Assembly (NCBI GenBank): GCA_025463515.1
Contig: JAODAQ010000068.1
Coordinates: forward strand, 1 to 57,973
Direction: 5' to 3'
Source of the DNA: Rhodoglobus sp.
GTDB taxonomy: Bacteria > Actinomycetota > Actinomycetes > Actinomycetales > Microbacteriaceae
DNA length: 57,973 nucleotides
Positions 1-57,973 of this stretch are shown piece by piece; the stretch's first letter is position 1, and every line of letters begins with the position of its first letter. Under the pieces are notes generated by a model, which saw only the letters and a list, made by a program, of their open reading frames with translations, was not told where the DNA came from and ran no database searches. Position numbers and translations under genes: made by a program.

Positions 1-933
<933 letters not shown>

Positions 934-2040
934 CTACTCAACCAGCGTGAGCGCAGAGACTGTCCGTGCGACCGTGCACTGGCCGAGCACCCGCGTGCCC
1001 ACGTACAGCACCGCGGTCTGGCCGGGGGCGAGGCCCGTGATCGGCTCGATGGGGGTGATCACGAGCTCGCCGTCGCGGACGACCGCCGTCGCTGGCACCG
1101 GGTCGGCGTGGGCGCGCACCTGCACCTCGCAGTCGAACGGCGCTGCAGGATCGAGCGGCGGGATGCCCGCCCAGGTGAACTTCGTACCGGCGAGCTCGCC
1201 GATCGCCAGCGCCTCCCGCGGCCCCACCACCACCTCGTTGGTCTTCGGCCTGATCTCGAGCACGAACCGGGGCTTGCCGTCGTCCGTCGGGTAGCCGACA
1301 TTGAGGCCCTTGCGCTGCCCGATCGTGAACGCGAGAGCGCCCTCGTGCTGGCCGATCACGCTGCCGTCCCGATCCAGGATGTCGCCCTGCTCGGCGCCGA
1401 CCTTGTCCGCGAGCCAGCCGCGGGTGTCGCCGTCGGGGATGAAGCAGATGTCGTGCGAGTCGGGCTTGTTCGCGACACTGAAGCCGCGAGCTGCGGCCTC
1501 CGCGCGCACCTCGGCCTTGGAGGGCGTGGCGCCCAGCGGGAACATGGCGTGCGCGAGCTGCTCGGCGGTCAGCACGCCCAGGACGTAGCTCTGGTCCTTC
1601 GCCCACGCAGCAGCACGGTGCAGTTCGCGGTTGCCGTCGGCATCGGTCTCGATCGAGGCGTAGTGGCCGGTCACGACGGCGTCGAAGCCGAGGGCGAGGG
1701 CCTTCTCGAGCAGCGCCGCGAACTTGATGCGCTCGTTGCACCGCATGCACGGGTTGGGAGTGCGGCCGGCCGCGTACTCGGCGATGAAGTCGTCCACCAC
1801 GTCGAGTCGGAATCGCTCGGAGAAGTCCCAGACGTAGTACGGGATGCCGATGATATTGGCGGCGCGCTGGGCATCCATCGAGTCTTCGATAGTGCAGCAC
1901 CCGCGGGCACCGGTGCGCAGCGTGCCGGGCGTGCGGCTGAGGGCGAGGTGCACGCCGACGACCTGGTGGCCGGCGTCGACGGCGCGCGCGGCAGCGACAG
2001 CGGAGTCGACACCCCCGCTCATCGCCGCCAGAACCTTCAC
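934..2040 (-). CDS. mnmA: tRNA-specific 2-thiouridylase MnmA
   Basis: A 368-residue protein that thiolates U34 of tRNA(Lys/Glu/Gln) using sulfur relayed from a cysteine desulfurase. The PP-loop SGGVDS is at residues 8-13, the catalytic Cys is in NPCMRC (Cys98), and the second catalytic Cys is in HDICF (Cys199); length is normal. The GTG start has TAAACT 7 nt upstream, so a leaderless promoter of its own seems likely even though the sugar permease stop codon is only 19 bp upstream. Its expected partner, an IscS-type desulfurase, is 5.6 kb away at 7618-8793, with a sugar transporter between them. Confidence 0.97.
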
Positions 2041-2059
2041 CCGAGCGAGTTTACGTGCC

Positions 2060-3088
2060 TCACCCCGGGAGGCCGATCCGGCGCTCGCCCGACCGCAGCT
2101 GCTGGATGACGACGGCGAGCACGAGCAGCGCTCCCTTGGCGACGTTCTGCCAGAACGAGTTGACGCCGAGCAGGGTCATCCCGTTGGTGAGGATCCCGAG
2201 CAGGATGACCGCCAGGATCGTTCCCGCGATGGTGCCCTTGCCGCCCTTCAGCGCTGCGCCGCCGAGGGCCGCCGCCGTGATGGACTCGAGCTCGAGCCCC
2301 TCCGAACCGGACACCGGCTGGCCGGAGCCCGTGCGCGCCGTGATGAGCACGCCCGCCACGGCCGCGATCGCCCCCGTCATCATGTAGATGCCGATGATGT
2401 AGCGGTTGATGTTGATGCCCGCGAGGCGGGATGCCACGTCGTTGCCGCCTACCGCGTAGATGTTGCGGCCGACCCGCGTGTAGCGCAGGGCCACGTGCGC
2501 GAGCACGGCGACGATCACGAGGACCCAGATCAGGACGGGGACGCCGATGAGCGTCCCGCGCGCGAGGAAGACGAAGAATCCGTCGGCGCCGGTGTAGCCC
2601 TGCGCGCGTCCGTCGGACACGAGCTGGGCCAGCCCCTTGTACGCGGCGAGGGTCGCGAGAGTCGCGATCACCGGGTTCACCCGGCCGAAGACGATGATGC
2701 AGCCGTTGACGAGCCCGCACACGATGCCGATCACGACGGCCCCGGCCACGCCGAGCGCGGGGCCGGCGACCGTGAAGATCATCGCGGACGAGACCGAGGT
2801 GAGCCCCGCGATCGACCCGACGGAGATGTCGAGCGCGCCCATGATGATGACCATCGTCTGCACGACGGCGAGCAGGCCCGAGATCGCGATCGCCGTGCCG
2901 ATCACCCGGAGGTTGCCGACCGTGAAGAACAGCGGGTTCTGGGTGCCGATGATGAGCAGGAGCAGCCCGATCGCCATCAGCAGGGAGATGTTCTGGACGC
3001 CGATTCCGCCGACGACGCGCCGTAGCGGGCCGAGCCGGGGTTCTGCGGTTACTGCGGTCACTGGGTGTGTCCTTTCCAAGGAGCTCAT
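2060..3088 (-). CDS. Sugar ABC transporter permease (AraH/RbsC family)
   Basis: A 342-residue, strongly hydrophobic permease of the BPD_transp_2 family for monosaccharide uptake, with about 8-10 membrane segments. Family signatures [20 protein letters not shown] and [14 protein letters not shown] are visible. The start at 3088 overlaps the ATPase stop codon in an ATGA, implying translational coupling. A longer upstream reading frame exists but lies entirely inside the ATPase gene. With the two upstream genes it forms a complete importer; the pentose assignment rests on the binding protein, so the permease itself supports only a monosaccharide. Confidence 0.93.
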
Positions 3089-4587
3089 GAGATTCGGGAT
3101 TCGTCCATGGCGAGCGCGAGGATCGCCTCCTCCGTGGCCTCGGCGCGGCTCAGCTCGCCCACAATGCGCCCGCCGGCCATGACGTTGATGCGATCGGCGA
3201 GCCCGAGCACCTCGGGCAGTTCGCTGGAGACCACGAGCACGGCGACCCCCGCGTGCGCGAGCTCGTCGATGATCGCGTAGATCTCCGCCTTCGCCCCCAC
3301 GTCGACGCCGCGCGTGGGCTCGTCCAGCACGAGGAGCTTCGGGCGGGTGGCGAGCCACCGCGCGAGGACCACTTTCTGCTGGTTGCCGCCCGACAGCTTG
3401 CCGACCAGCTGCTCGCTCGAGGGAGTGCGGATGCGCAGCCGCGAGATGTAGTCGGCCGTGAGTGCCCGTTCCGCGCCGGCGCGCACGAAGATCCACCGCG
3501 ACAGCTCCTTCAGCACAGCGAGCGTGATGTTGTCGCGGACCGGCCGCTGCAGCACGAGCGCCTCGGCCTTGCGCTCCTCGGGCGCGAAGCCGATCCCGGC
3601 CGCGATCGCGTCGCCCGGACTGCGGAAGGAGGTCCTCCGCCCCGAGACCAGGATCTCCCCTGAGGTGATCGGGAAGTCGCCCACGATCGTCTTCATGAGC
3701 TCGCTGCGGCCCGCCCCGACGAGCCCCGCAATCCCGACGACCTCGCCGGCGCGCACCGTCAGGTCGACGCCCGACACGTGCTCGTTGCCCACGTCCCGCA
3801 GTTCGAGCACGGTCTCCCCCGGCGTCACCGGCTCCCGGTGGAAGAACTGCGTGAGGTCACGGCCGACCATCATCCGCACCAGCTCGTCGTGGTCCGTCTC
3901 GGCGGTCAGCTTCGTACCGACCAGGGCGCCGTCCCGCAGCACGGTGATGCGGTCCGCGAGCTGGAAGATCTCCTGCATGCGGTGGGAGACGTAGCCGATC
4001 GCGACGCCCTCGTCGCGAAGGCGCTGGATAAGGGCGAACAGGATGCCCGACTCGTCCTCCCCGAGGGAGGAGGTCGGCTCGTCGAAGCAGATGACTGCCG
4101 GCTCGTCCACGAGGGCGCGCATGATCTCGACGATCTGCCGCTGCGCCGGGGAGAGGGTGCTGCCGAGCGCCTCGGGCCGGATGAGCCGCTCGAAGCCGTA
4201 CTTCGCGAGGTCGGCCCGGGTCTTCGCGTACACCGCCCGCTTGTCGAACAGGGGCCCGCGGAGGGCTCCGACGTAGATGTTCTCCGCGACCGAGACGTGG
4301 GCGATGACCTCGGGCTCCTGCGCGATCACGCGGAGGCCGGCGATCCGGGAGTGCCGGGGGTCGGTGAAGTGGACCTCCGTGCCCGCGAGCTCGAGCGTGC
4401 CGGCATCCGGCTGGTAGTCGCCGGTGAGGATCTTGAGGAGCGTCGACTTTCCCGCCCCGTTCTCGCCCATGATGGCGGTGACCTCGCCGGCGCGCAGCTG
4501 GAGGTCTACGCCGGAGAGTGCTCGGACGGGGCCGAAGGACTTGCCTATCCCCCTGGCCTCGAGCATCACGGTGCCGGGTGCGTGCAT
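3085..4587 (-). CDS. Sugar ABC transporter ATP-binding protein (AraG/RbsA type, two ATPase domains)
   Basis: A 500-residue tandem ATPase energising monosaccharide import. The first domain has an intact Walker A (GENGAGKST). The second has the degenerate GLVGAGRSE typical of RbsA/AraG proteins, followed by the LSGGNQQK signature and Walker B LLVLDEPTRGVDVGAK. The SSELPEVLG and APEERKAE stretches resemble E. coli AraG from memory. I chose the ATG at 4587 because GAGGA precedes it, rather than the ATG 30 bp upstream. It is preceded by an intercistronic hairpin and overlaps the permease by 4 bp. Confidence 0.93.
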   Translation of the reverse strand: MHAPGTVMLEARGIGKSFGPVRALSGVDLQLRAGEVTAIMGENGAGKSTLLKILTGDYQPDAGTLELAGTEVHFTDPRHSRIAGLRVIAQEPEVIAHVSVAENIYVGALRGPLFDKRAVYAKTRADLAKYGFERLIRPEALGSTLSPAQRQIVEIMRALVDEPAVICFDEPTSSLGEDESGILFALIQRLRDEGVAIGYVSHRMQEIFQLADRITVLRDGALVGTKLTAETDHDELVRMMVGRDLTQFFHREPVTPGETVLELRDVGNEHVSGVDLTVRAGEVVGIAGLVGAGRSELMKTIVGDFPITSGEILVSGRRTSFRSPGDAIAAGIGFAPEERKAEALVLQRPVRDNITLAVLKELSRWIFVRAGAERALTADYISRLRIRTPSSEQLVGKLSGGNQQKVVLARWLATRPKLLVLDEPTRGVDVGAKAEIYAIIDELAHAGVAVLVVSSELPEVLGLADRINVMAGGRIVGELSRAEATEEAILALAMDESRIS

Positions 4588-4618
4588 TGGTTCCTCTTCT
4601 CTGGGGGTGGACAGCATG

Positions 4619-4656
4619 AGGTGACGGGATGCCCGGATCCAGGCATCCCGTCACCT
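4619..4656 (-). terminator. Intercistronic hairpin between binding-protein and ATPase genes
   Basis: Arms of 15 bp (4619-4633 and 4642-4656, perfectly complementary, 8-nt loop) follow the stop codon of the binding protein. There is no T-run. Such hairpins between the binding-protein gene and the rest of a sugar ABC operon commonly act as a partial terminator or 3' stabiliser, giving more binding protein than membrane components. The structure is seen; its role is inferred. Confidence 0.8.
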
Positions 4657-4665
4657 AGGCCTGCA

Positions 4666-5706
4666 TCAGGTGCAGACCACTCCCTTGTCCTCCCAGTCGT
4701 CCGCGTTCACGATGGCGGTGTCCGCGATCGTCTTGGGCGGGAGCGGGGTGCCCTCGCGCAGCAGGGCGAGCATCGAGTTGACCGCCGCCTTGCCGACCTC
4801 GATGCCGGAGATGAACAGTGCGGCCTTGTTCCCGGTGTCCTGGCCCGCTGCCCAGTCCTTGCAGGTGAGATACGCGCCGAGGCCCACACCCGCGATGTCA
4901 GCGGGACCGACGCCCGAGTTCTGCAGCGCCGTGACGACGCCCGTCTCGTTCTCGTCGTTGCAGCCCCAGACGATCCAGTGCTTCACACCGGCGTTCGCCG
5001 TGATAACGGCTCCCGCCTGGTCCTGCGCGTCGGTCGCGGAGTTGTCGGTGCCGATCTCGACGAGGGCGGGCGCGGTGCCCTTGATGCCCGCGGTGAAGGC
5101 AGCCGAGGCGCCGTCGACGCGGTCGGTGCAGACCGAGAGGTCCTGCTTGTACGCGGAGAGGATGCGCGTGTCCTCCGGCGCCCAGCCTGCCTCGGTGTAG
5201 AGGCGCGCGGCCTCCTGGCCGACGAGGGTGCCCATCGCGTTTCCGTCGAACCCGGTGAACGGGGCCTCGGCGCCCGAGGCGTCCTTGATGACGTCGTCGG
5301 CGGCCATGATCGGGATGCCCGCGGCGTTCGCAGCCTCGATGACCTGCGGGCCGATCTGCTGGTCGGGGACGACGATGATGATTCCGTCGACGCCCTGCGC
5401 GATCACGGAGTCGAGCTCGCTGATGGCCTTGTTCGAGTCGGTGCCGAGGTCGACGACTTTGATCTCGGCGTTGCCGTCGGCCTCCGCGGCCGCTTTGGCG
5501 CCGGTCGCCTCGTCGACGAAGTACTGCTGGTCGCCCTGCTTCTGCAGGAAGGCGATGGTGACGGGACCGTCGGTGGGCCCGCTGCCCTCGCCCGCAGGGG
5601 CTGCCTCCTGGCCGGACGTACAGGCGCTCAGGCTCAGGAGGCCCGCCAGCACGACACCTGTGATGAGGCCGCGCCTGCGCGCCCCCTTGGTGCTTCTGAT
5701 TGTCAT
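4666..5706 (-). CDS. Sugar-binding lipoprotein (AraF-like, periplasmic binding protein family)
   Basis: A 346-residue extracellular substrate-binding protein, first gene of the transporter operon. It has an n-region rich in Arg/Lys, a hydrophobic segment and a lipobox SLSAC, so it is probably a lipoprotein anchored outside the membrane. The segments VKHWIVWGCND, VPDQQIGPQVIEAA and the near-terminal INGV-like region VGLGAY recall E. coli AraF more than RbsB, suggesting L-arabinose or a related sugar; this is from memory of the family. The ATG at 5706 was chosen over one 81 bp upstream because it gives a normal signal peptide and has GGAA in front. Confidence 0.88.
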   Translation of the reverse strand: MTIRSTKGARRRGLITGVVLAGLLSLSACTSGQEAAPAGEGSGPTDGPVTIAFLQKQGDQQYFVDEATGAKAAAEADGNAEIKVVDLGTDSNKAISELDSVIAQGVDGIIIVVPDQQIGPQVIEAANAAGIPIMAADDVIKDASGAEAPFTGFDGNAMGTLVGQEAARLYTEAGWAPEDTRILSAYKQDLSVCTDRVDGASAAFTAGIKGTAPALVEIGTDNSATDAQDQAGAVITANAGVKHWIVWGCNDENETGVVTALQNSGVGPADIAGVGLGAYLTCKDWAAGQDTGNKAALFISGIEVGKAAVNSMLALLREGTPLPPKTIADTAIVNADDWEDKGVVCT

Positions 5707-6017
5707 TCTGTTTCCATTCCGAGTGCTTCTGTGGTGCATGAGGTTGTAGTCGGCAACTGCGCTGCCGACCGGCCGCCGCGGCGGCATCTCTCCGCGCCCT
5801 AGGGGACGCGGTGAACTGCGCGCCGGAGGGCAGTCGAGGCTCTGCCGGCGTGGGAAGGGCTGTGTCGCGGGAGGTCTGCCTGAAGGCAGCCAGAGGGCTG
5901 GGCTGTGACCTCCTCGACGATGAGCATGCAGCCACGATAGGTTGGCCTATAGGATCTTGAAAGCACGATTCTGGCGAAGAATCTGGACAGAACCACGATT
6001 GCTCAGGGGCGCGACCG
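5707..6017. promoter_or_regulatory. Divergent control region of sugar transporter and AraC-type regulator
   Basis: A 311-bp gene-free region between divergent genes. CACGAT occurs three times in the same orientation at 5933-5938, 5964-5969 and 5994-5999, spaced 31 and 30 bp, about three helical turns. An inverted repeat GATTCT-N5-AGAATC lies at 5967-5983 and an 8-bp palindrome CCTATAGG at 5946-5953. A possible promoter for the regulator is TTGAAA (5957) with GAATCT (5979). The rest (5707-5930) would be the long leader of the binding-protein mRNA. The repeats are seen; operator function is inferred. Confidence 0.6.
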
Positions 6018-6884
6018 ATGACCGTACGCGAAGGATTTCCCGGACAGCGGATGCTCGTGCTGCCAGGGCCGCTGGTGCGAGAGGCGCTCGAGCAGCCCGG
6101 CACGTCGAGCCTGGTGGTGACCGCCTGCGGGTACTTCCCCGAGGCGCACTCCCACGGCCACACCCGCACCCGGCCGATCACGGAGGCGGTGATCATCGTG
6201 TGCACCAAGGGCAGCGGGTGGTGCAGCACGCCCTTCGGGACGTTCGCAGTCACCACCGGACAGGTCATCATCCTGCCTCCCGGCGAGCCGCACTCCTACA
6301 GCACGGGCACCGACGACCCGTGGACCCTGTGGTGGCTGCACGTGCGCGGGCGCGCCCTGCCCGAGTTCCTCGCCGCGGCGGGGATGACGGGCGAGGCGCC
6401 CGTGCGCAACCTCTCCGACGTCTTCGGGGTGGTCGCCCTAGTCGCCGAAGTGCTCAAGTGGATGGAGCGCGACTCCACCAAGGGAAGCCTGCTCGCGGCC
6501 GCGGGCGCGGCATGGCACCTCATGGCCCTCCTCGTCTCCGACCGCCCCGCTGGCGACGAGCGCAGCACCTCGATCGACCGCGTGGCCGAGTTCATGCGCG
6601 ACCATCCCGAGGAGCGCATCGAGGTCGCCGACCTCGCGGCGATGGTGAGGCTGAGCCCCTCCCACTTCGCGGCGCTGTTCAAACGGCAGTTCGGGTATCC
6701 GGTCCTGCAGTACCAGACCCAGCTCCGCATGGCCCGGGCGCGGGAGCTCCTCGACACCACGAGCCGGCCGATCGCCGACGTGGCCGCGGCAGTCGGCTAC
6801 GCGGACTCGTTCTACTTCGCCCGCCAGTTCAAGCGGGTGCACGGGATGACCCCGCTCGTGTTCCGGCGCCGGAACCGGGTCTAG
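6018..6884 (+). CDS. AraC-family transcriptional regulator
   Basis: A 288-residue regulator. The N-terminal half is a cupin-like sensor (HSHGHTRTRPITEAV and IILPPGEPHSY, typical of the AraC_binding domain). The C-terminal 90 residues hold two helix-turn-helix motifs (VADLAAMVRLSPSHFAALF and IADVAAAVGYADSFYFAR). It is transcribed divergently from the sugar ABC operon and very probably controls it in response to the imported sugar. AGGGGC lies 6-10 bp before the ATG. The C-terminus ends 1 bp before the convergent membrane-protein gene. Confidence 0.93.
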   Translation: MTVREGFPGQRMLVLPGPLVREALEQPGTSSLVVTACGYFPEAHSHGHTRTRPITEAVIIVCTKGSGWCSTPFGTFAVTTGQVIILPPGEPHSYSTGTDDPWTLWWLHVRGRALPEFLAAAGMTGEAPVRNLSDVFGVVALVAEVLKWMERDSTKGSLLAAAGAAWHLMALLVSDRPAGDERSTSIDRVAEFMRDHPEERIEVADLAAMVRLSPSHFAALFKRQFGYPVLQYQTQLRMARARELLDTTSRPIADVAAAVGYADSFYFARQFKRVHGMTPLVFRRRNRV

Positions 6885-6885
6885 G

Positions 6886-7140
6886 TCACGGGATGTCGGT
6901 GAGCGTCTTCTCGATCGACCCGAGGCGCTGCTCGACCGCGCCGAGCTTGGCGAGGAGCTCTGCATTGACGGCCGCGGAGTCGTCGGCGAGCTTCTTGTAC
7001 GCGCCGCCGTTCGCGGCGTCGGCGACGTAGCGCTTCGTCTCGTTCCCCTTGTTCACCGCGTTCGTGATGACGCCGGCGATGATCGCGATCACGGCGACCA
7101 GGGCGATCCAGAACCAGAAGCTGTAGAACCAGTACTCCAT
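6886..7140 (-). CDS. Small membrane protein with cytoplasmic coiled coil
   Basis: An 84-residue protein: a Trp/Tyr-rich start, one membrane span (about residues 7-29), then a charged helix predicted to be a short coiled coil (LLAKLGAVEQRLGSIEKTL). Its ATG overlaps the stop codon of the preceding winged-helix regulator by 1 bp (TGATG), so the two are translated together. Pairs of a small ArsR/PadR-like regulator and a membrane protein often form a self-contained regulatory unit; here I cannot name the function. Confidence 0.85.
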   Translation of the reverse strand: MEYWFYSFWFWIALVAVIAIIAGVITNAVNKGNETKRYVADAANGGAYKKLADDSAAVNAELLAKLGAVEQRLGSIEKTLTDIP

Positions 7141-7448
7141 CACTCGCTGCTTTCTTTCGATGAGGCGGCGACCGCCGCGACGAGCGTCGCAAGGTCGAGG
7201 GTGGTTGAGAAGGGCACGGCCGTGAACAGCTTGAGGGCCTTGCCGTCTTCGGTGAGCTCGTGGTGCCCGGTGACGAAACCGGCCTCCTCGAGCTTGGCGA
7301 TGTGCATGTAGAGCAGCGCGCGCGACATCTCCATGCGGCGGGCGATCTCGCTCACGTGCAGGGGCGCGTCGGCGATGGTCGCGAGGATCCGCATCCGCTG
7401 CGGGCTCGCGATCGCCGTGAGCCAGGTGCTCAACTGCTCGGCATTCAT
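7140..7448 (-). CDS. Winged-helix (ArsR-like) transcriptional regulator
   Basis: A 102-residue single-domain DNA-binding protein. The HTH is clear: SPQRMRILATIADAPLHVSE, then IARRMEMSRALLYMHIAKLEEAG as recognition helix and wing. No metal-binding cysteine pair is present, so it is not a classical metal-sensing ArsR. The ATG at 7448 is preceded by AAGGAG. It is translationally coupled to the downstream membrane protein gene. Its upstream region ends at a cluster of palindromic repeats. Confidence 0.88.
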   Translation of the reverse strand: MNAEQLSTWLTAIASPQRMRILATIADAPLHVSEIARRMEMSRALLYMHIAKLEEAGFVTGHHELTEDGKALKLFTAVPFSTTLDLATLVAAVAASSKESSE

Positions 7449-7506
7449 GCGCGCTCCTTTCACCTGTCAGGAGTTTATGACAGGTGTAGGGTTTGCGCAA
7501 GGTGGC

Positions 7507-7638
7507 GGGTTGAGTAGGCCGCCCGCGGCCGTATCGAAACCTTGGGTCACAGTGGGCGAGGTTTCGATACAGGCGCCTAGAGCGCCTTACTCAACCCACC
7601 GGGTTTCGATACAGGCACTAGAGCGCCTTACTCAACCC
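7507..7638. repeat. Cluster of three palindromic intergenic repeats (copies 1-3)
   Basis: Copy 1 (7507-7541) reads left to right from GGGTTGAGTAG to GTATCGAAACC. Copies 2 (7560-7597) and 3 (7601-7638) are the same element inverted. Each has invariant ends around a stem with variable but self-complementary arms: GGCCGC-CC-GCGGCC in copy 1 and GGCGC-CTAGA-GCGCC in copy 2; copy 3 has one mismatch. Copy 1 is identical, reverse complemented, to copies 7 and 8 near 48.2 kb. Copy 3 contains the stop codon of the cysteine desulfurase. No gene is seen in 7449-7617. Confidence 0.93.
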
Positions 7639-8793
7639 ACCGAGGGTCGGCGAGCGGTCGGCGAGGCCCGCGGAGCGCGCGCGGTCGACGGCGACGGGGA
7701 GGGCGGCGACGAAGGCGTCGACCTCGGCAGCAGTCGTCTCGTGGCCGAGGGTGATGCGCAGGGCGCCGCGGGCGTCGGGCTCGCTGAGCCCCATGGCGAG
7801 CAGGACGTGGGATGCCTCGGGCACGCCGGCCTGGCAGGCGGAGCCCGTGGAGACGCTGAAGCCCGCGGCATCCAGCAGGAACAGCAGCGAGTCGCCCTCG
7901 CAGCCCGGGAACGTGAAGTGCGCGTTGTTCGGGAGGCGGTCGACGGGGTCGCCGCGCAGCACCGCGGTCGGCACCGTCGCCTGCACTCCCGCGATCAGCC
8001 GGTCGCGGAGGGCCGTGCCGTCGAGGAGGGGCAGGGCGGCCGCAACACCGAACGCGACCGCGCCCGCCGAGTCCTGCGTGCCAGACCGGGCGCGCTGCTG
8101 GTTGCCGCCGTGGATGAGCGGGGTGACGGTCGCCGAGCGGGAGATGACGAGCGCGCCGATCCCGACCGGTCCGCCGATCTTGTGGGCGGAGACGCTGAGC
8201 GCCGCGAGCCCGGTCGAGTGGAAGTCGATCGGAAGATGGCCGTACGCGGAGACCGCGTCGCAGTGCACGGGCACGCCGTGGACTGCCGCCAGCGCCACGA
8301 TCTCCGCGACGGGCTGGATCGTGCCGACCTCGTTGTTCGCCCAGAGGACCGTCACGAGCGCGACATCGTCGGCGAGCGCGGCCTCGAGGTACCCGAGGTC
8401 GATGCGGCCGAGGGCGTCGACCGGGATCCAGTCGACCACGGCGCCCTCGTGCTGCTCGAGCCACTCGACGGCGTCGATCGTGGCGTGGTGCTCGGCGCGC
8501 GCGACGAGGATGCGGGTGCGGGGCGCGCGACTCCAGTACAGCCCCTTGATCGCGAGGTTGACCGCCTCAGTCCCGCCCGACGTGAACGTCACCTCGACCG
8601 CATCGGCGCCGACCGAGGAGGCCACCGCCTCACGGGCCTCCTCGAGCATCCGTCTCGCCTGCTGCCCCTGCGAGTGGATCGACGACGGATTGCCCACGAC
8701 GCCGAGCGCGGAGATGTACGCCGCGAGCACTTCTGGCCGCAGCGGCGTGGTCGCCGCGTGGTCGAGGTAGATGCCCGTGCGCTGTGCCTCCAT
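7618..8793 (-). CDS. iscS: Cysteine desulfurase (IscS/NifS family)
   Basis: A 391-residue PLP enzyme that releases sulfur from cysteine for tRNA thiolation and Fe-S assembly. Visible are YLDHAATTP at the N-terminus, the PLP contact FTSGGTEAVNLAI, HCDAVSAYG, the PLP lysine in SVSAHKIGG, and the catalytic Cys in STGSACQAG. It is the expected sulfur donor for MnmA. The last seven codons and the TAG come from a dispersed palindromic repeat (copy 3), so the native C-terminus may have been altered. The ATG at 8793 was chosen at the conserved N-terminus; there is no obvious ribosome binding site. Confidence 0.93.
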   Translation of the reverse strand: MEAQRTGIYLDHAATTPLRPEVLAAYISALGVVGNPSSIHSQGQQARRMLEEAREAVASSVGADAVEVTFTSGGTEAVNLAIKGLYWSRAPRTRILVARAEHHATIDAVEWLEQHEGAVVDWIPVDALGRIDLGYLEAALADDVALVTVLWANNEVGTIQPVAEIVALAAVHGVPVHCDAVSAYGHLPIDFHSTGLAALSVSAHKIGGPVGIGALVISRSATVTPLIHGGNQQRARSGTQDSAGAVAFGVAAALPLLDGTALRDRLIAGVQATVPTAVLRGDPVDRLPNNAHFTFPGCEGDSLLFLLDAAGFSVSTGSACQAGVPEASHVLLAMGLSEPDARGALRITLGHETTAAEVDAFVAALPVAVDRARSAGLADRSPTLGGLSKAL

Positions 8794-8832
8794 GTAACAA
8801 GCATGACTCACGCGTTGGCTACCCTTGACCCC

Positions 8833-10887
8833 ATGCCTGATCACCCGTCTGACCATCTGGCCGACCTGGGAGTGACTCTCGGCGACAAGGGCGGCCAGCT
8901 GCGGGTGTGGTCCGCGTCGGCGACGAGCATGGAGCTGTGCCTGTTCGACGAGCGCGACCCGACGTGGGTCGCGAAGACGATCGCCATGTCGAAGGGCGAC
9001 GGGGATGTCTGGTCCGCGACATCCAAGCAGCTGGTGCCGGGCGTGCGGTACTCGATCCGCGCGAACGGGCCGACCGCGCCCGGGCACGCCTTCGACTCGT
9101 CCCTGCACCTGATCGACCCGTACGCGCGGGGGCTGGCGCGCACGAGCAGCGGCGACTGGCGCGGGTACGTGCAGGAGCCCGACACCTTCGACTGGGGCCA
9201 CTCGAAGAAGCCCCGCGTGGGCATGGACCACACCGTGCTCTACGAGGCCCACGCGAAGGGCATCTCGAAGCTCAACCCCGACGTGCCGGAGGAGCTGCGC
9301 GGCACCTACGCCGGCCTCGCCCACGAGTCGACCATCGCGTACCTCAAAGACCTCGGCGTCACGACCGTCGAGCTGCTGCCCGTGCACCAGTTCGTGAGCG
9401 AGCAGCGCCTGATCAAGCAGGGGCTCATCAACTACTGGGGCTACAACACCCTCAACTTCTTCACCCCGCACGCCGCCTACGCGAGCCGCGAAGCGCAGTT
9501 CGGCGGCACCGGCGCGGTGCTGCGCGAGTTCAAGGGCATGGTCAAGCTGCTGCACGAGGCCGGCCTCGAGGTCGTGCTGGACGTCGTCTACAACCACACC
9601 GCCGAGGAGGGCCTCACCGGGCCCACCACGAGCCTCCGTGGCCTCGACAACAAGAACTACTACCGGCAGACCCCCGACGGCGAGTACGTGGATGTCACAG
9701 GCTGCGGCAACTCGGTGAACACCGCGACCGCGGCCGCCCGGCGGCTCGTCCTCGACTCGCTGCGGTACTGGGCGAACGAGGTGCAGGTCGACGGATTCCG
9801 CTTCGACCTCGCGGCGACCCTCGGGCGGGATGCGGCGAACGAGTTCCAGCCCGAGCATCCCCTGCTTCTGGCCATTCGCGACGACCCGCAACTGAGCGAT
9901 GTGAAGATCATCGCCGAGCCCTGGGACGTGGGGATGGGCGGCTGGCAGGTCGGCAAGTTCCCGGACGGCTGGTCGGAGTGGAACGACGGCTACCGCGACC
10001 GGATGCGCGACTTCTGGCTCACGGACATCGGGGCGGCGCGGGCGAACGGCGCGGCGCCGAACGGCATTGGCTCCCTCGCGCGCCGGCTCGCGGGCTCAGC
10101 GCACGTGTTCTCGCAGGAGCGCGGGCCGATGGCCTCGGTGAACTTCATCACCGCCCACGACGGCTTCACGATGGCCGACCTCACCGCCTACAACGAGAAG
10201 CACAACCTCGGCAACGGCGAGAAGAACCGGGACGGCACGGACAACAACCACTCGTTCAACTACGGCGCCGAGGGGTCAACCGACGACCCCGAGATCCGCG
10301 AGGCCCGCTGCAAGGCGATGCGCAACCTGCTCGGCACGCTGCTGCTGAGCGCGGGCATCCCGATGCTCACCGCCGGCGACGAGTTCGGCCGCACGCAGCG
10401 CGGGAACAACAACGCGTACAACCAGGACGGCGAGCTCACCTGGCTGCCCTGGGAGCACGAGGACTGGCAGGACGACCTGCTGGAGGTCACGCGCCAGCTC
10501 ATCGAGCTGCGGCACGAGAACCCCGCGCTGCGGCCCGTGCGCTACGGGAAGTGGGGCGAGACGGTCCCGAGCGCGACCCAGATGGACTGGTACAACAAGC
10601 AGGGCCTCGCGATGAGCGAGAAGGACTGGGACTCCCCCGAGGAGCGCACACTGCAGTACCTCGCGGCGTCGACCCCCGAGTTCGAGGAGTTCAACCGCAT
10701 CCTGCTCATCGTGCACGGCCTCGAGGACGACGTCACCGTGACCCTGCCCGAGCACGAGGGCGTCACGAGCTACACGCTGCTGTGGGACTCGGCCGTCGAG
10801 GACCCGACCGAGTCCATGGACGAGCACGGCCCCGGTAGCGAGCTCGTCGTCGCGGGCGCGTCGATGCAGCTGTTCAGGGCGCACTGA
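8833..10887 (+). CDS. glgX: Glycogen debranching enzyme GlgX
   Basis: A 684-residue GH13 isoamylase-type enzyme that removes alpha-1,6 branches from glycogen limit dextrins. It has an N-terminal CBM48-like domain and the GH13 catalytic set: VDGFRFDLA (nucleophile Asp), IIAEPWD (acid/base Glu) and FITAHDGFT (third Asp). I chose the ATG at 8833 rather than 8803 because TACCCT lies 7 nt before it, matching other leaderless starts here. It is divergent from the desulfurase, 39 bp apart. With glgP, glgE and glgB nearby it forms a near-complete alpha-glucan set. Confidence 0.95.
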   Translation: MPDHPSDHLADLGVTLGDKGGQLRVWSASATSMELCLFDERDPTWVAKTIAMSKGDGDVWSATSKQLVPGVRYSIRANGPTAPGHAFDSSLHLIDPYARGLARTSSGDWRGYVQEPDTFDWGHSKKPRVGMDHTVLYEAHAKGISKLNPDVPEELRGTYAGLAHESTIAYLKDLGVTTVELLPVHQFVSEQRLIKQGLINYWGYNTLNFFTPHAAYASREAQFGGTGAVLREFKGMVKLLHEAGLEVVLDVVYNHTAEEGLTGPTTSLRGLDNKNYYRQTPDGEYVDVTGCGNSVNTATAAARRLVLDSLRYWANEVQVDGFRFDLAATLGRDAANEFQPEHPLLLAIRDDPQLSDVKIIAEPWDVGMGGWQVGKFPDGWSEWNDGYRDRMRDFWLTDIGAARANGAAPNGIGSLARRLAGSAHVFSQERGPMASVNFITAHDGFTMADLTAYNEKHNLGNGEKNRDGTDNNHSFNYGAEGSTDDPEIREARCKAMRNLLGTLLLSAGIPMLTAGDEFGRTQRGNNNAYNQDGELTWLPWEHEDWQDDLLEVTRQLIELRHENPALRPVRYGKWGETVPSATQMDWYNKQGLAMSEKDWDSPEERTLQYLAASTPEFEEFNRILLIVHGLEDDVTVTLPEHEGVTSYTLLWDSAVEDPTESMDEHGPGSELVVAGASMQLFRAH

Positions 10888-10891
10888 GAGC

Positions 10892-11194
10892 ATGAGCACC
10901 CCACCGCCGCTCAACCGCCTCGCTGTCGCGGGTCTGATCGTGTCGGTGAGCCTGTACATCGTGCCGCTGCTGGTGAATGCGCCGGTCGGGCTCGTGCTGT
11001 CGATCCTCGGGCTGCGCGAGGCGAACCGCCGCAAGGCCGCGGGCGTCGCGCCCACGGGCTGGGGGCTCGCGCTGGCCGGGATCATCGTCGGGGCGTTCGG
11101 CACCCTCTCCGCGATCATCATCGTGCTGGTGGTGGTCTTCGTGCTCCCCGGGCTGTACCAGCAGCTCTGGCAGACCGCGTTCTTCAACGGATGA
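10892..11194 (+). CDS. Small membrane protein (DUF4190-like)
   Basis: A 100-residue protein with two or three hydrophobic segments (about 9-43 and 57-90) separated by a basic loop (REANRRKAAG). The pattern GLVLSILGLREANRR followed by a second span recalls DUF4190 proteins. The function is unknown. It starts 4 bp after the glgX stop and its stop overlaps the ybaK start in an ATGA, so it is probably part of the same transcript. Confidence 0.85.
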   Translation: MSTPPPLNRLAVAGLIVSVSLYIVPLLVNAPVGLVLSILGLREANRRKAAGVAPTGWGLALAGIIVGAFGTLSAIIIVLVVVFVLPGLYQQLWQTAFFNG

Positions 11195-11664
11195 GCGGCA
11201 CCCCGGCGACCGTCGCGCTCGTGGCGGCGGGCATCCCGTTCACTGAGCACGAGTACGCGCACGACCCCGGCAACACGAACTTCGGCCTCGAGGCCGCTGC
11301 CGTGCTCGACCTCGACCCCGGCCAGGTCTTCAAGACCCTGATGGCGGATGTCGACGGCCGGCTGGTCGTGGGCATCGTGCCGGTCTCCGGCAAGCTCGAC
11401 CTCAAGGCGCTCGCCGCGGCGGTCGGCGGCAAGAAGGCCGAGATGGCCGACCCCAAGCTCGCCGAGCGGCGGACCGGGTACGTGGTGGGCGGCATCAGCC
11501 CGATCGGGCAGAAGTCCGCGCATCCGACAGTCCTCGACGAGACGGCGGAGCTCTACGACACCGTGTTCGTGTCGGGCGGGCGCCGCGGGTTCGACATCGA
11601 GCTGACGCCGGCCGACCTCGTGCGGGCGACGGGTGCCGTCCTGGCGGCTATCGGGCGCGAGTAG
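11191..11664 (+). CDS. ybaK: Cys-tRNA(Pro) deacylase, YbaK/EbsC family
   Basis: A 157-residue trans-editing protein that hydrolyses Cys-tRNA(Pro) mischarged by ProRS. Family features are VFKTLMADVDGRLVVGIVPV, the lysine-rich AAVGGKKAEMAD, and GYVVGGISPIGQK, which carries the YbaK-type GGISP loop. Its length is standard. It is coupled by a 4-bp overlap to the preceding membrane protein gene and converges on the ABC ATPase gene, with a 17-bp overlap at the 3' ends. Confidence 0.93.
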   Translation: MSGTPATVALVAAGIPFTEHEYAHDPGNTNFGLEAAAVLDLDPGQVFKTLMADVDGRLVVGIVPVSGKLDLKALAAAVGGKKAEMADPKLAERRTGYVVGGISPIGQKSAHPTVLDETAELYDTVFVSGGRRGFDIELTPADLVRATGAVLAAIGRE

Positions 11665-12433
11665 CCCGCGCACCCCAGCGGCCGTCGTGGAACGTCACGT
11701 CGATCGGGTGCTCGAACGCCGCGCTGACGTTCTCCGTCGTGACGACGTCGTGCACGTCGCCGACCGCCGTCAGGCGCCCGTGCGAGACGAGCATCGCGTG
11801 CGTGGTCGTGCTCGGCAGCTCCTCGAGGTGGTGCGTGACGAGGATCGAGGCGATGTCCGGATGCGACGCCTCCAGTGTGTCGATCGTCTCGAGCAGCTGC
11901 TCGCGAGCCGCGACATCCAGCCCTGTCGACGGCTCGTCGAGCAGCAGCAGCCGCGGCTCGGAGATGAGCGCCCGCGCGATGAGGGTGCGGCCGCGCTCGC
12001 CCTGCGAGAGCGTGGGCCAGCGGGCGGAGCCGAGCCCGGCAAGGCCGATCGTCGCGAGCAGCACCTCGGCCTGTGCGATCTGCGCGGTGGTGGGCGCCCA
12101 GCGCATCGGGGTCTCGATCGTGCCGGTGAGGCCCGTGAGCACGACCTCCAGGACGCTCAGGGGCGAGCGCAGCGGATGCCGCGGGTTGACGTGCCCGATG
12201 GACCGCCGCAGCGCCTGCAGCTCGGTGCGCCCGAGCTGGCCGTCGAGCACGTGGACGGTTCCGGTGGTGGGATGCGCGAGCGCGCCGCAGAAGCCGAGGA
12301 TCGTGCTCTTGCCCGCGCCGTTGGGGCCCAGGAGCGCCCAGTGCTCGCCAGCGTCCACGGAGAACGACACGTCGTCGAGGATTCGGCGGCCTTCGCGGAC
12401 GAAGGAGACGTTGCGCAGCTCGATGACACTCAC
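11648..12433 (-). CDS. ABC transporter ATP-binding protein (stand-alone)
   Basis: A 261-residue ABC ATPase with Walker A GPNGAGKST, signature LSQGERGR and Walker B LLLLDEPSTGLD, closest in style to the ModF/iron-complex type. No permease or binding protein gene is adjacent, so its partner is unknown; a role as a cytoplasmic or molybdate-related ATPase cannot be excluded. The GTG start has TAGGCT 8 nt upstream and may be leaderless. The 3' end overlaps ybaK by 17 bp in convergent orientation. Confidence 0.9.
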   Translation of the reverse strand: MSVIELRNVSFVREGRRILDDVSFSVDAGEHWALLGPNGAGKSTILGFCGALAHPTTGTVHVLDGQLGRTELQALRRSIGHVNPRHPLRSPLSVLEVVLTGLTGTIETPMRWAPTTAQIAQAEVLLATIGLAGLGSARWPTLSQGERGRTLIARALISEPRLLLLDEPSTGLDVAAREQLLETIDTLEASHPDIASILVTHHLEELPSTTTHAMLVSHGRLTAVGDVHDVVTTENVSAAFEHPIDVTFHDGRWGARATRAR

Positions 12434-12454
12434 GAGTGTCGAGCCTAGGCGGGG

Positions 12455-12568
12455 CTAGCGAGTAGCGATGAAGAAGCCGATGACGGCGAGCGCGACAATC
12501 GCGGTGGCGGCGGCGAAGAAGAAGGGCGAGACGCCGTGGCGGGTCTTGCTCTCGTTGCGGATCGACAT
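12455..12568 (-). CDS. 37-residue single-span membrane protein (paralogue A)
   Basis: A tiny ORF missed by ordinary length cutoffs. It has a charged N-terminus (RNESKTRHG) followed by one membrane helix that begins SPFFFAAA and ends at the C-terminus. The ATG at 12568 has AGGAC 4 nt upstream. It shares the SPFF-hydrophobic-AA motif and helix with the ORF at 12751-12870, and both sit below a 48-bp conserved box holding TTGTCC. The function is unknown; a small regulatory or stress membrane peptide is plausible. Confidence 0.75.
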   Translation of the reverse strand: MSIRNESKTRHGVSPFFFAAATAIVALAVIGFFIATR

Positions 12569-12616
12569 GGTGTCCTGTTTCGGGTCAGGCGGAGAGCGGG
12601 TTTTCTCCGTGCTGGA

Positions 12617-12674
12617 AATCTATTGGGTCGGCACAAGTGCGGACAAGGGATGTAACCCTCCCAGTACGGGGGCC
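12617..12674 (-). promoter_or_regulatory. Promoter and conserved box A upstream of mini membrane protein A
   Basis: On the minus strand TTGTCC (12641-12646) and TAGATT (12617-12622) are 18 bp apart, a plausible sigma-70-type promoter. A 48-bp box (12627-12674) overlaps the -35 and extends upstream. It is nearly repeated at 12966-13013, sharing GCCCCCGT, GGGAGGGT, CTTGTCC and GTGCCGAC in the same order. Confidence 0.6.
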
Positions 12675-12750
12675 ACGGCCGTTAACGACGATGAGCCGGC
12701 GCCTCGGGGTGGCTGCCGGCTCGTCGTCGGATGGAACTTCAGTTGGCGCC

Positions 12751-12870
12751 CTAGGACAGGAGCGCGACCACGGCGGCGATGACCACGAGGGCGATCGTCA
12801 TTCCGATGGCGGCGATGAAGAACGGCGAGAACGCCGCGGGCTTCGGGCCGGCCTGGTCGATGGTGCTCAT
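12751..12870 (-). CDS. 39-residue single-span membrane protein (paralogue B)
   Basis: Paralogue of the 37-residue protein downstream. It has a short polar N-terminus and one helix starting SPFFIAAIG and running to the end. The ATG at 12870 has AGGAC 8 nt upstream. A second in-frame ATG at 12903 also has AGGAC before it, and the 33 bp between them look like a local duplication of the start region (MSTETIDR versus MSTIDQ), so a 50-residue form is possible. The function is unknown. Confidence 0.75.
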   Translation of the reverse strand: MSTIDQAGPKPAAFSPFFIAAIGMTIALVVIAAVVALLS

Positions 12871-12956
12871 TCGGGTTGTCCTGTCAATCGTTTCGGTACT
12901 CATGCGATGGTCCTGGATTCGGGTTTCCTGGAAGAGATCGGGTATCTCTTGAATCC

Positions 12957-13013
12957 ATCATCGCTGTCGGCACTAGGGGGGACAAGCCTTGTACCCTCCC
13001 CACAACGGGGGCG
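12957..13013 (-). promoter_or_regulatory. Promoter and conserved box B upstream of mini membrane protein B
   Basis: Minus-strand TTGTCC (12980-12985) and GATGAT (12957-12962) are spaced 17 bp. The upstream box (12966-13013) matches box A over 48 bp with no gaps, including the segments beyond the -35. Conservation outside the core promoter suggests a shared activator or repressor site. Confidence 0.6.
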
Positions 13014-13195
13014 GCCGATATACCGCCCGTGGCCCCCGTGTTTCCGCGGATCTCTGCGATCGGGGGACGACTCCGGTCCCCCATGCTGAGTACCGGCGCA
13101 AAGGAGGACAAAACGGGGTACAGGAATGCTCGGGGGCCGCGTCATCCGGCCGCGTCCGAGCGTGTCCCCAGTTCGGGGCGAGGAGCGCTCAGGGT

Positions 13196-13285
13196 GGGTT
13201 GAGTAGGGCGCTCTGGCGCCCGTATCGAAACCCAGAAGTCGCCCCGACCGGTGTCGATACGGCCCCTGGAGGGCCTACTCAACCC
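13196..13285. repeat. Pair of palindromic intergenic repeats (copies 4-5)
   Basis: Copy 4 (13196-13233) runs GGGTTGAGTAG to CGTATCGAAACCC with a perfect inner stem GGGCGC-TCTG-GCGCCC. Copy 5 (13250-13285) is inverted, with inner stem GGCCC-CTGGA-GGGCC and one change in its conserved end (GGTGTCGATAC). The pair ends 10 bp before the glgP stop codon. Confidence 0.92.
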
Positions 13286-13295
13286 GCGAGAATGC

Positions 13296-15848
13296 TTACT
13301 CCGCGACGGCGACCAGTCCGAGCTCGGCCGGGGACGCGAGCAGCGGGTTCTGCGGCACCACGCGCACCGTGTAGCCGAAGCTGCCGGCACGGGCGAGGGG
13401 CACGGTGCCCGCGAAGGTCACGGTGGCGCCGGGCTCCGAGGCGAGCTCGAGCGGGGCGTGCTGCACGTCCTCGAGGCGGTCGCCGTCGCGGGCGCGGCCG
13501 TAGACGACCTCGACCGCGAGATCGTCGGGGGCGAGCCCGCCCGTGTCGATCGTGGCGCGCAGGTGCAGGTCGTCGCCGACCTGCGGCACGGCATCCACTC
13601 CCCCGGATTCCACGTGCGTGACGTGCACGTTGGGCCAGGCCGCTGTGACGCGCGCCTTCCAGGCCGCGAGGTCGCGCGCCGGCTGGGCGGAGTTCGCGCT
13701 GATCGTGTGCTCCGCGGCCGCCGCCGGGATGTAGAGGCGCTCCACGTACTCCTTGACCATGCGGTCCGCGGAGAGCGCCGGCGACAGCGTCGAGAGCGTG
13801 TGGCGGATTGAGGCCACCCACCGGGCGGGCACTCCGTCGGACGCGCGGTCGTAGAACCGCGGCGCGATCTGGTGCTCGATCAGGTCGTACATGCTGTCGG
13901 CCTCGAGCTTGTCGCGCTCGGCGCTGTCGCCCGCGGAGTCGGCGGAGGGGATGGCCCAGCCGTTCTCCTCGTCGTAGAACTCCGCCCACCACCCGTCGAG
14001 GATCGAGAGGTTGAGCGAGCCGTTCAGCGCCGCCTTCATCCCGGAGGTCCCGCAGGCCTCCAGCGGGCGCAGTGGGTTGTTCAGCCAGATGTCGGTGCCG
14101 GGGTAGAGCAGCTTCGCCATGCCGATGTCGTAGTTCGGCAGGAATACGATGCGCCTGCGCACCTCCGGCTCCATGCTGAACTCGACGAGCTTCTGGATCA
14201 GGCGCTTGCCCTCTTCGTCGGCCGGATGCGACTTGCCGGCGATCACGAGCTGGATCGGCCGCTCGGGGTGCAGCAGCAGCGACCGCAGACGCTCCTGGTC
14301 GTGGAGCATGAGGGTGAGGCGCTTGTAGGTGGGGACCCGCCGCGCGAACCCGATCGTGAGCACGTTCGGGTCGAGCAGCTCGGAGAACCAGGTGGGGTCG
14401 CCCACGCCGGGGTTCTGCTCCTGCCAGGCGGCGCTGACGCGGCGGCGCGCATCGTGGACGAGCTGATCGCGCATCCGGCCGCGCACTGCCCACAGGTCGG
14501 CGTCGGAGACCTTCGGGGATGCCCAGTCGACGGCGGTCGTGTCGACAGTGCCGAACTTCTCGGCGGCGAGCTCGAGCATGGCCGGGTCGGTCCAGGTGGG
14601 GGCGTGCACGCCGTTGGTCACGGATGTGATGGGCACGTCGTCCGCGTCGAAGCCGGGCCACAGGGCGCCGAACATGCCGCGCGAGACCTCGCCGTGCAGG
14701 AGGGAGACGCCGTTGGCGCGCTGCGCCAGCCGCAGCCCCATGACGGCCATGTTGAAGAACGCGGGGTCGCCGCCCTCGTAGTCCTCCTCGCCGAGGGTCA
14801 CGACGTCGGCCACGGCCACGCCCGGGAGCAGGTCGGTGGAGAAGTACCGCGTGATCATCTCGACCTCGAACCGGTCGATGCCGGCCGGCACGGGCGTGTG
14901 GGTGGTGAAGACGGTTCCGGCCCGGACGACCTGCAGCGCCTCCTGGAAGCCGAGGCCGTCGCCGATGAGGTCGCTGATGCGCTCGAGGCCGAGGAATCCG
15001 GCGTGCCCCTCGTTGGTGTGGAACACCTCGGGGAACGGGGTCGACGTGAGCTCGGTGTACGCCTTGATGGCGCGCACGCCGCCGATGCCGAGCAGGAGCT
15101 CCTGCAGGAGGCGGTGCTCCCCGCCGCCGCCGTACAGGCGGTCGGTGACGGTGCGCAGCGAGTCGTCGTTCTCGGGGATGTCGGTGTCGAGCAGCAGCAG
15201 CGTGATGCGGCCGACCTTGACCTGCCACACGCGGGCGTAGAGCGCCTTGCCGTCCGGGAGCGAGAGCGCGACCTGCGCGGCGGTGCCGTCCGGATGGCGG
15301 AGCACGCTCAGCGGCAGGCCGTCGGGGTCGAGCACCGGGTAGGTCTCCTGCTGCCAGCCATCGCGGGAGATCGCCTGGCGGAAGTAGCCGGCGCGGTAGA
15401 ACAGGCCGACGCCGATGATCGGGACGCCGAGGTCCGAGGCGCTCTTGAGGTGGTCGCCGGCGAGGATGCCGAGGCCGCCGGAGTACTGGGGCAGGGCCGC
15501 CGCGATGCCGAACTCCGGCGAGAAGTAGCCGATCGAGGCCGGGGCATCCGTCAGCGACTGGTACCAGCGCGGCTTCTCGAGGTAGTCGTGCAGGTCGTCG
15601 AGGAGGGTCTTCGTGGTGGAGGCGAACGCGGCATCCGCGGCGAGCTCGTCAAGCCGGGCGGGGCCGACCGCGCCGAGGAGGGCGATCGGGTCGTGGCCCG
15701 TTGCCTCCCAGAGCTCCGGATCCACCGACTTGAACATCTGGCGCGTGGGCTCGTGCCACGACCAGCGCAGGTTGCTCGAGAGCTCGTCGAGAGCTGCGAG
15801 CGACTCGGGCAGAACGGTGCGGACGGTAAACCGGCGGATGGCTTTCAC
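13296..15848 (-). CDS. glgP: Alpha-glucan phosphorylase GlgP
   Basis: An 850-residue GT35 enzyme that releases glucose-1-phosphate from glycogen. Recognisable are SSNLRWSWHEPTRQMF, PEFGIAAALPQYSGGLGILA, the phosphate/PLP region EACGTSGMKAALNGSLNLSI (PLP lysine in GMKAALNG) and DGWWAEFYDEENGW. This is the actinobacterial long-N-terminus type, related to maltodextrin phosphorylase. I prefer the GTG at 15848, which has TAGGGT 7 nt upstream, to the GTG at 15857, which overlaps that hexamer. Divergent from glgE; a LacI-type operator candidate lies between them. Confidence 0.95.
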   Translation of the reverse strand: MKAIRRFTVRTVLPESLAALDELSSNLRWSWHEPTRQMFKSVDPELWEATGHDPIALLGAVGPARLDELAADAAFASTTKTLLDDLHDYLEKPRWYQSLTDAPASIGYFSPEFGIAAALPQYSGGLGILAGDHLKSASDLGVPIIGVGLFYRAGYFRQAISRDGWQQETYPVLDPDGLPLSVLRHPDGTAAQVALSLPDGKALYARVWQVKVGRITLLLLDTDIPENDDSLRTVTDRLYGGGGEHRLLQELLLGIGGVRAIKAYTELTSTPFPEVFHTNEGHAGFLGLERISDLIGDGLGFQEALQVVRAGTVFTTHTPVPAGIDRFEVEMITRYFSTDLLPGVAVADVVTLGEEDYEGGDPAFFNMAVMGLRLAQRANGVSLLHGEVSRGMFGALWPGFDADDVPITSVTNGVHAPTWTDPAMLELAAEKFGTVDTTAVDWASPKVSDADLWAVRGRMRDQLVHDARRRVSAAWQEQNPGVGDPTWFSELLDPNVLTIGFARRVPTYKRLTLMLHDQERLRSLLLHPERPIQLVIAGKSHPADEEGKRLIQKLVEFSMEPEVRRRIVFLPNYDIGMAKLLYPGTDIWLNNPLRPLEACGTSGMKAALNGSLNLSILDGWWAEFYDEENGWAIPSADSAGDSAERDKLEADSMYDLIEHQIAPRFYDRASDGVPARWVASIRHTLSTLSPALSADRMVKEYVERLYIPAAAAEHTISANSAQPARDLAAWKARVTAAWPNVHVTHVESGGVDAVPQVGDDLHLRATIDTGGLAPDDLAVEVVYGRARDGDRLEDVQHAPLELASEPGATVTFAGTVPLARAGSFGYTVRVVPQNPLLASPAELGLVAVAE

Positions 15849-15881
15849 CCGAACCACCCTAGGCCAGTCCGGCAGCCCCTA

Positions 15882-15910
15882 TGTAAAGCGCTTGCATACG
15901 CAGCGCAAGC
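15882..15910. promoter_or_regulatory. Candidate LacI-type operator between glgP and glgE
   Basis: The 8-bp palindrome AAGCGCTT at 15886-15893 lies in TGTAAAGCGCTTGCATA (15882-15898) and matches the core of LacI/GalR and cre-like sites. An inverted repeat GCTTGC (15890-15895) / GCAAGC (15905-15910) overlaps it. The position between divergent glucan genes fits a maltose/glucose-responsive repressor; the regulator gene is not in the window. Confidence 0.5.
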
Positions 15911-15958
15911 CCCCCGGTATCCTTCGGTGAACGCATGACGAGGGGGTACGGTCGAACC

Positions 15959-17959
15959 GTGACTGTCGAGTACGAACCACGTCTGGGTAGGATTCCGATT
16001 CGCCACCTGACGCCACAGCAGCCCGAGAACCGCTGGCCCTCGAAGGCCTTCGCGGGCGAGGTGGTGCCCTTCGGCGCGACCGTCTTCCGGGAGGGCCACG
16101 ACCTGCTCGGCGTGCACCTCATCATCACCGACCCGAGCGGGGTGTGGACCACCCACCGGATGCGCCCCGTGGCCCCCGGCACCGACCGCTGGCAGGCCGA
16201 CGTGGCACTGCCCGTCGCGGGCACCTGGACGTGGCGCGTGCGCGCCTTCGCGGACGAGTGGGCGACCTGGCTGCACAACGCCGAGATCAAGATCCCGGCC
16301 CGGGTCGACGTGCCCCTCATGCTCCAGATCGGGCGCGGGCTGCTCGCCCGGGCGGGCTCGCGCAAGATCGTCCAGGATGCCGTCGCGGCCTTCGACGACC
16401 CGGCGCTCTCAGCCGAGAACAAGCTCGCCGTCGCCCTCGACCCGAGGCTCACGCTCGCGATCGACGCCAAGCCGCTCGCCTCGCTCGTCACTGACAGCGA
16501 GTCGCTCGAGCTGCGCGTCGAGCCGATGCGGGCCGGCGTCGGCAACTGGTACGAGTTCTTCCCGCGCAGCGAGGGCGCCAAGCAGGCCAAGGACGGCACG
16601 TGGACCAGCGGCACGTTCCGCACTGCGGCGAAGCGCATCCCTGCGGTGGCGGCGATGGGGTTCGACGTGCTCTACCTGCCCCCGATCCACCCGATCGGCG
16701 AGGCGTTCCGCAAGGGCCCGAACAACACCCTCGACCCCAAGCCGGGCGACCCGGGCTCGCCGTGGGCGATCGGCGGGGCCGCGGGCGGGCACGACGCCGT
16801 GCATCCGGACCTCGGTGATCTCAAGGACTTCGCCTACTTCGTGGGGGTCGCCAGGAAGCACAACGTAGAGGTCGCCCTCGACTTCGCGCTGCAGGCCTCC
16901 CCCGACCACCCCTGGGTCACCGAGCACCCGGAGTGGTTCACGACCCTTCCGGACGGCACGATCGCGTACGCGGAGAACCCGCCGAAGAAGTACCAGGACA
17001 TCTACCCCGTCAACTTCGACAACGATCCGGTCGGCATCCGCGACGAGGTGCTGCGGCTCCTGCGGCACTGGATCGCGCTGGGCGTGCGCATCTTCCGCGT
17101 GGACAACCCGCACACGAAGCCGCTCCAGTTCTGGGAGATCGTGCTGCACGAGATCAACACCGAGTTCCCGGACGTGGTGTTCCTCGCGGAGGCCTTCACA
17201 CGGCCCGCGATGATGCAGTCGCTCGCGCAGGTCGGGTTCCAGCAGTCGTACTCCTACTTCACGTGGCGCAACACGAAGGAGGAGCTCGCGGAGTTCTTCG
17301 AGTCGATCTCGCACGAGACCTCCGGATGGTTCAGGCCCAACCTGTTCGTCAACACCCCCGACATCCTCACCGAGTACCTCCAGTTCGGCGGACCCGCGGC
17401 GTACAAGATCCGCGCGACCCTGGCCGCGACCGCGAGCCCCAGCTGGGGCGTGTACGCGGGCTACGAGCTGTACGAGGACGTCGCCCGCCCCGGCAGCGAG
17501 GAGAACATCGACAACGAGAAGTACGAGTACAAGGCGCGCGACTGGGCTGCGCACGAGAAGGCGGGCGACTCCCTCGGGCCGTTCCTGCAGCACCTCAACC
17601 TGATCCGCGCGGCGCACCCCGCCCTGCGGCAGCTGCGCAACCTCGACGTGCACTGGAGCGACGACGAGTCGATCCTCGTGTACACGAAGTACTTGGCGGC
17701 GCAGCACAACGGCGGCGTCTCGGATGCGCTGATCATCGTCGCGAACGTCGACCCGCACTCGGTGCGCGAGACGACGGTGCACCTCGATCTGACGAAGATC
17801 GGGCTCGCGCCGGACGCCGTATTCACGGTCACCGACCTCATCACGGGCGCGACCTTCGAGTGGGGCATGGACAACTACGTGCGCCTCGACGCGTTCGGCG
17901 AGCCCTGCCACATCCTGCACGTGCACACCGAGCCTCTGCCGACGAAGAAGGGCCGCTGA
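15959..17959 (+). CDS. glgE: Maltosyltransferase GlgE (maltose-1-phosphate to alpha-1,4-glucan)
   Basis: A 666-residue GH13 subfamily 3 enzyme that extends alpha-1,4-glucan chains with maltose-1-phosphate. Motifs are [11 protein letters not shown], the [18 protein letters not shown] loop, nucleophile Asp in [11 protein letters not shown], Glu in [10 protein letters not shown], and NTPDIL. I chose the GTG at 15959 because TACGGT is 6 nt upstream; an in-frame ATG 24 bp further up is less conserved. The stop overlaps the glgB ATG (TGATG), so the two are coupled. TreS and Mak, which would make the maltose-1-phosphate, are not in this window. Confidence 0.95.
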
Positions 17960-20136
17960 TGGCTGTCAAGAAGACTCTCGCCCTGCCCGAGCTGCACCCC
18001 GACCACGTCGGCTCGCTCGTGAGCGGCTCGCACCCCCGCCCGCACGACGCGCTGGGGCAGCATCCGGTCGACGGCGGGTTCGTCATCCGGGCCGTCCGTC
18101 CGCTGGCCTCGGCGGTCACGGCGGTGCGCGCCGACGGCAGCCGGGTCGCGCTGTCGCACGTCGCCGACGGGCTGTGGCACGGCTTCGCACCCGCCCCCGG
18201 TCAGGCCTACGTGCTCGAGACCGCGTACGAGGGCGCCCCCGCGTGGGTTGCGGAAGACCCGTACCGCTTCGTGCCCTCCGTGGGCGAGGTCGACCTGTAC
18301 CTCTGGGGCGAGGGACGCCACGAGCAGCTCTGGCACGTGCTCGGCGCGCACTTCCGGCCGCACGAGGACGTCGTCGGCACCTCGTTCAGCGTGTGGGCTC
18401 CGCACGCTCGCGCGGTGCGCGTCGTCGGCGACTTCAACGACTGGAACGGCGTCGGCCACGCGATGCGCCGCCTCGACGACAACGGCGTCTGGGAGCTCTT
18501 CGTGCCCGGGCTCGAGCCGGGCGTCGCCTACAAGTTCGAGCTGCTCACGCAGTCGGGCGAGTGGGTCAAGCGCGCCGACCCGATGGCGCGCTACACCGAG
18601 GTGCCGCCGCAGACGGCCTCGAGGGTCGGCCAGTCGCTCTACGAGTGGGGCGATGGCGAATGGATGACCGCGCGCGCGGCCACGGACCCGCACAACTCCC
18701 CCATGAGCGTCTACGAGCTGCACGTGGGCTCGTGGCGGCCGGGACTCGACTACCGCTCCCTCGCGGACCAGCTCATCGACTACATCCGGCAGACCGGGTT
18801 CACGCACGTCGAGTTCATGCCGCTCGCCGAGCACCCCTTCGGCGGCTCCTGGGGCTACCAGGTGACCGGGTACTACGCGCCGACTAGCCGGTTCGGGCAT
18901 CCGGATGACCTCAAGTACCTCATCGACCGGTTGCACACGGCCGGCATCGGCGTGATCATGGACTGGGTGCCCGGGCACTTCCCGAAGGACGAGTGGGCGC
19001 TCGCGAAGTTCGACGGGCAGGCGCTGTACGAGCACTCAGACCCGCGCCGCGGCGAGCAGATGGACTGGGGCACCCTGATCTTCGACTTCGGGCAGTCGCA
19101 GGTGCGCAACTTCCTCGTCGCGAACGCGCTGTACTGGCTCGAGGAGTTCCACATCGACGGCCTGCGGGTCGACGCGGTGGCCTCGATGATCTACCTCGAC
19201 TACTCCCGCAAGGAGGGCGAGTGGCTGCCGAACAAGTACGGCGGGCGCGAGAACCTGGAGGCGATCAGCTTCCTCCAGGAGGTCAACGCCACGGCGTACA
19301 AGCGCAACCCGGGCATCGTGATGATCGCCGAGGAGTCGACCTCGTGGCCGGGCGTGACCAAGCCGACAGCGTCATCCGGCCTCGGTTACGGCTTGAAGTG
19401 GAACATGGGCTGGATGCACGACTCCCTGCAGTACATGCAGGAAGACCCGATGTACCGCTCGTACCACCACAACGACATCACGTTCTCGTTCTTCTACGCC
19501 TTCAGCGAGAACTTCCTGCTGCCGATCAGCCACGACGAGGTCGTGCACGGCAAGGGCTCGCTGCTGCACAAGATGCCCGGCGACCAGTGGCAGAAGCTCG
19601 CGAACGTGCGCGCGTACCTGTCGTTCATGTGGGCGCATCCGGGCAAGCAGCTGCTGTTCATGGGCAGCGAGTTCGGCCAGCCCTCCGAGTGGTCGGAGGA
19701 GCGCGGGCTCGACTGGTGGATCCTCGACCAGCCGATCCACCAGGGGCTGCAGTCGCTCGTCTCGTCGCTGAACGCCGCCTACAAGTCGCATCCGGCGCTC
19801 TGGGAGCAGGACAACGACCCGGCGGGCTTCGAGTGGCTCGACGGCGGCAACTCCACCCAGAACGTGGTCGCGTTCCTGCGCTGGTCGCGCTCCGGCGCCC
19901 CGCTCGTCGGCATCTTCAACTTCAGCGGCACCCCGATCGGCCCGTACCGCATCGGCCTGCCCTTCGGCGGCGTCTGGGACGAGGTCATCAACACGGATGC
20001 CACGGAGTTCGGTGGCTCGGGAGTCGGAAACTACGGCTCCGTCACCGCGCTCGACGAGCCGTTCCAGGGCCGATCGGCCTCGGTGGAGCTGACGCTGCCG
20101 CCGCTGGGCGGGCTCTGGCTGGCGCCGCGGGTGTAG
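17959..20136 (+). CDS. glgB: 1,4-alpha-glucan branching enzyme GlgB
   Basis: A 725-residue GH13 enzyme that introduces alpha-1,6 branches. It has two N-terminal beta-sandwich domains (the longer actinobacterial form; CBM48 around [20 protein letters not shown]) and then the barrel, with [14 protein letters not shown], the nucleophile Asp in [12 protein letters not shown], the Glu in [13 protein letters not shown] and [12 protein letters not shown]. It is coupled to glgE by a 1-bp overlap; AAGAAGGG lies before the ATG. GlgE and GlgB together form the elongation-branching pair. Confidence 0.96.
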
Positions 20137-20143
20137 ACGGGCC

Positions 20144-20524
20144 CTACTCGTCGCCCTCGAGGCGTTTCGCGAGCACGGTGCCCGGCTTCACGGTCAGCAT
20201 CGAGCGGAGCACGGAGCGGCGCCCGAGGTTCGCCGGTGCGACCTCCGCCGCGCGCAGCAGCTCCTTGGTGCGCGGATTCCGCAGCTCGTAGCCCGCGAAG
20301 TCGAACAGCGTCGAGTACCCGGCATCCTTCTCGAGCTTGACGACGCGCGAGCTGCGCAGCCCGAGCACGACGGCGGAGACGATCGCGGCCAGCGAGACCC
20401 CGGCCAGCACGAAGCTCGCGGGCGGCGTGAGGAAGAGCGCGACGATGCCGATCAGCAGCGCGAGGACCCAGGCCGCCCGGCCCCAGATGTCGAGCTCTGC
20501 AGCGGTGCGCCCCGGGACGAGCAT
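20144..20524 (-). CDS. Conserved membrane protein of unknown function
   Basis: A 126-residue protein with two closely spaced membrane segments (about 17-34 and 38-57) and a basic cytoplasmic tail (LRSSRVVKLEKDAGYSTLF). The ATG overlaps the stop codon of the thioredoxin-TPR gene (TGATG), making it the third member of a coupled set 23168-20144. I do not recognise a family. Confidence 0.85.
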   Translation of the reverse strand: MLVPGRTAAELDIWGRAAWVLALLIGIVALFLTPPASFVLAGVSLAAIVSAVVLGLRSSRVVKLEKDAGYSTLFDFAGYELRNPRTKELLRAAEVAPANLGRRSVLRSMLTVKPGTVLAKRLEGDE

Positions 20525-21432
20525 CAGTACAGGAGCCCGGTGAGCCGACGCCGCGCCGCGATCACGCGCGGGTCCTCCGCGCCTGCGATCTCGAAGTACT
20601 CGAGCACGCGGGTGCGGACCGTGTTCTTGGCCGCGGCGTCGAGCGCCGGGAAGAGGTCGAGCAGGCGTCCGAACGCGTCGTCCAGGTGGCCGCCGCTCAC
20701 GTCGAGGTCGGCGACGGCGAGCTGGGCCGGGAGGTCGTCAGGGGCGGAGGCTGCCGCCGAGCGGAGTGCCGCGGCATCCGTGCCCTCTAACCGCGCCAGC
20801 AGGGAGACCTGGGCCAGGCCCGCCACCGCGAGCTGGTCGCGCGGGTTCTGGGCGATCGCGGTCTCGTACTCCTTGATCGCGGTCGCGAAGTCGCCGGCGG
20901 CGATGGCGTCGTACGCCTCCTGGTGGTGAGGCGGCAGCGGCTCTTCCACCGGCTCGGCCGGCTCACCGGAGTCGTCGGAGACGGGGATCGAGCCCTGCAC
21001 GCCGTTCTGCGCGGCGAGCTGCAGCACCTGCTCCATCACGTCGCGGAGCTCGGCCTCGGGCAGCATGCCCGTGAACAGCTGGATCGGGCGACCGGCCACG
21101 ACCGCGGCGACTGTGGGCACCTGCTGCACCTGGAACGCCTGCACGAGCTGCGGGTTCGCCGTCGCGTCGATGGTCGCGAGCGCGATGCGGCCGCCGTACT
21201 GCGCGACGAGGCCGCCGAGCGCGGGCTCGATGCCCTGCCCGTAGAACTCGACGATGACGGGGACGGTTGCCGAGAGGTCGAGGATGCCCGTGAAGGTGGC
21301 ATCGGACGCCGCCCGCACCACGCCCCCGCTAACAGCGGCGGGCGCTCCCCCGGCCGGTGCCGGAGGGCGCACGAGCGAGGAGAGGTCTACGGCTCCGCGA
21401 AGATTCGCGCCGCCGAGTGGTGCGTTGGTCAT
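20524..21432 (-). CDS. CnoX/YbbN-like protein: thioredoxin fold plus TPR repeats
   Basis: A 302-residue protein. Residues about 40-150 are a thioredoxin-like domain (IVEFYGQGIEPALGGLVAQ, then VQQVPTVAAVVAGRPIQLFTG with the cis-Pro), and the rest are TPR-type helices (AIKEYETAIAQNPRDQLAV). The active-site CXXC is replaced by GQGI, so it cannot act as a disulfide reductase. It resembles the chaperedoxin CnoX/YbbN, a holdase that feeds clients to GroEL/DnaK; that role is inferred. The start overlaps the upstream gene by 4 bp (ATGA). Confidence 0.88.
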   Translation of the reverse strand: MTNAPLGGANLRGAVDLSSLVRPPAPAGGAPAAVSGGVVRAASDATFTGILDLSATVPVIVEFYGQGIEPALGGLVAQYGGRIALATIDATANPQLVQAFQVQQVPTVAAVVAGRPIQLFTGMLPEAELRDVMEQVLQLAAQNGVQGSIPVSDDSGEPAEPVEEPLPPHHQEAYDAIAAGDFATAIKEYETAIAQNPRDQLAVAGLAQVSLLARLEGTDAAALRSAAASAPDDLPAQLAVADLDVSGGHLDDAFGRLLDLFPALDAAAKNTVRTRVLEYFEIAGAEDPRVIAARRRLTGLLY

Positions 21433-23168
21433 CCGACCTCCCCTGCCTTGACGAGGCCCTGCGTGTAGCCGAGCAGAACGATCTTCGCATCACTGCTCGA
21501 CGGCGGCACGTAGAAGAGCAGCTGGTCGCCGTAGGTGGCGACCACGCCCTTGGTGCTGATCGCGAGGCCCGAGAGCGCCTTGACCTGGCCCGTGGGGTTG
21601 ACCGCCGCGCCCGCCTCGACCGGGGTCACCGTGGTGATCTCGTTGAGGTTGACGGCGATGATCGCGCCGGCGTCGTTGGTCGCGAAGGCGATCGGGTCCG
21701 CGGCGCCGAGCGCGTGCCCGAACGTGACGGTGGCAGTCGACGGGAGGCCGGCCCGCACCGTGGCCTTGTACGTCACGCCCACGCTGCTGCGCAGGCTGTC
21801 GCCCTCGGCCTCGAAGTCGAGGTACGCGTCGCTGTCGACATCCTTCTCGAGGATGTCGGCGTAGCCGAGCGCCAGCTCGTCCGGGGAGAGGCGCAGCACC
21901 GCACTGTCATCGGCGATGCGCGAGGTGCCGAGCGCGGCGGGCGCCACCTTCGGCAGCACGGCCGAGGGCTCGAGGGTCACGGCGTACGAGACCTTGTAGT
22001 TGGAGCGCGGGTCCTCCTGCTCGAGGAAGAGCGCGAGGGGCGGGATCGTCGAGTCCTCATCGTCCTGGATGACGGCGAACACCGTCCGCGGCCAGGTGTC
22101 GGTCTGCTGGGGCAGCGTGACCTTGACGGGGCCGGCCGGGATGGCCGCGAGCGCGGCCTGCGCGGCGTCCGCCGTCGTGATCGCGTAGTTCGCGACCCGC
22201 AGCTCGAGCGCGGCGCCCTGGAAGCGGGTGCCGAGGAGCGTGGCGTCCTTGGCGGCGTCGGCCTTCGCCGTCGTCGCGCTGATGTCGGCGACGATGCGCT
22301 GGATCTGGCGGACTGTCGCCGCGGGCGGCGGAACCTCGGCGCCCTCGGGCACGGCGGTCGGGCTCGCGGAGGGCCCTGTCTTGTCGGCGGCGAAGTCTGC
22401 CGTGCAGCCGGTGAGCACGAGAGCGCCCACGAGCACCAGCGGCACCGCGATCATGCCCGCAGCTGCACGACGGCCGGTCGAGGGCTTCTCGATGGCGGCC
22501 TTGCGGCTCGGCTTGTAGAGCGGCTTGCGCGGCACCTTCGGCATCTTCTGCGGCTTGCGGCGCGGGCCGCGGGAGCTGCGCATGTGGTTGGTCGCCCAGA
22601 GCAGGAACGCGAGGCCGAGCAGCAGCGCGACAGCACCGGCGATGATGAGCGGGCCGGCCCACGGGGTCGAGTTGTCGAGGGGCCAGGAGATCGCCACGTT
22701 CGCGGGCGCGGCCTTCACGCCGTCGGAGACGACGATGAACGAGATGTCGCTCGGCACCTTGACGGTCAGGCCGAGGGAGTCGGCGCGCGCGTACTCGTCG
22801 AGCCAGAGGTCGGAGCCCTTGATGCTCGGCACCTCCTTCTCGGCGCCGGGCACGAGCTCGCTCGTGAGCTTGCCCGTCTCAGCGTCGTAGCCGATCTCGG
22901 TGTACTCGGTGTCGCCGATCCAGGCGAGCACGTCGGTGGTGCGCCCGTAGGCGGCGACGATCTCGTCCGAGCCGGAGATGGTGACGGTCTGGGAGCCGTC
23001 ATAGGCGTTGAGGGCCGCACCGTCGATGACGGTGACGGCGGCGCCCGTCGACGAGGTCGTCGAGAGGTCTGCCTGGTCGGGCTCGAGCAGGATGGTGCGC
23101 TGGGCGATGCCGGCGCCGATCATGACGGCAGCGACAACGAAACTGATGATGGCGAGAACGAACCGCAC
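21429..23168 (-). CDS. Membrane protein with internal lipobox-like segment, unknown function
   Basis: A 579-residue protein in two parts. Residues 1-192 are an extracytoplasmic domain between two spans (about 3-22 and 172-192). A very basic linker (198-235) then leads to a third hydrophobic segment ending LVLTGC (Cys255), which looks exactly like a lipoprotein signal. A roughly 320-residue extracellular domain (APAAT-rich then beta-rich) follows. The arrangement suggests an ancient fusion of a membrane protein and a lipoprotein. The GTG start has AGGAG 7 nt upstream. It heads a three-gene coupled operon. I do not recognise the family. Confidence 0.85.
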   Translation of the reverse strand: MRFVLAIISFVVAAVMIGAGIAQRTILLEPDQADLSTTSSTGAAVTVIDGAALNAYDGSQTVTISGSDEIVAAYGRTTDVLAWIGDTEYTEIGYDAETGKLTSELVPGAEKEVPSIKGSDLWLDEYARADSLGLTVKVPSDISFIVVSDGVKAAPANVAISWPLDNSTPWAGPLIIAGAVALLLGLAFLLWATNHMRSSRGPRRKPQKMPKVPRKPLYKPSRKAAIEKPSTGRRAAAGMIAVPLVLVGALVLTGCTADFAADKTGPSASPTAVPEGAEVPPPAATVRQIQRIVADISATTAKADAAKDATLLGTRFQGAALELRVANYAITTADAAQAALAAIPAGPVKVTLPQQTDTWPRTVFAVIQDDEDSTIPPLALFLEQEDPRSNYKVSYAVTLEPSAVLPKVAPAALGTSRIADDSAVLRLSPDELALGYADILEKDVDSDAYLDFEAEGDSLRSSVGVTYKATVRAGLPSTATVTFGHALGAADPIAFATNDAGAIIAVNLNEITTVTPVEAGAAVNPTGQVKALSGLAISTKGVVATYGDQLLFYVPPSSSDAKIVLLGYTQGLVKAGEVG

Positions 23169-23310
23169 GGATTACTCCTTTCGTGCTGCCGATAGGACCC
23201 AAAGTCCTGGGCACCCCTCCGCCGCATTCAGGCGGGCGCTCGCACTAGGGACGAGAGGAGGGGCCCCCGCTTCACGCGGGCAGTGGCAACAACAAAGACG
23301 TTCAAGAATA
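23169..23310 (-). promoter_or_regulatory. Structured 5' leader with three hairpins
   Basis: On the minus strand TTAGGA (23329-23334) and TATTCT (23305-23310), 18 bp apart, could drive the membrane-protein operon, giving a leader of about 127 nt. Within it are three hairpins: CCCGC/GCGGG with a GTGAA loop (around 23267-23282), CCGCC/GGCGG with a TGAATGC loop (around 23219-23236) and AGGAC/GTCCT (around 23195-23210). I could not match it to a known riboswitch class. Confidence 0.45.
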
Positions 23311-23380
23311 GCGGACGCCCTTGGACCGTCCTAACCCATGATCTGGGAAGTTGCTGGGAGTGGGGTGGGAACAGACGCCG

Positions 23381-23409
23381 TTTTGCCCGTCACCCGAGGG
23401 GGATAAACT
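23381..23409 (+). promoter_or_regulatory. Promoter of the coiled-coil polarity gene
   Basis: TTTTGC (23381-23386) and TAAACT (23404-23409) are separated by 17 bp; the transcript would have a leader of about 27 nt with AGGAG before the ATG. TAAACT is also the -10-like hexamer at mnmA, nhaP-type, frr and ffh. Confidence 0.5.
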
Positions 23410-23442
23410 CGCCTGATCCCCCCTTCGTTGCTAGGAGAAGCC

Positions 23443-25494
23443 ATGGCCGCAGACGACACGACCTTCAGCACCGAGATGCGCGGCTACCGCAAAGAAGAGG
23501 TCGACTCCGCGATTCAAGACCTCCGCCGGGAGCTCATCAAGGCCAACAGCGAGCGCACCGAATCGGCCAAGGAGGTCAAGCGGCTCCTCGCCGTGAACGA
23601 GGACCTGCAGGCCGAGCTCGACGAGTCGGGCAGCCCCACCTACTCCGGCCTCGGCACGAAGCTCGAGAACACCCTCCGCGTCGCGGAGGAGCAGTCGACC
23701 CGCCTCATCAGCCAGGCCGACATCGACGCCGAGAACCTCCGCACCTCGACCGCCGCCGAGTTGGCGAAGCTGCGCGCCGAGACCGAGGCGCAGTCGAAGC
23801 GCATCACGGATGACGCCACTGCCGCCGCCGCGAAGCTCCTCTCCGACGCCCGCGAGCAGGCTGACACGCTGCTCTCCCGCACCCGCTCCGACGCAGAGGC
23901 CCTGACGGCGGACGCGACTCGCGAAGCAGCAGCCCTCCGCGGTGCTGCCGCCACCGAGGCCGCCGACGCCCGCACCACCGCCAAGCGCGAGGCCGCCGCC
24001 ATCCGCGCCGAGGCCGAGCGCGAGGCCGCCGAGCTGCGCGCCGCCGCCATCCGCGAGGCCGCGGAGGCCAGGGAGGCCGCCGCCGAGCTCGCCCGCGACT
24101 CCGAGAAGGGCCGCGCCGACTACGAGAACGAGAACGCGACGCTGCGCGCAGACCTCGCGCGCGATCTCGAGCAGGGCCGCACCGACCTCGCCCGGGAGCT
24201 GGAGACCGGCCGCGCCGAGCTCGAGGCTGAGATCTCGACCGCCCGTGAGGCGCTCGCGAACGAGACCGCCGCCGCGCAGGAGAAGCTCGCCAACGACACC
24301 GCCGCCGCGCAGGAGAAGCTGCGCGTCGACACCCAGGCCGCCCGCGCCAAGCAGCAGGCGGACGCCAAGGCCGCTGCCGACGCCCTCGCCGCCGACACCG
24401 AGGCCGCCCGCGCGGCGCTCGAGGCGCAGACCACGGGGGCCCGCGACGCGCTGCAGGCCGAGACCGCGGGCACTCGCGCTGCACTGGAGGCCGAGACATC
24501 CGGCGCCCGTGCCGCCCTCGCCGCGGAGACCTCGGGAGCCCGCACCGCGCTCGAGTCCGAGATCACCGGCCGACGGGCGGAGCTCGACGCCGAGATCAGC
24601 AGCCGCACCGCCGCGCTCGAGGCCGAGGTCACGAGCACGAAGGCCGAGCTGCAGTCGGAGGTCGAGTCGACGCGCGCCGCGCTCGAGCAGGAGCTCGCCT
24701 CCGCCCGCGCCGAGCTCGAGCACGAGCTCAGCACCGGCAGGGCCGACCTCGAGGCCCGCACGCTCGCGGCCCGCAACCAGCTGGGCTCCGAGAGCGCTTC
24801 TGCGCGGGCATCCCTCGCCGCGGAGACCGCCGAGAAGCACGCAGCCCTCAACGCGGAGATCACCGAGCGCCGCGCAGCCCTCGAGGCCGAGGTCGCTGAG
24901 ACGACCGCGCGCCTCAAGAACGACGTCGAGAAGCAGACCGCCGACCTCGCCCGCGACATCGCCCGCCAGCGGGCCCAGCTCGCGAGCGAGACCGAGACCA
25001 CCCGCGCCGCCCTCGCCCACGAGCGCGACGAGACCCGCTCCACGCTCGAGCGCGAGGCGACGGATGCCCGGGCCGCCCTCGAGGCCGAGCTCGCCGCCCG
25101 CCGCGATGAGGGCGAGAAGGAGGCGCTCGCGAAGCACCAGGAGGCCACCGCGCAGACGCAGCAGTACCTCGAGGAGGCCCAGGCGCAGCTCGCCGAGGCC
25201 GTCCGCCAGGCCGCGGTGAAGCGCCAGGAGGCCACGAACCTCGACACCACGGCCAAGAACGAGGCGCGCACCGTGCGCGAAGCCGCCGAGGCCCAGGCGA
25301 AGGAGCTCGTCGACACTGCAGCGGCACGGGCCAAGGCCCAGGTCGAGGAGGCGGAGCGCCGCAGCGCCAAGCTCGTGTCCGACGCCGAGGAGCGCCTCGC
25401 CAAGATTAGGATGGAGCGCGACACGGTGGCCGGCTACTTCGAGAACCTTCGGGGCGTCCTCTCCGAGGCCGAGAAGGTCACCTCCGAGTCGTAG
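23443..25494 (+). CDS. Long coiled-coil protein with DivIVA-like head (Scy/FilP-like)
   Basis: A 683-residue, almost fully helical Ala/Glu/Arg-rich protein. The N-terminus (FSTEMRGYRKEEVDSAIQDL, residues 7-26) resembles the DivIVA membrane-binding motif. From about residue 220 to 560 there are 31 tandem 11-residue repeats of the type TSGARAALEAE, a hendecad coiled coil, followed by a heptad-like C-terminus. In actinobacteria such proteins (Scy, FilP, Wag31 partners) organise polar growth; that role is inferred. The ATG at 23443 has AGGAG; an upstream ATG at 23428 lacks one. Confidence 0.88.
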   Translation: MAADDTTFSTEMRGYRKEEVDSAIQDLRRELIKANSERTESAKEVKRLLAVNEDLQAELDESGSPTYSGLGTKLENTLRVAEEQSTRLISQADIDAENLRTSTAAELAKLRAETEAQSKRITDDATAAAAKLLSDAREQADTLLSRTRSDAEALTADATREAAALRGAAATEAADARTTAKREAAAIRAEAEREAAELRAAAIREAAEAREAAAELARDSEKGRADYENENATLRADLARDLEQGRTDLARELETGRAELEAEISTAREALANETAAAQEKLANDTAAAQEKLRVDTQAARAKQQADAKAAADALAADTEAARAALEAQTTGARDALQAETAGTRAALEAETSGARAALAAETSGARTALESEITGRRAELDAEISSRTAALEAEVTSTKAELQSEVESTRAALEQELASARAELEHELSTGRADLEARTLAARNQLGSESASARASLAAETAEKHAALNAEITERRAALEAEVAETTARLKNDVEKQTADLARDIARQRAQLASETETTRAALAHERDETRSTLEREATDARAALEAELAARRDEGEKEALAKHQEATAQTQQYLEEAQAQLAEAVRQAAVKRQEATNLDTTAKNEARTVREAAEAQAKELVDTAAARAKAQVEEAERRSAKLVSDAEERLAKIRMERDTVAGYFENLRGVLSEAEKVTSES

Positions 25495-25527
25495 CCCGTT
25501 CTATCCGTCGACGACTGAGGTGCCGCC

Positions 25528-26589
25528 GTGAAGATCCAGAACCCGTTCCGTCTCGGCCTGTTCGGCGGCCTCGGCGTCCTTGTCGCGGTCGCCATCGGCG
25601 CGACGGTGGGGTCGCTCGCGACGATCCTCACGTACATCGGTGCCGCATTGTTCCTCGCGCTCGGCCTCGACCCGCTGGTGTCCTGGCTCGAGAAGCACAA
25701 GTTCCCGCGACCCCTCGCGATCGTGACGGTGCTCGTCGCCGTACTCGGTGTGTTCGTGGGGCTCGTGTTCGCGATCATCCCGGTCATCACCGAGCAGGTG
25801 AACAAGGCGATCAAGGCAGTCCCCGGGCTGATCAACGGCTTCCAGGACGGAACGATCGCGGAGAACATCCAGAACGCGCTGCCGTGGGTCAACGTCAAGG
25901 ACGTCGTCGACGGAATCAACGAATGGTTCAAGACCCTCGACTTCACGAGCATCGGCGGCGGCGTGCTGACCGTCGCCGGCGGCATCGCGACCGGGGTCAC
26001 CGGCGCGGTAGTCGTCCTCATCCTCACCATCTACTTCGTCGCCTCGCTCACGAGCCTCAAGCGCGGCCTGTACCAACTCGTGCCCGCCTCGAAGCGCCCG
26101 AAGTTCATCGACCTGGCCGAGCAGGTCGCGGCCGCGGTCGGCCGCTACGTGATCGGCCAGGGCTCACTCGCCCTCGTGAACGGCGTGCTGTCGTTCATCG
26201 TGCTGACGCTCATCCTGCCGCTCTTCGGCCTGCCGATCAGCTACTCGGCGCTGCTCGCGTTCATCGCGTTCCTCGGCTCGCTGATCCCGCTCGTCGGCAC
26301 GGTGTCCGGTGCCGCGATCATCACGCTCCTGGTGCTCGTGTTCAACGGCGCCCCGAGCGTCATCGTCGTCGCCATCTACTACCTCGTGTATATGCAGGTG
26401 GAGGCGTACTTCCTCAACCCGCGCATCATGGCGCAGGCCGTGAAGGTGCCCGGTGCCATTGTCGTGATCGCCGCACTCGCGGGCGGCACGCTGCTGGGCA
26501 TCCTCGGAGCGCTCATCGCCATCCCCGTCGCGGCGGCCATCCTGCTGATCATCAACCAGGTGGTCGTGCCGAGGCAGAACGACCTCTAG
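25528..26589 (+). CDS. AI-2E/PerM family membrane protein
   Basis: A 353-residue polytopic protein with seven or eight membrane segments and a large soluble loop after the third (VNKAIKAVPGLINGFQDGT). Family signatures are PLVGTVSGAAI (PLxG motif) and the C-terminal LGILGALIAIPVAAAI. Members include TqsA (autoinducer-2 exporter) and sodium/proton antiporters; the substrate cannot be told. The GTG start has TGAGGTG upstream. It follows the coiled-coil gene by 33 bp and overlaps the convergent hydrolase by 4 bp. Confidence 0.92.
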   Translation: MKIQNPFRLGLFGGLGVLVAVAIGATVGSLATILTYIGAALFLALGLDPLVSWLEKHKFPRPLAIVTVLVAVLGVFVGLVFAIIPVITEQVNKAIKAVPGLINGFQDGTIAENIQNALPWVNVKDVVDGINEWFKTLDFTSIGGGVLTVAGGIATGVTGAVVVLILTIYFVASLTSLKRGLYQLVPASKRPKFIDLAEQVAAAVGRYVIGQGSLALVNGVLSFIVLTLILPLFGLPISYSALLAFIAFLGSLIPLVGTVSGAAIITLLVLVFNGAPSVIVVAIYYLVYMQVEAYFLNPRIMAQAVKVPGAIVVIAALAGGTLLGILGALIAIPVAAAILLIINQVVVPRQNDL

Positions 26590-27320
26590 TAGCTCGTCGG
26601 CAGGGGCAGGGCGGCCGGATTCACCCGCGCCACGATCTCGCTGAGCACGCGGTAGGTCTGCGCCTCCCCCACCCACAGGTGGCGGCCGCCCTCGACCGCG
26701 ACGAACTCCGTCTCCGGCACGACAGCGAAGCGGGCGGCGGCCTCGGGCGGGCGGAGGAAGTCGTCGAGCTCCGGGACGACCGCGACGAGCCGCTTCCCAC
26801 TGCCGGCCCAGGCGGCCAGCTCCTCCTGCGAGGTGCGGCGCAGCGGCGGCGACAGCAGGATCGCGCCCTCGACCGGCTGCGTGCGCCCCCACTTGAGCGC
26901 GACCTCCGTGCCGAACGACCAGCCCAGCAGCCACGGATGCGGCAGCCCCCGCTCGCGGACGAGGTCCAGTGCCGCGTCCAGGTCGTGGCGCTCCTCGACC
27001 CCGTCACCGAAGGAGCCGCCGGAGGTGCCGCGCGGCGAGCTCACCCCGCGGAAGTTGAACCGCAGCACCGCCACATCCGCGAGCGCGGGCAGACGGGCGG
27101 AGGCCTTGCGCAGCACGTGCGAGTCCATGAAGCCGCCCGCCGTGGGCAGCGGGTGCAGGGTCACGAGGGTCGCGACGGGGTCGCCCGACTCCGGGAGCGC
27201 GAGCTCGCCGACGAGGGTGAGGCCGTCGCTCGTGTGCAGCTCGATGTCCTCACGGATAGCCGGAAGCTCGGTGCCGCTGCGGATTTCGACGGGCTCAATC
27301 GGCGGGGTCGGCGCGCTCAC
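26586..27320 (-). CDS. Alpha/beta hydrolase (dienelactone hydrolase/YfhR-like)
   Basis: A 244-residue hydrolase. The fold is shown by TLVTLHPLPTAGG, LRFNFRGVSSPRG, the nucleophile region LLGWSFGTEVAL (Ser in GWSFG) and the late acid/His residues (ELDDFLRP and GGRHLWVG). The substrate is unknown. The GTG at 27320 overlaps the stop of the upstream zinc-binding gene (GTGA). A longer frame reaching 27503 lies over that gene and was not used. Confidence 0.9.
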   Translation of the reverse strand: MSAPTPPIEPVEIRSGTELPAIREDIELHTSDGLTLVGELALPESGDPVATLVTLHPLPTAGGFMDSHVLRKASARLPALADVAVLRFNFRGVSSPRGTSGGSFGDGVEERHDLDAALDLVRERGLPHPWLLGWSFGTEVALKWGRTQPVEGAILLSPPLRRTSQEELAAWAGSGKRLVAVVPELDDFLRPPEAAARFAVVPETEFVAVEGGRHLWVGEAQTYRVLSEIVARVNPAALPLPTSY

Positions 27321-27610
27321 GGCTTGATCTTCCAGCAGTGCAGGTGCCAGTGCCGCCGGGCAGCGAGGTCGTCGGCCTCGCCCATGATGCCGTCGGCGCG
27401 CCAGGTCACCGTGTGGGCGATTCCGGGCTCGATCTCGAGGCCGCAGCCCGGGCAGATGTAGACCTTGACGGCGTTGGACGCCGAGAGCGGCTGCACGTTC
27501 CACAGCCCGTCCCGCTTCGCCTGCGTCGTCTTCGTGCCCAGCAGCGCGCGGGAGAGGTCCAGCTCCGGCTCCTCGGCGCGGTTGCGACGCGGACGGTTGG
27601 AACGGGGCAT
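27317..27610 (-). CDS. Conserved small zinc-ribbon-like protein
   Basis: A 97-residue protein with a basic N-terminus (RSNRPRRNRAEE) and a likely zinc site: CPGC in VYICPGCGLEI together with HWHLHCW near the C-terminus. Similar small proteins are conserved in actinobacteria, without a known function as far as I recall. The ATG has TAAGCT 6 nt upstream and no Shine-Dalgarno, so probably leaderless. It is coupled to the downstream hydrolase gene. Confidence 0.88.
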   Translation of the reverse strand: MPRSNRPRRNRAEEPELDLSRALLGTKTTQAKRDGLWNVQPLSASNAVKVYICPGCGLEIEPGIAHTVTWRADGIMGEADDLAARRHWHLHCWKIKP

Positions 27611-27631
27611 GGCTCCAGCTTACGAGACCCG

Positions 27632-29407
27632 CTAGCCGCCGCCGGGGTTGTCCATCTGCTCGAGCCGCGTCTCTTCGAGGTCGATCAGCGCCTGGGCGCG
27701 GTTGAGGATGCGCGACGGGTAGGTCCCCTCGGACTTGGCCTCGAGCAGCGCCTCCCGCTCCGCCTGCAGCACCTCGCGGCGCAGTGCGCGGTACTGGCGC
27801 TGCGGCGAGTGGCTGAGGCCGTCCTCCCCCGCACCGTGATCAGCGCGCTCCCAGGCCGACTCGGCGGCGAGCAGGGTGTCGTTGCGCACCCGCTCGATCA
27901 CCGCCTCGTCGACCTTCTCGCCGCCCGGCAGTTCGAAGTCGGGGTTGTCGAGGACCGCGAGCCCTGCCTCCCCGAGCTCGTCGAGCAGAGACGCGAGCTC
28001 GCGCCGGTCGGCGGTCTTGTCGGTGCCCTGGATGCCCGTGAGCCTGATCAGCCACGGCAGGGTGCCGCCCTGCACGAGCAGGGTCGTGACCGCGACCGTG
28101 AACGCGATGAGGACGAGCTGGGCGCGGTAGGGAGTTCCCTCCGGGAGTGATTGCGCAGCGGCGAGGGTGACCACCCCGCGCATCCCCGACCAGCCGAGCA
28201 CCACCCCACCGCGCCAGCCGAGGCCCTCGTCCTTCAGCTGGTTCACGTCGGCCTTGCGGCGCGCGTGCGACTTCTCGATGCGGGCCCGGCGCCGCTGGAC
28301 GCGCTCGCTGCCCGCGAGCTCGGGGACCGCGTCGATGCGCCTGCGCATCCGCGAGAGCAGCACACCCCATCGGCGCGTCTGGCGCTCGTTGCGGGCATCC
28401 TGGCGCCTCAGCAGGAACACGAGCGGCACGAGGAACGCGAACCGGATGACGAGCACGAGCAGGGTCATCCCGAAGCCGATGTAGACCGCCGTGTCCGCGC
28501 TCAGGTCGAACTTGTGGGTGTCGTTGATGAGCGCGCTGATCTGCACGCCCATGAGCAGGAAGACGCCGTTCTCGAGCACGAACTGCACGGTGCGCCAATT
28601 GAGCCGCTCGGAGATGCGCGCCTGCGCGGAGAACCGCTTCGCGCCGTTGTGGCCCGAGTACAGGCCGGCGACGACCACCGCCAGCACCCCGCTCGCGTGC
28701 ACGAACTCGGTCGGCAGGAACGCGATGAACGGAACGGCGAACGAGATCGCGGTATCGAGGACCGAGTCCTTGAGCTTCGAGCGCACCCACACGGTCACGA
28801 AGCCGACCGCGAGGCCGATCGCGATCGCGACGATGACGGCGAAGGCGAAGTCGCCCGCGATGTCCCAGAAGGCGAACGTGCCGGCGGTCGCGGCCACCGC
28901 CGAGCGCAGCAGCACGAGGGCCGTCGCATCGTTGACGAGGCTCTCGCCCTCGAGGATCGTCACGAGCCGCGGCGGGAGGCCCAGCTTCTTGCCGAGCGCC
29001 GTGGCGGCGACGGCGTCGGTCGGGCTGATGACGGCGCCGATCGCGATGCCGGCGGCGAGGCTCAGCTTCGGGAAGAGCAGGAACAGGATGAACCCGGTCG
29101 CGACCGCCGTGACGATGACGAGGGCGACGCTCAGGGCCGAGATGCTCGTGAGGTTGCGACGGAAGTCCACGACGGGCACGTTGATCGCCGCGGAGTACAG
29201 GATGGGCGGCAGCAGCCCGATGAGGATGATCTCGTGCGGCACCTCGACGGGTGCGCCCGGGATGAAGCTGAAGCCGAACCCCAGGACGATGAGGATGAGC
29301 GGGGCGGCGACGCCGAGCTTCTTGCTGAACGCCCCCGCGGCGACGATGGTGATGAGCGCGACGACGCCGAGCAGCAGGAGCCGGATCAGGTCGGGGGTGT
29401 CGCCCAT
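27632..29407 (-). CDS. Na+/H+ antiporter, CPA1/NhaP family
   Basis: A 591-residue protein with about 12 membrane segments in the first 400 residues and a long charged cytoplasmic tail. The transport-core motif IGAVISPTDAVAATA and GESLVNDATALVLLR (ND pair) mark the CPA1 family; GWSGMRGVVTLAAA is the conserved late span. It exchanges cytoplasmic Na+ (or K+) for H+. The ATG has TAAACT exactly 6 nt upstream, suggesting a leaderless transcript. Confidence 0.95.
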   Translation of the reverse strand: MGDTPDLIRLLLLGVVALITIVAAGAFSKKLGVAAPLILIVLGFGFSFIPGAPVEVPHEIILIGLLPPILYSAAINVPVVDFRRNLTSISALSVALVIVTAVATGFILFLLFPKLSLAAGIAIGAVISPTDAVAATALGKKLGLPPRLVTILEGESLVNDATALVLLRSAVAATAGTFAFWDIAGDFAFAVIVAIAIGLAVGFVTVWVRSKLKDSVLDTAISFAVPFIAFLPTEFVHASGVLAVVVAGLYSGHNGAKRFSAQARISERLNWRTVQFVLENGVFLLMGVQISALINDTHKFDLSADTAVYIGFGMTLLVLVIRFAFLVPLVFLLRRQDARNERQTRRWGVLLSRMRRRIDAVPELAGSERVQRRRARIEKSHARRKADVNQLKDEGLGWRGGVVLGWSGMRGVVTLAAAQSLPEGTPYRAQLVLIAFTVAVTTLLVQGGTLPWLIRLTGIQGTDKTADRRELASLLDELGEAGLAVLDNPDFELPGGEKVDEAVIERVRNDTLLAAESAWERADHGAGEDGLSHSPQRQYRALRREVLQAEREALLEAKSEGTYPSRILNRAQALIDLEETRLEQMDNPGGG

Positions 29408-29427
29408 GCGGCAAGTTTATGGGTGGA

Positions 29428-30054
29428 CTAGTACCAGCCCTGGTCCTCCGAGTGCGCCCACGCGCCGCAGGGCGTGCCGTAGCGCCCGCTGATGTAGCTG
29501 AGCCCCCACGTGATCTGCGTTGTCGCGTTCGTGGCCCAGTCAGCGCCTACCGAGGCCATCTTCTCCCCGGGGAGCGCCTGCGGGATGCCGTAGGCGCCGC
29601 TCGACGCGTTGTAGGCGTAGACGTTCCAGTGCGACTCCCTGTCCCAGAGGGCGACGAGGCAGCTGTACTCGTCGTCGCCCAGCCCCATCGCCTGCAGCAT
29701 CGAGTACGCGATCGCCTGCGCGGTACCGGGGTCCGGGACTCCGGCTGCAGGCGCGCCCACGCTCACGGGCGCCTCCACCACGGGCTCGGAGATAGTGAAG
29801 CCGTCACGGCCCGGCGCGTTGCTGTAGGTGCCGTCGACCGCGAGGGTCTGGCCCTCGCGCACCTGGCCGGGCGCATTGGCGTACGCCGTGGACGTCGCCA
29901 TGGGCGGCGCGACACTGACCGCGAGGAACGCGAAGGTCACGAAGGTGGCGAAGACCGGCAGCGACCACGGTGCGCGCACGTGGCGCCCCGAAACGTCCCC
30001 GCCCGCGCTCTTGAGCTGGGCGCGGAGCTCGATCACACGCGCGTTTGTCCCCAC
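29428..30054 (-). CDS. Secreted lytic transglycosylase-like protein
   Basis: A 208-residue protein with a cytoplasmic N-terminus, one hydrophobic signal/anchor (about 31-50) ending near an Ala-rich cleavage-like site, a low-complexity linker, and a C-terminal transglycosylase fold: LWDRESHWNVYAYN (catalytic Glu in RESHW), SSGAYGIPQALPGEKM, then WGLSYISGRYGTPCGAW. It probably trims peptidoglycan. The GTG start is preceded by TAAAAT at 8 nt. It resembles the resuscitation/transglycosylase proteins common in Microbacteriaceae. Confidence 0.9.
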   Translation of the reverse strand: MGTNARVIELRAQLKSAGGDVSGRHVRAPWSLPVFATFVTFAFLAVSVAPPMATSTAYANAPGQVREGQTLAVDGTYSNAPGRDGFTISEPVVEAPVSVGAPAAGVPDPGTAQAIAYSMLQAMGLGDDEYSCLVALWDRESHWNVYAYNASSGAYGIPQALPGEKMASVGADWATNATTQITWGLSYISGRYGTPCGAWAHSEDQGWY

Positions 30055-30100
30055 GAAAGGCGATTTTAGCCGACAGGACCGGAAAACACTGAGAAGGGCG

Positions 30101-30652
30101 TCAGCGCACCGCGAGCATGACGTCGATCACGGCATCCAACAGGAGGTCGACCTGGGTCTCGTTGTAGCCGCGCTTGACGCTGCGGAAGACCACCGTGCGG
30201 ACCTGGTCGACGCTCATCGGCTTGCCGTGCTGGAAGTAGCCGACGAGGCGGTCTGCGAAGGCATCCACGTCTTTCGGGCTGTAGCCGGTCGTCAGCAGGC
30301 CGACCCGGGAGAACCGGTGGCCGGGCTCGCGGGCGAGGCGGTCGAGGATCGACTGCGCCGAGCCGCGGGCCTTCGCGTACCAGGCGGCGTCGCCCACCTC
30401 GGCGAAGGCGCGCTCGCGCTCGCGGGCGGCGAAGGCGTCTTCGAGGCGCTCGAGTGCGGCATCCACATGGTTCGTGGAGTAGCCGCCCTTCTGCATCTTG
30501 AACGCCATCGTGCGGATGCTCTCGGCGTTGAGCACGGAAAGCTGGCCTGCGTCGGCGGTGTAGGCGCGGCGGGCCTCCTCGAGGAAGTCCTCGACCTGGT
30601 CGACGTCGTAGCCCAGCCTGGACTTGCGGCTTCGGGGGAAAGTAGTGCTCAC
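30101..30652 (-). CDS. DivIVA-domain protein with four DivI1A-like motifs
   Basis: A 183-residue protein made of two similar halves. GYDVDQVEDFL (14-24), GYSTNHVDAAL (57-67), GYSPKDVDAFA (123-133) and GYNETQVDLLL (162-172) are four copies of the motif GY-x(4)-VD that marks the DivIVA N-terminal segment. No long coiled coil follows, so it is not a canonical DivIVA; it may bind the membrane or other polarity proteins. The GTG start has CACAAT 7 nt upstream. The neighbour cdsA starts a different operon. Confidence 0.85.
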   Translation of the reverse strand: MSTTFPRSRKSRLGYDVDQVEDFLEEARRAYTADAGQLSVLNAESIRTMAFKMQKGGYSTNHVDAALERLEDAFAARERERAFAEVGDAAWYAKARGSAQSILDRLAREPGHRFSRVGLLTTGYSPKDVDAFADRLVGYFQHGKPMSVDQVRTVVFRSVKRGYNETQVDLLLDAVIDVMLAVR

Positions 30653-30667
30653 GCCCCCTATTGTGCC

Positions 30668-31543
30668 TTACGTGAAGATGAGAAATAGCGCATAGGCCAC
30701 CGCGCCCGACAGCAGCGCCGAGTCGAGGCGGTCGAGGAAGCCCCCATGGCCCGGCAGGAAGCTCGAGATGTCCTTGATGCCCAGGTCGCGCTTGATGAGC
30801 GACTCGGCAAGGTCGCCGGATGTCGCGGTCAGCACCATCGCGAGCGCGAGGATGACCCCCACCCACCATGGCTGCTGCAGCATGAACACGGCGAGCAGGA
30901 TGCCGGCGATGAGGGCCGCGGCGACCGAGCCGGCGAACCCCTCCCAGGTCTTCTTGGGGCTGATGGTCGGCGCCATGAGGTGCTTGCCGAACGCGAGGCC
31001 GCTCGCGTAAGCGCCGGTGTCCACCGCGACGACGACGATGAGGAAGGCGAGGGTCCACCACTGACCGCCGTCCTGCGCGGTCAGGAGCACGGTGAATCCG
31101 GCCATGAAGGCCACGTAGATCAGGATGAACGCGCCGGCACCGAGGTCGAGCAGCACGTTCTTCGGCGTCGCGCGCGCACTGGGCCGCACGAGCTCCACGA
31201 GCCGCCAGATGCCGACCACGGCGATGCCGCCGAGCGTCACCCACCAGTGGCCGTCGTCGAGCCAGTAGAACGTCGCGGGCACCACGGCGACCGCGGCGAC
31301 GACCGTCGGGATGCGCGGTACGTCGCGCCCCGCCGACCGGAGGGCCGTGGCGAGCTCGTAGGCCACGAAGGCGACGAGCGCGCCCGCGAACACCATGTAG
31401 AGCTCTTTGATGATGAGCAGGCTGACGAGCAGCGAGCCGCCCAGGAGCAGGCCGACGCCGATGGCGCGCAGGAGGGGTCGACCGGTACGCGCGTTGATCT
31501 TGTCGTTCGCCGCGCGCGCCTGGGTCTCGAAGTCCGATGCCAT
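30668..31543 (-). CDS. cdsA: Phosphatidate cytidylyltransferase CdsA
   Basis: A 291-residue membrane enzyme that makes CDP-diacylglycerol from phosphatidic acid and CTP, the branch point of phospholipid synthesis. It has about eight spans and ends with the family signature SLIKRDLGIKD followed by PGHGGFLDRLDS. The ATG overlaps the frr stop (TGATG). The order pyrH-frr-cdsA is the usual one in bacteria, here interrupted by an EamA gene. Confidence 0.95.
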   Translation of the reverse strand: MASDFETQARAANDKINARTGRPLLRAIGVGLLLGGSLLVSLLIIKELYMVFAGALVAFVAYELATALRSAGRDVPRIPTVVAAVAVVPATFYWLDDGHWWVTLGGIAVVGIWRLVELVRPSARATPKNVLLDLGAGAFILIYVAFMAGFTVLLTAQDGGQWWTLAFLIVVVAVDTGAYASGLAFGKHLMAPTISPKKTWEGFAGSVAAALIAGILLAVFMLQQPWWVGVILALAMVLTATSGDLAESLIKRDLGIKDISSFLPGHGGFLDRLDSALLSGAVAYALFLIFT

Positions 31544-32094
31544 CAGACCTCGAGCAGCTCGGCTTCCTTTTTCTTGAGAGCGTCGTCGATCGCGTCGACG
31601 TGCTGCTTGGTCGAGGCGTCCAGCTCCTTGGTGGCACGGGAGATCTCGTCCTCGCCGACCTCCTTGAGCCCGTCGAGGTCGTCCTTGGCCTTGCGGCGTA
31701 TGTTGCGCAGGCTCACCCGCGCCTGCTCGGCCTTGTCGCGCACGATCTTCACGAACTCGCGGCGGCGCTCCTCGTTGAGCTCCGGCAGGGTCGCGCGGAT
31801 GACGTTGCCGTCGTTGCCCACGCTCGCACCCAGGTTCGCAGCGCCCACGATGGCCTTCTCGATGTCCTTGAGGGCGCTCTTGTCGAAGGGGGTGATGAGC
31901 AGGGTGCGCGCCTCCTGGTTGACCATGGAGGCGAGCTGCGCGAGGGGCGTCGGCGTCCCGTAGTAGTCGACAAGGACCCTCTGGAAGAGTGCGGGGTTCG
32001 CGCGGCCCGTGCGCACAGTCCCGAAGTCGTCCTTGGCGGCCTCGAGGGCCTTGTCCATCTTCTCTTTGGCTTCGGCCAAAACGTCGCTGATCAT
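31543..32094 (-). CDS. frr: Ribosome recycling factor
   Basis: A 183-residue factor that splits post-termination ribosomes with EF-G. Typical features are [20 protein letters not shown], the hinge TPLAQLAS, and [19 protein letters not shown]-like sequence. The length is standard. The ATG is preceded by TAAACT at exactly 6 nt with no ribosome binding site, so it is probably leaderless and separately transcribed from the EamA gene 10 bp upstream. Its stop overlaps cdsA. Confidence 0.97.
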
Positions 32095-32103
32095 GTACCG
32101 AGT

Positions 32104-32955
32104 TTAGAGGGCAAGGAGGGCCACACCCGCAAGGACGACGCCCGCGCCCACGAGCCGCTGCACCGGGTGCGGCTCACGGAACAGCAGCCACCCCGCCAGC
32201 CCCACGAGCACCACGCTCACCTCGCGGCCGGGCGCGACGATCGACACCGGCGCGAGCTGCATCGCGAACAGGATCGCGATGTACGACACCGGTGAGAGGA
32301 CGCCGACCACCAGGGCATCCCGCCAGTGCTTGACCACGACCTCCTTCAGCCGGACCGGGCGCCCGAGCGCGATGGGAGCCAGCAGCACGGCCTGCCCGAC
32401 GGTGCTGCCCAGGCTCAGGACGACGGGGGCCACTGCGAGCGTGGTCACCGCGTGCGCGTCCCACAGCGTGTAGGCGGCGATCATGCATCCGGTGAGCAGG
32501 CCGTAGAAGACGCCGGGCCCGGCCGCGCGCATCCCGTGCAGGCCGCCCGCGAAGCCGATCACCATGACGCCCGCGATCACGACCGCCGCGCCGACCACCG
32601 CGTGCAGGCCCGGCCGCTCCCCCAGGAACAGGATCGCGACGACCACGGTGATGAGCGGGCCGCTGCCGCGCGCGAGCGGGTACACCACCGAGACGTCGCC
32701 GGCCCGGTATCCGCGCTGCAGCAGCAGGAAGTACGCGATGTGCAGCACGGCGCTCACCGAGGCGGCGAGGAGTACGTCGTTCCAGCGCACCTGGTCGTGC
32801 AGCGCGATCGCGAACGGCAGGACGAACAGCGAGCCCACCACGGCCTGCAGCCACACGAAGGTCGGCCCGCCCGCTCCGGTGTGCTTGATCCAGAGGTTCC
32901 AGCTCGCGTGGGTGACCGCCCCCACCGCGATGAGGGCGAGGACCGCCGGGGTCAC
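32104..32955 (-). CDS. EamA-family transporter
   Basis: A 283-residue protein with ten membrane segments in two EamA repeats (the first with [14 protein letters not shown] and [22 protein letters not shown], the second near the C-terminus with [12 protein letters not shown]). The substrate is unknown; such proteins export metabolites. The GTG start overlaps the pyrH stop (GTGA), so it is co-translated with pyrH. Its position between pyrH and frr is unusual, since these two are normally adjacent. Confidence 0.9.
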
Positions 32956-33662
32956 TTGCTGACGAGGGTGCCGATACGGTCGCCGCGGATGGCCTTGGTC
33001 AGGTTGCCGGCGGGCTCCATGCCGAACACGACCATGGGCATCCCGTTGTCCATGCACAGGCTGAACGCCGTCGAGTCGACCACCTTGAGGCCCTGCACGA
33101 GCGCTTCCTGGTAGGTGATCTCGTCGATGCGCTTCGCGTCAGGGTTGTGTCGCGGGTCGGAGTCGTAGACGCCGTCGACGCCGTTCTTCGCGACGAGCAC
33201 GACCTGCGCGTCGATCTCGAGCGCGCGCTGGGCGGCCACGGTGTCCGTGGAGAAGTACGGGAGGCCCGCGCCCGCGCCGAAGATGACGACGCGGCCCTTC
33301 TCGAGGTGGCGCTCCGCACGGCGCGGAATGTACGGCTCGGCGACCTGCGTCATCGAGATCGCGGACTGCACTCGCGTGGCGGCTCCCGCCTGCTCGAGGA
33401 AGTCCTGCAGGGCGAGCGCGTTCATGACGGTGCCGAGCATGCCCATGTAGTCGGCCCGGCCGCGGTCCATGCCGCGCTGGCTGAGCTCTGCACCGCGGAA
33501 GAAGTTGCCGCCGCCGACCACGATCGCGATCTCCACCTCGGCGGAGGCCGCCGCGATCTCCTTCGCGAGGCTCGAGACCACGTCCGGGTTCACCCCCAGG
33601 GACCCGCCGCCGAACGCCTCGCCCGAAAGCTTGAGGAGAACCCGTCTCTTACGTTCCGTCAT
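32952..33662 (-). CDS. pyrH: UMP kinase
   Basis: A 236-residue bacterial UMP kinase of the amino-acid-kinase fold, converting UMP to UDP. Visible are [52 protein letters not shown] and the C-terminal GDRIGTLVS. The length is standard. Downstream of the tsf terminator and an inverted repeat element, it appears to head its own transcript; it overlaps the EamA gene by 4 bp. Confidence 0.97.
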
Positions 33663-33759
33663 GGGTGCTCCCTCTCGCGCGACTCGTTACAGGTTACCGG
33701 GCGGCGCGGGATGCCGCCGCAACGGCGGTCGGATGCGCTGCTGCGGCTGCCCGCCGGCG

Positions 33760-33880
33760 CACCCCTCGCGCCGAACTCAGGAGCCCATGTGGCAGCCGTG
33801 ACCCCTGCGGCCGCTGAGGGCCCAACATCCTCGTCAGTGCCCAAACGCCACATGGGCGCCTGAGTTCGGCAACCGGGGTG
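33760..33880. repeat. 121-bp MITE-like inverted repeat
   Basis: Arms 33771-33793 and 33847-33869 match in 22 of 23 positions; after a 5-nt mismatch bubble they continue with CACCCC (33760-33765) and GGGGTG (33875-33880). The spacer is 53 bp. There is no coding capacity and no visible target-site duplication. It could be a miniature mobile element or a bulky structured RNA element. No second copy exists in the window. Confidence 0.75.
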
Positions 33881-33920
33881 TGGCCGCCAGCGTCGGCGTG
33901 AGGCATCCGGACGCACGAAA

Positions 33921-33947
33921 GGGCCCGAGATGCGACATCCCGGGCCC
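33921..33947 (-). terminator. Terminator of tsf
   Basis: Hairpin arms 33921-33931 and 33937-33947 (10 of 11 paired, 5-nt loop) begin 16 bp after the tsf stop. On the minus strand the stem is followed by TTTCG. It is a good GC-rich stem with a short T tract, as is common in high-GC actinobacteria. Confidence 0.75.
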
Positions 33948-33962
33948 CTCGTACTGTGCTGC

Positions 33963-34790
33963 TTAGGCGCCGACCTTGAACCGGGCGAAGCCGGTCACGG
34001 TGAGCCCCGCGTCAGCGACGACCTTGTTGATCGTGAGCTTGTTGTCGCGGGCGTAGTCCTGCTCGAGCAGGGCGACCTGCTTGAAGAACGCACCGACGCG
34101 GCCCTCGACGATCTTCGGGAGGGCGGCCTCGGGCTTGCCCTCGCCACGGCTGATCTCCTCGACGATGCGGCGCTCGTTCTCGACCTCGGACGCCGGGACG
34201 TCCTCCTTCGAGAGGTACACGGGGTCGGCGAACGAGATGTGCTGCGCGATGCTGCGAGCGGTCTCGACGTCGTCGCCCTCGTACGCGAGCACAACGCCGA
34301 CCTGCGGAGGCAGGTCTTTGTTGGTGCGGTGCAGGTAGACCGAGAACTTGTCGCCGGCGATGCGGACGATGCGGCGAAGCTCGACCTTCTCACCGAGGAT
34401 GGCGGCTTCGTCGTCGATCACGTCGGCGACGGTCTTGCCGTCGACGGCGACCGCGAGGGCTGCATCGAGCGTCTCAGCGCCGGAGTCGGCGAGAGCGGCG
34501 AGCACCTTGTTGCCGAGTGCGACGAACTTGTCGCTCTTCGCAACGAAGTCGGTCTCGCAGGCAAGCTCGATCATCGTGGTCGCGGTTGCGCTCTCGACGG
34601 CGGCGATGAGGCCCTCGCTCGTGGAGCGGTCGGCACGCTTCGCGTTGCCCTTCGCACCCTTGAGGCGCAGGATCTCGACGGCCTTCTCGAAGTCGCCCTC
34701 GGCCTCGACCAGTGCGTTCTTGGTGTCGACCATGCCGGTGCCGAGGCGCTCGCGCAGGGCCTTGATGTCAGCGAGACTGACGTCTGCCAT
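33963..34790 (-). CDS. tsf: Elongation factor Ts
   Basis: A 275-residue nucleotide-exchange factor for EF-Tu. Family features: LKALRERLGTGMVDTKNAL-like UBA start, the TDF-type motif ELACETDFVAKSDKF, and IAQHISFADP. The length is right for actinobacteria. It is co-transcribed with rpsB, 32 bp upstream, and followed by a clear terminator. Confidence 0.97.
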   Translation of the reverse strand: MADVSLADIKALRERLGTGMVDTKNALVEAEGDFEKAVEILRLKGAKGNAKRADRSTSEGLIAAVESATATTMIELACETDFVAKSDKFVALGNKVLAALADSGAETLDAALAVAVDGKTVADVIDDEAAILGEKVELRRIVRIAGDKFSVYLHRTNKDLPPQVGVVLAYEGDDVETARSIAQHISFADPVYLSKEDVPASEVENERRIVEEISRGEGKPEAALPKIVEGRVGAFFKQVALLEQDYARDNKLTINKVVADAGLTVTGFARFKVGA

Positions 34791-34822
34791 TTTGAGTGTC
34801 CTAACTCTTTGTTCTGGAAGTT

Positions 34823-35869
34823 CTACTTGGCGGCGGGCTTCTTGGGCGCGGCAGCCTTGGCGGGCTTCTTCTCCGCGTCGGTGGCCTCGGCCTCGATCTT
34901 CGCCTCGGTGGCGTCGTCCGACTCCACGTGGTGCTCGGCGACGACGGTCTCGTCGGCGGCGGCCTCGTGCTCGGCGACGACGGCGTCTGCGTCGTTCTCC
35001 TCGGTGGGGGTCTCGGCGGCGACGACCTCGGCGACAGCCGCGGCATCCGGCGTACCGGCTACTTCGCCGTCAACGGCCTCGATCTTCTCGGCCTCGGTGG
35101 ACGGGGTCTCGGAGGCTGCGAGCAGCTCCGCCTCCCACGCGGCCAGTGGCTCGACCTCGGCGCCGTCCTCGGGCTTCTGGTGGCGCTGGATGAGGCCTTC
35201 GGCAGCGGCATCCGCGATGATGCGGGTCAGCAGGCCGACCGAGCGGATCGCGTCGTCGTTGCCCGGGATCGGGTACTGGACGTCGTCGGGGTCGCAGTTG
35301 GTGTCGAGGATCGCGATGACCGGGATACCCAGCTTGTGCGCCTCGTCGATCGCGAGGTGCTCCTTCTTGGTGTCGACGATCCACACGGCAGACGGGGTCT
35401 TCGTGAGGTTGCGGATGCCGCCCAGGCTCTTCTGGAGCTTGATGAGCTCGCGCTTCTGGATGAGGAGCTCCTTCTTCGTGTAGCCGCTCTTCGCGGTGTC
35501 GTCGAAGTCGACCTCCTCGAGCTCCTTCATGCGCGCGAGGCGCTTGGAGACCGTCTGGAAGTTGGTGAGGAGGCCGCCGAGCCAGCGCTGGTTGACGTAC
35601 GGCTGGCCGACGCGCTGCGCCTGCTCCGCGATCGAGCCTTGCGCCTGCTTCTTGGTGCCGACGAAGAGGATGGTGCCGCCGTGGGCAACCGTCTCCTTGA
35701 CGTAGTCGTAGGTCGCGTCGATGTGCTTGAGCGACTGCTGCAGGTCGATGATGTGGCTGCCCGAGCGCTCGGTCAGGATGAAGCGCTTCATCTTCGGGTT
35801 CCACCGACGGGTCTGGTGTCCGAAGTGGACGCCGCTGTCGAGCAGCTGGCGAATGGTTACAACGGCCAT
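34823..35869 (-). CDS. rpsB: 30S ribosomal protein S2 with long acidic C-terminal extension
   Basis: A 348-residue protein. Residues 1-235 are a normal S2 ([57 protein letters not shown]). The remaining ~110 residues are an Ala/Glu/Asp/Val-rich acidic tail ending in a Lys/Ala-rich stretch ([15 protein letters not shown]). The ATG at 35869 was chosen because AAGGAG precedes it and [10 protein letters not shown] is the conserved start. The tail is similar in composition to that of S16 in this window. Confidence 0.97.
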
Positions 35870-36067
35870 GGCCGTACTCCTTAATCTGGCATGCCTGTGG
35901 CACACCTACTCAGTTGTCTTTCCGGCCGACCGGCCAGAAACCTGGTGCCCGGGCGCACATCTCCGCACTGTTTCCAGCGACTGGTGGAGGCGGCGACCCA
36001 TTGCTTCTAGAAGCACGAACGGGCACGCGTAGTCGCCCGGATTGCTCCGAGCGCTTCGGAAATGATA
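35870..36067 (-). promoter_or_regulatory. rpsB promoter and long leader
   Basis: A minus-strand TATCAT at 36062-36067 is a plausible -10, which would give a leader of about 185 nt before rpsB. The leader contains short inverted repeats such as GCTTCTAGAAGC (36004-36015) and CCGGTCGGCCGG (35923-35934). Autoregulation by S2 is known for rpsB leaders in other bacteria; here it is only a possibility. Confidence 0.4.
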
Positions 36068-36160
36068 GCACCGCTCCCCCTCTGCCGCGTATCTTGGCGG
36101 TTTCCCACCGGTCGAGCGCGGGCATCCGGGCGGCGCTCACAGGCCGACAACGATGGCCGG

Positions 36161-36706
36161 ATGCACCACGCCCTCGCTCTCGCCGCGCTCCTGGCCATCG
36201 CCCCGCCCTGGGGCTGGCCCGTCGACCCGCCCCACATCATCGCCCGCCCGTACATCGCACCGGAGACCCCCTACTCCGCCGGCCACCGCGGCATCGATCT
36301 CGCCTCGCCCAGTGCCACGGTCTACGCGCCCGCGGAGGGGCTCGTGCACTTCGCCGGCACGGTCGTGGACCGGCCCGTGCTGTCGATCGAGCATCCGGGC
36401 GGCGTGCTCTCGAGCTACGAGCCGGTGGTGACGGCCCTTGTCGCGGGCGATCCGGTGGTCCGCGGCCAGGTCATCGGGTCGGTGCTTCCGGGGCACTGCG
36501 TGTCGCGCTGCCTGCACTTCGGCGTCCGGGTGCGCGGCGAGTACGTGTCGCCGCTCCTCTGGATCGGGCGCGTGGAGCCCGCGGTACTGCTGCCGATCTC
36601 CGCGAGCGCCCGCCCACGGTCGAGGGCCACGGATCATCTCTACCCTCGAAATCCCGTGGGCGAGCGCTCACCCCTCCACCTGCGAAGGGTGGTGCGGCGC
36701 AGTTAA
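36161..36706 (+). CDS. M23 (LytM)-family peptidase-like secreted protein
   Basis: A 181-residue protein with a signal peptide (hydrophobic ALALAALLAIAPPWGW) and a compact LytM fold: GHRGIDLASPSATVYAPAEG (zinc-site HxxxD) and CLHFGVRV, where the usual HxH motif shows a Cys in place of the first His. This substitution is frequent in the small actinobacterial M23 protein beside rpsB, so activity is uncertain. I chose the ATG at 36161 for its signal peptide over an upstream ATG at 36062. The same neighbour is found next to rpsB in mycobacteria. Confidence 0.85.
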   Translation: MHHALALAALLAIAPPWGWPVDPPHIIARPYIAPETPYSAGHRGIDLASPSATVYAPAEGLVHFAGTVVDRPVLSIEHPGGVLSSYEPVVTALVAGDPVVRGQVIGSVLPGHCVSRCLHFGVRVRGEYVSPLLWIGRVEPAVLLPISASARPRSRATDHLYPRNPVGERSPLHLRRVVRRS

Positions 36707-36711
36707 GCGCG

Positions 36712-36724
36712 TAACAGCATGTTA
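36712..36724. promoter_or_regulatory. Palindrome upstream of MarR gene
   Basis: TAACA-GCA-TGTTA, a perfect 5-bp-arm inverted repeat 28 bp before the MarR ATG, directly upstream of a TATCTT -10-like hexamer (36739-36744). This is where an autoregulatory MarR site would be expected. Confidence 0.4.
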
Positions 36725-36752
36725 TTCGACAAACTAGCTATCTTGGGGACAA

Positions 36753-37250
36753 ATGAGTCCGGGTATCGTGATCACCGTGGAACCCGAACCATCTTCCGCC
36801 GTCTTCGGCGACGCCTATCGCGCCGCTCTTCGCCCAGAGACTTTCCTGCTGCAAGAGATCATCGAGCTCAGCAAGAAGGTCGAGTCCGCGGCCTGCCGCG
36901 CGTTCGCGCTCAACCCCACAGACCTGCTCGCGCTGTGCCAGATCATGATGGGCGGGCCGCTCAGCCCCACGGGGCTGGCGAGAAGCCTCCGGCTCTCCAC
37001 GGCCGCCGTCACCACGGTCGTCGACAGACTCGAGGCGACGGGCCACGTGACCCGCTCGCAGCACCCCACGGACGGCCGCGCCGTGCTCGTCGTGCCCACG
37101 AGCGGCAGCATCGACCGGGCGTTCGAGACGCTCCTTCCGGTGGCCACGGCGATCGACGCCGCGCTAGAGGAATTCGACGGCCGCGAGCGCGCGATCATCT
37201 CGCGCTACCTCGAAGCGGTCGCGGCCCGCCAGCGCGCAGCGCTCGAGTAG
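36753..37250 (+). CDS. MarR-family transcriptional regulator
   Basis: A 165-residue winged-helix regulator: helix-turn-helix around LSPTGLARSLRLSTAAVTTV, recognition helix, then the wing DRLEATGHVTRSQHPTDGRAVL with the Asp-Gly-Arg (DGR) signature. No adjacent efflux or enzyme gene accompanies it, so the target is unknown. A TATCTT hexamer 8 nt upstream of the ATG suggests a leaderless start. It converges with xerC. Confidence 0.92.
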   Translation: MSPGIVITVEPEPSSAVFGDAYRAALRPETFLLQEIIELSKKVESAACRAFALNPTDLLALCQIMMGGPLSPTGLARSLRLSTAAVTTVVDRLEATGHVTRSQHPTDGRAVLVVPTSGSIDRAFETLLPVATAIDAALEEFDGRERAIISRYLEAVAARQRAALE

Positions 37251-37474
37251 CTCCGGACCGCTCCGGACACTCCGGCCTCGCTCCGGCCTCGAAGGCTCCC
37301 CGCGCCGGGGGCTAAGGGCGCGCCCGCGCCGCCCCGCAGGGCGAGCACGCACGGATCAGTCCGTTCCCGCCCCGCGAGGACGACGCCGCGGCACCGCAGA
37401 GCAGCACCGCGCGGGCGCCGCGCGCTCCGGACGAAGCACGCGCGCACCCGCCAGCGTGGCACTACTTCCTTCGA

Positions 37475-37486
37475 CTATCTAGATAG
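37475..37486. promoter_or_regulatory. 12-bp perfect palindrome CTATCTAGATAG
   Basis: An AT-rich perfect palindrome in a GC-rich intergenic stretch (37251-37511), 25 bp after the xerC stop. It has the form of a MarR/PadR-type operator. On the minus strand it lies upstream of GGAAG and a GTG (37462) that opens an 85-codon Arg/Ala-rich frame I do not accept as a gene. No other feature is seen in this stretch. Confidence 0.35.
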
Positions 37487-37511
37487 ACGCCCCGGTCTGT
37501 CACTCCGGCAC

Positions 37512-38438
37512 TCAGGCGCGGGGGTGGGCGAGGCGGTAGCTCTCCTTGAGCCGCTCGGCCGAGACGTGCGTGTACAGCTGAGTGGTGCCGAGTGACGCGT
37601 GCCCGAGCATCTCCTGGACGGCGCGCAGGTCGGCTCCCCCGTCGAGCAGGTGGGTGGCCGCGGTGTGCCGGAACGTGTGCGGGCCGGCCGGCCCCGAGCC
37701 CGGCACACTCGCGAGCAGGCCGGACACCAGTTCGTAGACGGCTCTGCTGGTGAGGCGGTTGCCGCGCGCCCCGACGAAGAGGGGGGATGCCGCAGACCCC
37801 TCGGCCACGAGCACCGGACGGCCACGGTCGAGCCAGACGACGATCGCCTCCCGCGCCGGGACTCCGAACGGCACGACCCGCTCCTTCGCGCCCTTGCCGA
37901 GCACTCTTACCGTGAGCCGCCCGAGATCGACGTCCCCGATGCCGAGGCCGGTCAGCTCGCTCACGCGAAGCGCCGAGGCGTAGAGCAGCTCGACGATCGC
38001 GAGGTCGCGGAGTGCGACGGGGTCACCGGTCTCCGCTCGCGCGGCCACCGTGGCGAGGATCACGTCCATCGAGTCGCGGGAGAGCACGCGCGGGAGGTGG
38101 TGATCGGATTTGGGGGCCTTCAGTCGCGCCGCGGCATCCGTGGGCGTGGCTTTCGTGGAGGCCAGCCACGCACTGAGGCTTCTGGCCGATGCCGCTCGGC
38201 GCGCGAGGGTCGACTTGGCGAGGCCGTCCTGGGACGACCGCCAGAGCCAGTCGCGCAGCAGCTCGAGGTCGAGGTCTTCAGGGCCGGTCGCGCCCCGCGC
38301 CGCCGCGAAGTCGACGAGCTGGGCGAGGTCGGAGCGGTAGGAGCGCACGGTGTGCTCGCTGAACCCGCGGTCGGCGGCAAGGTACGACGCGAAGTCGTCG
38401 ACGATGCGCTGGAGTTCCACGGGACCATCGTCGTGCAC
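37512..38438 (-). CDS. xerC: Tyrosine recombinase XerC
   Basis: A 308-residue site-specific recombinase that resolves chromosome dimers with XerD at dif. It has an N-terminal SAM-like domain (YLAADRGFSEHTVRSYRSDL) and the catalytic set: Arg in SALRVSEL, Lys in GKGAKERVV, HxxR in HTFRHTAA, His in GHASL and Tyr in TQLYTHV. The GTG start has GGGAGG 6 nt upstream. The position next to the rpsB region is the actinobacterial norm. Confidence 0.95.
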   Translation of the reverse strand: MHDDGPVELQRIVDDFASYLAADRGFSEHTVRSYRSDLAQLVDFAAARGATGPEDLDLELLRDWLWRSSQDGLAKSTLARRAASARSLSAWLASTKATPTDAAARLKAPKSDHHLPRVLSRDSMDVILATVAARAETGDPVALRDLAIVELLYASALRVSELTGLGIGDVDLGRLTVRVLGKGAKERVVPFGVPAREAIVVWLDRGRPVLVAEGSAASPLFVGARGNRLTSRAVYELVSGLLASVPGSGPAGPHTFRHTAATHLLDGGADLRAVQEMLGHASLGTTQLYTHVSAERLKESYRLAHPRA

Positions 38439-38476
38439 CCGCCACCTCCCGCGCGGGAGCGCGGTAGCGTTTCGGC

Positions 38477-39235
38477 ATGCCCATCGCCCTCATCACGGGA
38501 GCCAGCGCAGGCCTCGGAGCGGAGTTCGCGCGCCAGCTCGCGTCGCGCGGCTACGACCTCGTGCTCGTGGCCCGTGATCGCGCGCGGCTCGACGCACTCG
38601 CGCTCACCCTGCCGGTGCGGGTCGAGGTGATGGCCGCGGACCTGTTGGATGCCGCATCCCGCGCCCTCGTCGAAGCGCGTCTCGCTGCCACCGAGCGCCC
38701 GGTCGACTACCTCGTCAACAACGCCGGATTCGGGCTCGCAACGGAGTTCGACGAGAGCACCGTGGAGGAGGAGTCCGCCCAGCTGGAGCTGCTCGCGACA
38801 GTGCCGCTGCGCCTCGCACACGCGGCGCTCTCGCAGATGCTCCCGCGGCACTCCGGGCGAATCCTCACGGTCGCGAGTGTCGCCGGTTTTGCCGGTCTCG
38901 GCGCCTACAGCGCCGCGAAATCGTGGGCGATCACGTTCTCGCGCTGGGCCAACGCCTATTACCGCTCGAGTGGAGTGACAGTCACGGCGCTCGCGCCCGG
39001 GTTCGTGCGGACCGAGTTCCACGAGCGCATGGGGGTCACGCGCGAGTCGATGGCGCCGCGCGCCGCCTGGCTCGATGCCGACCGGGTGGTGCGGGCCGCG
39101 CTGCGGGACGTCGACCGGCGCCGGCCGGTGTCGATCCCGAGCGCGCGGTACCGCGCCCTCATCGGAGTCCTCCCGCTGCTCGGGCCGGCGATCCGTGCCG
39201 GCGTCGCCCGCCGCGGCACCGCCGCGCGCAGCTAG
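38477..39235 (+). CDS. Short-chain dehydrogenase/reductase
   Basis: A 252-residue classical SDR. It has the nucleotide-binding TGASAGLG, NNAG in LVNNAGFG, the catalytic Ser in VASVAG and YxxxK in YSAAK. The nearby C-terminal part (VTVTALAPGFVRTEFHERMG) is as in the DltE/YqjQ-like group, suggesting NAD(P)-dependent reduction of an unknown small carbonyl compound. TAGCGT 6 nt before the ATG suggests a leaderless start. It is divergent from xerC and overlaps the convergent phosphodiesterase by 4 bp. Confidence 0.92.
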   Translation: MPIALITGASAGLGAEFARQLASRGYDLVLVARDRARLDALALTLPVRVEVMAADLLDAASRALVEARLAATERPVDYLVNNAGFGLATEFDESTVEEESAQLELLATVPLRLAHAALSQMLPRHSGRILTVASVAGFAGLGAYSAAKSWAITFSRWANAYYRSSGVTVTALAPGFVRTEFHERMGVTRESMAPRAAWLDADRVVRAALRDVDRRRPVSIPSARYRALIGVLPLLGPAIRAGVARRGTAARS

Positions 39236-40161
39236 TCGGAGCTCGACACCTCGGCAGAGTTGAACGACGAGTTCTTGGCCGACAGCACCTCGATGCGCTG
39301 CTCGTGGGTCATCGCCTCGATCTGCGCCCACGCAGCCGACGGCTGGCCGGTGACCTCCGGGACATCGCCCACCGGGATGATCGAGTGCACGAGCTGCTCC
39401 TCGTAGACATGCACGACATTGACGGACTGGCCGAAGTCCACGCCCGAGAGCAGGCGGTCTTCCGCGGTCAGGTCGAGCGTGTAGCAGGTCGCAGACGCGA
39501 CCGACACGGGGATGCCCGCGAAAGTGCTGTGCGTCGAGTAGTGCAGGTGGCCCGCAAGGATGCCGCGGACATCGGTGCCCTTGAGCACCGCCGCGAGGCG
39601 GGGCTGGTCGTTGAGCTCGAGGATTCCCATCGCCTCGAGCAGCGGGGTGGGGATCGGCGGGTGGTGGAGAGCGAGGATCGTGCCGTGGGGCGCGGGGCTG
39701 GAGAGCACGTCGGCGAGCCAGTCGAGCTGGTCGTCGGTGATCTCGCCGTGGTGGTACCCGGGCACAGTGCTGTCGAACGAGATGATGCGCAGGCCGTCGA
39801 TGTCGTACACGCGGTCCTGCGGCGCGTCGGACTCCTCGTCGAACAGCAGGCGGGAGTAGTCGGGGCGCTCGTCGTGGTTGCCCATGACCCAGATCACCTG
39901 GGCGTTCATCCGGGCGGCCGCCGGCTCGACGATCTCGCGGAGCCGCACGTAGGCATCGGACTCGCCGAGGTCGGCGAGATCGCCCGTGAACACGATGGCC
40001 TGCGGTTTCGCTGTCGAGCGCTCGAGCTGGGCGAGGGCCTGGCCGAGGTGCTCGATCGTGTTGACCTTGCCGTAGAGCGGGCGCCCCCCTGCGAGCAGGT
40101 GGGTGTCGCTGATGTGGGCGATGACGTGGGAGGCGGCGGGGTACTGGCCGAGTTGGATCAC
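39232..40161 (-). CDS. CpdA-like cyclic-nucleotide phosphodiesterase (calcineurin-type)
   Basis: A 309-residue metallophosphoesterase. Metal ligands are in HISDTHL, FTGDLADLG, MGNHDERPD, LALHHPP and the GHLHYSTH motif. The overall order matches CpdA-type 3',5'-cAMP phosphodiesterases; mycobacterial Rv0805 is a relative from memory. It probably hydrolyses cAMP or another phosphodiester. The GTG start is preceded by TAGTCT at 6 nt, a leaderless arrangement. Confidence 0.9.
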   Translation of the reverse strand: MIQLGQYPAASHVIAHISDTHLLAGGRPLYGKVNTIEHLGQALAQLERSTAKPQAIVFTGDLADLGESDAYVRLREIVEPAAARMNAQVIWVMGNHDERPDYSRLLFDEESDAPQDRVYDIDGLRIISFDSTVPGYHHGEITDDQLDWLADVLSSPAPHGTILALHHPPIPTPLLEAMGILELNDQPRLAAVLKGTDVRGILAGHLHYSTHSTFAGIPVSVASATCYTLDLTAEDRLLSGVDFGQSVNVVHVYEEQLVHSIIPVGDVPEVTGQPSAAWAQIEAMTHEQRIEVLSAKNSSFNSAEVSSSD

Positions 40162-40282
40162 CGCACAAGACTATTCGTCACGGGCGACGGGGTGTGGACA
40201 GATCTAAGGGGACGGACGGCGGCATAAATAGGGTCATGCCCGAACAGGGCCCGCCCGGCGCCCGCTGAAAGGAACGACGCCT

Positions 40283-40597
40283 GTGACCAGTGACGACGGC
40301 GCCAGCACGCCGGCCCGCGGCCCCCTGGATCGCGAGTATCCGAGCGACCGGGCCGCCAGACCGCTAGCGGGCACCACCAATTCTCGACGCTCCTACATCG
40401 CCCTCTGGATCCTGGACTTGCTCGCGCTGGCGACCGGCACGGTCCTCGTTCTATCCCAGGGCGCTTCCGGACTCGCCCTCGCGACCCTCGCGACCGGGAT
40501 AGTCACTCTCCTCGCCATCCTGTTCCTGAATTCGTTCACGGGCGGTCCCCTATTCATCCGCGGACGCGGGGAACGAGAACGGGGCGAGCAGGACTGA
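40283..40597 (+). CDS. Small two-span membrane protein
   Basis: A 104-residue protein with a polar N-terminus (about 38 residues), two membrane helices (about 39-57 and 62-82) and a charged tail (RGRGERERGEQD). The GTG start has AAAGGAA 8-9 nt upstream. It is alone between cpdA-like and dprA genes, and its codon use is slightly less GC-biased than its neighbours'. No family recognised. Confidence 0.8.
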   Translation: MTSDDGASTPARGPLDREYPSDRAARPLAGTTNSRRSYIALWILDLLALATGTVLVLSQGASGLALATLATGIVTLLAILFLNSFTGGPLFIRGRGERERGEQD

Positions 40598-40616
40598 GGG
40601 CGGGCGGGGTGGATTT

Positions 40617-41801
40617 TCATGCACCCCGCCTGACCCAGCCCCGCTCGTTCTCCCGCACGAGCCCGTCGAGCTCCAGCCGCCCGAGCTCCGACTGGGCAGC
40701 CGCTACAGAGAGCCCCGAGCGCGCGGCGATGTCATCGGCGGTGCGCGGTGCTCGCGTGCTCATGGCGTCGAGAACTCGAGTGTCGCGCGGCGGATCGAAA
40801 GCGGCATCCTGCACCTCAAGTACCCCCGCGAGCTCTGCCATCTCGGCGGCAGTGGTGACGAGGATCGCCTTCCCATCCCGCACGAGCCGGTGGCATCCGG
40901 CCGAAGCTGCACTCGTGACCGGCCCGGGTACCGCACCCACCGGCTTTCCCGCGTCCACGGCATGGTTGGCGGTGTTGAGCGCGCCGGACCGCCACCCCGC
41001 CTCGACGACAACCGTCGCGAGGCTCGATGCGGCGATGAGCCGATTCCGCTGGAGGAACCGCCAGCGCGTGGGCGCGGAACCGCACGGGAGCTCCGACGCG
41101 ACGAGTCCGTGCTCGACGATCCGCGTGAGCAGCGCATCGTGCCCGCTGGGGTAGAAGCGGTCGACACCCCCTGCCAAGAAGGCGACCGTGTCGCCGTGGC
41201 TCGCGAGTGCCGCGCGGTGGGCCATGCCGTCGATGCCGTAGGCGGCGCCCGACACGATCGCGAATCCGCGGTCGACCAGTCCCGCGGATGCCTCCATCGT
41301 CACGTGCTCGCCGTACCCCGTGGCGGCTCGAGCGCCCACGAGTGCGATCCCGCGGGAGAGGGCGGCGAACGCCTCCTCCCGCCCGCGGGTCCAGAGCGCG
41401 ACCGGCGCGTGCTTGTGCAGCCCGGCAAAGCCCTCCGGCCACGAGGGATCGCCCGGCACCCTGAGCTGCACCCCGTAGCGCGCCGCCTGCCGCAGCCACT
41501 GCAGCATCGTCGGGGGCTGGAGCCGCGGCATCCATCGATCGAGCCCCAGTTGGAGGTCGGCGGCGGGCAGGTCGGGCCCCGCGAGCTCGTCTGCAGGCCG
41601 GCGCTCCATCACCGCAGCGAGTGCGTCTGCCGCACCCAGTCGTTCGATGAGCAGCCCCGCGACCCCGTCTCCCGGCTCGACCAGGCCCGACCACACGGCG
41701 TGCGCGAACCGGGACTCGATCTGCTCTCGATCGAGATCGCCAGAAGAGACCGACCGCACGAGCTGTGCGACCTCCGCCTCTTTGAATCCGAACATGGTCA
41801 T
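40617..41801 (-). CDS. dprA: DNA-processing protein DprA
   Basis: A 394-residue protein that loads RecA onto incoming single-stranded DNA during transformation. Rossmann-type core: ALVGARAATGYG, IVSGAAYGIDGMAHRAAL, GVDRFYPSGHDALL, RNRLIAASSLATVVVEAG and GAVPGPVTS, followed by a C-terminal winged-helix domain (AAQSELGRLELDGLV). Found in non-competent actinobacteria too. The ATG overlaps the YifB stop (ATGA); the cluster yraN-yifB-dprA is coupled end to end. Confidence 0.95.
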   Translation of the reverse strand: MTMFGFKEAEVAQLVRSVSSGDLDREQIESRFAHAVWSGLVEPGDGVAGLLIERLGAADALAAVMERRPADELAGPDLPAADLQLGLDRWMPRLQPPTMLQWLRQAARYGVQLRVPGDPSWPEGFAGLHKHAPVALWTRGREEAFAALSRGIALVGARAATGYGEHVTMEASAGLVDRGFAIVSGAAYGIDGMAHRAALASHGDTVAFLAGGVDRFYPSGHDALLTRIVEHGLVASELPCGSAPTRWRFLQRNRLIAASSLATVVVEAGWRSGALNTANHAVDAGKPVGAVPGPVTSAASAGCHRLVRDGKAILVTTAAEMAELAGVLEVQDAAFDPPRDTRVLDAMSTRAPRTADDIAARSGLSVAAAQSELGRLELDGLVRENERGWVRRGA

Positions 41802-43333
41802 GTCGAGATCGCCCTCCTCAAATACAGCGCCTGGCCCACGTGCTCCTCATCCGGCCGCTGCGCACCGGCGAGGTCGGCAATGCTCCACGCGACTCGGAGC
41901 ACTCGGTCATAGCCGCGCATGGTGATACCGCCGCGCTCGAGAGCGCGGTCGAGGGATGCCGTCACCGAGGCTCCGAGGCGAACCCCCGGGCCGCGCAGCC
42001 ATGACCCCGGCACCTGCGAGTTGAGCGCCCACGGGGTGCCCGCCAGTCGTTCTGCGGCAACGGACCGCGCGGCGGCCACTCTCGCTCGGGCCTCTGCGCT
42101 CGTCATCTGCGCTGATTCCGAAGACATGCGCAATTGAGCGGCGGTGATGCGCTGAACCCGGAACTGGATGTCGATGCGGTCGAGCAGCGGCCCGGAGAGA
42201 CGGCCGACGTACCGCCGACGCGAGTGCGGCGGGCACGTGCACTCGGAGTCACGCGCGCCGTACTGGCCGCACGGGCACGGGTTCGCGGCCATCACGAGCT
42301 GGAACCTGCCGGGGAAGTGGGCCACCGCGTTGGCGCGGTGGATGCTGATCACTCCCGACTCGAGAGGCTGGCGGAGTGCGTCCAGCACGGAGCTCGGGAA
42401 CTCCGGTGCCTCGTCCAGGAAGAGCACCCCGTGCGAGGCGCGCGCGGCAGCGCCCGGCCGGATCTGTCCGCTGCCGCCGCCCACGAGCGAAGCGGCAGTC
42501 GCCGTATGGTGCGGCGCCTCGAACGGCGGTCTCGACGAGAGGGCCGCGCCCACGGGCATCCCGGCGAGGGAACGTAGTGAACTGACCTCGAGGGCCGCAT
42601 CCGCATCGAGATCGGGCAGCAGGCCGGGCAGGCGCGAGGCGAGCATGGTCTTGCCCGCGCCGGGTGGGCCGAGAAGGAAGACGTGGTGGCCGCCCGCCGC
42701 CGCGACGAGCATCGCCTCGACCGCGTCGGCGCTGCCGACGATGTCGGAGAGGTCGGGCTCCCGGTCGTCGACGGATGGCGGCGCGGCGCGCAGAATGGGC
42801 TCGATGACCTCGGGCTCGAACTCGCCGCCGTGCCAGATCACGGCGTCTCGCAGCGATGCGACCGGGATGACACGGACCCCCGGCACAAGCGCCGCCTCAT
42901 CCGCGTTCCCGACCGGGACCATGACCGTCTCGAATCCCGCCCTGGACGCCGCGAGCACCGCGGGCAGAATGCCGTCGATCGGGCGCAGCCGCCCATCGAG
43001 CCCGAGCTCGCCAAGGTGCAGCACCCGCCCGATCGACTCTGTACTGACGGTCTCCGCGGCGGCGAGCGCCGCAACGGCGATGGCCAAGTCGAAGCCCGAG
43101 CCCTGCTTCGGCAGTGCAGCGGGCGAGAGGTTGACCGTGATCTTCCGAGCGGGCAATCCGCACCCCGAGTTGGTGGCCGCCGAGCGAACCCGGTCTTTCG
43201 CCTCGCCGAGGGCTGCGTCCGGTAGGCCGATGAGCACGAAGCCCGGCAGGCCGCTCGACAGGTCGGCCTCGATCTCGACCACGGCCCCCCGCAGCCCGAG
43301 GAGGGACACCGACCAGGTGCGCCCGATACCCAT
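41798..43333 (-). CDS. YifB/ComM-family Mg-chelatase-like AAA+ ATPase
   Basis: A 511-residue protein. The N-terminal ComM domain (GLPGFVLIGLPDAALGEAKDRVRSA) is followed by the AAA+ ATPase with Walker A GPPGAGKTML and Walker B GVLFLDEAPEF, and a C-terminal Mg-chelatase-like part (NPCPCGQYG zinc cysteines, PLLDRIDIQ, GYDRVLRVAWSIADL). ComM promotes branch migration in transformation; function here is inferred from the dprA context. Start overlaps the yraN stop (TGATG). Confidence 0.94.
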   Translation of the reverse strand: MGIGRTWSVSLLGLRGAVVEIEADLSSGLPGFVLIGLPDAALGEAKDRVRSAATNSGCGLPARKITVNLSPAALPKQGSGFDLAIAVAALAAAETVSTESIGRVLHLGELGLDGRLRPIDGILPAVLAASRAGFETVMVPVGNADEAALVPGVRVIPVASLRDAVIWHGGEFEPEVIEPILRAAPPSVDDREPDLSDIVGSADAVEAMLVAAAGGHHVFLLGPPGAGKTMLASRLPGLLPDLDADAALEVSSLRSLAGMPVGAALSSRPPFEAPHHTATAASLVGGGSGQIRPGAAARASHGVLFLDEAPEFPSSVLDALRQPLESGVISIHRANAVAHFPGRFQLVMAANPCPCGQYGARDSECTCPPHSRRRYVGRLSGPLLDRIDIQFRVQRITAAQLRMSSESAQMTSAEARARVAAARSVAAERLAGTPWALNSQVPGSWLRGPGVRLGASVTASLDRALERGGITMRGYDRVLRVAWSIADLAGAQRPDEEHVGQALYLRRAIST

Positions 43334-43689
43334 CAGAACACCCGCTCGAGGTGCTCGACCTCGATCTCGCCGGTGCGCGGTGCGATGACGGCGACCGCGT
43401 CGATGCGGATCTGCCCGTGCTCGGCCGGGTGCGCAAGGCACCACGCGCCCGCGAGCCGCCTCAGGCGGGCGAGCTTGCGCGGGGTGATCGCCTCGAGCGG
43501 ATGCCCGTAGGCGACGCTGGACCGCGTCTTGACCTCGACGAACACGAGCTCCTCGCGATCCCGCGCGACGAGGTCGATCTCGCCGTGCACACAGCGCCAG
43601 TTGCGCTCGACGATCGTGAGCCCTGCGCGCACGAGGTGCCTCGCCGCGATCGCCTCGCCCCTGCGCCCGAGGGCGTCTTTTGCTGCCAT
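43333..43689 (-). CDS. YraN/UPF0102 family predicted endonuclease
   Basis: A 118-residue protein of the Holliday-junction-resolvase-like fold. Motifs: GEAIAARHL, IVERNWRCVHGEIDLVARD (catalytic Glu/Asp in GEIDLVA) and VFVEVKTRSS (EVK). The cellular role is not established. First in the coupled set yraN-yifB-dprA; same order as in mycobacteria (Rv2898c-Rv2896c, from memory). Confidence 0.93.
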   Translation of the reverse strand: MAAKDALGRRGEAIAARHLVRAGLTIVERNWRCVHGEIDLVARDREELVFVEVKTRSSVAYGHPLEAITPRKLARLRRLAGAWCLAHPAEHGQIRIDAVAVIAPRTGEIEVEHLERVF

Positions 43690-43762
43690 GGGTCAAGCGT
43701 CGGGCGAGAGCGCCTCCCGCCGAGCTCTGAGAACGGCAACCGTGCGGGAATGGGAAGGTCCG

Positions 43763-44365
43763 CTAGTGGGGAGGAGAGGCGATGATCCGCTGGATGGCGG
43801 CGATCGACTCCGGAGTCGACGTGTGCAGCAGGCCGTGCCATCCGGCCGCCCTTGCACCCTCCACCGCGCCCGCGCGGTCGTCGAGGAACACGATCTCGTG
43901 CGGGAGCACCCCGAGCCGCTCCTCCGTGAGGCGGTAGACGGCCGGATCCGGCTTCTCGACACCGACCTCGTGGGAGTAGACGAGGTGGTCGAAGAGCTCC
44001 TCGAAGTTGTAGCGGCGCTGCTCCTCGCGCCGGGCGCCGTCGCCGGAGTTGCTGAGCGCCGCGACAATGAGCCCGGACCGCGAGAGGGATGCCACGAAGT
44101 CGCGCATCGCGACATCCAGCTCGCCGCAGTATGCGTCCCACCACTGCGCCATCGCGCGATCGGCCTGCTCGGCGGAGAGGGAGAGAGCCGTGACGACGCG
44201 CACCCGGAAATCGGCCTCGGAATGTCCTGAATACGGTGAGCGCCGCAGAGTGCCCGGCGCAACCCCGGCGAGCCCCTCCCAGCGCGAGATCCACTGGTCC
44301 TGCCAGCGGTCGTCGTCGACGATCTCGAGGACACCCCCGATATCGAAGACTGCCGCGCGGATCAA
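43763..44365 (-). CDS. HAD-superfamily hydrolase
   Basis: A 200-residue HAD-IA-like protein. Motif I is FDIGGVL, with Gly in the second Asp position as in several haloacid-dehalogenase-like families; motif II ALSNSGD; Lys in VEKPDPAVY; motif IV IVFLDDRAGAVEGA. The substrate is unknown. The start is TTG, 3 bp after the DUF2469 stop codon, so the two are probably co-transcribed. Confidence 0.9.
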   Translation of the reverse strand: MIRAAVFDIGGVLEIVDDDRWQDQWISRWEGLAGVAPGTLRRSPYSGHSEADFRVRVVTALSLSAEQADRAMAQWWDAYCGELDVAMRDFVASLSRSGLIVAALSNSGDGARREEQRRYNFEELFDHLVYSHEVGVEKPDPAVYRLTEERLGVLPHEIVFLDDRAGAVEGARAAGWHGLLHTSTPESIAAIQRIIASPPH

Positions 44366-44368
44366 CTG

Positions 44369-44692
44369 CTACTCGTCGAGCGCGAGTTCCTTGGGCAGCT
44401 CGAGCTCTTTGGCCGACAGCTCCTCGACGTTGACGTCTTTGAACGTCAGGACGCGCACCGACTTCACGAAGCGGTCTGAGCGGTAGACGTCCCATACCCA
44501 GACATCGTTCATCGTGAGCTCGAAGTAGAAGTCGTGCTCGGTGTCCTGTCGCACCAGGTCGACCTCGTTGGCCAGGTAGAACCGGCGCTCGGTCTCGACC
44601 ACGTAGCGGAACTGGCTTACGACGTCCCGGTACTCCCGGTACAGCGCAAGCTCGACCTCCCGGTCGTAGTCTTCGAACTCGTCTTCATCCAT
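44369..44692 (-). CDS. DUF2469 family protein
   Basis: A 107-residue strongly acidic protein (MDEDEFEDYDREVELALYRE start, FRYVVETERRFYLANEVDL). This family sits next to rnhB in most actinobacteria (Rv2901c type) and has no established function. TAGACT lies 9 nt before the ATG, so its expression may be independent of rnhB 12 bp upstream. Confidence 0.93.
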   Translation of the reverse strand: MDEDEFEDYDREVELALYREYRDVVSQFRYVVETERRFYLANEVDLVRQDTEHDFYFELTMNDVWVWDVYRSDRFVKSVRVLTFKDVNVEELSAKELELPKELALDE

Positions 44693-44704
44693 GCTCAGGC
44701 CAGT

Positions 44705-45361
44705 CTAAGCCTGAAGCACCGGCCGTTCATGAAGCCAAGTCTGCCGGTGGAGCTCCGAGGGCCCGAGGCTGTCGATCGCGGCGTAGTGCTCCGTCGAGCC
44801 GTAGCCTTTGTTGCCGCTCCAGCCGTACCCGGGGTACGCGGCATCCGCGTCGATCATCAGGCGATCGCGGTGCACCTTGGCGATCACGGATGCCGCGGCC
44901 ACGGACGCGCAGTCGCGGTCGGCCTTCACGCGGGTGCGCACGCGCGGGGGCTTCGCCAGCCCGGGGGTGAGCCAGTCGTGCGATCCGTCGAGGAGGATCA
45001 CGCTCTCGTGGATCGGGAGCCCCGACTCGAACAGCTCGGTGAGGGCACGCCTGCCCGCCAGCGCAAGGGAGGCGATGATGCCGATGGCGTCGACCTCGAG
45101 CGCCGAGGCCAGGCCCACTGCGGAGAAGTGCGACCACTTCTGCGCGAGCGGTGCCAGCTCCTCGCGGCGCTTCTCGCTCAGCATCTTCGAATCGCGAAGG
45201 CCCGCGGGATGCTTCCCTATCCCGATGCCCACGACCGAGAACCCGACGGCGACCGGCCCGGCAATGGCTCCGCGGCCCACCTCGTCGCAGCCGATCACGA
45301 ACTGGATGCCCTCGCGGTGCATCGACCGCTCAAGGCGCAGGGTCGGGTCGGCGACGGTCAT
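44705..45361 (-). CDS. rnhB: Ribonuclease HII
   Basis: A 218-residue enzyme that nicks at ribonucleotides in DNA. It has the catalytic DEVGRG motif (FVIGCDEVGRGAIAGPVAV), LLDGSHDWLTP and the Asp-containing KADRDCASVAAASVIAKV. The ATG at 45361 overlaps the lepB stop (ATGA) and gives the standard length; a longer upstream frame was rejected. Confidence 0.96.
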   Translation of the reverse strand: MTVADPTLRLERSMHREGIQFVIGCDEVGRGAIAGPVAVGFSVVGIGIGKHPAGLRDSKMLSEKRREELAPLAQKWSHFSAVGLASALEVDAIGIIASLALAGRRALTELFESGLPIHESVILLDGSHDWLTPGLAKPPRVRTRVKADRDCASVAAASVIAKVHRDRLMIDADAAYPGYGWSGNKGYGSTEHYAAIDSLGPSELHRQTWLHERPVLQA

Positions 45362-46116
45362 TTCGTCGTGGCGGCGTCCACGTCGTGGAACGTCACGGGG
45401 TAGTTGTCGAGCCACGTCCACCGGTCGACGGGCCAGCTGATCAGGAGCGCGCGCCCGACCACGTTGTCGATCGGGACGAAGCCGCCGGTCGGGTCGTCGC
45501 GGTGGTACGCGGAATCCGCCGAGTTGTAGCGGTTGTCGCCCATCACCCAGAGCTTGCCCTCGGGCACGGTGACCTCGAAGTCGTCGCGGGTGGCCTTCGT
45601 GATGTCGGGCGGGAGGTTGATGTACGGCTCCTCGAGGGGCACCCCGTTGACGGTGAGCTGTCCGAAGTCGTTGCAGCAGATGATCGTGTCCCCGGGCAGG
45701 CCGATGACCCGCTTGATGAGGTGGTCGTTGCTGTCAGGGGCGCTCAGCCCGACGAACGCGAGCACGGCGTCCACGGCGCCGACGAACCAGTTGACCGGCT
45801 GGTCGATCTGCGGGGTGAGCCAGCCGCCCGGGTCGCGGAACACGACGACGTCGCCGTGCTCGATCGGCATGAGCTTGGGCTCGAGCTGGTTGACGATGAT
45901 GCGGTCGTCGATGTGCAGAGTCTCCTCCATCGACGACGACGGGATGTAGAACGACCTGATCAGAAAGGTCTTGATGAGGAACGAGATCAGCAGCGCTGCC
46001 AAGAAGATCAGCACGATATCGCGGAGGAAGATCTTCCAGCCGCGCTTCTGCTTTGACTTCGGTGCACGGACGGGCCTACTGCCTGCGTCCGCGTCGTATT
46101 CCGTGCGATATGTCAC
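45358..46116 (-). CDS. lepB: Signal peptidase I
   Basis: A 252-residue membrane-bound peptidase that removes signal peptides. One N-terminal span (about 33-53), then box B with the catalytic Ser in IPSSSMEETLH (Ser62), box D Lys in IKRVIGLPGD and box E GDNRYNSADSAYH. It follows rplS after a strong hairpin terminator; the order rplS-lepB-rnhB is conserved in actinobacteria. Confidence 0.96.
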   Translation of the reverse strand: MTYRTEYDADAGSRPVRAPKSKQKRGWKIFLRDIVLIFLAALLISFLIKTFLIRSFYIPSSSMEETLHIDDRIIVNQLEPKLMPIEHGDVVVFRDPGGWLTPQIDQPVNWFVGAVDAVLAFVGLSAPDSNDHLIKRVIGLPGDTIICCNDFGQLTVNGVPLEEPYINLPPDITKATRDDFEVTVPEGKLWVMGDNRYNSADSAYHRDDPTGGFVPIDNVVGRALLISWPVDRWTWLDNYPVTFHDVDAATTK

Positions 46117-46123
46117 TTAAACC

Positions 46124-46163
46124 CCTGAGCTCCCAGCAAGCATAAGCGGGCTGGGAGCTCAGG
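46124..46163 (-). terminator. Terminator between rplS and lepB
   Basis: Perfect 14-bp arms (46124-46137 and 46150-46163) with a 12-nt loop, 31 bp after the rplS stop. The minus-strand stem is followed by GGTTTAAG. It should reduce read-through into lepB, which would then need its own promoter or rely on partial read-through. Confidence 0.85.
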
Positions 46164-46194
46164 AAAGTCGAATCGCGGAGGCCGCGACAAGGAA

Positions 46195-46545
46195 CTACGA
46201 GAAGTCGCGCTTCTCCTTGATCTTGGCCTTCTTGCCGCGCAGGTTGCGCAGGTAGTAGAGCTTCGCGCGGCGCACGTCACCGCGGGTGACGAGCTCGATG
46301 TGGTCGATGATCGGGGAGTGCACGGGGAACGTGCGCTCGACGCCGACCTGGAAGCTCACCTTGCGCACCGTGAAGGTCTCGCGGCCGCCCTCGCCGGAGC
46401 GGCCGATCACGACGCCCTGGAACACCTGGATACGCGAGCGCGTACCTTCAACGATGTTCACGTGCACCTTGACGTTGTCGCCGGCGCGGAAGTCGGGGAT
46501 GTTGTCCTTGAGGGATGCTGCATCGACGCTGTCGAGGATGTGCAT
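46195..46545 (-). CDS. rplS: 50S ribosomal protein L19
   Basis: A 116-residue ribosomal protein at the subunit interface. Classic sequence: [69 protein letters not shown]. The ATG at 46545 gives the conserved MHILDSV start; an upstream ATG at 46572 would add nine poorly conserved residues. Monocistronic as judged by the strong downstream terminator. Confidence 0.97.
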
Positions 46546-46773
46546 GGAGTTTTCGCTCTCTGCGCCCGCCACGGGTCGAACGCGTGTTTATCAGTGAAAG
46601 AATGGAGTGTCGTGCCCGGATACTGAACCGGATCCCCTGTGGCAGAGCCGTCAAGCAGGCACGAAGGGCAATTCTCGCACAGAACCACCGCGGGGTGCCA
46701 CTCAGGAGGCTCAAGGGTGCGCCAAGCTATCTTCAGGGTGCGCCCTACCACCGAAAGCAGAGCACCGATAACT

Positions 46774-47409
46774 ATGAACGACCTCACCGACTTCGTGCCG
46801 GCCACCGTCCGCACGGAGCCGGTCCAGCAGCGCTCGACCGAGCGCATTACGAGCCTCCTCGACGCCGCCGCCGACCTGATCGACCAGAACGGCATCGACG
46901 GCCTCACCACGAGCGACGTAGCGACGCGCTCCGGCTCGTCGGTGGGCGTGGTGTACCGCTACTTCCCGAACATCCAGTCGCTCCTGCGCGCCCTCGCCTC
47001 GCGCAATATGGAGAAGTTCACCACCCGGCTCTTCGGCGCGATGTCGGAGCAGCCGGAGGGCTGGATGGCCGCGATGAACGCCGCGATCGACGGCTATGTC
47101 GAGCTGCTGCGCAACGAGCCCGGCTTCCGCGCCCTCGGGTTCGGCGACGTGATCGACAAGCGCTTCATCCAGCCGGACCAGTCCAACAACTCGGTCCTGG
47201 CGAAGCAGTTCGGCGAGCTGTTCACCCGCAAGTACGGGCTCGTGCCCTCGGCAGACCTCTCCCTCGACCTCGAGATCATCATCGAGATCGCAGATGCCCT
47301 GCTGCACCGCGCCTTCCTCTACGAGCGCCAGGGCGACGAGCGCTTCATCGAGAAGCTCCGCACCATCGTCTTCGAGTACATGAGCAAGCACGAGGAGCTC
47401 CCCGCGTGA
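46774..47409 (+). CDS. TetR-family transcriptional regulator
   Basis: A 211-residue regulator with the N-terminal HTH (RITSLLDAAADLIDQNGIDGL, TTSDVATRSGSSVGVVYRYFPNIQSLLRAL) and a C-terminal ligand-binding domain typical of TetR_C. The ATG at 46774 was chosen on the conserved HTH spacing. Its stop overlaps the GTG of the methionine aminopeptidase gene (GTGA), so the two form an operon inserted in opposite orientation between rplS and trmD. Confidence 0.92.
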   Translation: MNDLTDFVPATVRTEPVQQRSTERITSLLDAAADLIDQNGIDGLTTSDVATRSGSSVGVVYRYFPNIQSLLRALASRNMEKFTTRLFGAMSEQPEGWMAAMNAAIDGYVELLRNEPGFRALGFGDVIDKRFIQPDQSNNSVLAKQFGELFTRKYGLVPSADLSLDLEIIIEIADALLHRAFLYERQGDERFIEKLRTIVFEYMSKHEELPA

Positions 47410-48179
47410 TCGAACTGCGGACCCCCGCCGAGATCGACCGGATGCACGCTGCCGGCACGTTCGTCGCGGGCGTGCTCGAGGCCACCGCCGCGGCATCCGT
47501 CGTCGGCACCAACATGCTCGACATCGACCGACTCGCCCACGACCTGATCCGCAAGGCCGGCGCTGAGAGCTGCTACATCGACTACCACCCGTCCTTCGGC
47601 GCATCGCCGTTCGGGAAGGTGCTGTGCACCTCCGTCAACGACGCCGCGCTGCACGGCCTGCCGCACGACTACCGGCTGCGCGACGGCGATCTGCTGACCC
47701 TCGACTTCGCGGCCTCCGTCAACGGCTGGGTCGCCGACTCCGCGATCAGCTTCGTGGTGGGGACTCCTCGCGAGGAGGACCTGCGACTCATCGAGACGAC
47801 CTCGCGCGCGCTCGACGCCGGCATCGCCGCCGCGGTAGTGGGCAACCGCATCGGCGACATCTCCGCCGCGATCGGGGACGTCGCGCACGACGCGGGCTAC
47901 AGCGTCAACACCGACTTCGGCGGCCACGGCGTGGGCCGCACCATGCACGGGGACCCGCACATCCCCAACGACGGCCGGCCCGGGCGCGGTCTGCCCCTGC
48001 GCGCAGGGCTGGTGTTCGCCATCGAGCCCTGGTTCATGATCGGCACCGACCGCATCTACACCGACAAGGACGGCTGGACCCTCCGCAGCGCCGACGGCTC
48101 GCGCGCGGCGCACTTCGAGCACACGGTCGCAGTGACGGAGGACGGGCCGCTCGTGCTCAGCGCTCGCAGCGGTCGCTGA
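47406..48179 (+). CDS. map: Methionine aminopeptidase, type I
   Basis: A 257-residue enzyme removing N-terminal Met. Metal ligands lie in DGDLLTLDFAASVNGWVADSAIS (two Asp), GGHGVGRTMHGDPHIPN (His), FAIEPWFM (Glu) and EHTVAVTEDG (Glu). It is likely a second, non-housekeeping map, as the essential one is normally beside adk/secY. Coupled to an upstream TetR gene by a 4-bp overlap. Its stop codon TGA is shared with the first bases of palindromic repeat copy 6. Confidence 0.93.
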   Translation: MIELRTPAEIDRMHAAGTFVAGVLEATAAASVVGTNMLDIDRLAHDLIRKAGAESCYIDYHPSFGASPFGKVLCTSVNDAALHGLPHDYRLRDGDLLTLDFAASVNGWVADSAISFVVGTPREEDLRLIETTSRALDAGIAAAVVGNRIGDISAAIGDVAHDAGYSVNTDFGGHGVGRTMHGDPHIPNDGRPGRGLPLRAGLVFAIEPWFMIGTDRIYTDKDGWTLRSADGSRAAHFEHTVAVTEDGPLVLSARSGR

Positions 48180-48291
48180 TTGAGTAGCGCGCCCTAGCGC
48201 GCGTATCGAAATCCCGGTTTCGATACGGCCGCGGGCGGCCTACTCAACCCGCACCCGGTTTCGATACGGCCGCGGGCGGCCTACTCAACCC
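48178..48291. repeat. Cluster of three palindromic intergenic repeats (copies 6-8)
   Basis: Copy 6 (48178-48214) runs forward with inner stem GCGCGC-CCTA-GCGCGC. Copies 7 (48216-48250) and 8 (48257-48291) are identical to each other and inverted, with stem GGCCGC-GG-GCGGCC-type arms, and equal the reverse complement of copy 1 at 7507. The cluster exactly fills the space between the convergent map and trmD genes. Confidence 0.93.
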
Positions 48292-48294
48292 GCC

Positions 48295-48972
48295 TCAGGA
48301 CAGCAGGTCGGGGCGGCGGGCGCGCGTGCGCTCGAGCTGCTGCTCGTGGCGCCAGGCCGCGATCGCCCCGTGGTTGCCGCTCAGCAGCACGGGCGGAACC
48401 TCGCGTCCGCGCCACTCGGCGGGCTTCGTGTAGCTCGGGTACTCGAGCAGGCCGCCCTCGTGGCTCTCCTCGTCGAGGCTCGCCGCGTTGCCGATCACGC
48501 CGGGCACGAGGCGGCCGACAGCCTCGATCATCGCCATCACGGCGACCTCTCCCCCGTTGAGCACGTAGTCGCCGAGGCTGATCTCGCGAACGCGCGCGAC
48601 GGATCCGGCGTGGTCGATCACGCGCTGGTCGATGCCCTCGTAGCGGCCGCAGCCGAACACGAGGTGCGGCTCGAGCGCGAGCTCCCGGGCGGTCGCCTGG
48701 GTGAACCGCTCCCCCGCGGGCGAGGGGAATACGACGACCGACTCGGGCGTGACGACGGCGTCCAGCGCCTCGCCCCAGGGCTCCGGGCGCATGACCATGC
48801 CCGCCCCGCCGCCGTAGGGGGTGTCATCCACGGTCCGATGCCTGTCGTGCGTGAAATCACGCAGGTCGTGCACGCCGACGTCAATGATGCCGGCCTGCCG
48901 CGCCTTGCCGAGCAGCGAGACGTCGAGCACGCCGAAGAACTCGGGGAAGATCGTCACGATGTCGATCTTCAC
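48295..48972 (-). CDS. trmD: tRNA (guanine-N1)-methyltransferase
   Basis: A 225-residue SPOUT methyltransferase that methylates G37 next to the anticodon. Signatures: [12 protein letters not shown] start, [47 protein letters not shown], and [17 protein letters not shown]-like end. The GTG at 48972 has GAGGAG upstream. It follows rimM by 2 bp. A longer upstream frame over rimM is not real. Confidence 0.96.
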
Positions 48973-48974
48973 GG

Positions 48975-49559
48975 CTACTCCTCGGGCTGGGTCTCGTCGT
49001 CTTCCGCGACCTCTTCGAACAGGCCGAGGGGCGGCGTGACGGTCATGGTGCCTGCTTTGATGTCGACGGATGCCACGATCGCCTTCACGAACGGAACGAG
49101 AACGTCGCCCGTGCTCGTCGCGACCGTGAGCAGGTCTTGGGCGGGGAAGTGGTCGATCTGCGAGATCGTGCCGACCTCGACGCCGTCGCGGAGCACGCGC
49201 AGCCCGACCAGCTGGTGGTCGAACCAGGCGTCCTCCTCGTCGGACTCCTGGTCGAGGTCCTGGTCGATCCAGAGGATCGCCTTGATGAGGGTCTCCGCCG
49301 CGGTGCGGTCGTTGACGTCCTTGAAGAACGCGACCGGCTGGGCGTTGTAGAACTTGAGCTCGATGAGCTCGAGCTTCTTGCCGTGCCAATCCGAGCTGGT
49401 CGGAACCTGGAGCGAGAACGTCGCCCCGGGGGTGAACCGCTTCTCGGGTGCGTCGGTGTAGAGCTCGACCTTGATCGCGCCCTTGAGTCCGTGTGCCTTG
49501 GTCAGCCGTCCCACGCGCAGCTGCGTGTGGGACGGCTGAGGAGCCTTTGGCCCGGCCAA
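48975..49559 (-). CDS. rimM: 16S rRNA processing protein RimM
   Basis: A 194-residue assembly factor for the 30S head. It has the [23 protein letters not shown]-terminal domain, the central PRC-like domain ([30 protein letters not shown]) and a C-terminal PPLGLFEEV. The start is TTG, 3 bp after khpA. A very strong palindrome (49502-49539) covers codons 7-19, so folding of this mRNA could limit rimM translation. Confidence 0.94.
49502..49539. repeat. 38-bp near-perfect palindrome inside rimM
   Basis: Two 19-bp arms with no spacer and a single mismatched pair, lying within codons 7-19 of rimM. In the minus-strand mRNA it would make a long uninterrupted hairpin just after the TTG start. Confidence 0.8.
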
Positions 49560-49562
49560 GGT

Positions 49563-49799
49563 CTAGTAGTCGGTGTCGACCACGTCGACGCGCACCTTGC
49601 GGCCGTCGGCGAGAGCCGAGACCAGGGTGCGGAGCGCCTTCGCGGTGCGACCCGCGCGACCGATCACACGACCGAGGTCTTCGGGGTGCACGCGCACCTC
49701 GAGGACCTCGCCGCGCTGTGAGTTCTTTGCCACGACCTGAACCTGGTCAGGGTGATCGACGATCCCCTTGACCAGGTGCTCGAGAGCGGGAGCGAGCAA
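49563..49799 (-). CDS. khpA: KH-domain RNA-binding protein KhpA
   Basis: A 78-residue KH protein, with the GxxG loop in [19 protein letters not shown]. It binds RNA and, in Firmicutes, works with KhpB in cell-size control; function here is inferred. The start is TTG, 3 bp after rpsP stop. The order rpsP-khpA-rimM-trmD is universal in actinobacteria. Confidence 0.94.
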
Positions 49800-49801
49800 G
49801 G

Positions 49802-50404
49802 CTACGCCTTGTCGGTAGCGTCGGCGTCAGCCTCTGCGGCGGCGTCCGCAGCAGGAGCGTCATCGGTGCCGGCGGGGGTGGCCTCGTCGGCTGCGGCCTC
49901 GGCGGCGGGAGCCTCCTCGGCGGCGCCGTCGGAGACGACTGCCTCAGCGGCGGTCTCCTCGACCGGAGCCTCTGCAGCGGGAGCCTCGTCGGCAGGAGCC
50001 TCGGCGACCGGGGCCTCCTTCGCCTCTTCAACGGGCGCAGCCGCGACGGGCTTCTCCGTCTTGGGCTTGAGAACCGGCTTCTTCTTCTCGTCAGCCTGGA
50101 ACTCGACCTTGGCTTCCTTGGTCTTCACCGTGGACTTGGCGTTCTTGTCGCCCTTGAAGATTCCCCAGTCGCCCGTGAGCTTGAGGATTGCCTCGACCTG
50201 CGGCGACGGCTGTGCGCCAACGCCGAGCCAGTAGAGGGCTCGCTCCGACTCGACCTCGATGTACGAGGGCTCCTCGGTCGGGTGGTACTTGCCGATCTCC
50301 TCGATCGAGCGGCCATCGCGCTTGGCGCGGGCGTCGGCGACGACGATGCGGTAGTACGGTGCACGGATCTTGCCCATGCGCTTGAGACGAATCTTGACAG
50401 CCAC
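49802..50404 (-). CDS. rpsP: 30S ribosomal protein S16 with long Ala/Glu-rich tail
   Basis: A 200-residue protein; the first ~90 residues are ordinary S16 ([52 protein letters not shown]). The rest is an acidic, Ala/Pro/Glu-rich low-complexity tail of about 100 residues, much longer than the usual 80-90-residue protein. The GTG start has AGGAG 5 nt upstream. It heads the rpsP-khpA-rimM-trmD operon. Confidence 0.95.
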
Positions 50405-50547
50405 AATTCTCCTGAATTCAATGTTTTGGTGGCGAACCGCTAGCCGTGAGCGTGGGGGCACACTCGGCACAAAAGCTCTGAGGGAATCCGTCGCGACAGA
50501 TTAGAGGGTCGTTGCGAAAGGACTCGACTGGCTATTCTGCCACGTTT

Positions 50548-51462
50548 CTAGGCAGACGGAGAATCGGTTTCGGCCAGCGCGGGAATCCGCGGGCGGCGGC
50601 GGGAGAGCGCGACGCCCACGAGGCACACCGCGCCGCCCACGACGGCGAGCACCGCGGGCACCTCCTGGAACACCAGGACGCCCAGGATGATCGCCAGCGG
50701 AGGCACGATGTAGGTGGAGACGCCGAGCTGCCCGGCCGGCATCCGCGAGAGCGCGTAGGCCCAGGTGCTGAAGGCGAGCGCGGTGGGAATAGCGCCTAGA
50801 TAGAGCACTCCGAGGATGCCCTGAGCGGGTGCATCCCGAAGACCGGTGATGAGCTGGCCGGTGAACGGAAGGCAGCAGACCATGCCGATGGCGCAGCCCA
50901 GCCAGGTGACCTGCGCGTTGGGGAGCCGCTTGAGCGCGGGCTTCTGCAGCAGCACCCCTGCGGCGTAGGTGACCGCGGCGACGAGCGCCAGTGCGACACC
51001 GACCCCGTCGCCGAGGTCGGTCGTGCCGGTGCCGAACCCGATGAGCACGACCCCCAGGAACGCGACACCCGCGCCGATCGCGAGCCACTTCGGGATGCCC
51101 TCGCGCAGGAACACCCCGGCGCCGAGGGCGATGAGGATCGGGCCGATGTTCACGATCATGGCCGTGGTGCCCGCGTCGAGCGTCTGCTCTGCAGTGTTGA
51201 GCGCCACGTTGTACGCGCCGAACCAGAGCACGCCGAAGCCGATGATCTGCAGCCACTCGCGGCGGTTCGGCGCCACCCACTTGCGGCCGATGAGCACGAC
51301 GATGCCGAGCAGGACCGTGCCGACCACGAGCCGCCCGAGTGCGAGCGCCCCGCCGGTGAAGTACTCCCCCGTACCGCGGATGACGATGAACGCGCTCGCC
51401 CACGCGAGGATCGTGACGCCGATGGCAACGAATACTAAGGGGGTGGGTCTGAGCTGGTTCAC
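50548..51462 (-). CDS. EamA-family transporter
   Basis: A 304-residue protein with ten spans in two EamA repeats (ILAWASAFIVIRGTGEYF; GTTAMIVNIGPILIALGAG; then TWAYALSRMPAGQLGVSTYI). The substrate is unknown; related proteins export amino acids or cysteine metabolites. The GTG start has TAACGT 6 nt upstream and no ribosome binding site, so it is probably leaderless. A second EamA protein is encoded at 32104-32955, with little sequence in common. Confidence 0.92.
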   Translation of the reverse strand: MNQLRPTPLVFVAIGVTILAWASAFIVIRGTGEYFTGGALALGRLVVGTVLLGIVVLIGRKWVAPNRREWLQIIGFGVLWFGAYNVALNTAEQTLDAGTTAMIVNIGPILIALGAGVFLREGIPKWLAIGAGVAFLGVVLIGFGTGTTDLGDGVGVALALVAAVTYAAGVLLQKPALKRLPNAQVTWLGCAIGMVCCLPFTGQLITGLRDAPAQGILGVLYLGAIPTALAFSTWAYALSRMPAGQLGVSTYIVPPLAIILGVLVFQEVPAVLAVVGGAVCLVGVALSRRRPRIPALAETDSPSA

Positions 51463-51538
51463 GTGCCCACGTTAGCGACGGCTTCCGACCTTCGGGCCCC
51501 GCCGGGAGCTCGATGGCCGAAAGCCGCCGAAAGTATGG

Positions 51539-52315
51539 CTAGTTCTGCGCGTCGCGCCACTTCAGCCAGCGCTTTACGGGCTCGAGGTCGTACTCGGGGC
51601 CGCTGATGCCGAGCGTGAACAGGGTCACTCCCGCCTCGAGCATGGCCTCGGCCTCCCCCGTCGTGCTGCTGCGGAGCTCGTTGGAGATCTCGATCTCGCT
51701 CACGTCGCGGCCGACAGCGGCGCCGTGCTCGGCGAGGATGCCGAGCTTGCGCGGCAGGTCGGCAGCGGCCGTGAAGCTGTGCCAGATGTCGGCGTGCTGG
51801 GCGACGATGCGGAGGGTCTTCTTCTCCCCGCCGCCGCCGATGAGCACGGGAATCTTGCGCGTGGGCGGGGGGTTCAGCTTGGCCCAGCGCGACTCGATGC
51901 GGGGCATGGCCGCGGCGAGGGCATCCAGCCGCTGGCCCGCCGTGCCGAACTCGTAGCCGTACTCGTCGTAGTCGCGCTCGAACCAGCCCGAGCCGGTGCC
52001 GAAGATGAACCGGCCGCCGCTGATGTGGTCGAGGGTGCGGGCCATGTCGGCCTGCAGGTCGGGGTTGCGGTACGAGTTGCAGTTGACCAGGGTGCCGAAC
52101 TCGACCCGGCTGGTGAGCTCGGCCCAGGAGGCGAGCTCGGTCCAGGCCTCGAAGTGCAGGCCGTCCTTCTCGCCGCTGAGCGGGAAGAAGTGGTCCCAGT
52201 TGAACAGGATGTCGACGCCGAGCTGCTCGAGCTCGCCGACTGTCTCGCGAATCGTCGAGTACGCAGCGTGCTGCGGCTGGACCTGGACACCGAGACGGAT
52301 GGGGCGTGAAGTCAT
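51539..52315 (-). CDS. LLM-class F420-dependent oxidoreductase
   Basis: A 258-residue luciferase-like TIM-barrel protein. Features: LGVQVQPQHAAY, LFNWDHFFPLSGE, FGTLVNCNSYRNPDLQADM, RFIFGTGSGWFERDY, PVLIGGGGEKKTLRI. The conserved start and GWFERDYDEYGY match the F420-binding subgroup of LLM proteins, so it likely uses reduced deazaflavin; substrate unknown. TAGCGT lies 6 nt before the ATG (leaderless). Confidence 0.92.
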   Translation of the reverse strand: MTSRPIRLGVQVQPQHAAYSTIRETVGELEQLGVDILFNWDHFFPLSGEKDGLHFEAWTELASWAELTSRVEFGTLVNCNSYRNPDLQADMARTLDHISGGRFIFGTGSGWFERDYDEYGYEFGTAGQRLDALAAAMPRIESRWAKLNPPPTRKIPVLIGGGGEKKTLRIVAQHADIWHSFTAAADLPRKLGILAEHGAAVGRDVSEIEISNELRSSTTGEAEAMLEAGVTLFTLGISGPEYDLEPVKRWLKWRDAQN

Positions 52316-52537
52316 ACTCTCACGCTACCTGATCCGGAGGCAGGCTCCGGTCGCCGTTCCTGCGGGCGGGAGCGGTCCCGACTCGTTCACCGAACCCAGG
52401 ACATGTGCTCGGCCGGCAATCTGCCCCCTCCGTGCCAAATGCAGGAGATCACTGAACCAGGAACGGCGGAGCCGCGGCCGGGCTGAACGGCGGAGAGTCG
52501 TACCAGGGCCGGAGCAGTCGACCGAGGGGCAGATCGC

Positions 52538-54091
52538 CTAACGGCCGAGGAACTTCTGCAGCGACGCGAGCTCTTCCTCGGAGGGGCCGCCGGGCTTCGC
52601 GCCCAGGCCGAAGCCCGAACCGGCAGCGGCGGCGGGCTTGAGGGATTCCCCGGCCGCGAGTGCCGCGTTCTCCGCCGCCCGCTTGGCGGGGTTGCCCGAC
52701 TTGGAGCCCTTCTTCTTCGGCAGGGCCTTGGCGCCGCCGAACTTCTGGCCGGGGATCGGGCCCATTCCGGGGATCTGCGGGGTGCCGCCGCGCGCGACGG
52801 TCTTCATCATCTTCGCGGCCTGCTCGAAGCGGTTGACCAGCGCGTTGACCTCGGTGACCGTGGTGCCCGAGCCCTTGGCGATGCGCACCCGGCGCGACCC
52901 GTTGAGCACCTTCGGCACCCGGCGCTCCTGCAGCGTCATCGACTGGATGATCGCCTCGGTGCGCGTGATCTCCGACTCGTCGAAGTTGTCGAGCTGCTCG
53001 CGCATGCCCTTCGCGCCGGGGAGCATCCCGAGCATGTTCTTGATCGAGCCCATGTTCTTGAGCTGCTGCATCTGCCCGAGGAAGTCCTCGAGGGTGAAGG
53101 TGTCGGTCGCGAACTTCTCCGCGACCTTGCGCGACTCCTCCTCGTCGAAGTTCTTCTGCGCGGTCTCGATGAGCGTCAGGATGTCGCCGAGGTCGAGGAT
53201 CCGGCTCGCCATGCGGTCGGGGTGGAACGGCTCGAAGTCGTCGAGCCCCTCGCCCGTGGAGGCGAACATGATCGGCCGACCGGTGACCGACGCGACCGAG
53301 AGCGCGGCACCGCCCCGCGCATCGCCGTCGAGCTTCGAGAGCACGACACCGGTGAAGTCGACACCCTCCTGGAACGCGCGGGCTGTCGTGACCGCGTCCT
53401 GGCCGATCATCGCGTCGATGACGAACAGCACCTCGTCGGGGTCGACGGCCTTCCGGAGGTTGGCGGCCTGCTTCATGAGCTCGGCGTCGACGCCGAGGCG
53501 TCCGGCCGTGTCGACGATGACCACGTCGAACTGCTTGCGCGTGGCCTCCTTGATCGCGTCCTTCGCGACGCGCACCGGGTCGCCCTTGCCGTTGCCGGGC
53601 TCGGGTGCGAAGACGGTCACGCCGGCCTGCTCGCCCACGACCTGCAGCTGGGTGACGGCGTTGGGGCGCTGGAGGTCGGCGGCCACGAGCATCGGGGTAT
53701 GGCCCTCGGCCTTCAGCCACTTCGCCAGCTTGCCCGCGAGGGTCGTCTTGCCTGCGCCCTGGAGGCCGGCGAGCATGATGACCGTCGGCGGGTTCTTGGC
53801 GAACTCGATGCGACGCGCCTCCCCGCCGAGGATCGTGATGAGCTCGTCGTTGACGATCTGCACGACCTGCTGTGCGGGGTTGAGCGCCTTGGACACCTCG
53901 TCGCCGAGGGCGCGCTCGCGCACGCGTCCGGTGAATTCCTTGACCACCTCGAGCGCGACGTCCGCGTCGAGCAGCGCCCGGCGGATCTCGCGGACTGTGC
54001 CGTCGACGTCGGCCGGGCTGAGCTTGCCCTTGCCGCGCAGGTTCTTGAACGTATCGGCGAGACGATCCGTGAGGTTTCCGAAGAGTGCCAT
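52538..54091 (-). CDS. ffh: Signal recognition particle GTPase Ffh
   Basis: A 517-residue protein that binds signal sequences and SRP RNA. NG domain: GLQGAGKTTLAGKLA (P-loop), VIVDTAGRLGVDAELM, LSKLDGDARGGAALS; then the Met-rich M domain (GSGTTVTEVN, FEQAAKMMKTVARG) and a basic Gly-rich tail. Its ATG is 23 bp from a divergent LLM gene; TAAACT lies 9 nt upstream on its strand, overlapping the other gene's TTTAAT. Confidence 0.97.
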   Translation of the reverse strand: MALFGNLTDRLADTFKNLRGKGKLSPADVDGTVREIRRALLDADVALEVVKEFTGRVRERALGDEVSKALNPAQQVVQIVNDELITILGGEARRIEFAKNPPTVIMLAGLQGAGKTTLAGKLAKWLKAEGHTPMLVAADLQRPNAVTQLQVVGEQAGVTVFAPEPGNGKGDPVRVAKDAIKEATRKQFDVVIVDTAGRLGVDAELMKQAANLRKAVDPDEVLFVIDAMIGQDAVTTARAFQEGVDFTGVVLSKLDGDARGGAALSVASVTGRPIMFASTGEGLDDFEPFHPDRMASRILDLGDILTLIETAQKNFDEEESRKVAEKFATDTFTLEDFLGQMQQLKNMGSIKNMLGMLPGAKGMREQLDNFDESEITRTEAIIQSMTLQERRVPKVLNGSRRVRIAKGSGTTVTEVNALVNRFEQAAKMMKTVARGGTPQIPGMGPIPGQKFGGAKALPKKKGSKSGNPAKRAAENAALAAGESLKPAAAAGSGFGLGAKPGGPSEEELASLQKFLGR

Positions 54092-54114
54092 GGTGAACCC
54101 AGTTTAATGGCAGC
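54092..54114. promoter_or_regulatory. Overlapping divergent promoters of ffh and LLM gene
   Basis: The 23-bp gap holds TTTAAT on the plus strand (54103-54108, 6 nt before ATG 54115) and TAAACT on the minus strand (54101-54106, 9 nt before ATG 54091), overlapping by four bases. Both transcripts would be leaderless and only one polymerase could bind at a time. Confidence 0.5.
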
Positions 54115-55020
54115 ATGCGCTTCGGTATCGTCATCCTCCCTCAAGAGCCGTGGGCCTCGGCTCGCGCGAAGTGGGTGAGGGCCGAGCAACTCGGCTTCGA
54201 CCACGCCTGGACCTACGACCACCTGTCGTGGCGCTCCCTCGCCGACGAGCCGTGGGGCGCGACGATTCCCACACTCGTGGCCGCGGCATCCGTCACCTCC
54301 ACCATTAGGCTGGGCACCTTCGTCTCCTCACCCAACTTCCGGCATCCGGTGCCGTTCGCGAAGGAGGTCGCGACCCTCGACGACGTGGCAGGCGGCCGGA
54401 TGCTCGTGGGCATCGGTTCCGGCGGAACGGGCTTCGACTCCACGGTGCTCGGCCAGCCGACGCTCACCCCGGGACAGCGCCACGCCCGTTTCGTCGAGTT
54501 CATCGAGCAGCTCGACGAGCTCCTGCGGTTCGAGACGCCGGGCTCGGGCGGCATCACGCGCCGCGGTGAGTGGTTCGAGTCGGTGGGCGCTCGCATGGTG
54601 GGTACCCCCGCGCAGCTGCCGCGCGTGCCGTTCGTGATCGCCGCCAACGGGCCGAAGGGCCTCGGCGTGGTCGTGCGGCACGCGACCGCGTGGGTGAGCA
54701 CGGGGCCCGAGGGCGTCACGGGCGACGAGTTGTGGGCGGCAATCGCCGGCCTGGTCGAGCGGCTGGATGACGCTGCTACCGCCGCGGGGCGCGACCCTGC
54801 CACGATCGACAGGCACCTCTCGCTCGACTCCGGCGGGCTGTACTCGCTCTCGAGCGCTGCCGCCTTCGAGGACGCGGTCGGCCGCGCCGCCGCCCTGGGC
54901 TTCACGGACGTGATCGCCCACTGGCCGCGCGCCGAGGGCATCTACGCGGGCAGCGAAGACGTGCTGGTCGAGGTGGCGTCCCGCCTTCCGCGGCTGCGCT
55001 CACCGCACGGGCTACCGTAG
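54115..55020 (+). CDS. LLM-class flavin-dependent oxidoreductase
   Basis: A 301-residue luciferase-like monooxygenase fold: RFGIVILPQEPWASARAKW, FDHAWTYDHLSWRSL, IRLGTFVSSPNFRHPVPFAKE, GGRMLVGIGSGGTGFDS, PRVPFVIAANGPKGL. It may use F420 or FMN. The substrate is unknown. Start probably leaderless (TTTAAT 6 nt upstream). It precedes the gamma-carbonic anhydrase gene by 5 bp. Confidence 0.93.
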   Translation: MRFGIVILPQEPWASARAKWVRAEQLGFDHAWTYDHLSWRSLADEPWGATIPTLVAAASVTSTIRLGTFVSSPNFRHPVPFAKEVATLDDVAGGRMLVGIGSGGTGFDSTVLGQPTLTPGQRHARFVEFIEQLDELLRFETPGSGGITRRGEWFESVGARMVGTPAQLPRVPFVIAANGPKGLGVVVRHATAWVSTGPEGVTGDELWAAIAGLVERLDDAATAAGRDPATIDRHLSLDSGGLYSLSSAAAFEDAVGRAAALGFTDVIAHWPRAEGIYAGSEDVLVEVASRLPRLRSPHGLP

Positions 55021-55025
55021 GAAAC

Positions 55026-55565
55026 ATGGCCCTTATCGTCCCGATCGCAGGCAAGACCCCGTCCGTCCCCGCCTCGGCGTGGGTGGCGCCCAACGTCACG
55101 CTGGTCGGCGCGGTCACTCTGGGCGAGCGCGCGAGCGTCTTTTACGGCGCGGTCCTGCGCGCCGACGTCGACTCGATCACGGTCGGCGCGGGCTCGAACC
55201 TGCAGGACAACGTGGTCGTGCACTGCGACGCCGGCAAGCCCACCACGATCGGCGCGAACGTGAGCGTCGGGCACGCGGCGGTGCTGCATGGCTGCACCAT
55301 CGAGGACGGCGTGCTCATCGGCATGGGTGCGACTGTGCTCAACCTCGCAGTGATCGGCGAGGGGTCGCTCGTGGCGGCGGGAGCTGTGGTGCTCGAGGGC
55401 ACCGTCGTGCCGCCGGGGTCACTCGTCGCCGGGGTGCCCGCGAAAGTGCGGCGCGAGCTGACGGATGACGAGCGCGCGGGCATCCGTGAGAATGCCGCCC
55501 GCTATCTGGAGTACGCCGAGGTGCACCGCGCCGCGGCGAAGAACTGGAAGAACCCGACCGCCTAG
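55026..55565 (+). CDS. Gamma-carbonic anhydrase-family protein
   Basis: A 179-residue left-handed beta-helix protein with hexapeptide repeats. Zinc ligand region: NVVVHCDAGKPTTIGANVSVGHAAVLHGC (three His), then IGMGATVLNLAVIGEGSLVAAGAVVLEGT and VPPGSLVAGVPAKVRREL. It may be a carbonic anhydrase or an YrdA/PaaY-like protein. The ATG has TACCGT 7 nt upstream, overlapping the previous gene's stop codon. Confidence 0.92.
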   Translation: MALIVPIAGKTPSVPASAWVAPNVTLVGAVTLGERASVFYGAVLRADVDSITVGAGSNLQDNVVVHCDAGKPTTIGANVSVGHAAVLHGCTIEDGVLIGMGATVLNLAVIGEGSLVAAGAVVLEGTVVPPGSLVAGVPAKVRRELTDDERAGIRENAARYLEYAEVHRAAAKNWKNPTA

Positions 55566-55876
55566 GCCGTGAGGTTGGCCAGGTAGAGGGCGAGGACGCC
55601 CGCGAAGGGCAGCAGTGCGACGATGATCGTCGCGATCGGGAGGCCCTTCGGCGCTCCCCTGATCAATCGAACGATCGCGATGATGATCGCGGCGAGGCCG
55701 AGCAGCAGGCCGACCACGAACAGCACCTGGAACAGCACCGACCCCGAGCCGCTGCCGGTGAGAGCCGCCGAGACGCCGAGCACGAAGCTCACCGGCACGA
55801 GGACCGCAGCGACGATCGCGGCGATGAGCGGGATGACCCCGCGGGCGGGCTGGGCGGTCGCAGAGGGGGTGGTCAT
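55562..55876 (-). CDS. Small three-span membrane protein
   Basis: A 104-residue protein with three membrane helices (about 14-36, 44-65 and 79-100) and a short Thr/Ala N-terminus. No family recognised. The ATG has TACGGT exactly 6 nt upstream, inside a 17-bp gap shared with the divergent DUF1772 gene. Its 3' end overlaps the gamma-carbonic anhydrase gene by 4 bp. Confidence 0.82.
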   Translation of the reverse strand: MTTPSATAQPARGVIPLIAAIVAAVLVPVSFVLGVSAALTGSGSGSVLFQVLFVVGLLLGLAAIIIAIVRLIRGAPKGLPIATIIVALLPFAGVLALYLANLTA

Positions 55877-55893
55877 GTCGATACCGTAGCGGC
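55877..55893. promoter_or_regulatory. Bidirectional leaderless promoter in a 17-bp gap
   Basis: TACCGT on the plus strand (55882-55887, 6 nt before ATG 55894) and TACGGT on the minus strand (55883-55888, 6 nt before ATG 55876) share five bases. The layout is symmetric, each start exactly 6 nt from its hexamer. Confidence 0.55.
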
Positions 55894-56349
55894 ATGGTCA
55901 TCTCGCTGTCTGCAACGGATATCCCCGCCCTCGTCGCCGTCCTCCTGCTCGGTCTCTCGGCCGGCCTGTTCTTCGCCTTCTCGGTCGCCGTCATGCCCGG
56001 CCTGCGCCGCACGGATGACGCGGCCTTCGTCGCCACGATGACCGCGATCAACCGCGCGATCCTGAACCTCCCCTTCGGGCTCGTGTTCGTCGGGGCCCTC
56101 ATCGCACCCGTCGTCGCCGCGATCCTCGCCTTCCTCACCGGTGCGTCGTCTCCCTGGCTGCTCATCGCGGCGGCCGCCGTCTACCTGGTGGGCGTGCTCT
56201 TCGTCACGGGCGGGGTGAACGTGCCGCTCAACGAGGCGCTCGACCGCGACGGCAAGCGGCGCGCGTTCGAAGCCCGCTGGGTGCGGTTCAACAACGTCCG
56301 CACGGCCTCGGGCATCGTGGCGTTCGCACTCGCGCTGGTGGCGCTGTGA
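55894..56349 (+). CDS. DUF1772 (anthrone-oxygenase-like) membrane protein
   Basis: A 151-residue protein with four membrane segments and family features GLFFAFSVAVMPGLRR, INRAILNLPFG and VNVPLNEALDRDG then FEARWVRFNNVRT. The family is named for fungal anthrone oxygenases, but the bacterial function is unknown. It is probably leaderless and overlaps the next gene by 4 bp. Confidence 0.9.
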   Translation: MVISLSATDIPALVAVLLLGLSAGLFFAFSVAVMPGLRRTDDAAFVATMTAINRAILNLPFGLVFVGALIAPVVAAILAFLTGASSPWLLIAAAAVYLVGVLFVTGGVNVPLNEALDRDGKRRAFEARWVRFNNVRTASGIVAFALALVAL

Positions 56350-56696
56350 ACCCGGACTGGATAGCGCACCGCCGCCCGGGCGACCGCGAGCTCCTCGGCT
56401 GGATGCAGCCGGAGGGCGAGGGCTTCGCCGTCATCGACCTGCTCGGCCGCCGGCGCACCGAGGCGCTCGACTGGCTCGACGCGGAGGAGGCGCTCGAGGA
56501 GATCGGCATCGGCTACCTCGCCGACCTCTACGAGCTGCGGCTGGAGTCGGGCGAGTGGCTGCGCGTGCGCCTCGCCGAGGTCTCGCCGACGACGATCATC
56601 GCGAAGAAGGACGACTTCGGCGATATGAACGCCGACCAGGTGTACTACCCGCTCGGCTTTCCGATGCCGGAGACGCTGAGGCCGCTGCAGCGCTAG
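56346..56696 (+). CDS. Conserved hypothetical soluble protein
   Basis: A 116-residue protein with an acidic helix (WLDAEEALEEIGIGYLADLYEL) and a C-terminal beta-like part (VSPTTIIAKKDDFGDM). GTG start, overlapping the DUF1772 stop (GTGA); its 3' end overlaps the convergent ftsY by 4 bp. Similar proteins occur near ftsY in related species, as far as I recall; no function is known. Confidence 0.85.
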   Translation: MNPDWIAHRRPGDRELLGWMQPEGEGFAVIDLLGRRRTEALDWLDAEEALEEIGIGYLADLYELRLESGEWLRVRLAEVSPTTIIAKKDDFGDMNADQVYYPLGFPMPETLRPLQR

Positions 56697-57562
56697 CCGA
56701 CCAGACCCTGCACGAAGACGTGCGGAGTGAAGCCGGTGAGGTCGCCGATGCCCTCGCCCTGACCGACGAGCTTGATCGGGATGCCCGTGCGCTCCTGAAC
56801 CGCGAGAACGAAGCCGCCCTTCGCCGAGCCGTCGAGCTTGGTGAGCACGAGCCCCGTCACGCCGGCGCTCTCGATGAACGCCTCGGCCTGCGAGAGGCCG
56901 TTCTGGCCGGTTGTCGCGTCGAGGACGAGCAGCACCTCCGCGATCTCCACCTGCTTCTCGAGCACGCGGCGGATCTTGCCGAGCTCGTCCATGAGCCCGC
57001 TCTTGGTCTGCAGGCGCCCAGCGGTGTCGATGAGCACGATCTCGATGCCCTCGCGCTGCGCGCGCTCCACGGTCTGGAAGGCGACGGATGCCGGGTCCTG
57101 CCCCTGCTGCTGAGGCTTGACGATCGCGGCTCCCCCGCGCTCCGCCCAGGTCGCGAGCTGCTCGACGGCCGCCGCGCGGAACGTGTCGGCCGCACCCACG
57201 ACGACCGTGCGCCCGTAGCCCGTGAGGAACTTCGCGAACTTCCCGATCGTGGTCGTCTTGCCGACGCCGTTGACGCCCACGACGAGCACGACGGCGGGCC
57301 GGTTCGAGAGGTGCAGCGTCGGGTCGAGCCTGGCGAGCCGCTCCTCGAGGGTCTCGCGGAGCATCCTCCGGAGGTCGGCGGGGTCGGTGGTGCGGTACTT
57401 GGCCACGTTCGCGCGCAGCTCCGCGACTACGGAGTCCGTGATATCCGGCCCGAAGTCTGCCGAGATGAGGGCGTCTTCGAGGTCCTCCCAGGTGGTCTCG
57501 TCGATTGTGGCGCGGGAGAACATGCCCTTGAGAGCGCTCGAGAGTGACCACGATGGTGCCAT
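56693..57562 (-). CDS. ftsY: Signal recognition particle receptor FtsY
   Basis: A 289-residue SRP receptor GTPase that delivers ribosome-nascent chains to SecYEG. P-loop GVNGVGKTTTIGKFA, IVLIDTAGRLQTKSGLM, LTKLDGSAKGGFVL, and the C-terminal GQGEGIGDLTGFTP. It lacks the long acidic N-terminal extension of E. coli FtsY; only a short amphipathic N-terminus (SALKGMFSR) precedes the N domain. TAGCCT lies 6 nt before the ATG. Confidence 0.97.
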   Translation of the reverse strand: MAPSWSLSSALKGMFSRATIDETTWEDLEDALISADFGPDITDSVVAELRANVAKYRTTDPADLRRMLRETLEERLARLDPTLHLSNRPAVVLVVGVNGVGKTTTIGKFAKFLTGYGRTVVVGAADTFRAAAVEQLATWAERGGAAIVKPQQQGQDPASVAFQTVERAQREGIEIVLIDTAGRLQTKSGLMDELGKIRRVLEKQVEIAEVLLVLDATTGQNGLSQAEAFIESAGVTGLVLTKLDGSAKGGFVLAVQERTGIPIKLVGQGEGIGDLTGFTPHVFVQGLVG

Positions 57563-57655
57563 GGGGAAAGGCTACGGTACCTCCGTGGCCTTGCGCCGCT
57601 TGCCGCCCGGCAAGAGAAGCGTTCGTGTGTCAGCTCGCCCGCTCTGTGATGAGCC

Positions 57656-57961
57656 TCAACCCCATTGCTCGATTCCCCCGATGGAGGTCACGATCGCGTC
57701 CTGCACCCGACTTGCTCCCTCGATGTCCATCGGGACGTTCTTCAGTTCGACGAACACCTGATATGTGCCCTTTGTCCCGCTTCTTCGATGAGAGCCGGGT
57801 ATGCGTCCGAGCAGTTTGTCCAGTCGGTTGTTCACGGCAGACCTGGCATTCACGCCGCTCTTGAAAGACGGCACCGGGAGCTTCTCCGTGACCCACAGTT
57901 CGATCTCCACATCGATCTTCCCGCCGTGCTCCATTCCTCTGAGTCGCAACGCGATGCCCAC
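57656..57961 (-). CDS. Uncharacterised protein near right edge, possibly incomplete
   Basis: The frame has no stop up to the right edge, so the GTG at 57961 may be internal and the protein may begin outside the window. The visible 101 residues are fairly polar with a stretch like VELWVTEKLPVPSFKSGVN and a C-terminal QVFVELKNVPMDIEG. GC and codon bias look lower than in the neighbours. No family recognised; it is less certain than the other genes. Confidence 0.5.
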   Translation of the reverse strand: MGIALRLRGMEHGGKIDVEIELWVTEKLPVPSFKSGVNARSAVNNRLDKLLGRIPGSHRRSGTKGTYQVFVELKNVPMDIEGASRVQDAIVTSIGGIEQWG

Positions 57962-57973
57962 CGAGCCCGAGAG

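Follow-up and report, generated by a model that had tools for sequence, protein, structure and literature searches.

REPs are common repeats in bacterial genomes. The stretch of Rhodoglobus sp. DNA analysed here, 57,973 nucleotides long and referred to as the window, carries a family of short palindromic repeats, which raises the question of what these elements are and which enzyme could have spread them. The original prediction listed eight copies, all of which are found with starts at most 1 bp off, and a shortened copy is present in addition:

917..943, − strand: shortened 27-bp copy, excluded from the cluster counts
7508..7541, + strand: REP copy, 34-bp type A, left half of a head-to-head cluster, exact arms
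7560..7596, − strand: REP copy, 37 bp (long type B), arm GGTTGAGTAA, one arm mismatch
7602..7637, − strand: REP copy, 36-bp type B, arm GGTTGAGTAA
13197..13232, + strand: REP copy, 36-bp type B, left half of a head-to-head dimer, exact arms
13250..13284, − strand: REP copy, 35 bp (type A), right half of the dimer with 13197..13232, one arm mismatch
48178..48213, + strand: REP copy, 36-bp type B, A-T arm pair (GATTGAG..CGAAATC), two arm mismatches
48216..48249, − strand: REP copy, 34-bp type A, same sequence as 7508-7541, exact arms
48257..48290, − strand: REP copy, 34-bp type A, same sequence as 48216..48249, exact arms

The assertion that all eight share their ends was too strong, as the exact GGTTGAGTAG and TATCGAAACC are found in four of them and the other four have one or two changes, while the three copies described as identical over 35 bp (7508, 48216 and 48257) are indeed identical, over 34 bp. 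The copy at 48257..48290 is probably a tandem duplicate of its neighbour 48216..48249. The stop codon of the predicted gene 7618-8793 (−) lies inside the copy 7602..7637, and that of the predicted gene 47406-48179 (+) extends into the copy 48178..48213. The shortened copy at 917-943 (−), in which part of the stem and the 3′ arm are missing, lies between two predicted genes whose ends are at 876 and 934. An Rfam search of the window returned no match at the gathering score. For a 673-residue protein encoded in the window, the twelve best plasmid matches listed are to Arthrobacter, Nonomuraea, Streptomyces and Tsukamurella at 46-59% identity, in keeping with an actinobacterial source.

Anatomy and placement of the repeats

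Across the 3.32-Mb genome (G000), the exact-arm pattern matches 107 forward and 88 reverse copies, that is, at least 195, and chance is excluded since the reversed pattern gives no match in the whole genome and none in a reversed 437-kb sample. This sample, 13% of the genome, consists of the window and 20 stretches picked around listed copies, and contains 86 copies in 47 clusters after two of 88 matches, one truncated and one implausible, were dropped. Identical copies account for 23 of the 86, which bears out the proposed recent spread of the repeat, and the suggested REP/BIME-like organisation in head-to-head clusters between genes is likewise upheld. Copies do not always come in groups, as had been claimed, 18 of the 47 clusters being single copies, but the forward-then-inverted order stands: all 29 mixed clusters of the sample open with a + copy and close with a − copy, which turns the GTAG side outward at both ends. 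At the +/− junction a form A copy (at most 35 bp) lies opposite a form B copy (at least 36 bp) in 27 of the 29 clusters, compared with a mean of 14.8 in shuffles, of which one in 100,000 was as high. The basic unit in G000 is a head-to-head pair of unlike hairpins, A of about 34 bp and B of about 36 bp, in which the outer arms are conserved and the stems vary freely. Same-direction neighbours form ten pairs, each within one length class and with a spacing of 4-7 bp, as local tandem duplication would give. The outer end extends at least 3 bases past GGTTGAG, all 58 outer flanks having a G at −3, and the tag beside the stem is GAGTAG (or GAGGAG) in the listed exact-arm copies of both G000 and the family genomes; loci in other genomes show other arms besides this type, and the opposite neighbour order (−/+) is present in the relatives G021 and G022.

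All 47 clusters of the sample lie between genes, where a home-made gene finder predicts 92.3% of the DNA to be coding, and this check of coding against intergenic placement favoured the earlier view of the repeats as intergenic. Convergent gene pairs hold 22 of 46 clusters compared with 75 of 440 adjacent pairs overall, and divergent pairs 3 of 46 compared with 78 of 440. Gene 3′ ends are found at most 200 bp from a cluster edge in 65 cases; the stop codon is inside the repeat in 27 of these (20 at GGTTGA and 5 at GAGTAG), 28 further 3′ ends lie within 20 bp of the cluster, and none of 26 gene 5′ ends is inside a repeat. Many copies therefore appear to be placed at the last codons of a gene and to provide its stop. 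At the 29 head-to-head clusters no consistent target-site duplication is seen by eye, and a scan over lengths 2-9 and many offsets gave a best z of 3.05 with no formal correction. In the congener G019, which has neither the repeats nor the nuclease gene described below, 21 bp separate the matches on the two sides of cluster 48178-48290, compared with 143 bp in the window, which reads as a gain between two convergent genes, or alternatively a loss in G019; at the other two window clusters the intergenic stretches are too diverged from G019 for a boundary reading.

The pairing of the arms was assessed on 163 distinct hairpins from related genomes, defined by fixed anchors and an inner stem of at least 4 bp with four arm pairs left free. 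The four pairs are Watson-Crick in 89-98% of cases (rates of 0.975, 0.951, 0.951 and 0.890), whereas the shuffled means are 62-83% and none of 500 shuffles, which ignore relatedness, reaches the observed value; the stem covariation first noticed in the window thus holds in the enlarged set. The pairing is imperfect, stem position 2 of the 36-bp form being frequently mispaired. When four actinobacterial forms are folded as DNA, two adopt an outer stem in which two bases bulge out on the 3′ side. The 36-bp form has, at minimum energy, the inner stem alone; one further form folds otherwise, and the CGTC form discussed below folds as a plain hairpin. T/G and A/C changes are coupled between the two arms, a coupling that two alternative pairings could account for.

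Compensatory change in the stems is therefore real, but selection on the hairpin is not its necessary meaning, as had been stated, because arm-to-arm copying would give a similar pattern. Template switching in imperfect palindromes copies one arm from the other, and correction of this kind could keep the stems complementary with no selection on the folded form, in agreement with stems that change freely beside nearly constant arms and that are often common to tandem neighbours. Yet the outer arm pairs also covary between lineages, whereas the intervening letters are constant and unpaired, and plain arm-to-arm correction should also have removed those unpaired mismatches, which leaves template switching a conceivable but rather unlikely source of the covariation.

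The nuclease gene enclosed by the repeats

Bertels and Rainey reportedly linked REP/REPIN elements with RAYT transposases in 2011, and a RAYT was the partner that the original prediction proposed to look for. The RAYT domain PF01797, for which matches were found in E. coli as a positive control, is absent from G000, from 24 congeners and from all 54 repeat-bearing genomes among 249 family genomes; the sole match among 40 relatives is in another family, and the two family genomes that do encode it (locus L020 in G270 and L021 in G050) have no repeats by the pattern used, which matches 54 of the 249 genomes and, when reversed, matched once among the 249. A RAYT partner was consequently rejected. 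The GTAG before the stem, the head-to-head dimers and the covarying stems do resemble GTAG REPs as described in PMC3733652, as would be expected of a classical system moved by a RAYT (Y1 transposase) whose gene was missed or lost, but independent loss in all 54 repeat-bearing genomes is implausible and such a system can be given hardly any credence.

In relatives, repeat arrays facing each other across about 350 bp enclose a GIY-YIG domain protein of about 95 residues (PF01541; four proteins match at E 2e-19 to 2e-16) that is related to UPF0213; its matches in NCBIfam all fall under the cut-off of that collection. In the genome of the window this gene is present once (C69:106357-106635) and is flanked by repeats on each side, and relatives carry up to three each. 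The view that the repeats are not tied to a function is thus superseded, as they are tied to a GIY-YIG nuclease gene. Within the genus, the 6 of 27 genomes that have the gene are precisely those that have the repeats (chance 1 in 296,010), with 208 repeats in G000, 132 in G006, 6 in G007, 88 in G014, 47 in G021 and 89 in G022, and the other 21 genomes have neither. In the family, a profile built from the four proteins finds the gene in 60 of 249 genomes at 80 places; the 249 are a draw from a larger group, taken as common to the three family searches from its identical size and handles. Both gene and repeats are present in 31 genomes, repeats only in 23, the gene only in 29 and neither in 166 (p=1.3e-9), and 14 of the 18 genomes with at least 20 copies have the gene. 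By the profile search, 23 of the 54 repeat-bearing genomes are without the gene, including 4 of those 18, and in 17 of the 29 gene-only genomes the gene is enclosed by inverted repeats missed by the exact pattern, most of which have arms of another type. The genomes G051, G076, G264 and G278, each with at least 20 repeats and no GIY-YIG gene detected, might hold orphan populations, have lost the gene or, for G051 (82% complete), have it in missing sequence.

The flanks were compared at 87 loci, namely all 80 family places and 7 more from the genus. An inverted repeat extends across the gene within 400 bp at 52 of the 87 loci, compared with 1 of 130 control windows (p=2e-25), a contrast favoured by the mostly coding nature of the controls, and at 35 of the 87 no inverted flank reaches the threshold. 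Both sides carry the general arm pattern at 47 of the 87 loci compared with 1 of 130 of the same control windows (p=3e-22), a count that is low because the patterns miss other arms, and the nearest flanking copies are + then − at 31 of these 47. With a slightly different pattern 48 loci are two-sided, the median distances being 66 bp from the upstream repeat to the start and 10 bp from the stop to the downstream repeat. The control windows (130 for the family and 142 for the alpha-type set below) were taken from the same loci, non-fitting ones being dropped; by a stricter control, in the G000 sample only, 29 of 43,733 random 290-bp windows and 2 of 414 predicted genes are flanked. In a phylum-wide draw the gene is present in 38 of 396 genomes, and among its 27 new loci 4 are flanked, L260 and L261 alone with this arm type, and 23 are not. 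Some actinobacterial GIY-YIG genes (L217, L218, L221, L222, L233 and others) are flanked by a CCTGAGCCTGTCGAAGG-type repeat, which, judged by the common TGAG..TCGA core, may belong to the same superfamily as the window repeats.

The type of repeat follows the nuclease. On a tree of the 87 proteins, which is built from few columns and has many weak forks, the arm classes need 20 changes compared with 42.3 when shuffled, and none of 200 shuffles, which keep relatedness in, is as low. Paralogous nucleases in one genome carry different repeat types, as seen in the four genomes compared of 15 with several genes. One genus has RTCGAGTGC..TGTATCGAGAY beside genes of G165, G217 and G265, GTTGAGTAG..GTGTCGAAAC beside a supported pair of genes (G217, G265) and GTCGAGGAG..CGTCTCGAGAC beside a supported trio (G165, G217, G265); the tree does not separate the RTCGAGTGC set from the GTTGAGTAG pair, and two loci of that set also hold GTTGAGTAG-type copies. 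G075, from another genus, has three genes with three repeat types. The recurring paralogue pairings are limited to the one genus of G165, G217 and G265 and could have arisen through inheritance of whole loci, a point that counts slightly against the nuclease as the cognate enzyme.

Between 82 and 86 of the 87 proteins keep the GIY-YIG motif residues Y, YxG, R, H and E, which we take to be the catalytic ones. The predicted structure of a protein from the alpha branch described below (36 sequences, pLDDT 95.4, pTM 0.87) is nearest in the PDB to the UPF0213 protein 1zg2 (E 2e-4), followed by Slx1 on branched DNA and the UPF0213 protein 1ywl (E 0.013). Such a modelled fold would suit a nuclease that reads DNA structure, as offered by a hairpin with fixed unpaired letters.

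CGTC REPs and a second nuclease branch

A 2013 survey (PMC3733652) states that CGTC REPs "apparently lack a dedicated transposase" and suggests that their transposases are extinct or shared; there, CGTC elements are described as mainly head-to-head dimers, A. lipoferum is counted among the CGTC species and the neisserial dRS3 is equated with CGTC-1 repeats. A related branch of the GIY-YIG family appears to partner these CGTC-tagged REPs, mostly in Alphaproteobacteria. Among ten loci of this second branch, retrieved with a query from Sinorhizobium, inverted CGTC-type REPs enclose six (Azospirillum, Neorhizobium, two Shinella, Sphingobium and Novosphingobium), one flank bears a CGTC- or CCTC-tagged copy in Photobacterium and Rhizobium K1/93, and both flanks bear unlike hairpins in Spirosoma and repeats of another kind in Planktothrix. 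A tblastn search of plasmids gave nine homologues, with matching repeats on both sides in four (two Methylobacterium, one Sphingomonas and one Sinorhizobium) and none in five.

An alpha-type set was made up of the best 80 of 574 relatives in named genomes, from which 75 were used and five with short flanks dropped. In this set (best 80 of 574), an inverted repeat extends across the gene at 43 of 75 loci compared with 2 of 142 mostly coding control windows, and 32 of 75 have no inverted flank at the threshold. CGTC- or TGTC-tagged hairpins are present on both sides at 31 of the 75 loci, again from the best 80 of 574, compared with 2 of the 142 controls, and the nearest copies are + then − at 14 of these 31; the window repeats differ from CGTC REPs in tag and arms, their copies beginning with GGTTGAGTAG or a near variant. 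Within the same best 80 of 574, flanked loci number 20 of 27 in Hyphomicrobiales, 4 of 7 in Sphingomonadales, 4 of 4 in Caulobacterales and 1 of 4 in Rhodobacterales, and 0 of 5 in Betaproteobacteria. With a loose CGTC pattern, each of 33 gene-bearing genomes (33 of the 80 loci) gives more matches than with the reversed pattern, a result made unreliable by many non-hairpin matches. In Azospirillum lipoferum 4B, sufB and sufC are separated by a REP-nuclease-REP cassette of about 490-530 bp, which is absent from A. oryzae, A. ramasamyi and strain B510, by gain or loss.

Several homologues occur in other settings. Two Methylobacterium GIY-YIG genes (L087 and L088) lie between a longer inverted repeat of the CCTCATCCTGAGG type with no GTAG or CGTC tag visible, and on a Planktothrix agardhii plasmid (L115) the gene has TGTCATTCTGAG repeats on both sides and is located between an MmeI-like gene and the DISARM gene drmA. 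Neisseria records (plasmid-collection matches H47 and H49) encode an alpha-type homologue, and phage homologues of the nuclease are found in 19 records. The nuclease shares family and fold with UPF0213 (PDB 1zg2 and 1ywl), from which it differs in that some members have no flanking repeats: L090 lies between rnc and era and L095 between methyltransferase genes, and both are perhaps domesticated.

A GIY-YIG nuclease as the probable partner of the repeats

The repeats are probably REP/REPIN-like elements whose cognate enzyme is a single-domain UPF0213-type GIY-YIG nuclease instead of a RAYT, and which likely spread by nicking of the hairpins and copying of the unit. That the nuclease and the repeats are specific partners is very likely; that the nuclease drives the spread is likely. 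The nuclease gene, commonly placed between copies of its own repeat type, would encode a putative enzyme that recognises the fold adopted by the arms when the DNA is single-stranded or cruciform, and nicks the folded repeat; host repair or replication would then copy the unit into new sites, and new copies would be kept mostly at gene 3′ ends, without target duplication. Binding, cutting and spread through cutting would all be activities of this putative nuclease. GIY-YIG nucleases are not known to join strands, so other enzymes must carry out the insertion, and the superfamily is not known to move such DNA. Against the proposal also count the repeat-bearing genomes in which no gene was found, the nuclease loci with no inverted flank, the flank orientations other than + then −, and the distant UPF0213 genes, most of which have no flanking repeats.

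This absence of strand transfer from known GIY-YIG chemistry would suit a nuclease gene that is only a passenger, the repeats being spread by some transposase or by replication errors and the REP-flanked cassettes shuffled by recombination. The 23 repeat-bearing family genomes in which no gene was found also fit a passenger, as does the restriction of the recurring paralogue pairings to one genus, but the exact concordance in 6 of 27 genomes of the genus, the different repeat types beside paralogues of one genome and the flanking in two enzyme branches with different repeats all speak against it; we regard it as improbable. Alternatively, the nuclease could belong to the host or have been domesticated, and serve to cut or resolve REP cruciforms in genome maintenance or at transcript ends, with repeats that are kept for this service and rarely move. 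Its fold is near that of the branched-DNA nuclease Slx1, the clusters prefer convergent gene pairs and UPF0213 genes without flanks occur among housekeeping genes, all in keeping with a host role; against it stand the patchiness within a single genus, from 0 to 208 copies, the many identical copies and the sufB-sufC cassette found in one Azospirillum and absent from three others, and a service of this kind seems still less probable than a passenger gene.

The proposed nuclease-driven system can be set beside several known ones. Slx1 is not known to be tied to repeats. It shares the GIY-YIG fold, and differs in that it acts together with Slx4 according to PMC8287910. MITEs are likewise small and non-coding with inverted ends, whereas the window repeats have no clear target-site duplication in the 29 head-to-head clusters. 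The closest likeness is to the REP/REPIN-RAYT system: short intergenic hairpins with a GTAG-type tag beside the stem, head-to-head dimers, an enzyme gene between inverted copies, co-variation of enzyme and repeat, and enzyme presence that tracks the repeats. The enzyme in that system is an IS200/IS605-like Y1 transposase, whereas here it is a GIY-YIG nuclease with no PF01797, and the repeats have longer conserved arms that include unpaired letters and two unlike hairpins per dimer. RAYT genes are flanked by inverted REPs, co-evolve with them and correlate with REP abundance, as described in Nunvar 2010 (PMC2817692), and here these three features are seen with an unrelated enzyme. No earlier report of a GIY-YIG/REP partnership was found in the open-access literature, most subscription papers and all bioRxiv preprints being outside this scope.

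On balance, we favour the view that GIY-YIG nucleases, in place of transposases, drive a minimal class of mobile bacterial DNA, spreading by hairpin nicking and host repair in at least Actinobacteria and Proteobacteria and including the CGTC REPs. For the latter, the nuclease is a specific and testable candidate to fill the enzyme gap pointed out in PMC3733652. If true, two unrelated enzymes have converged on the same element architecture, and many annotations as "GIY-YIG nuclease family protein" would gain a likely meaning. An enzyme not suspected as a partner before would then offer a possible explanation for the spread of one class of bacterial repeats.
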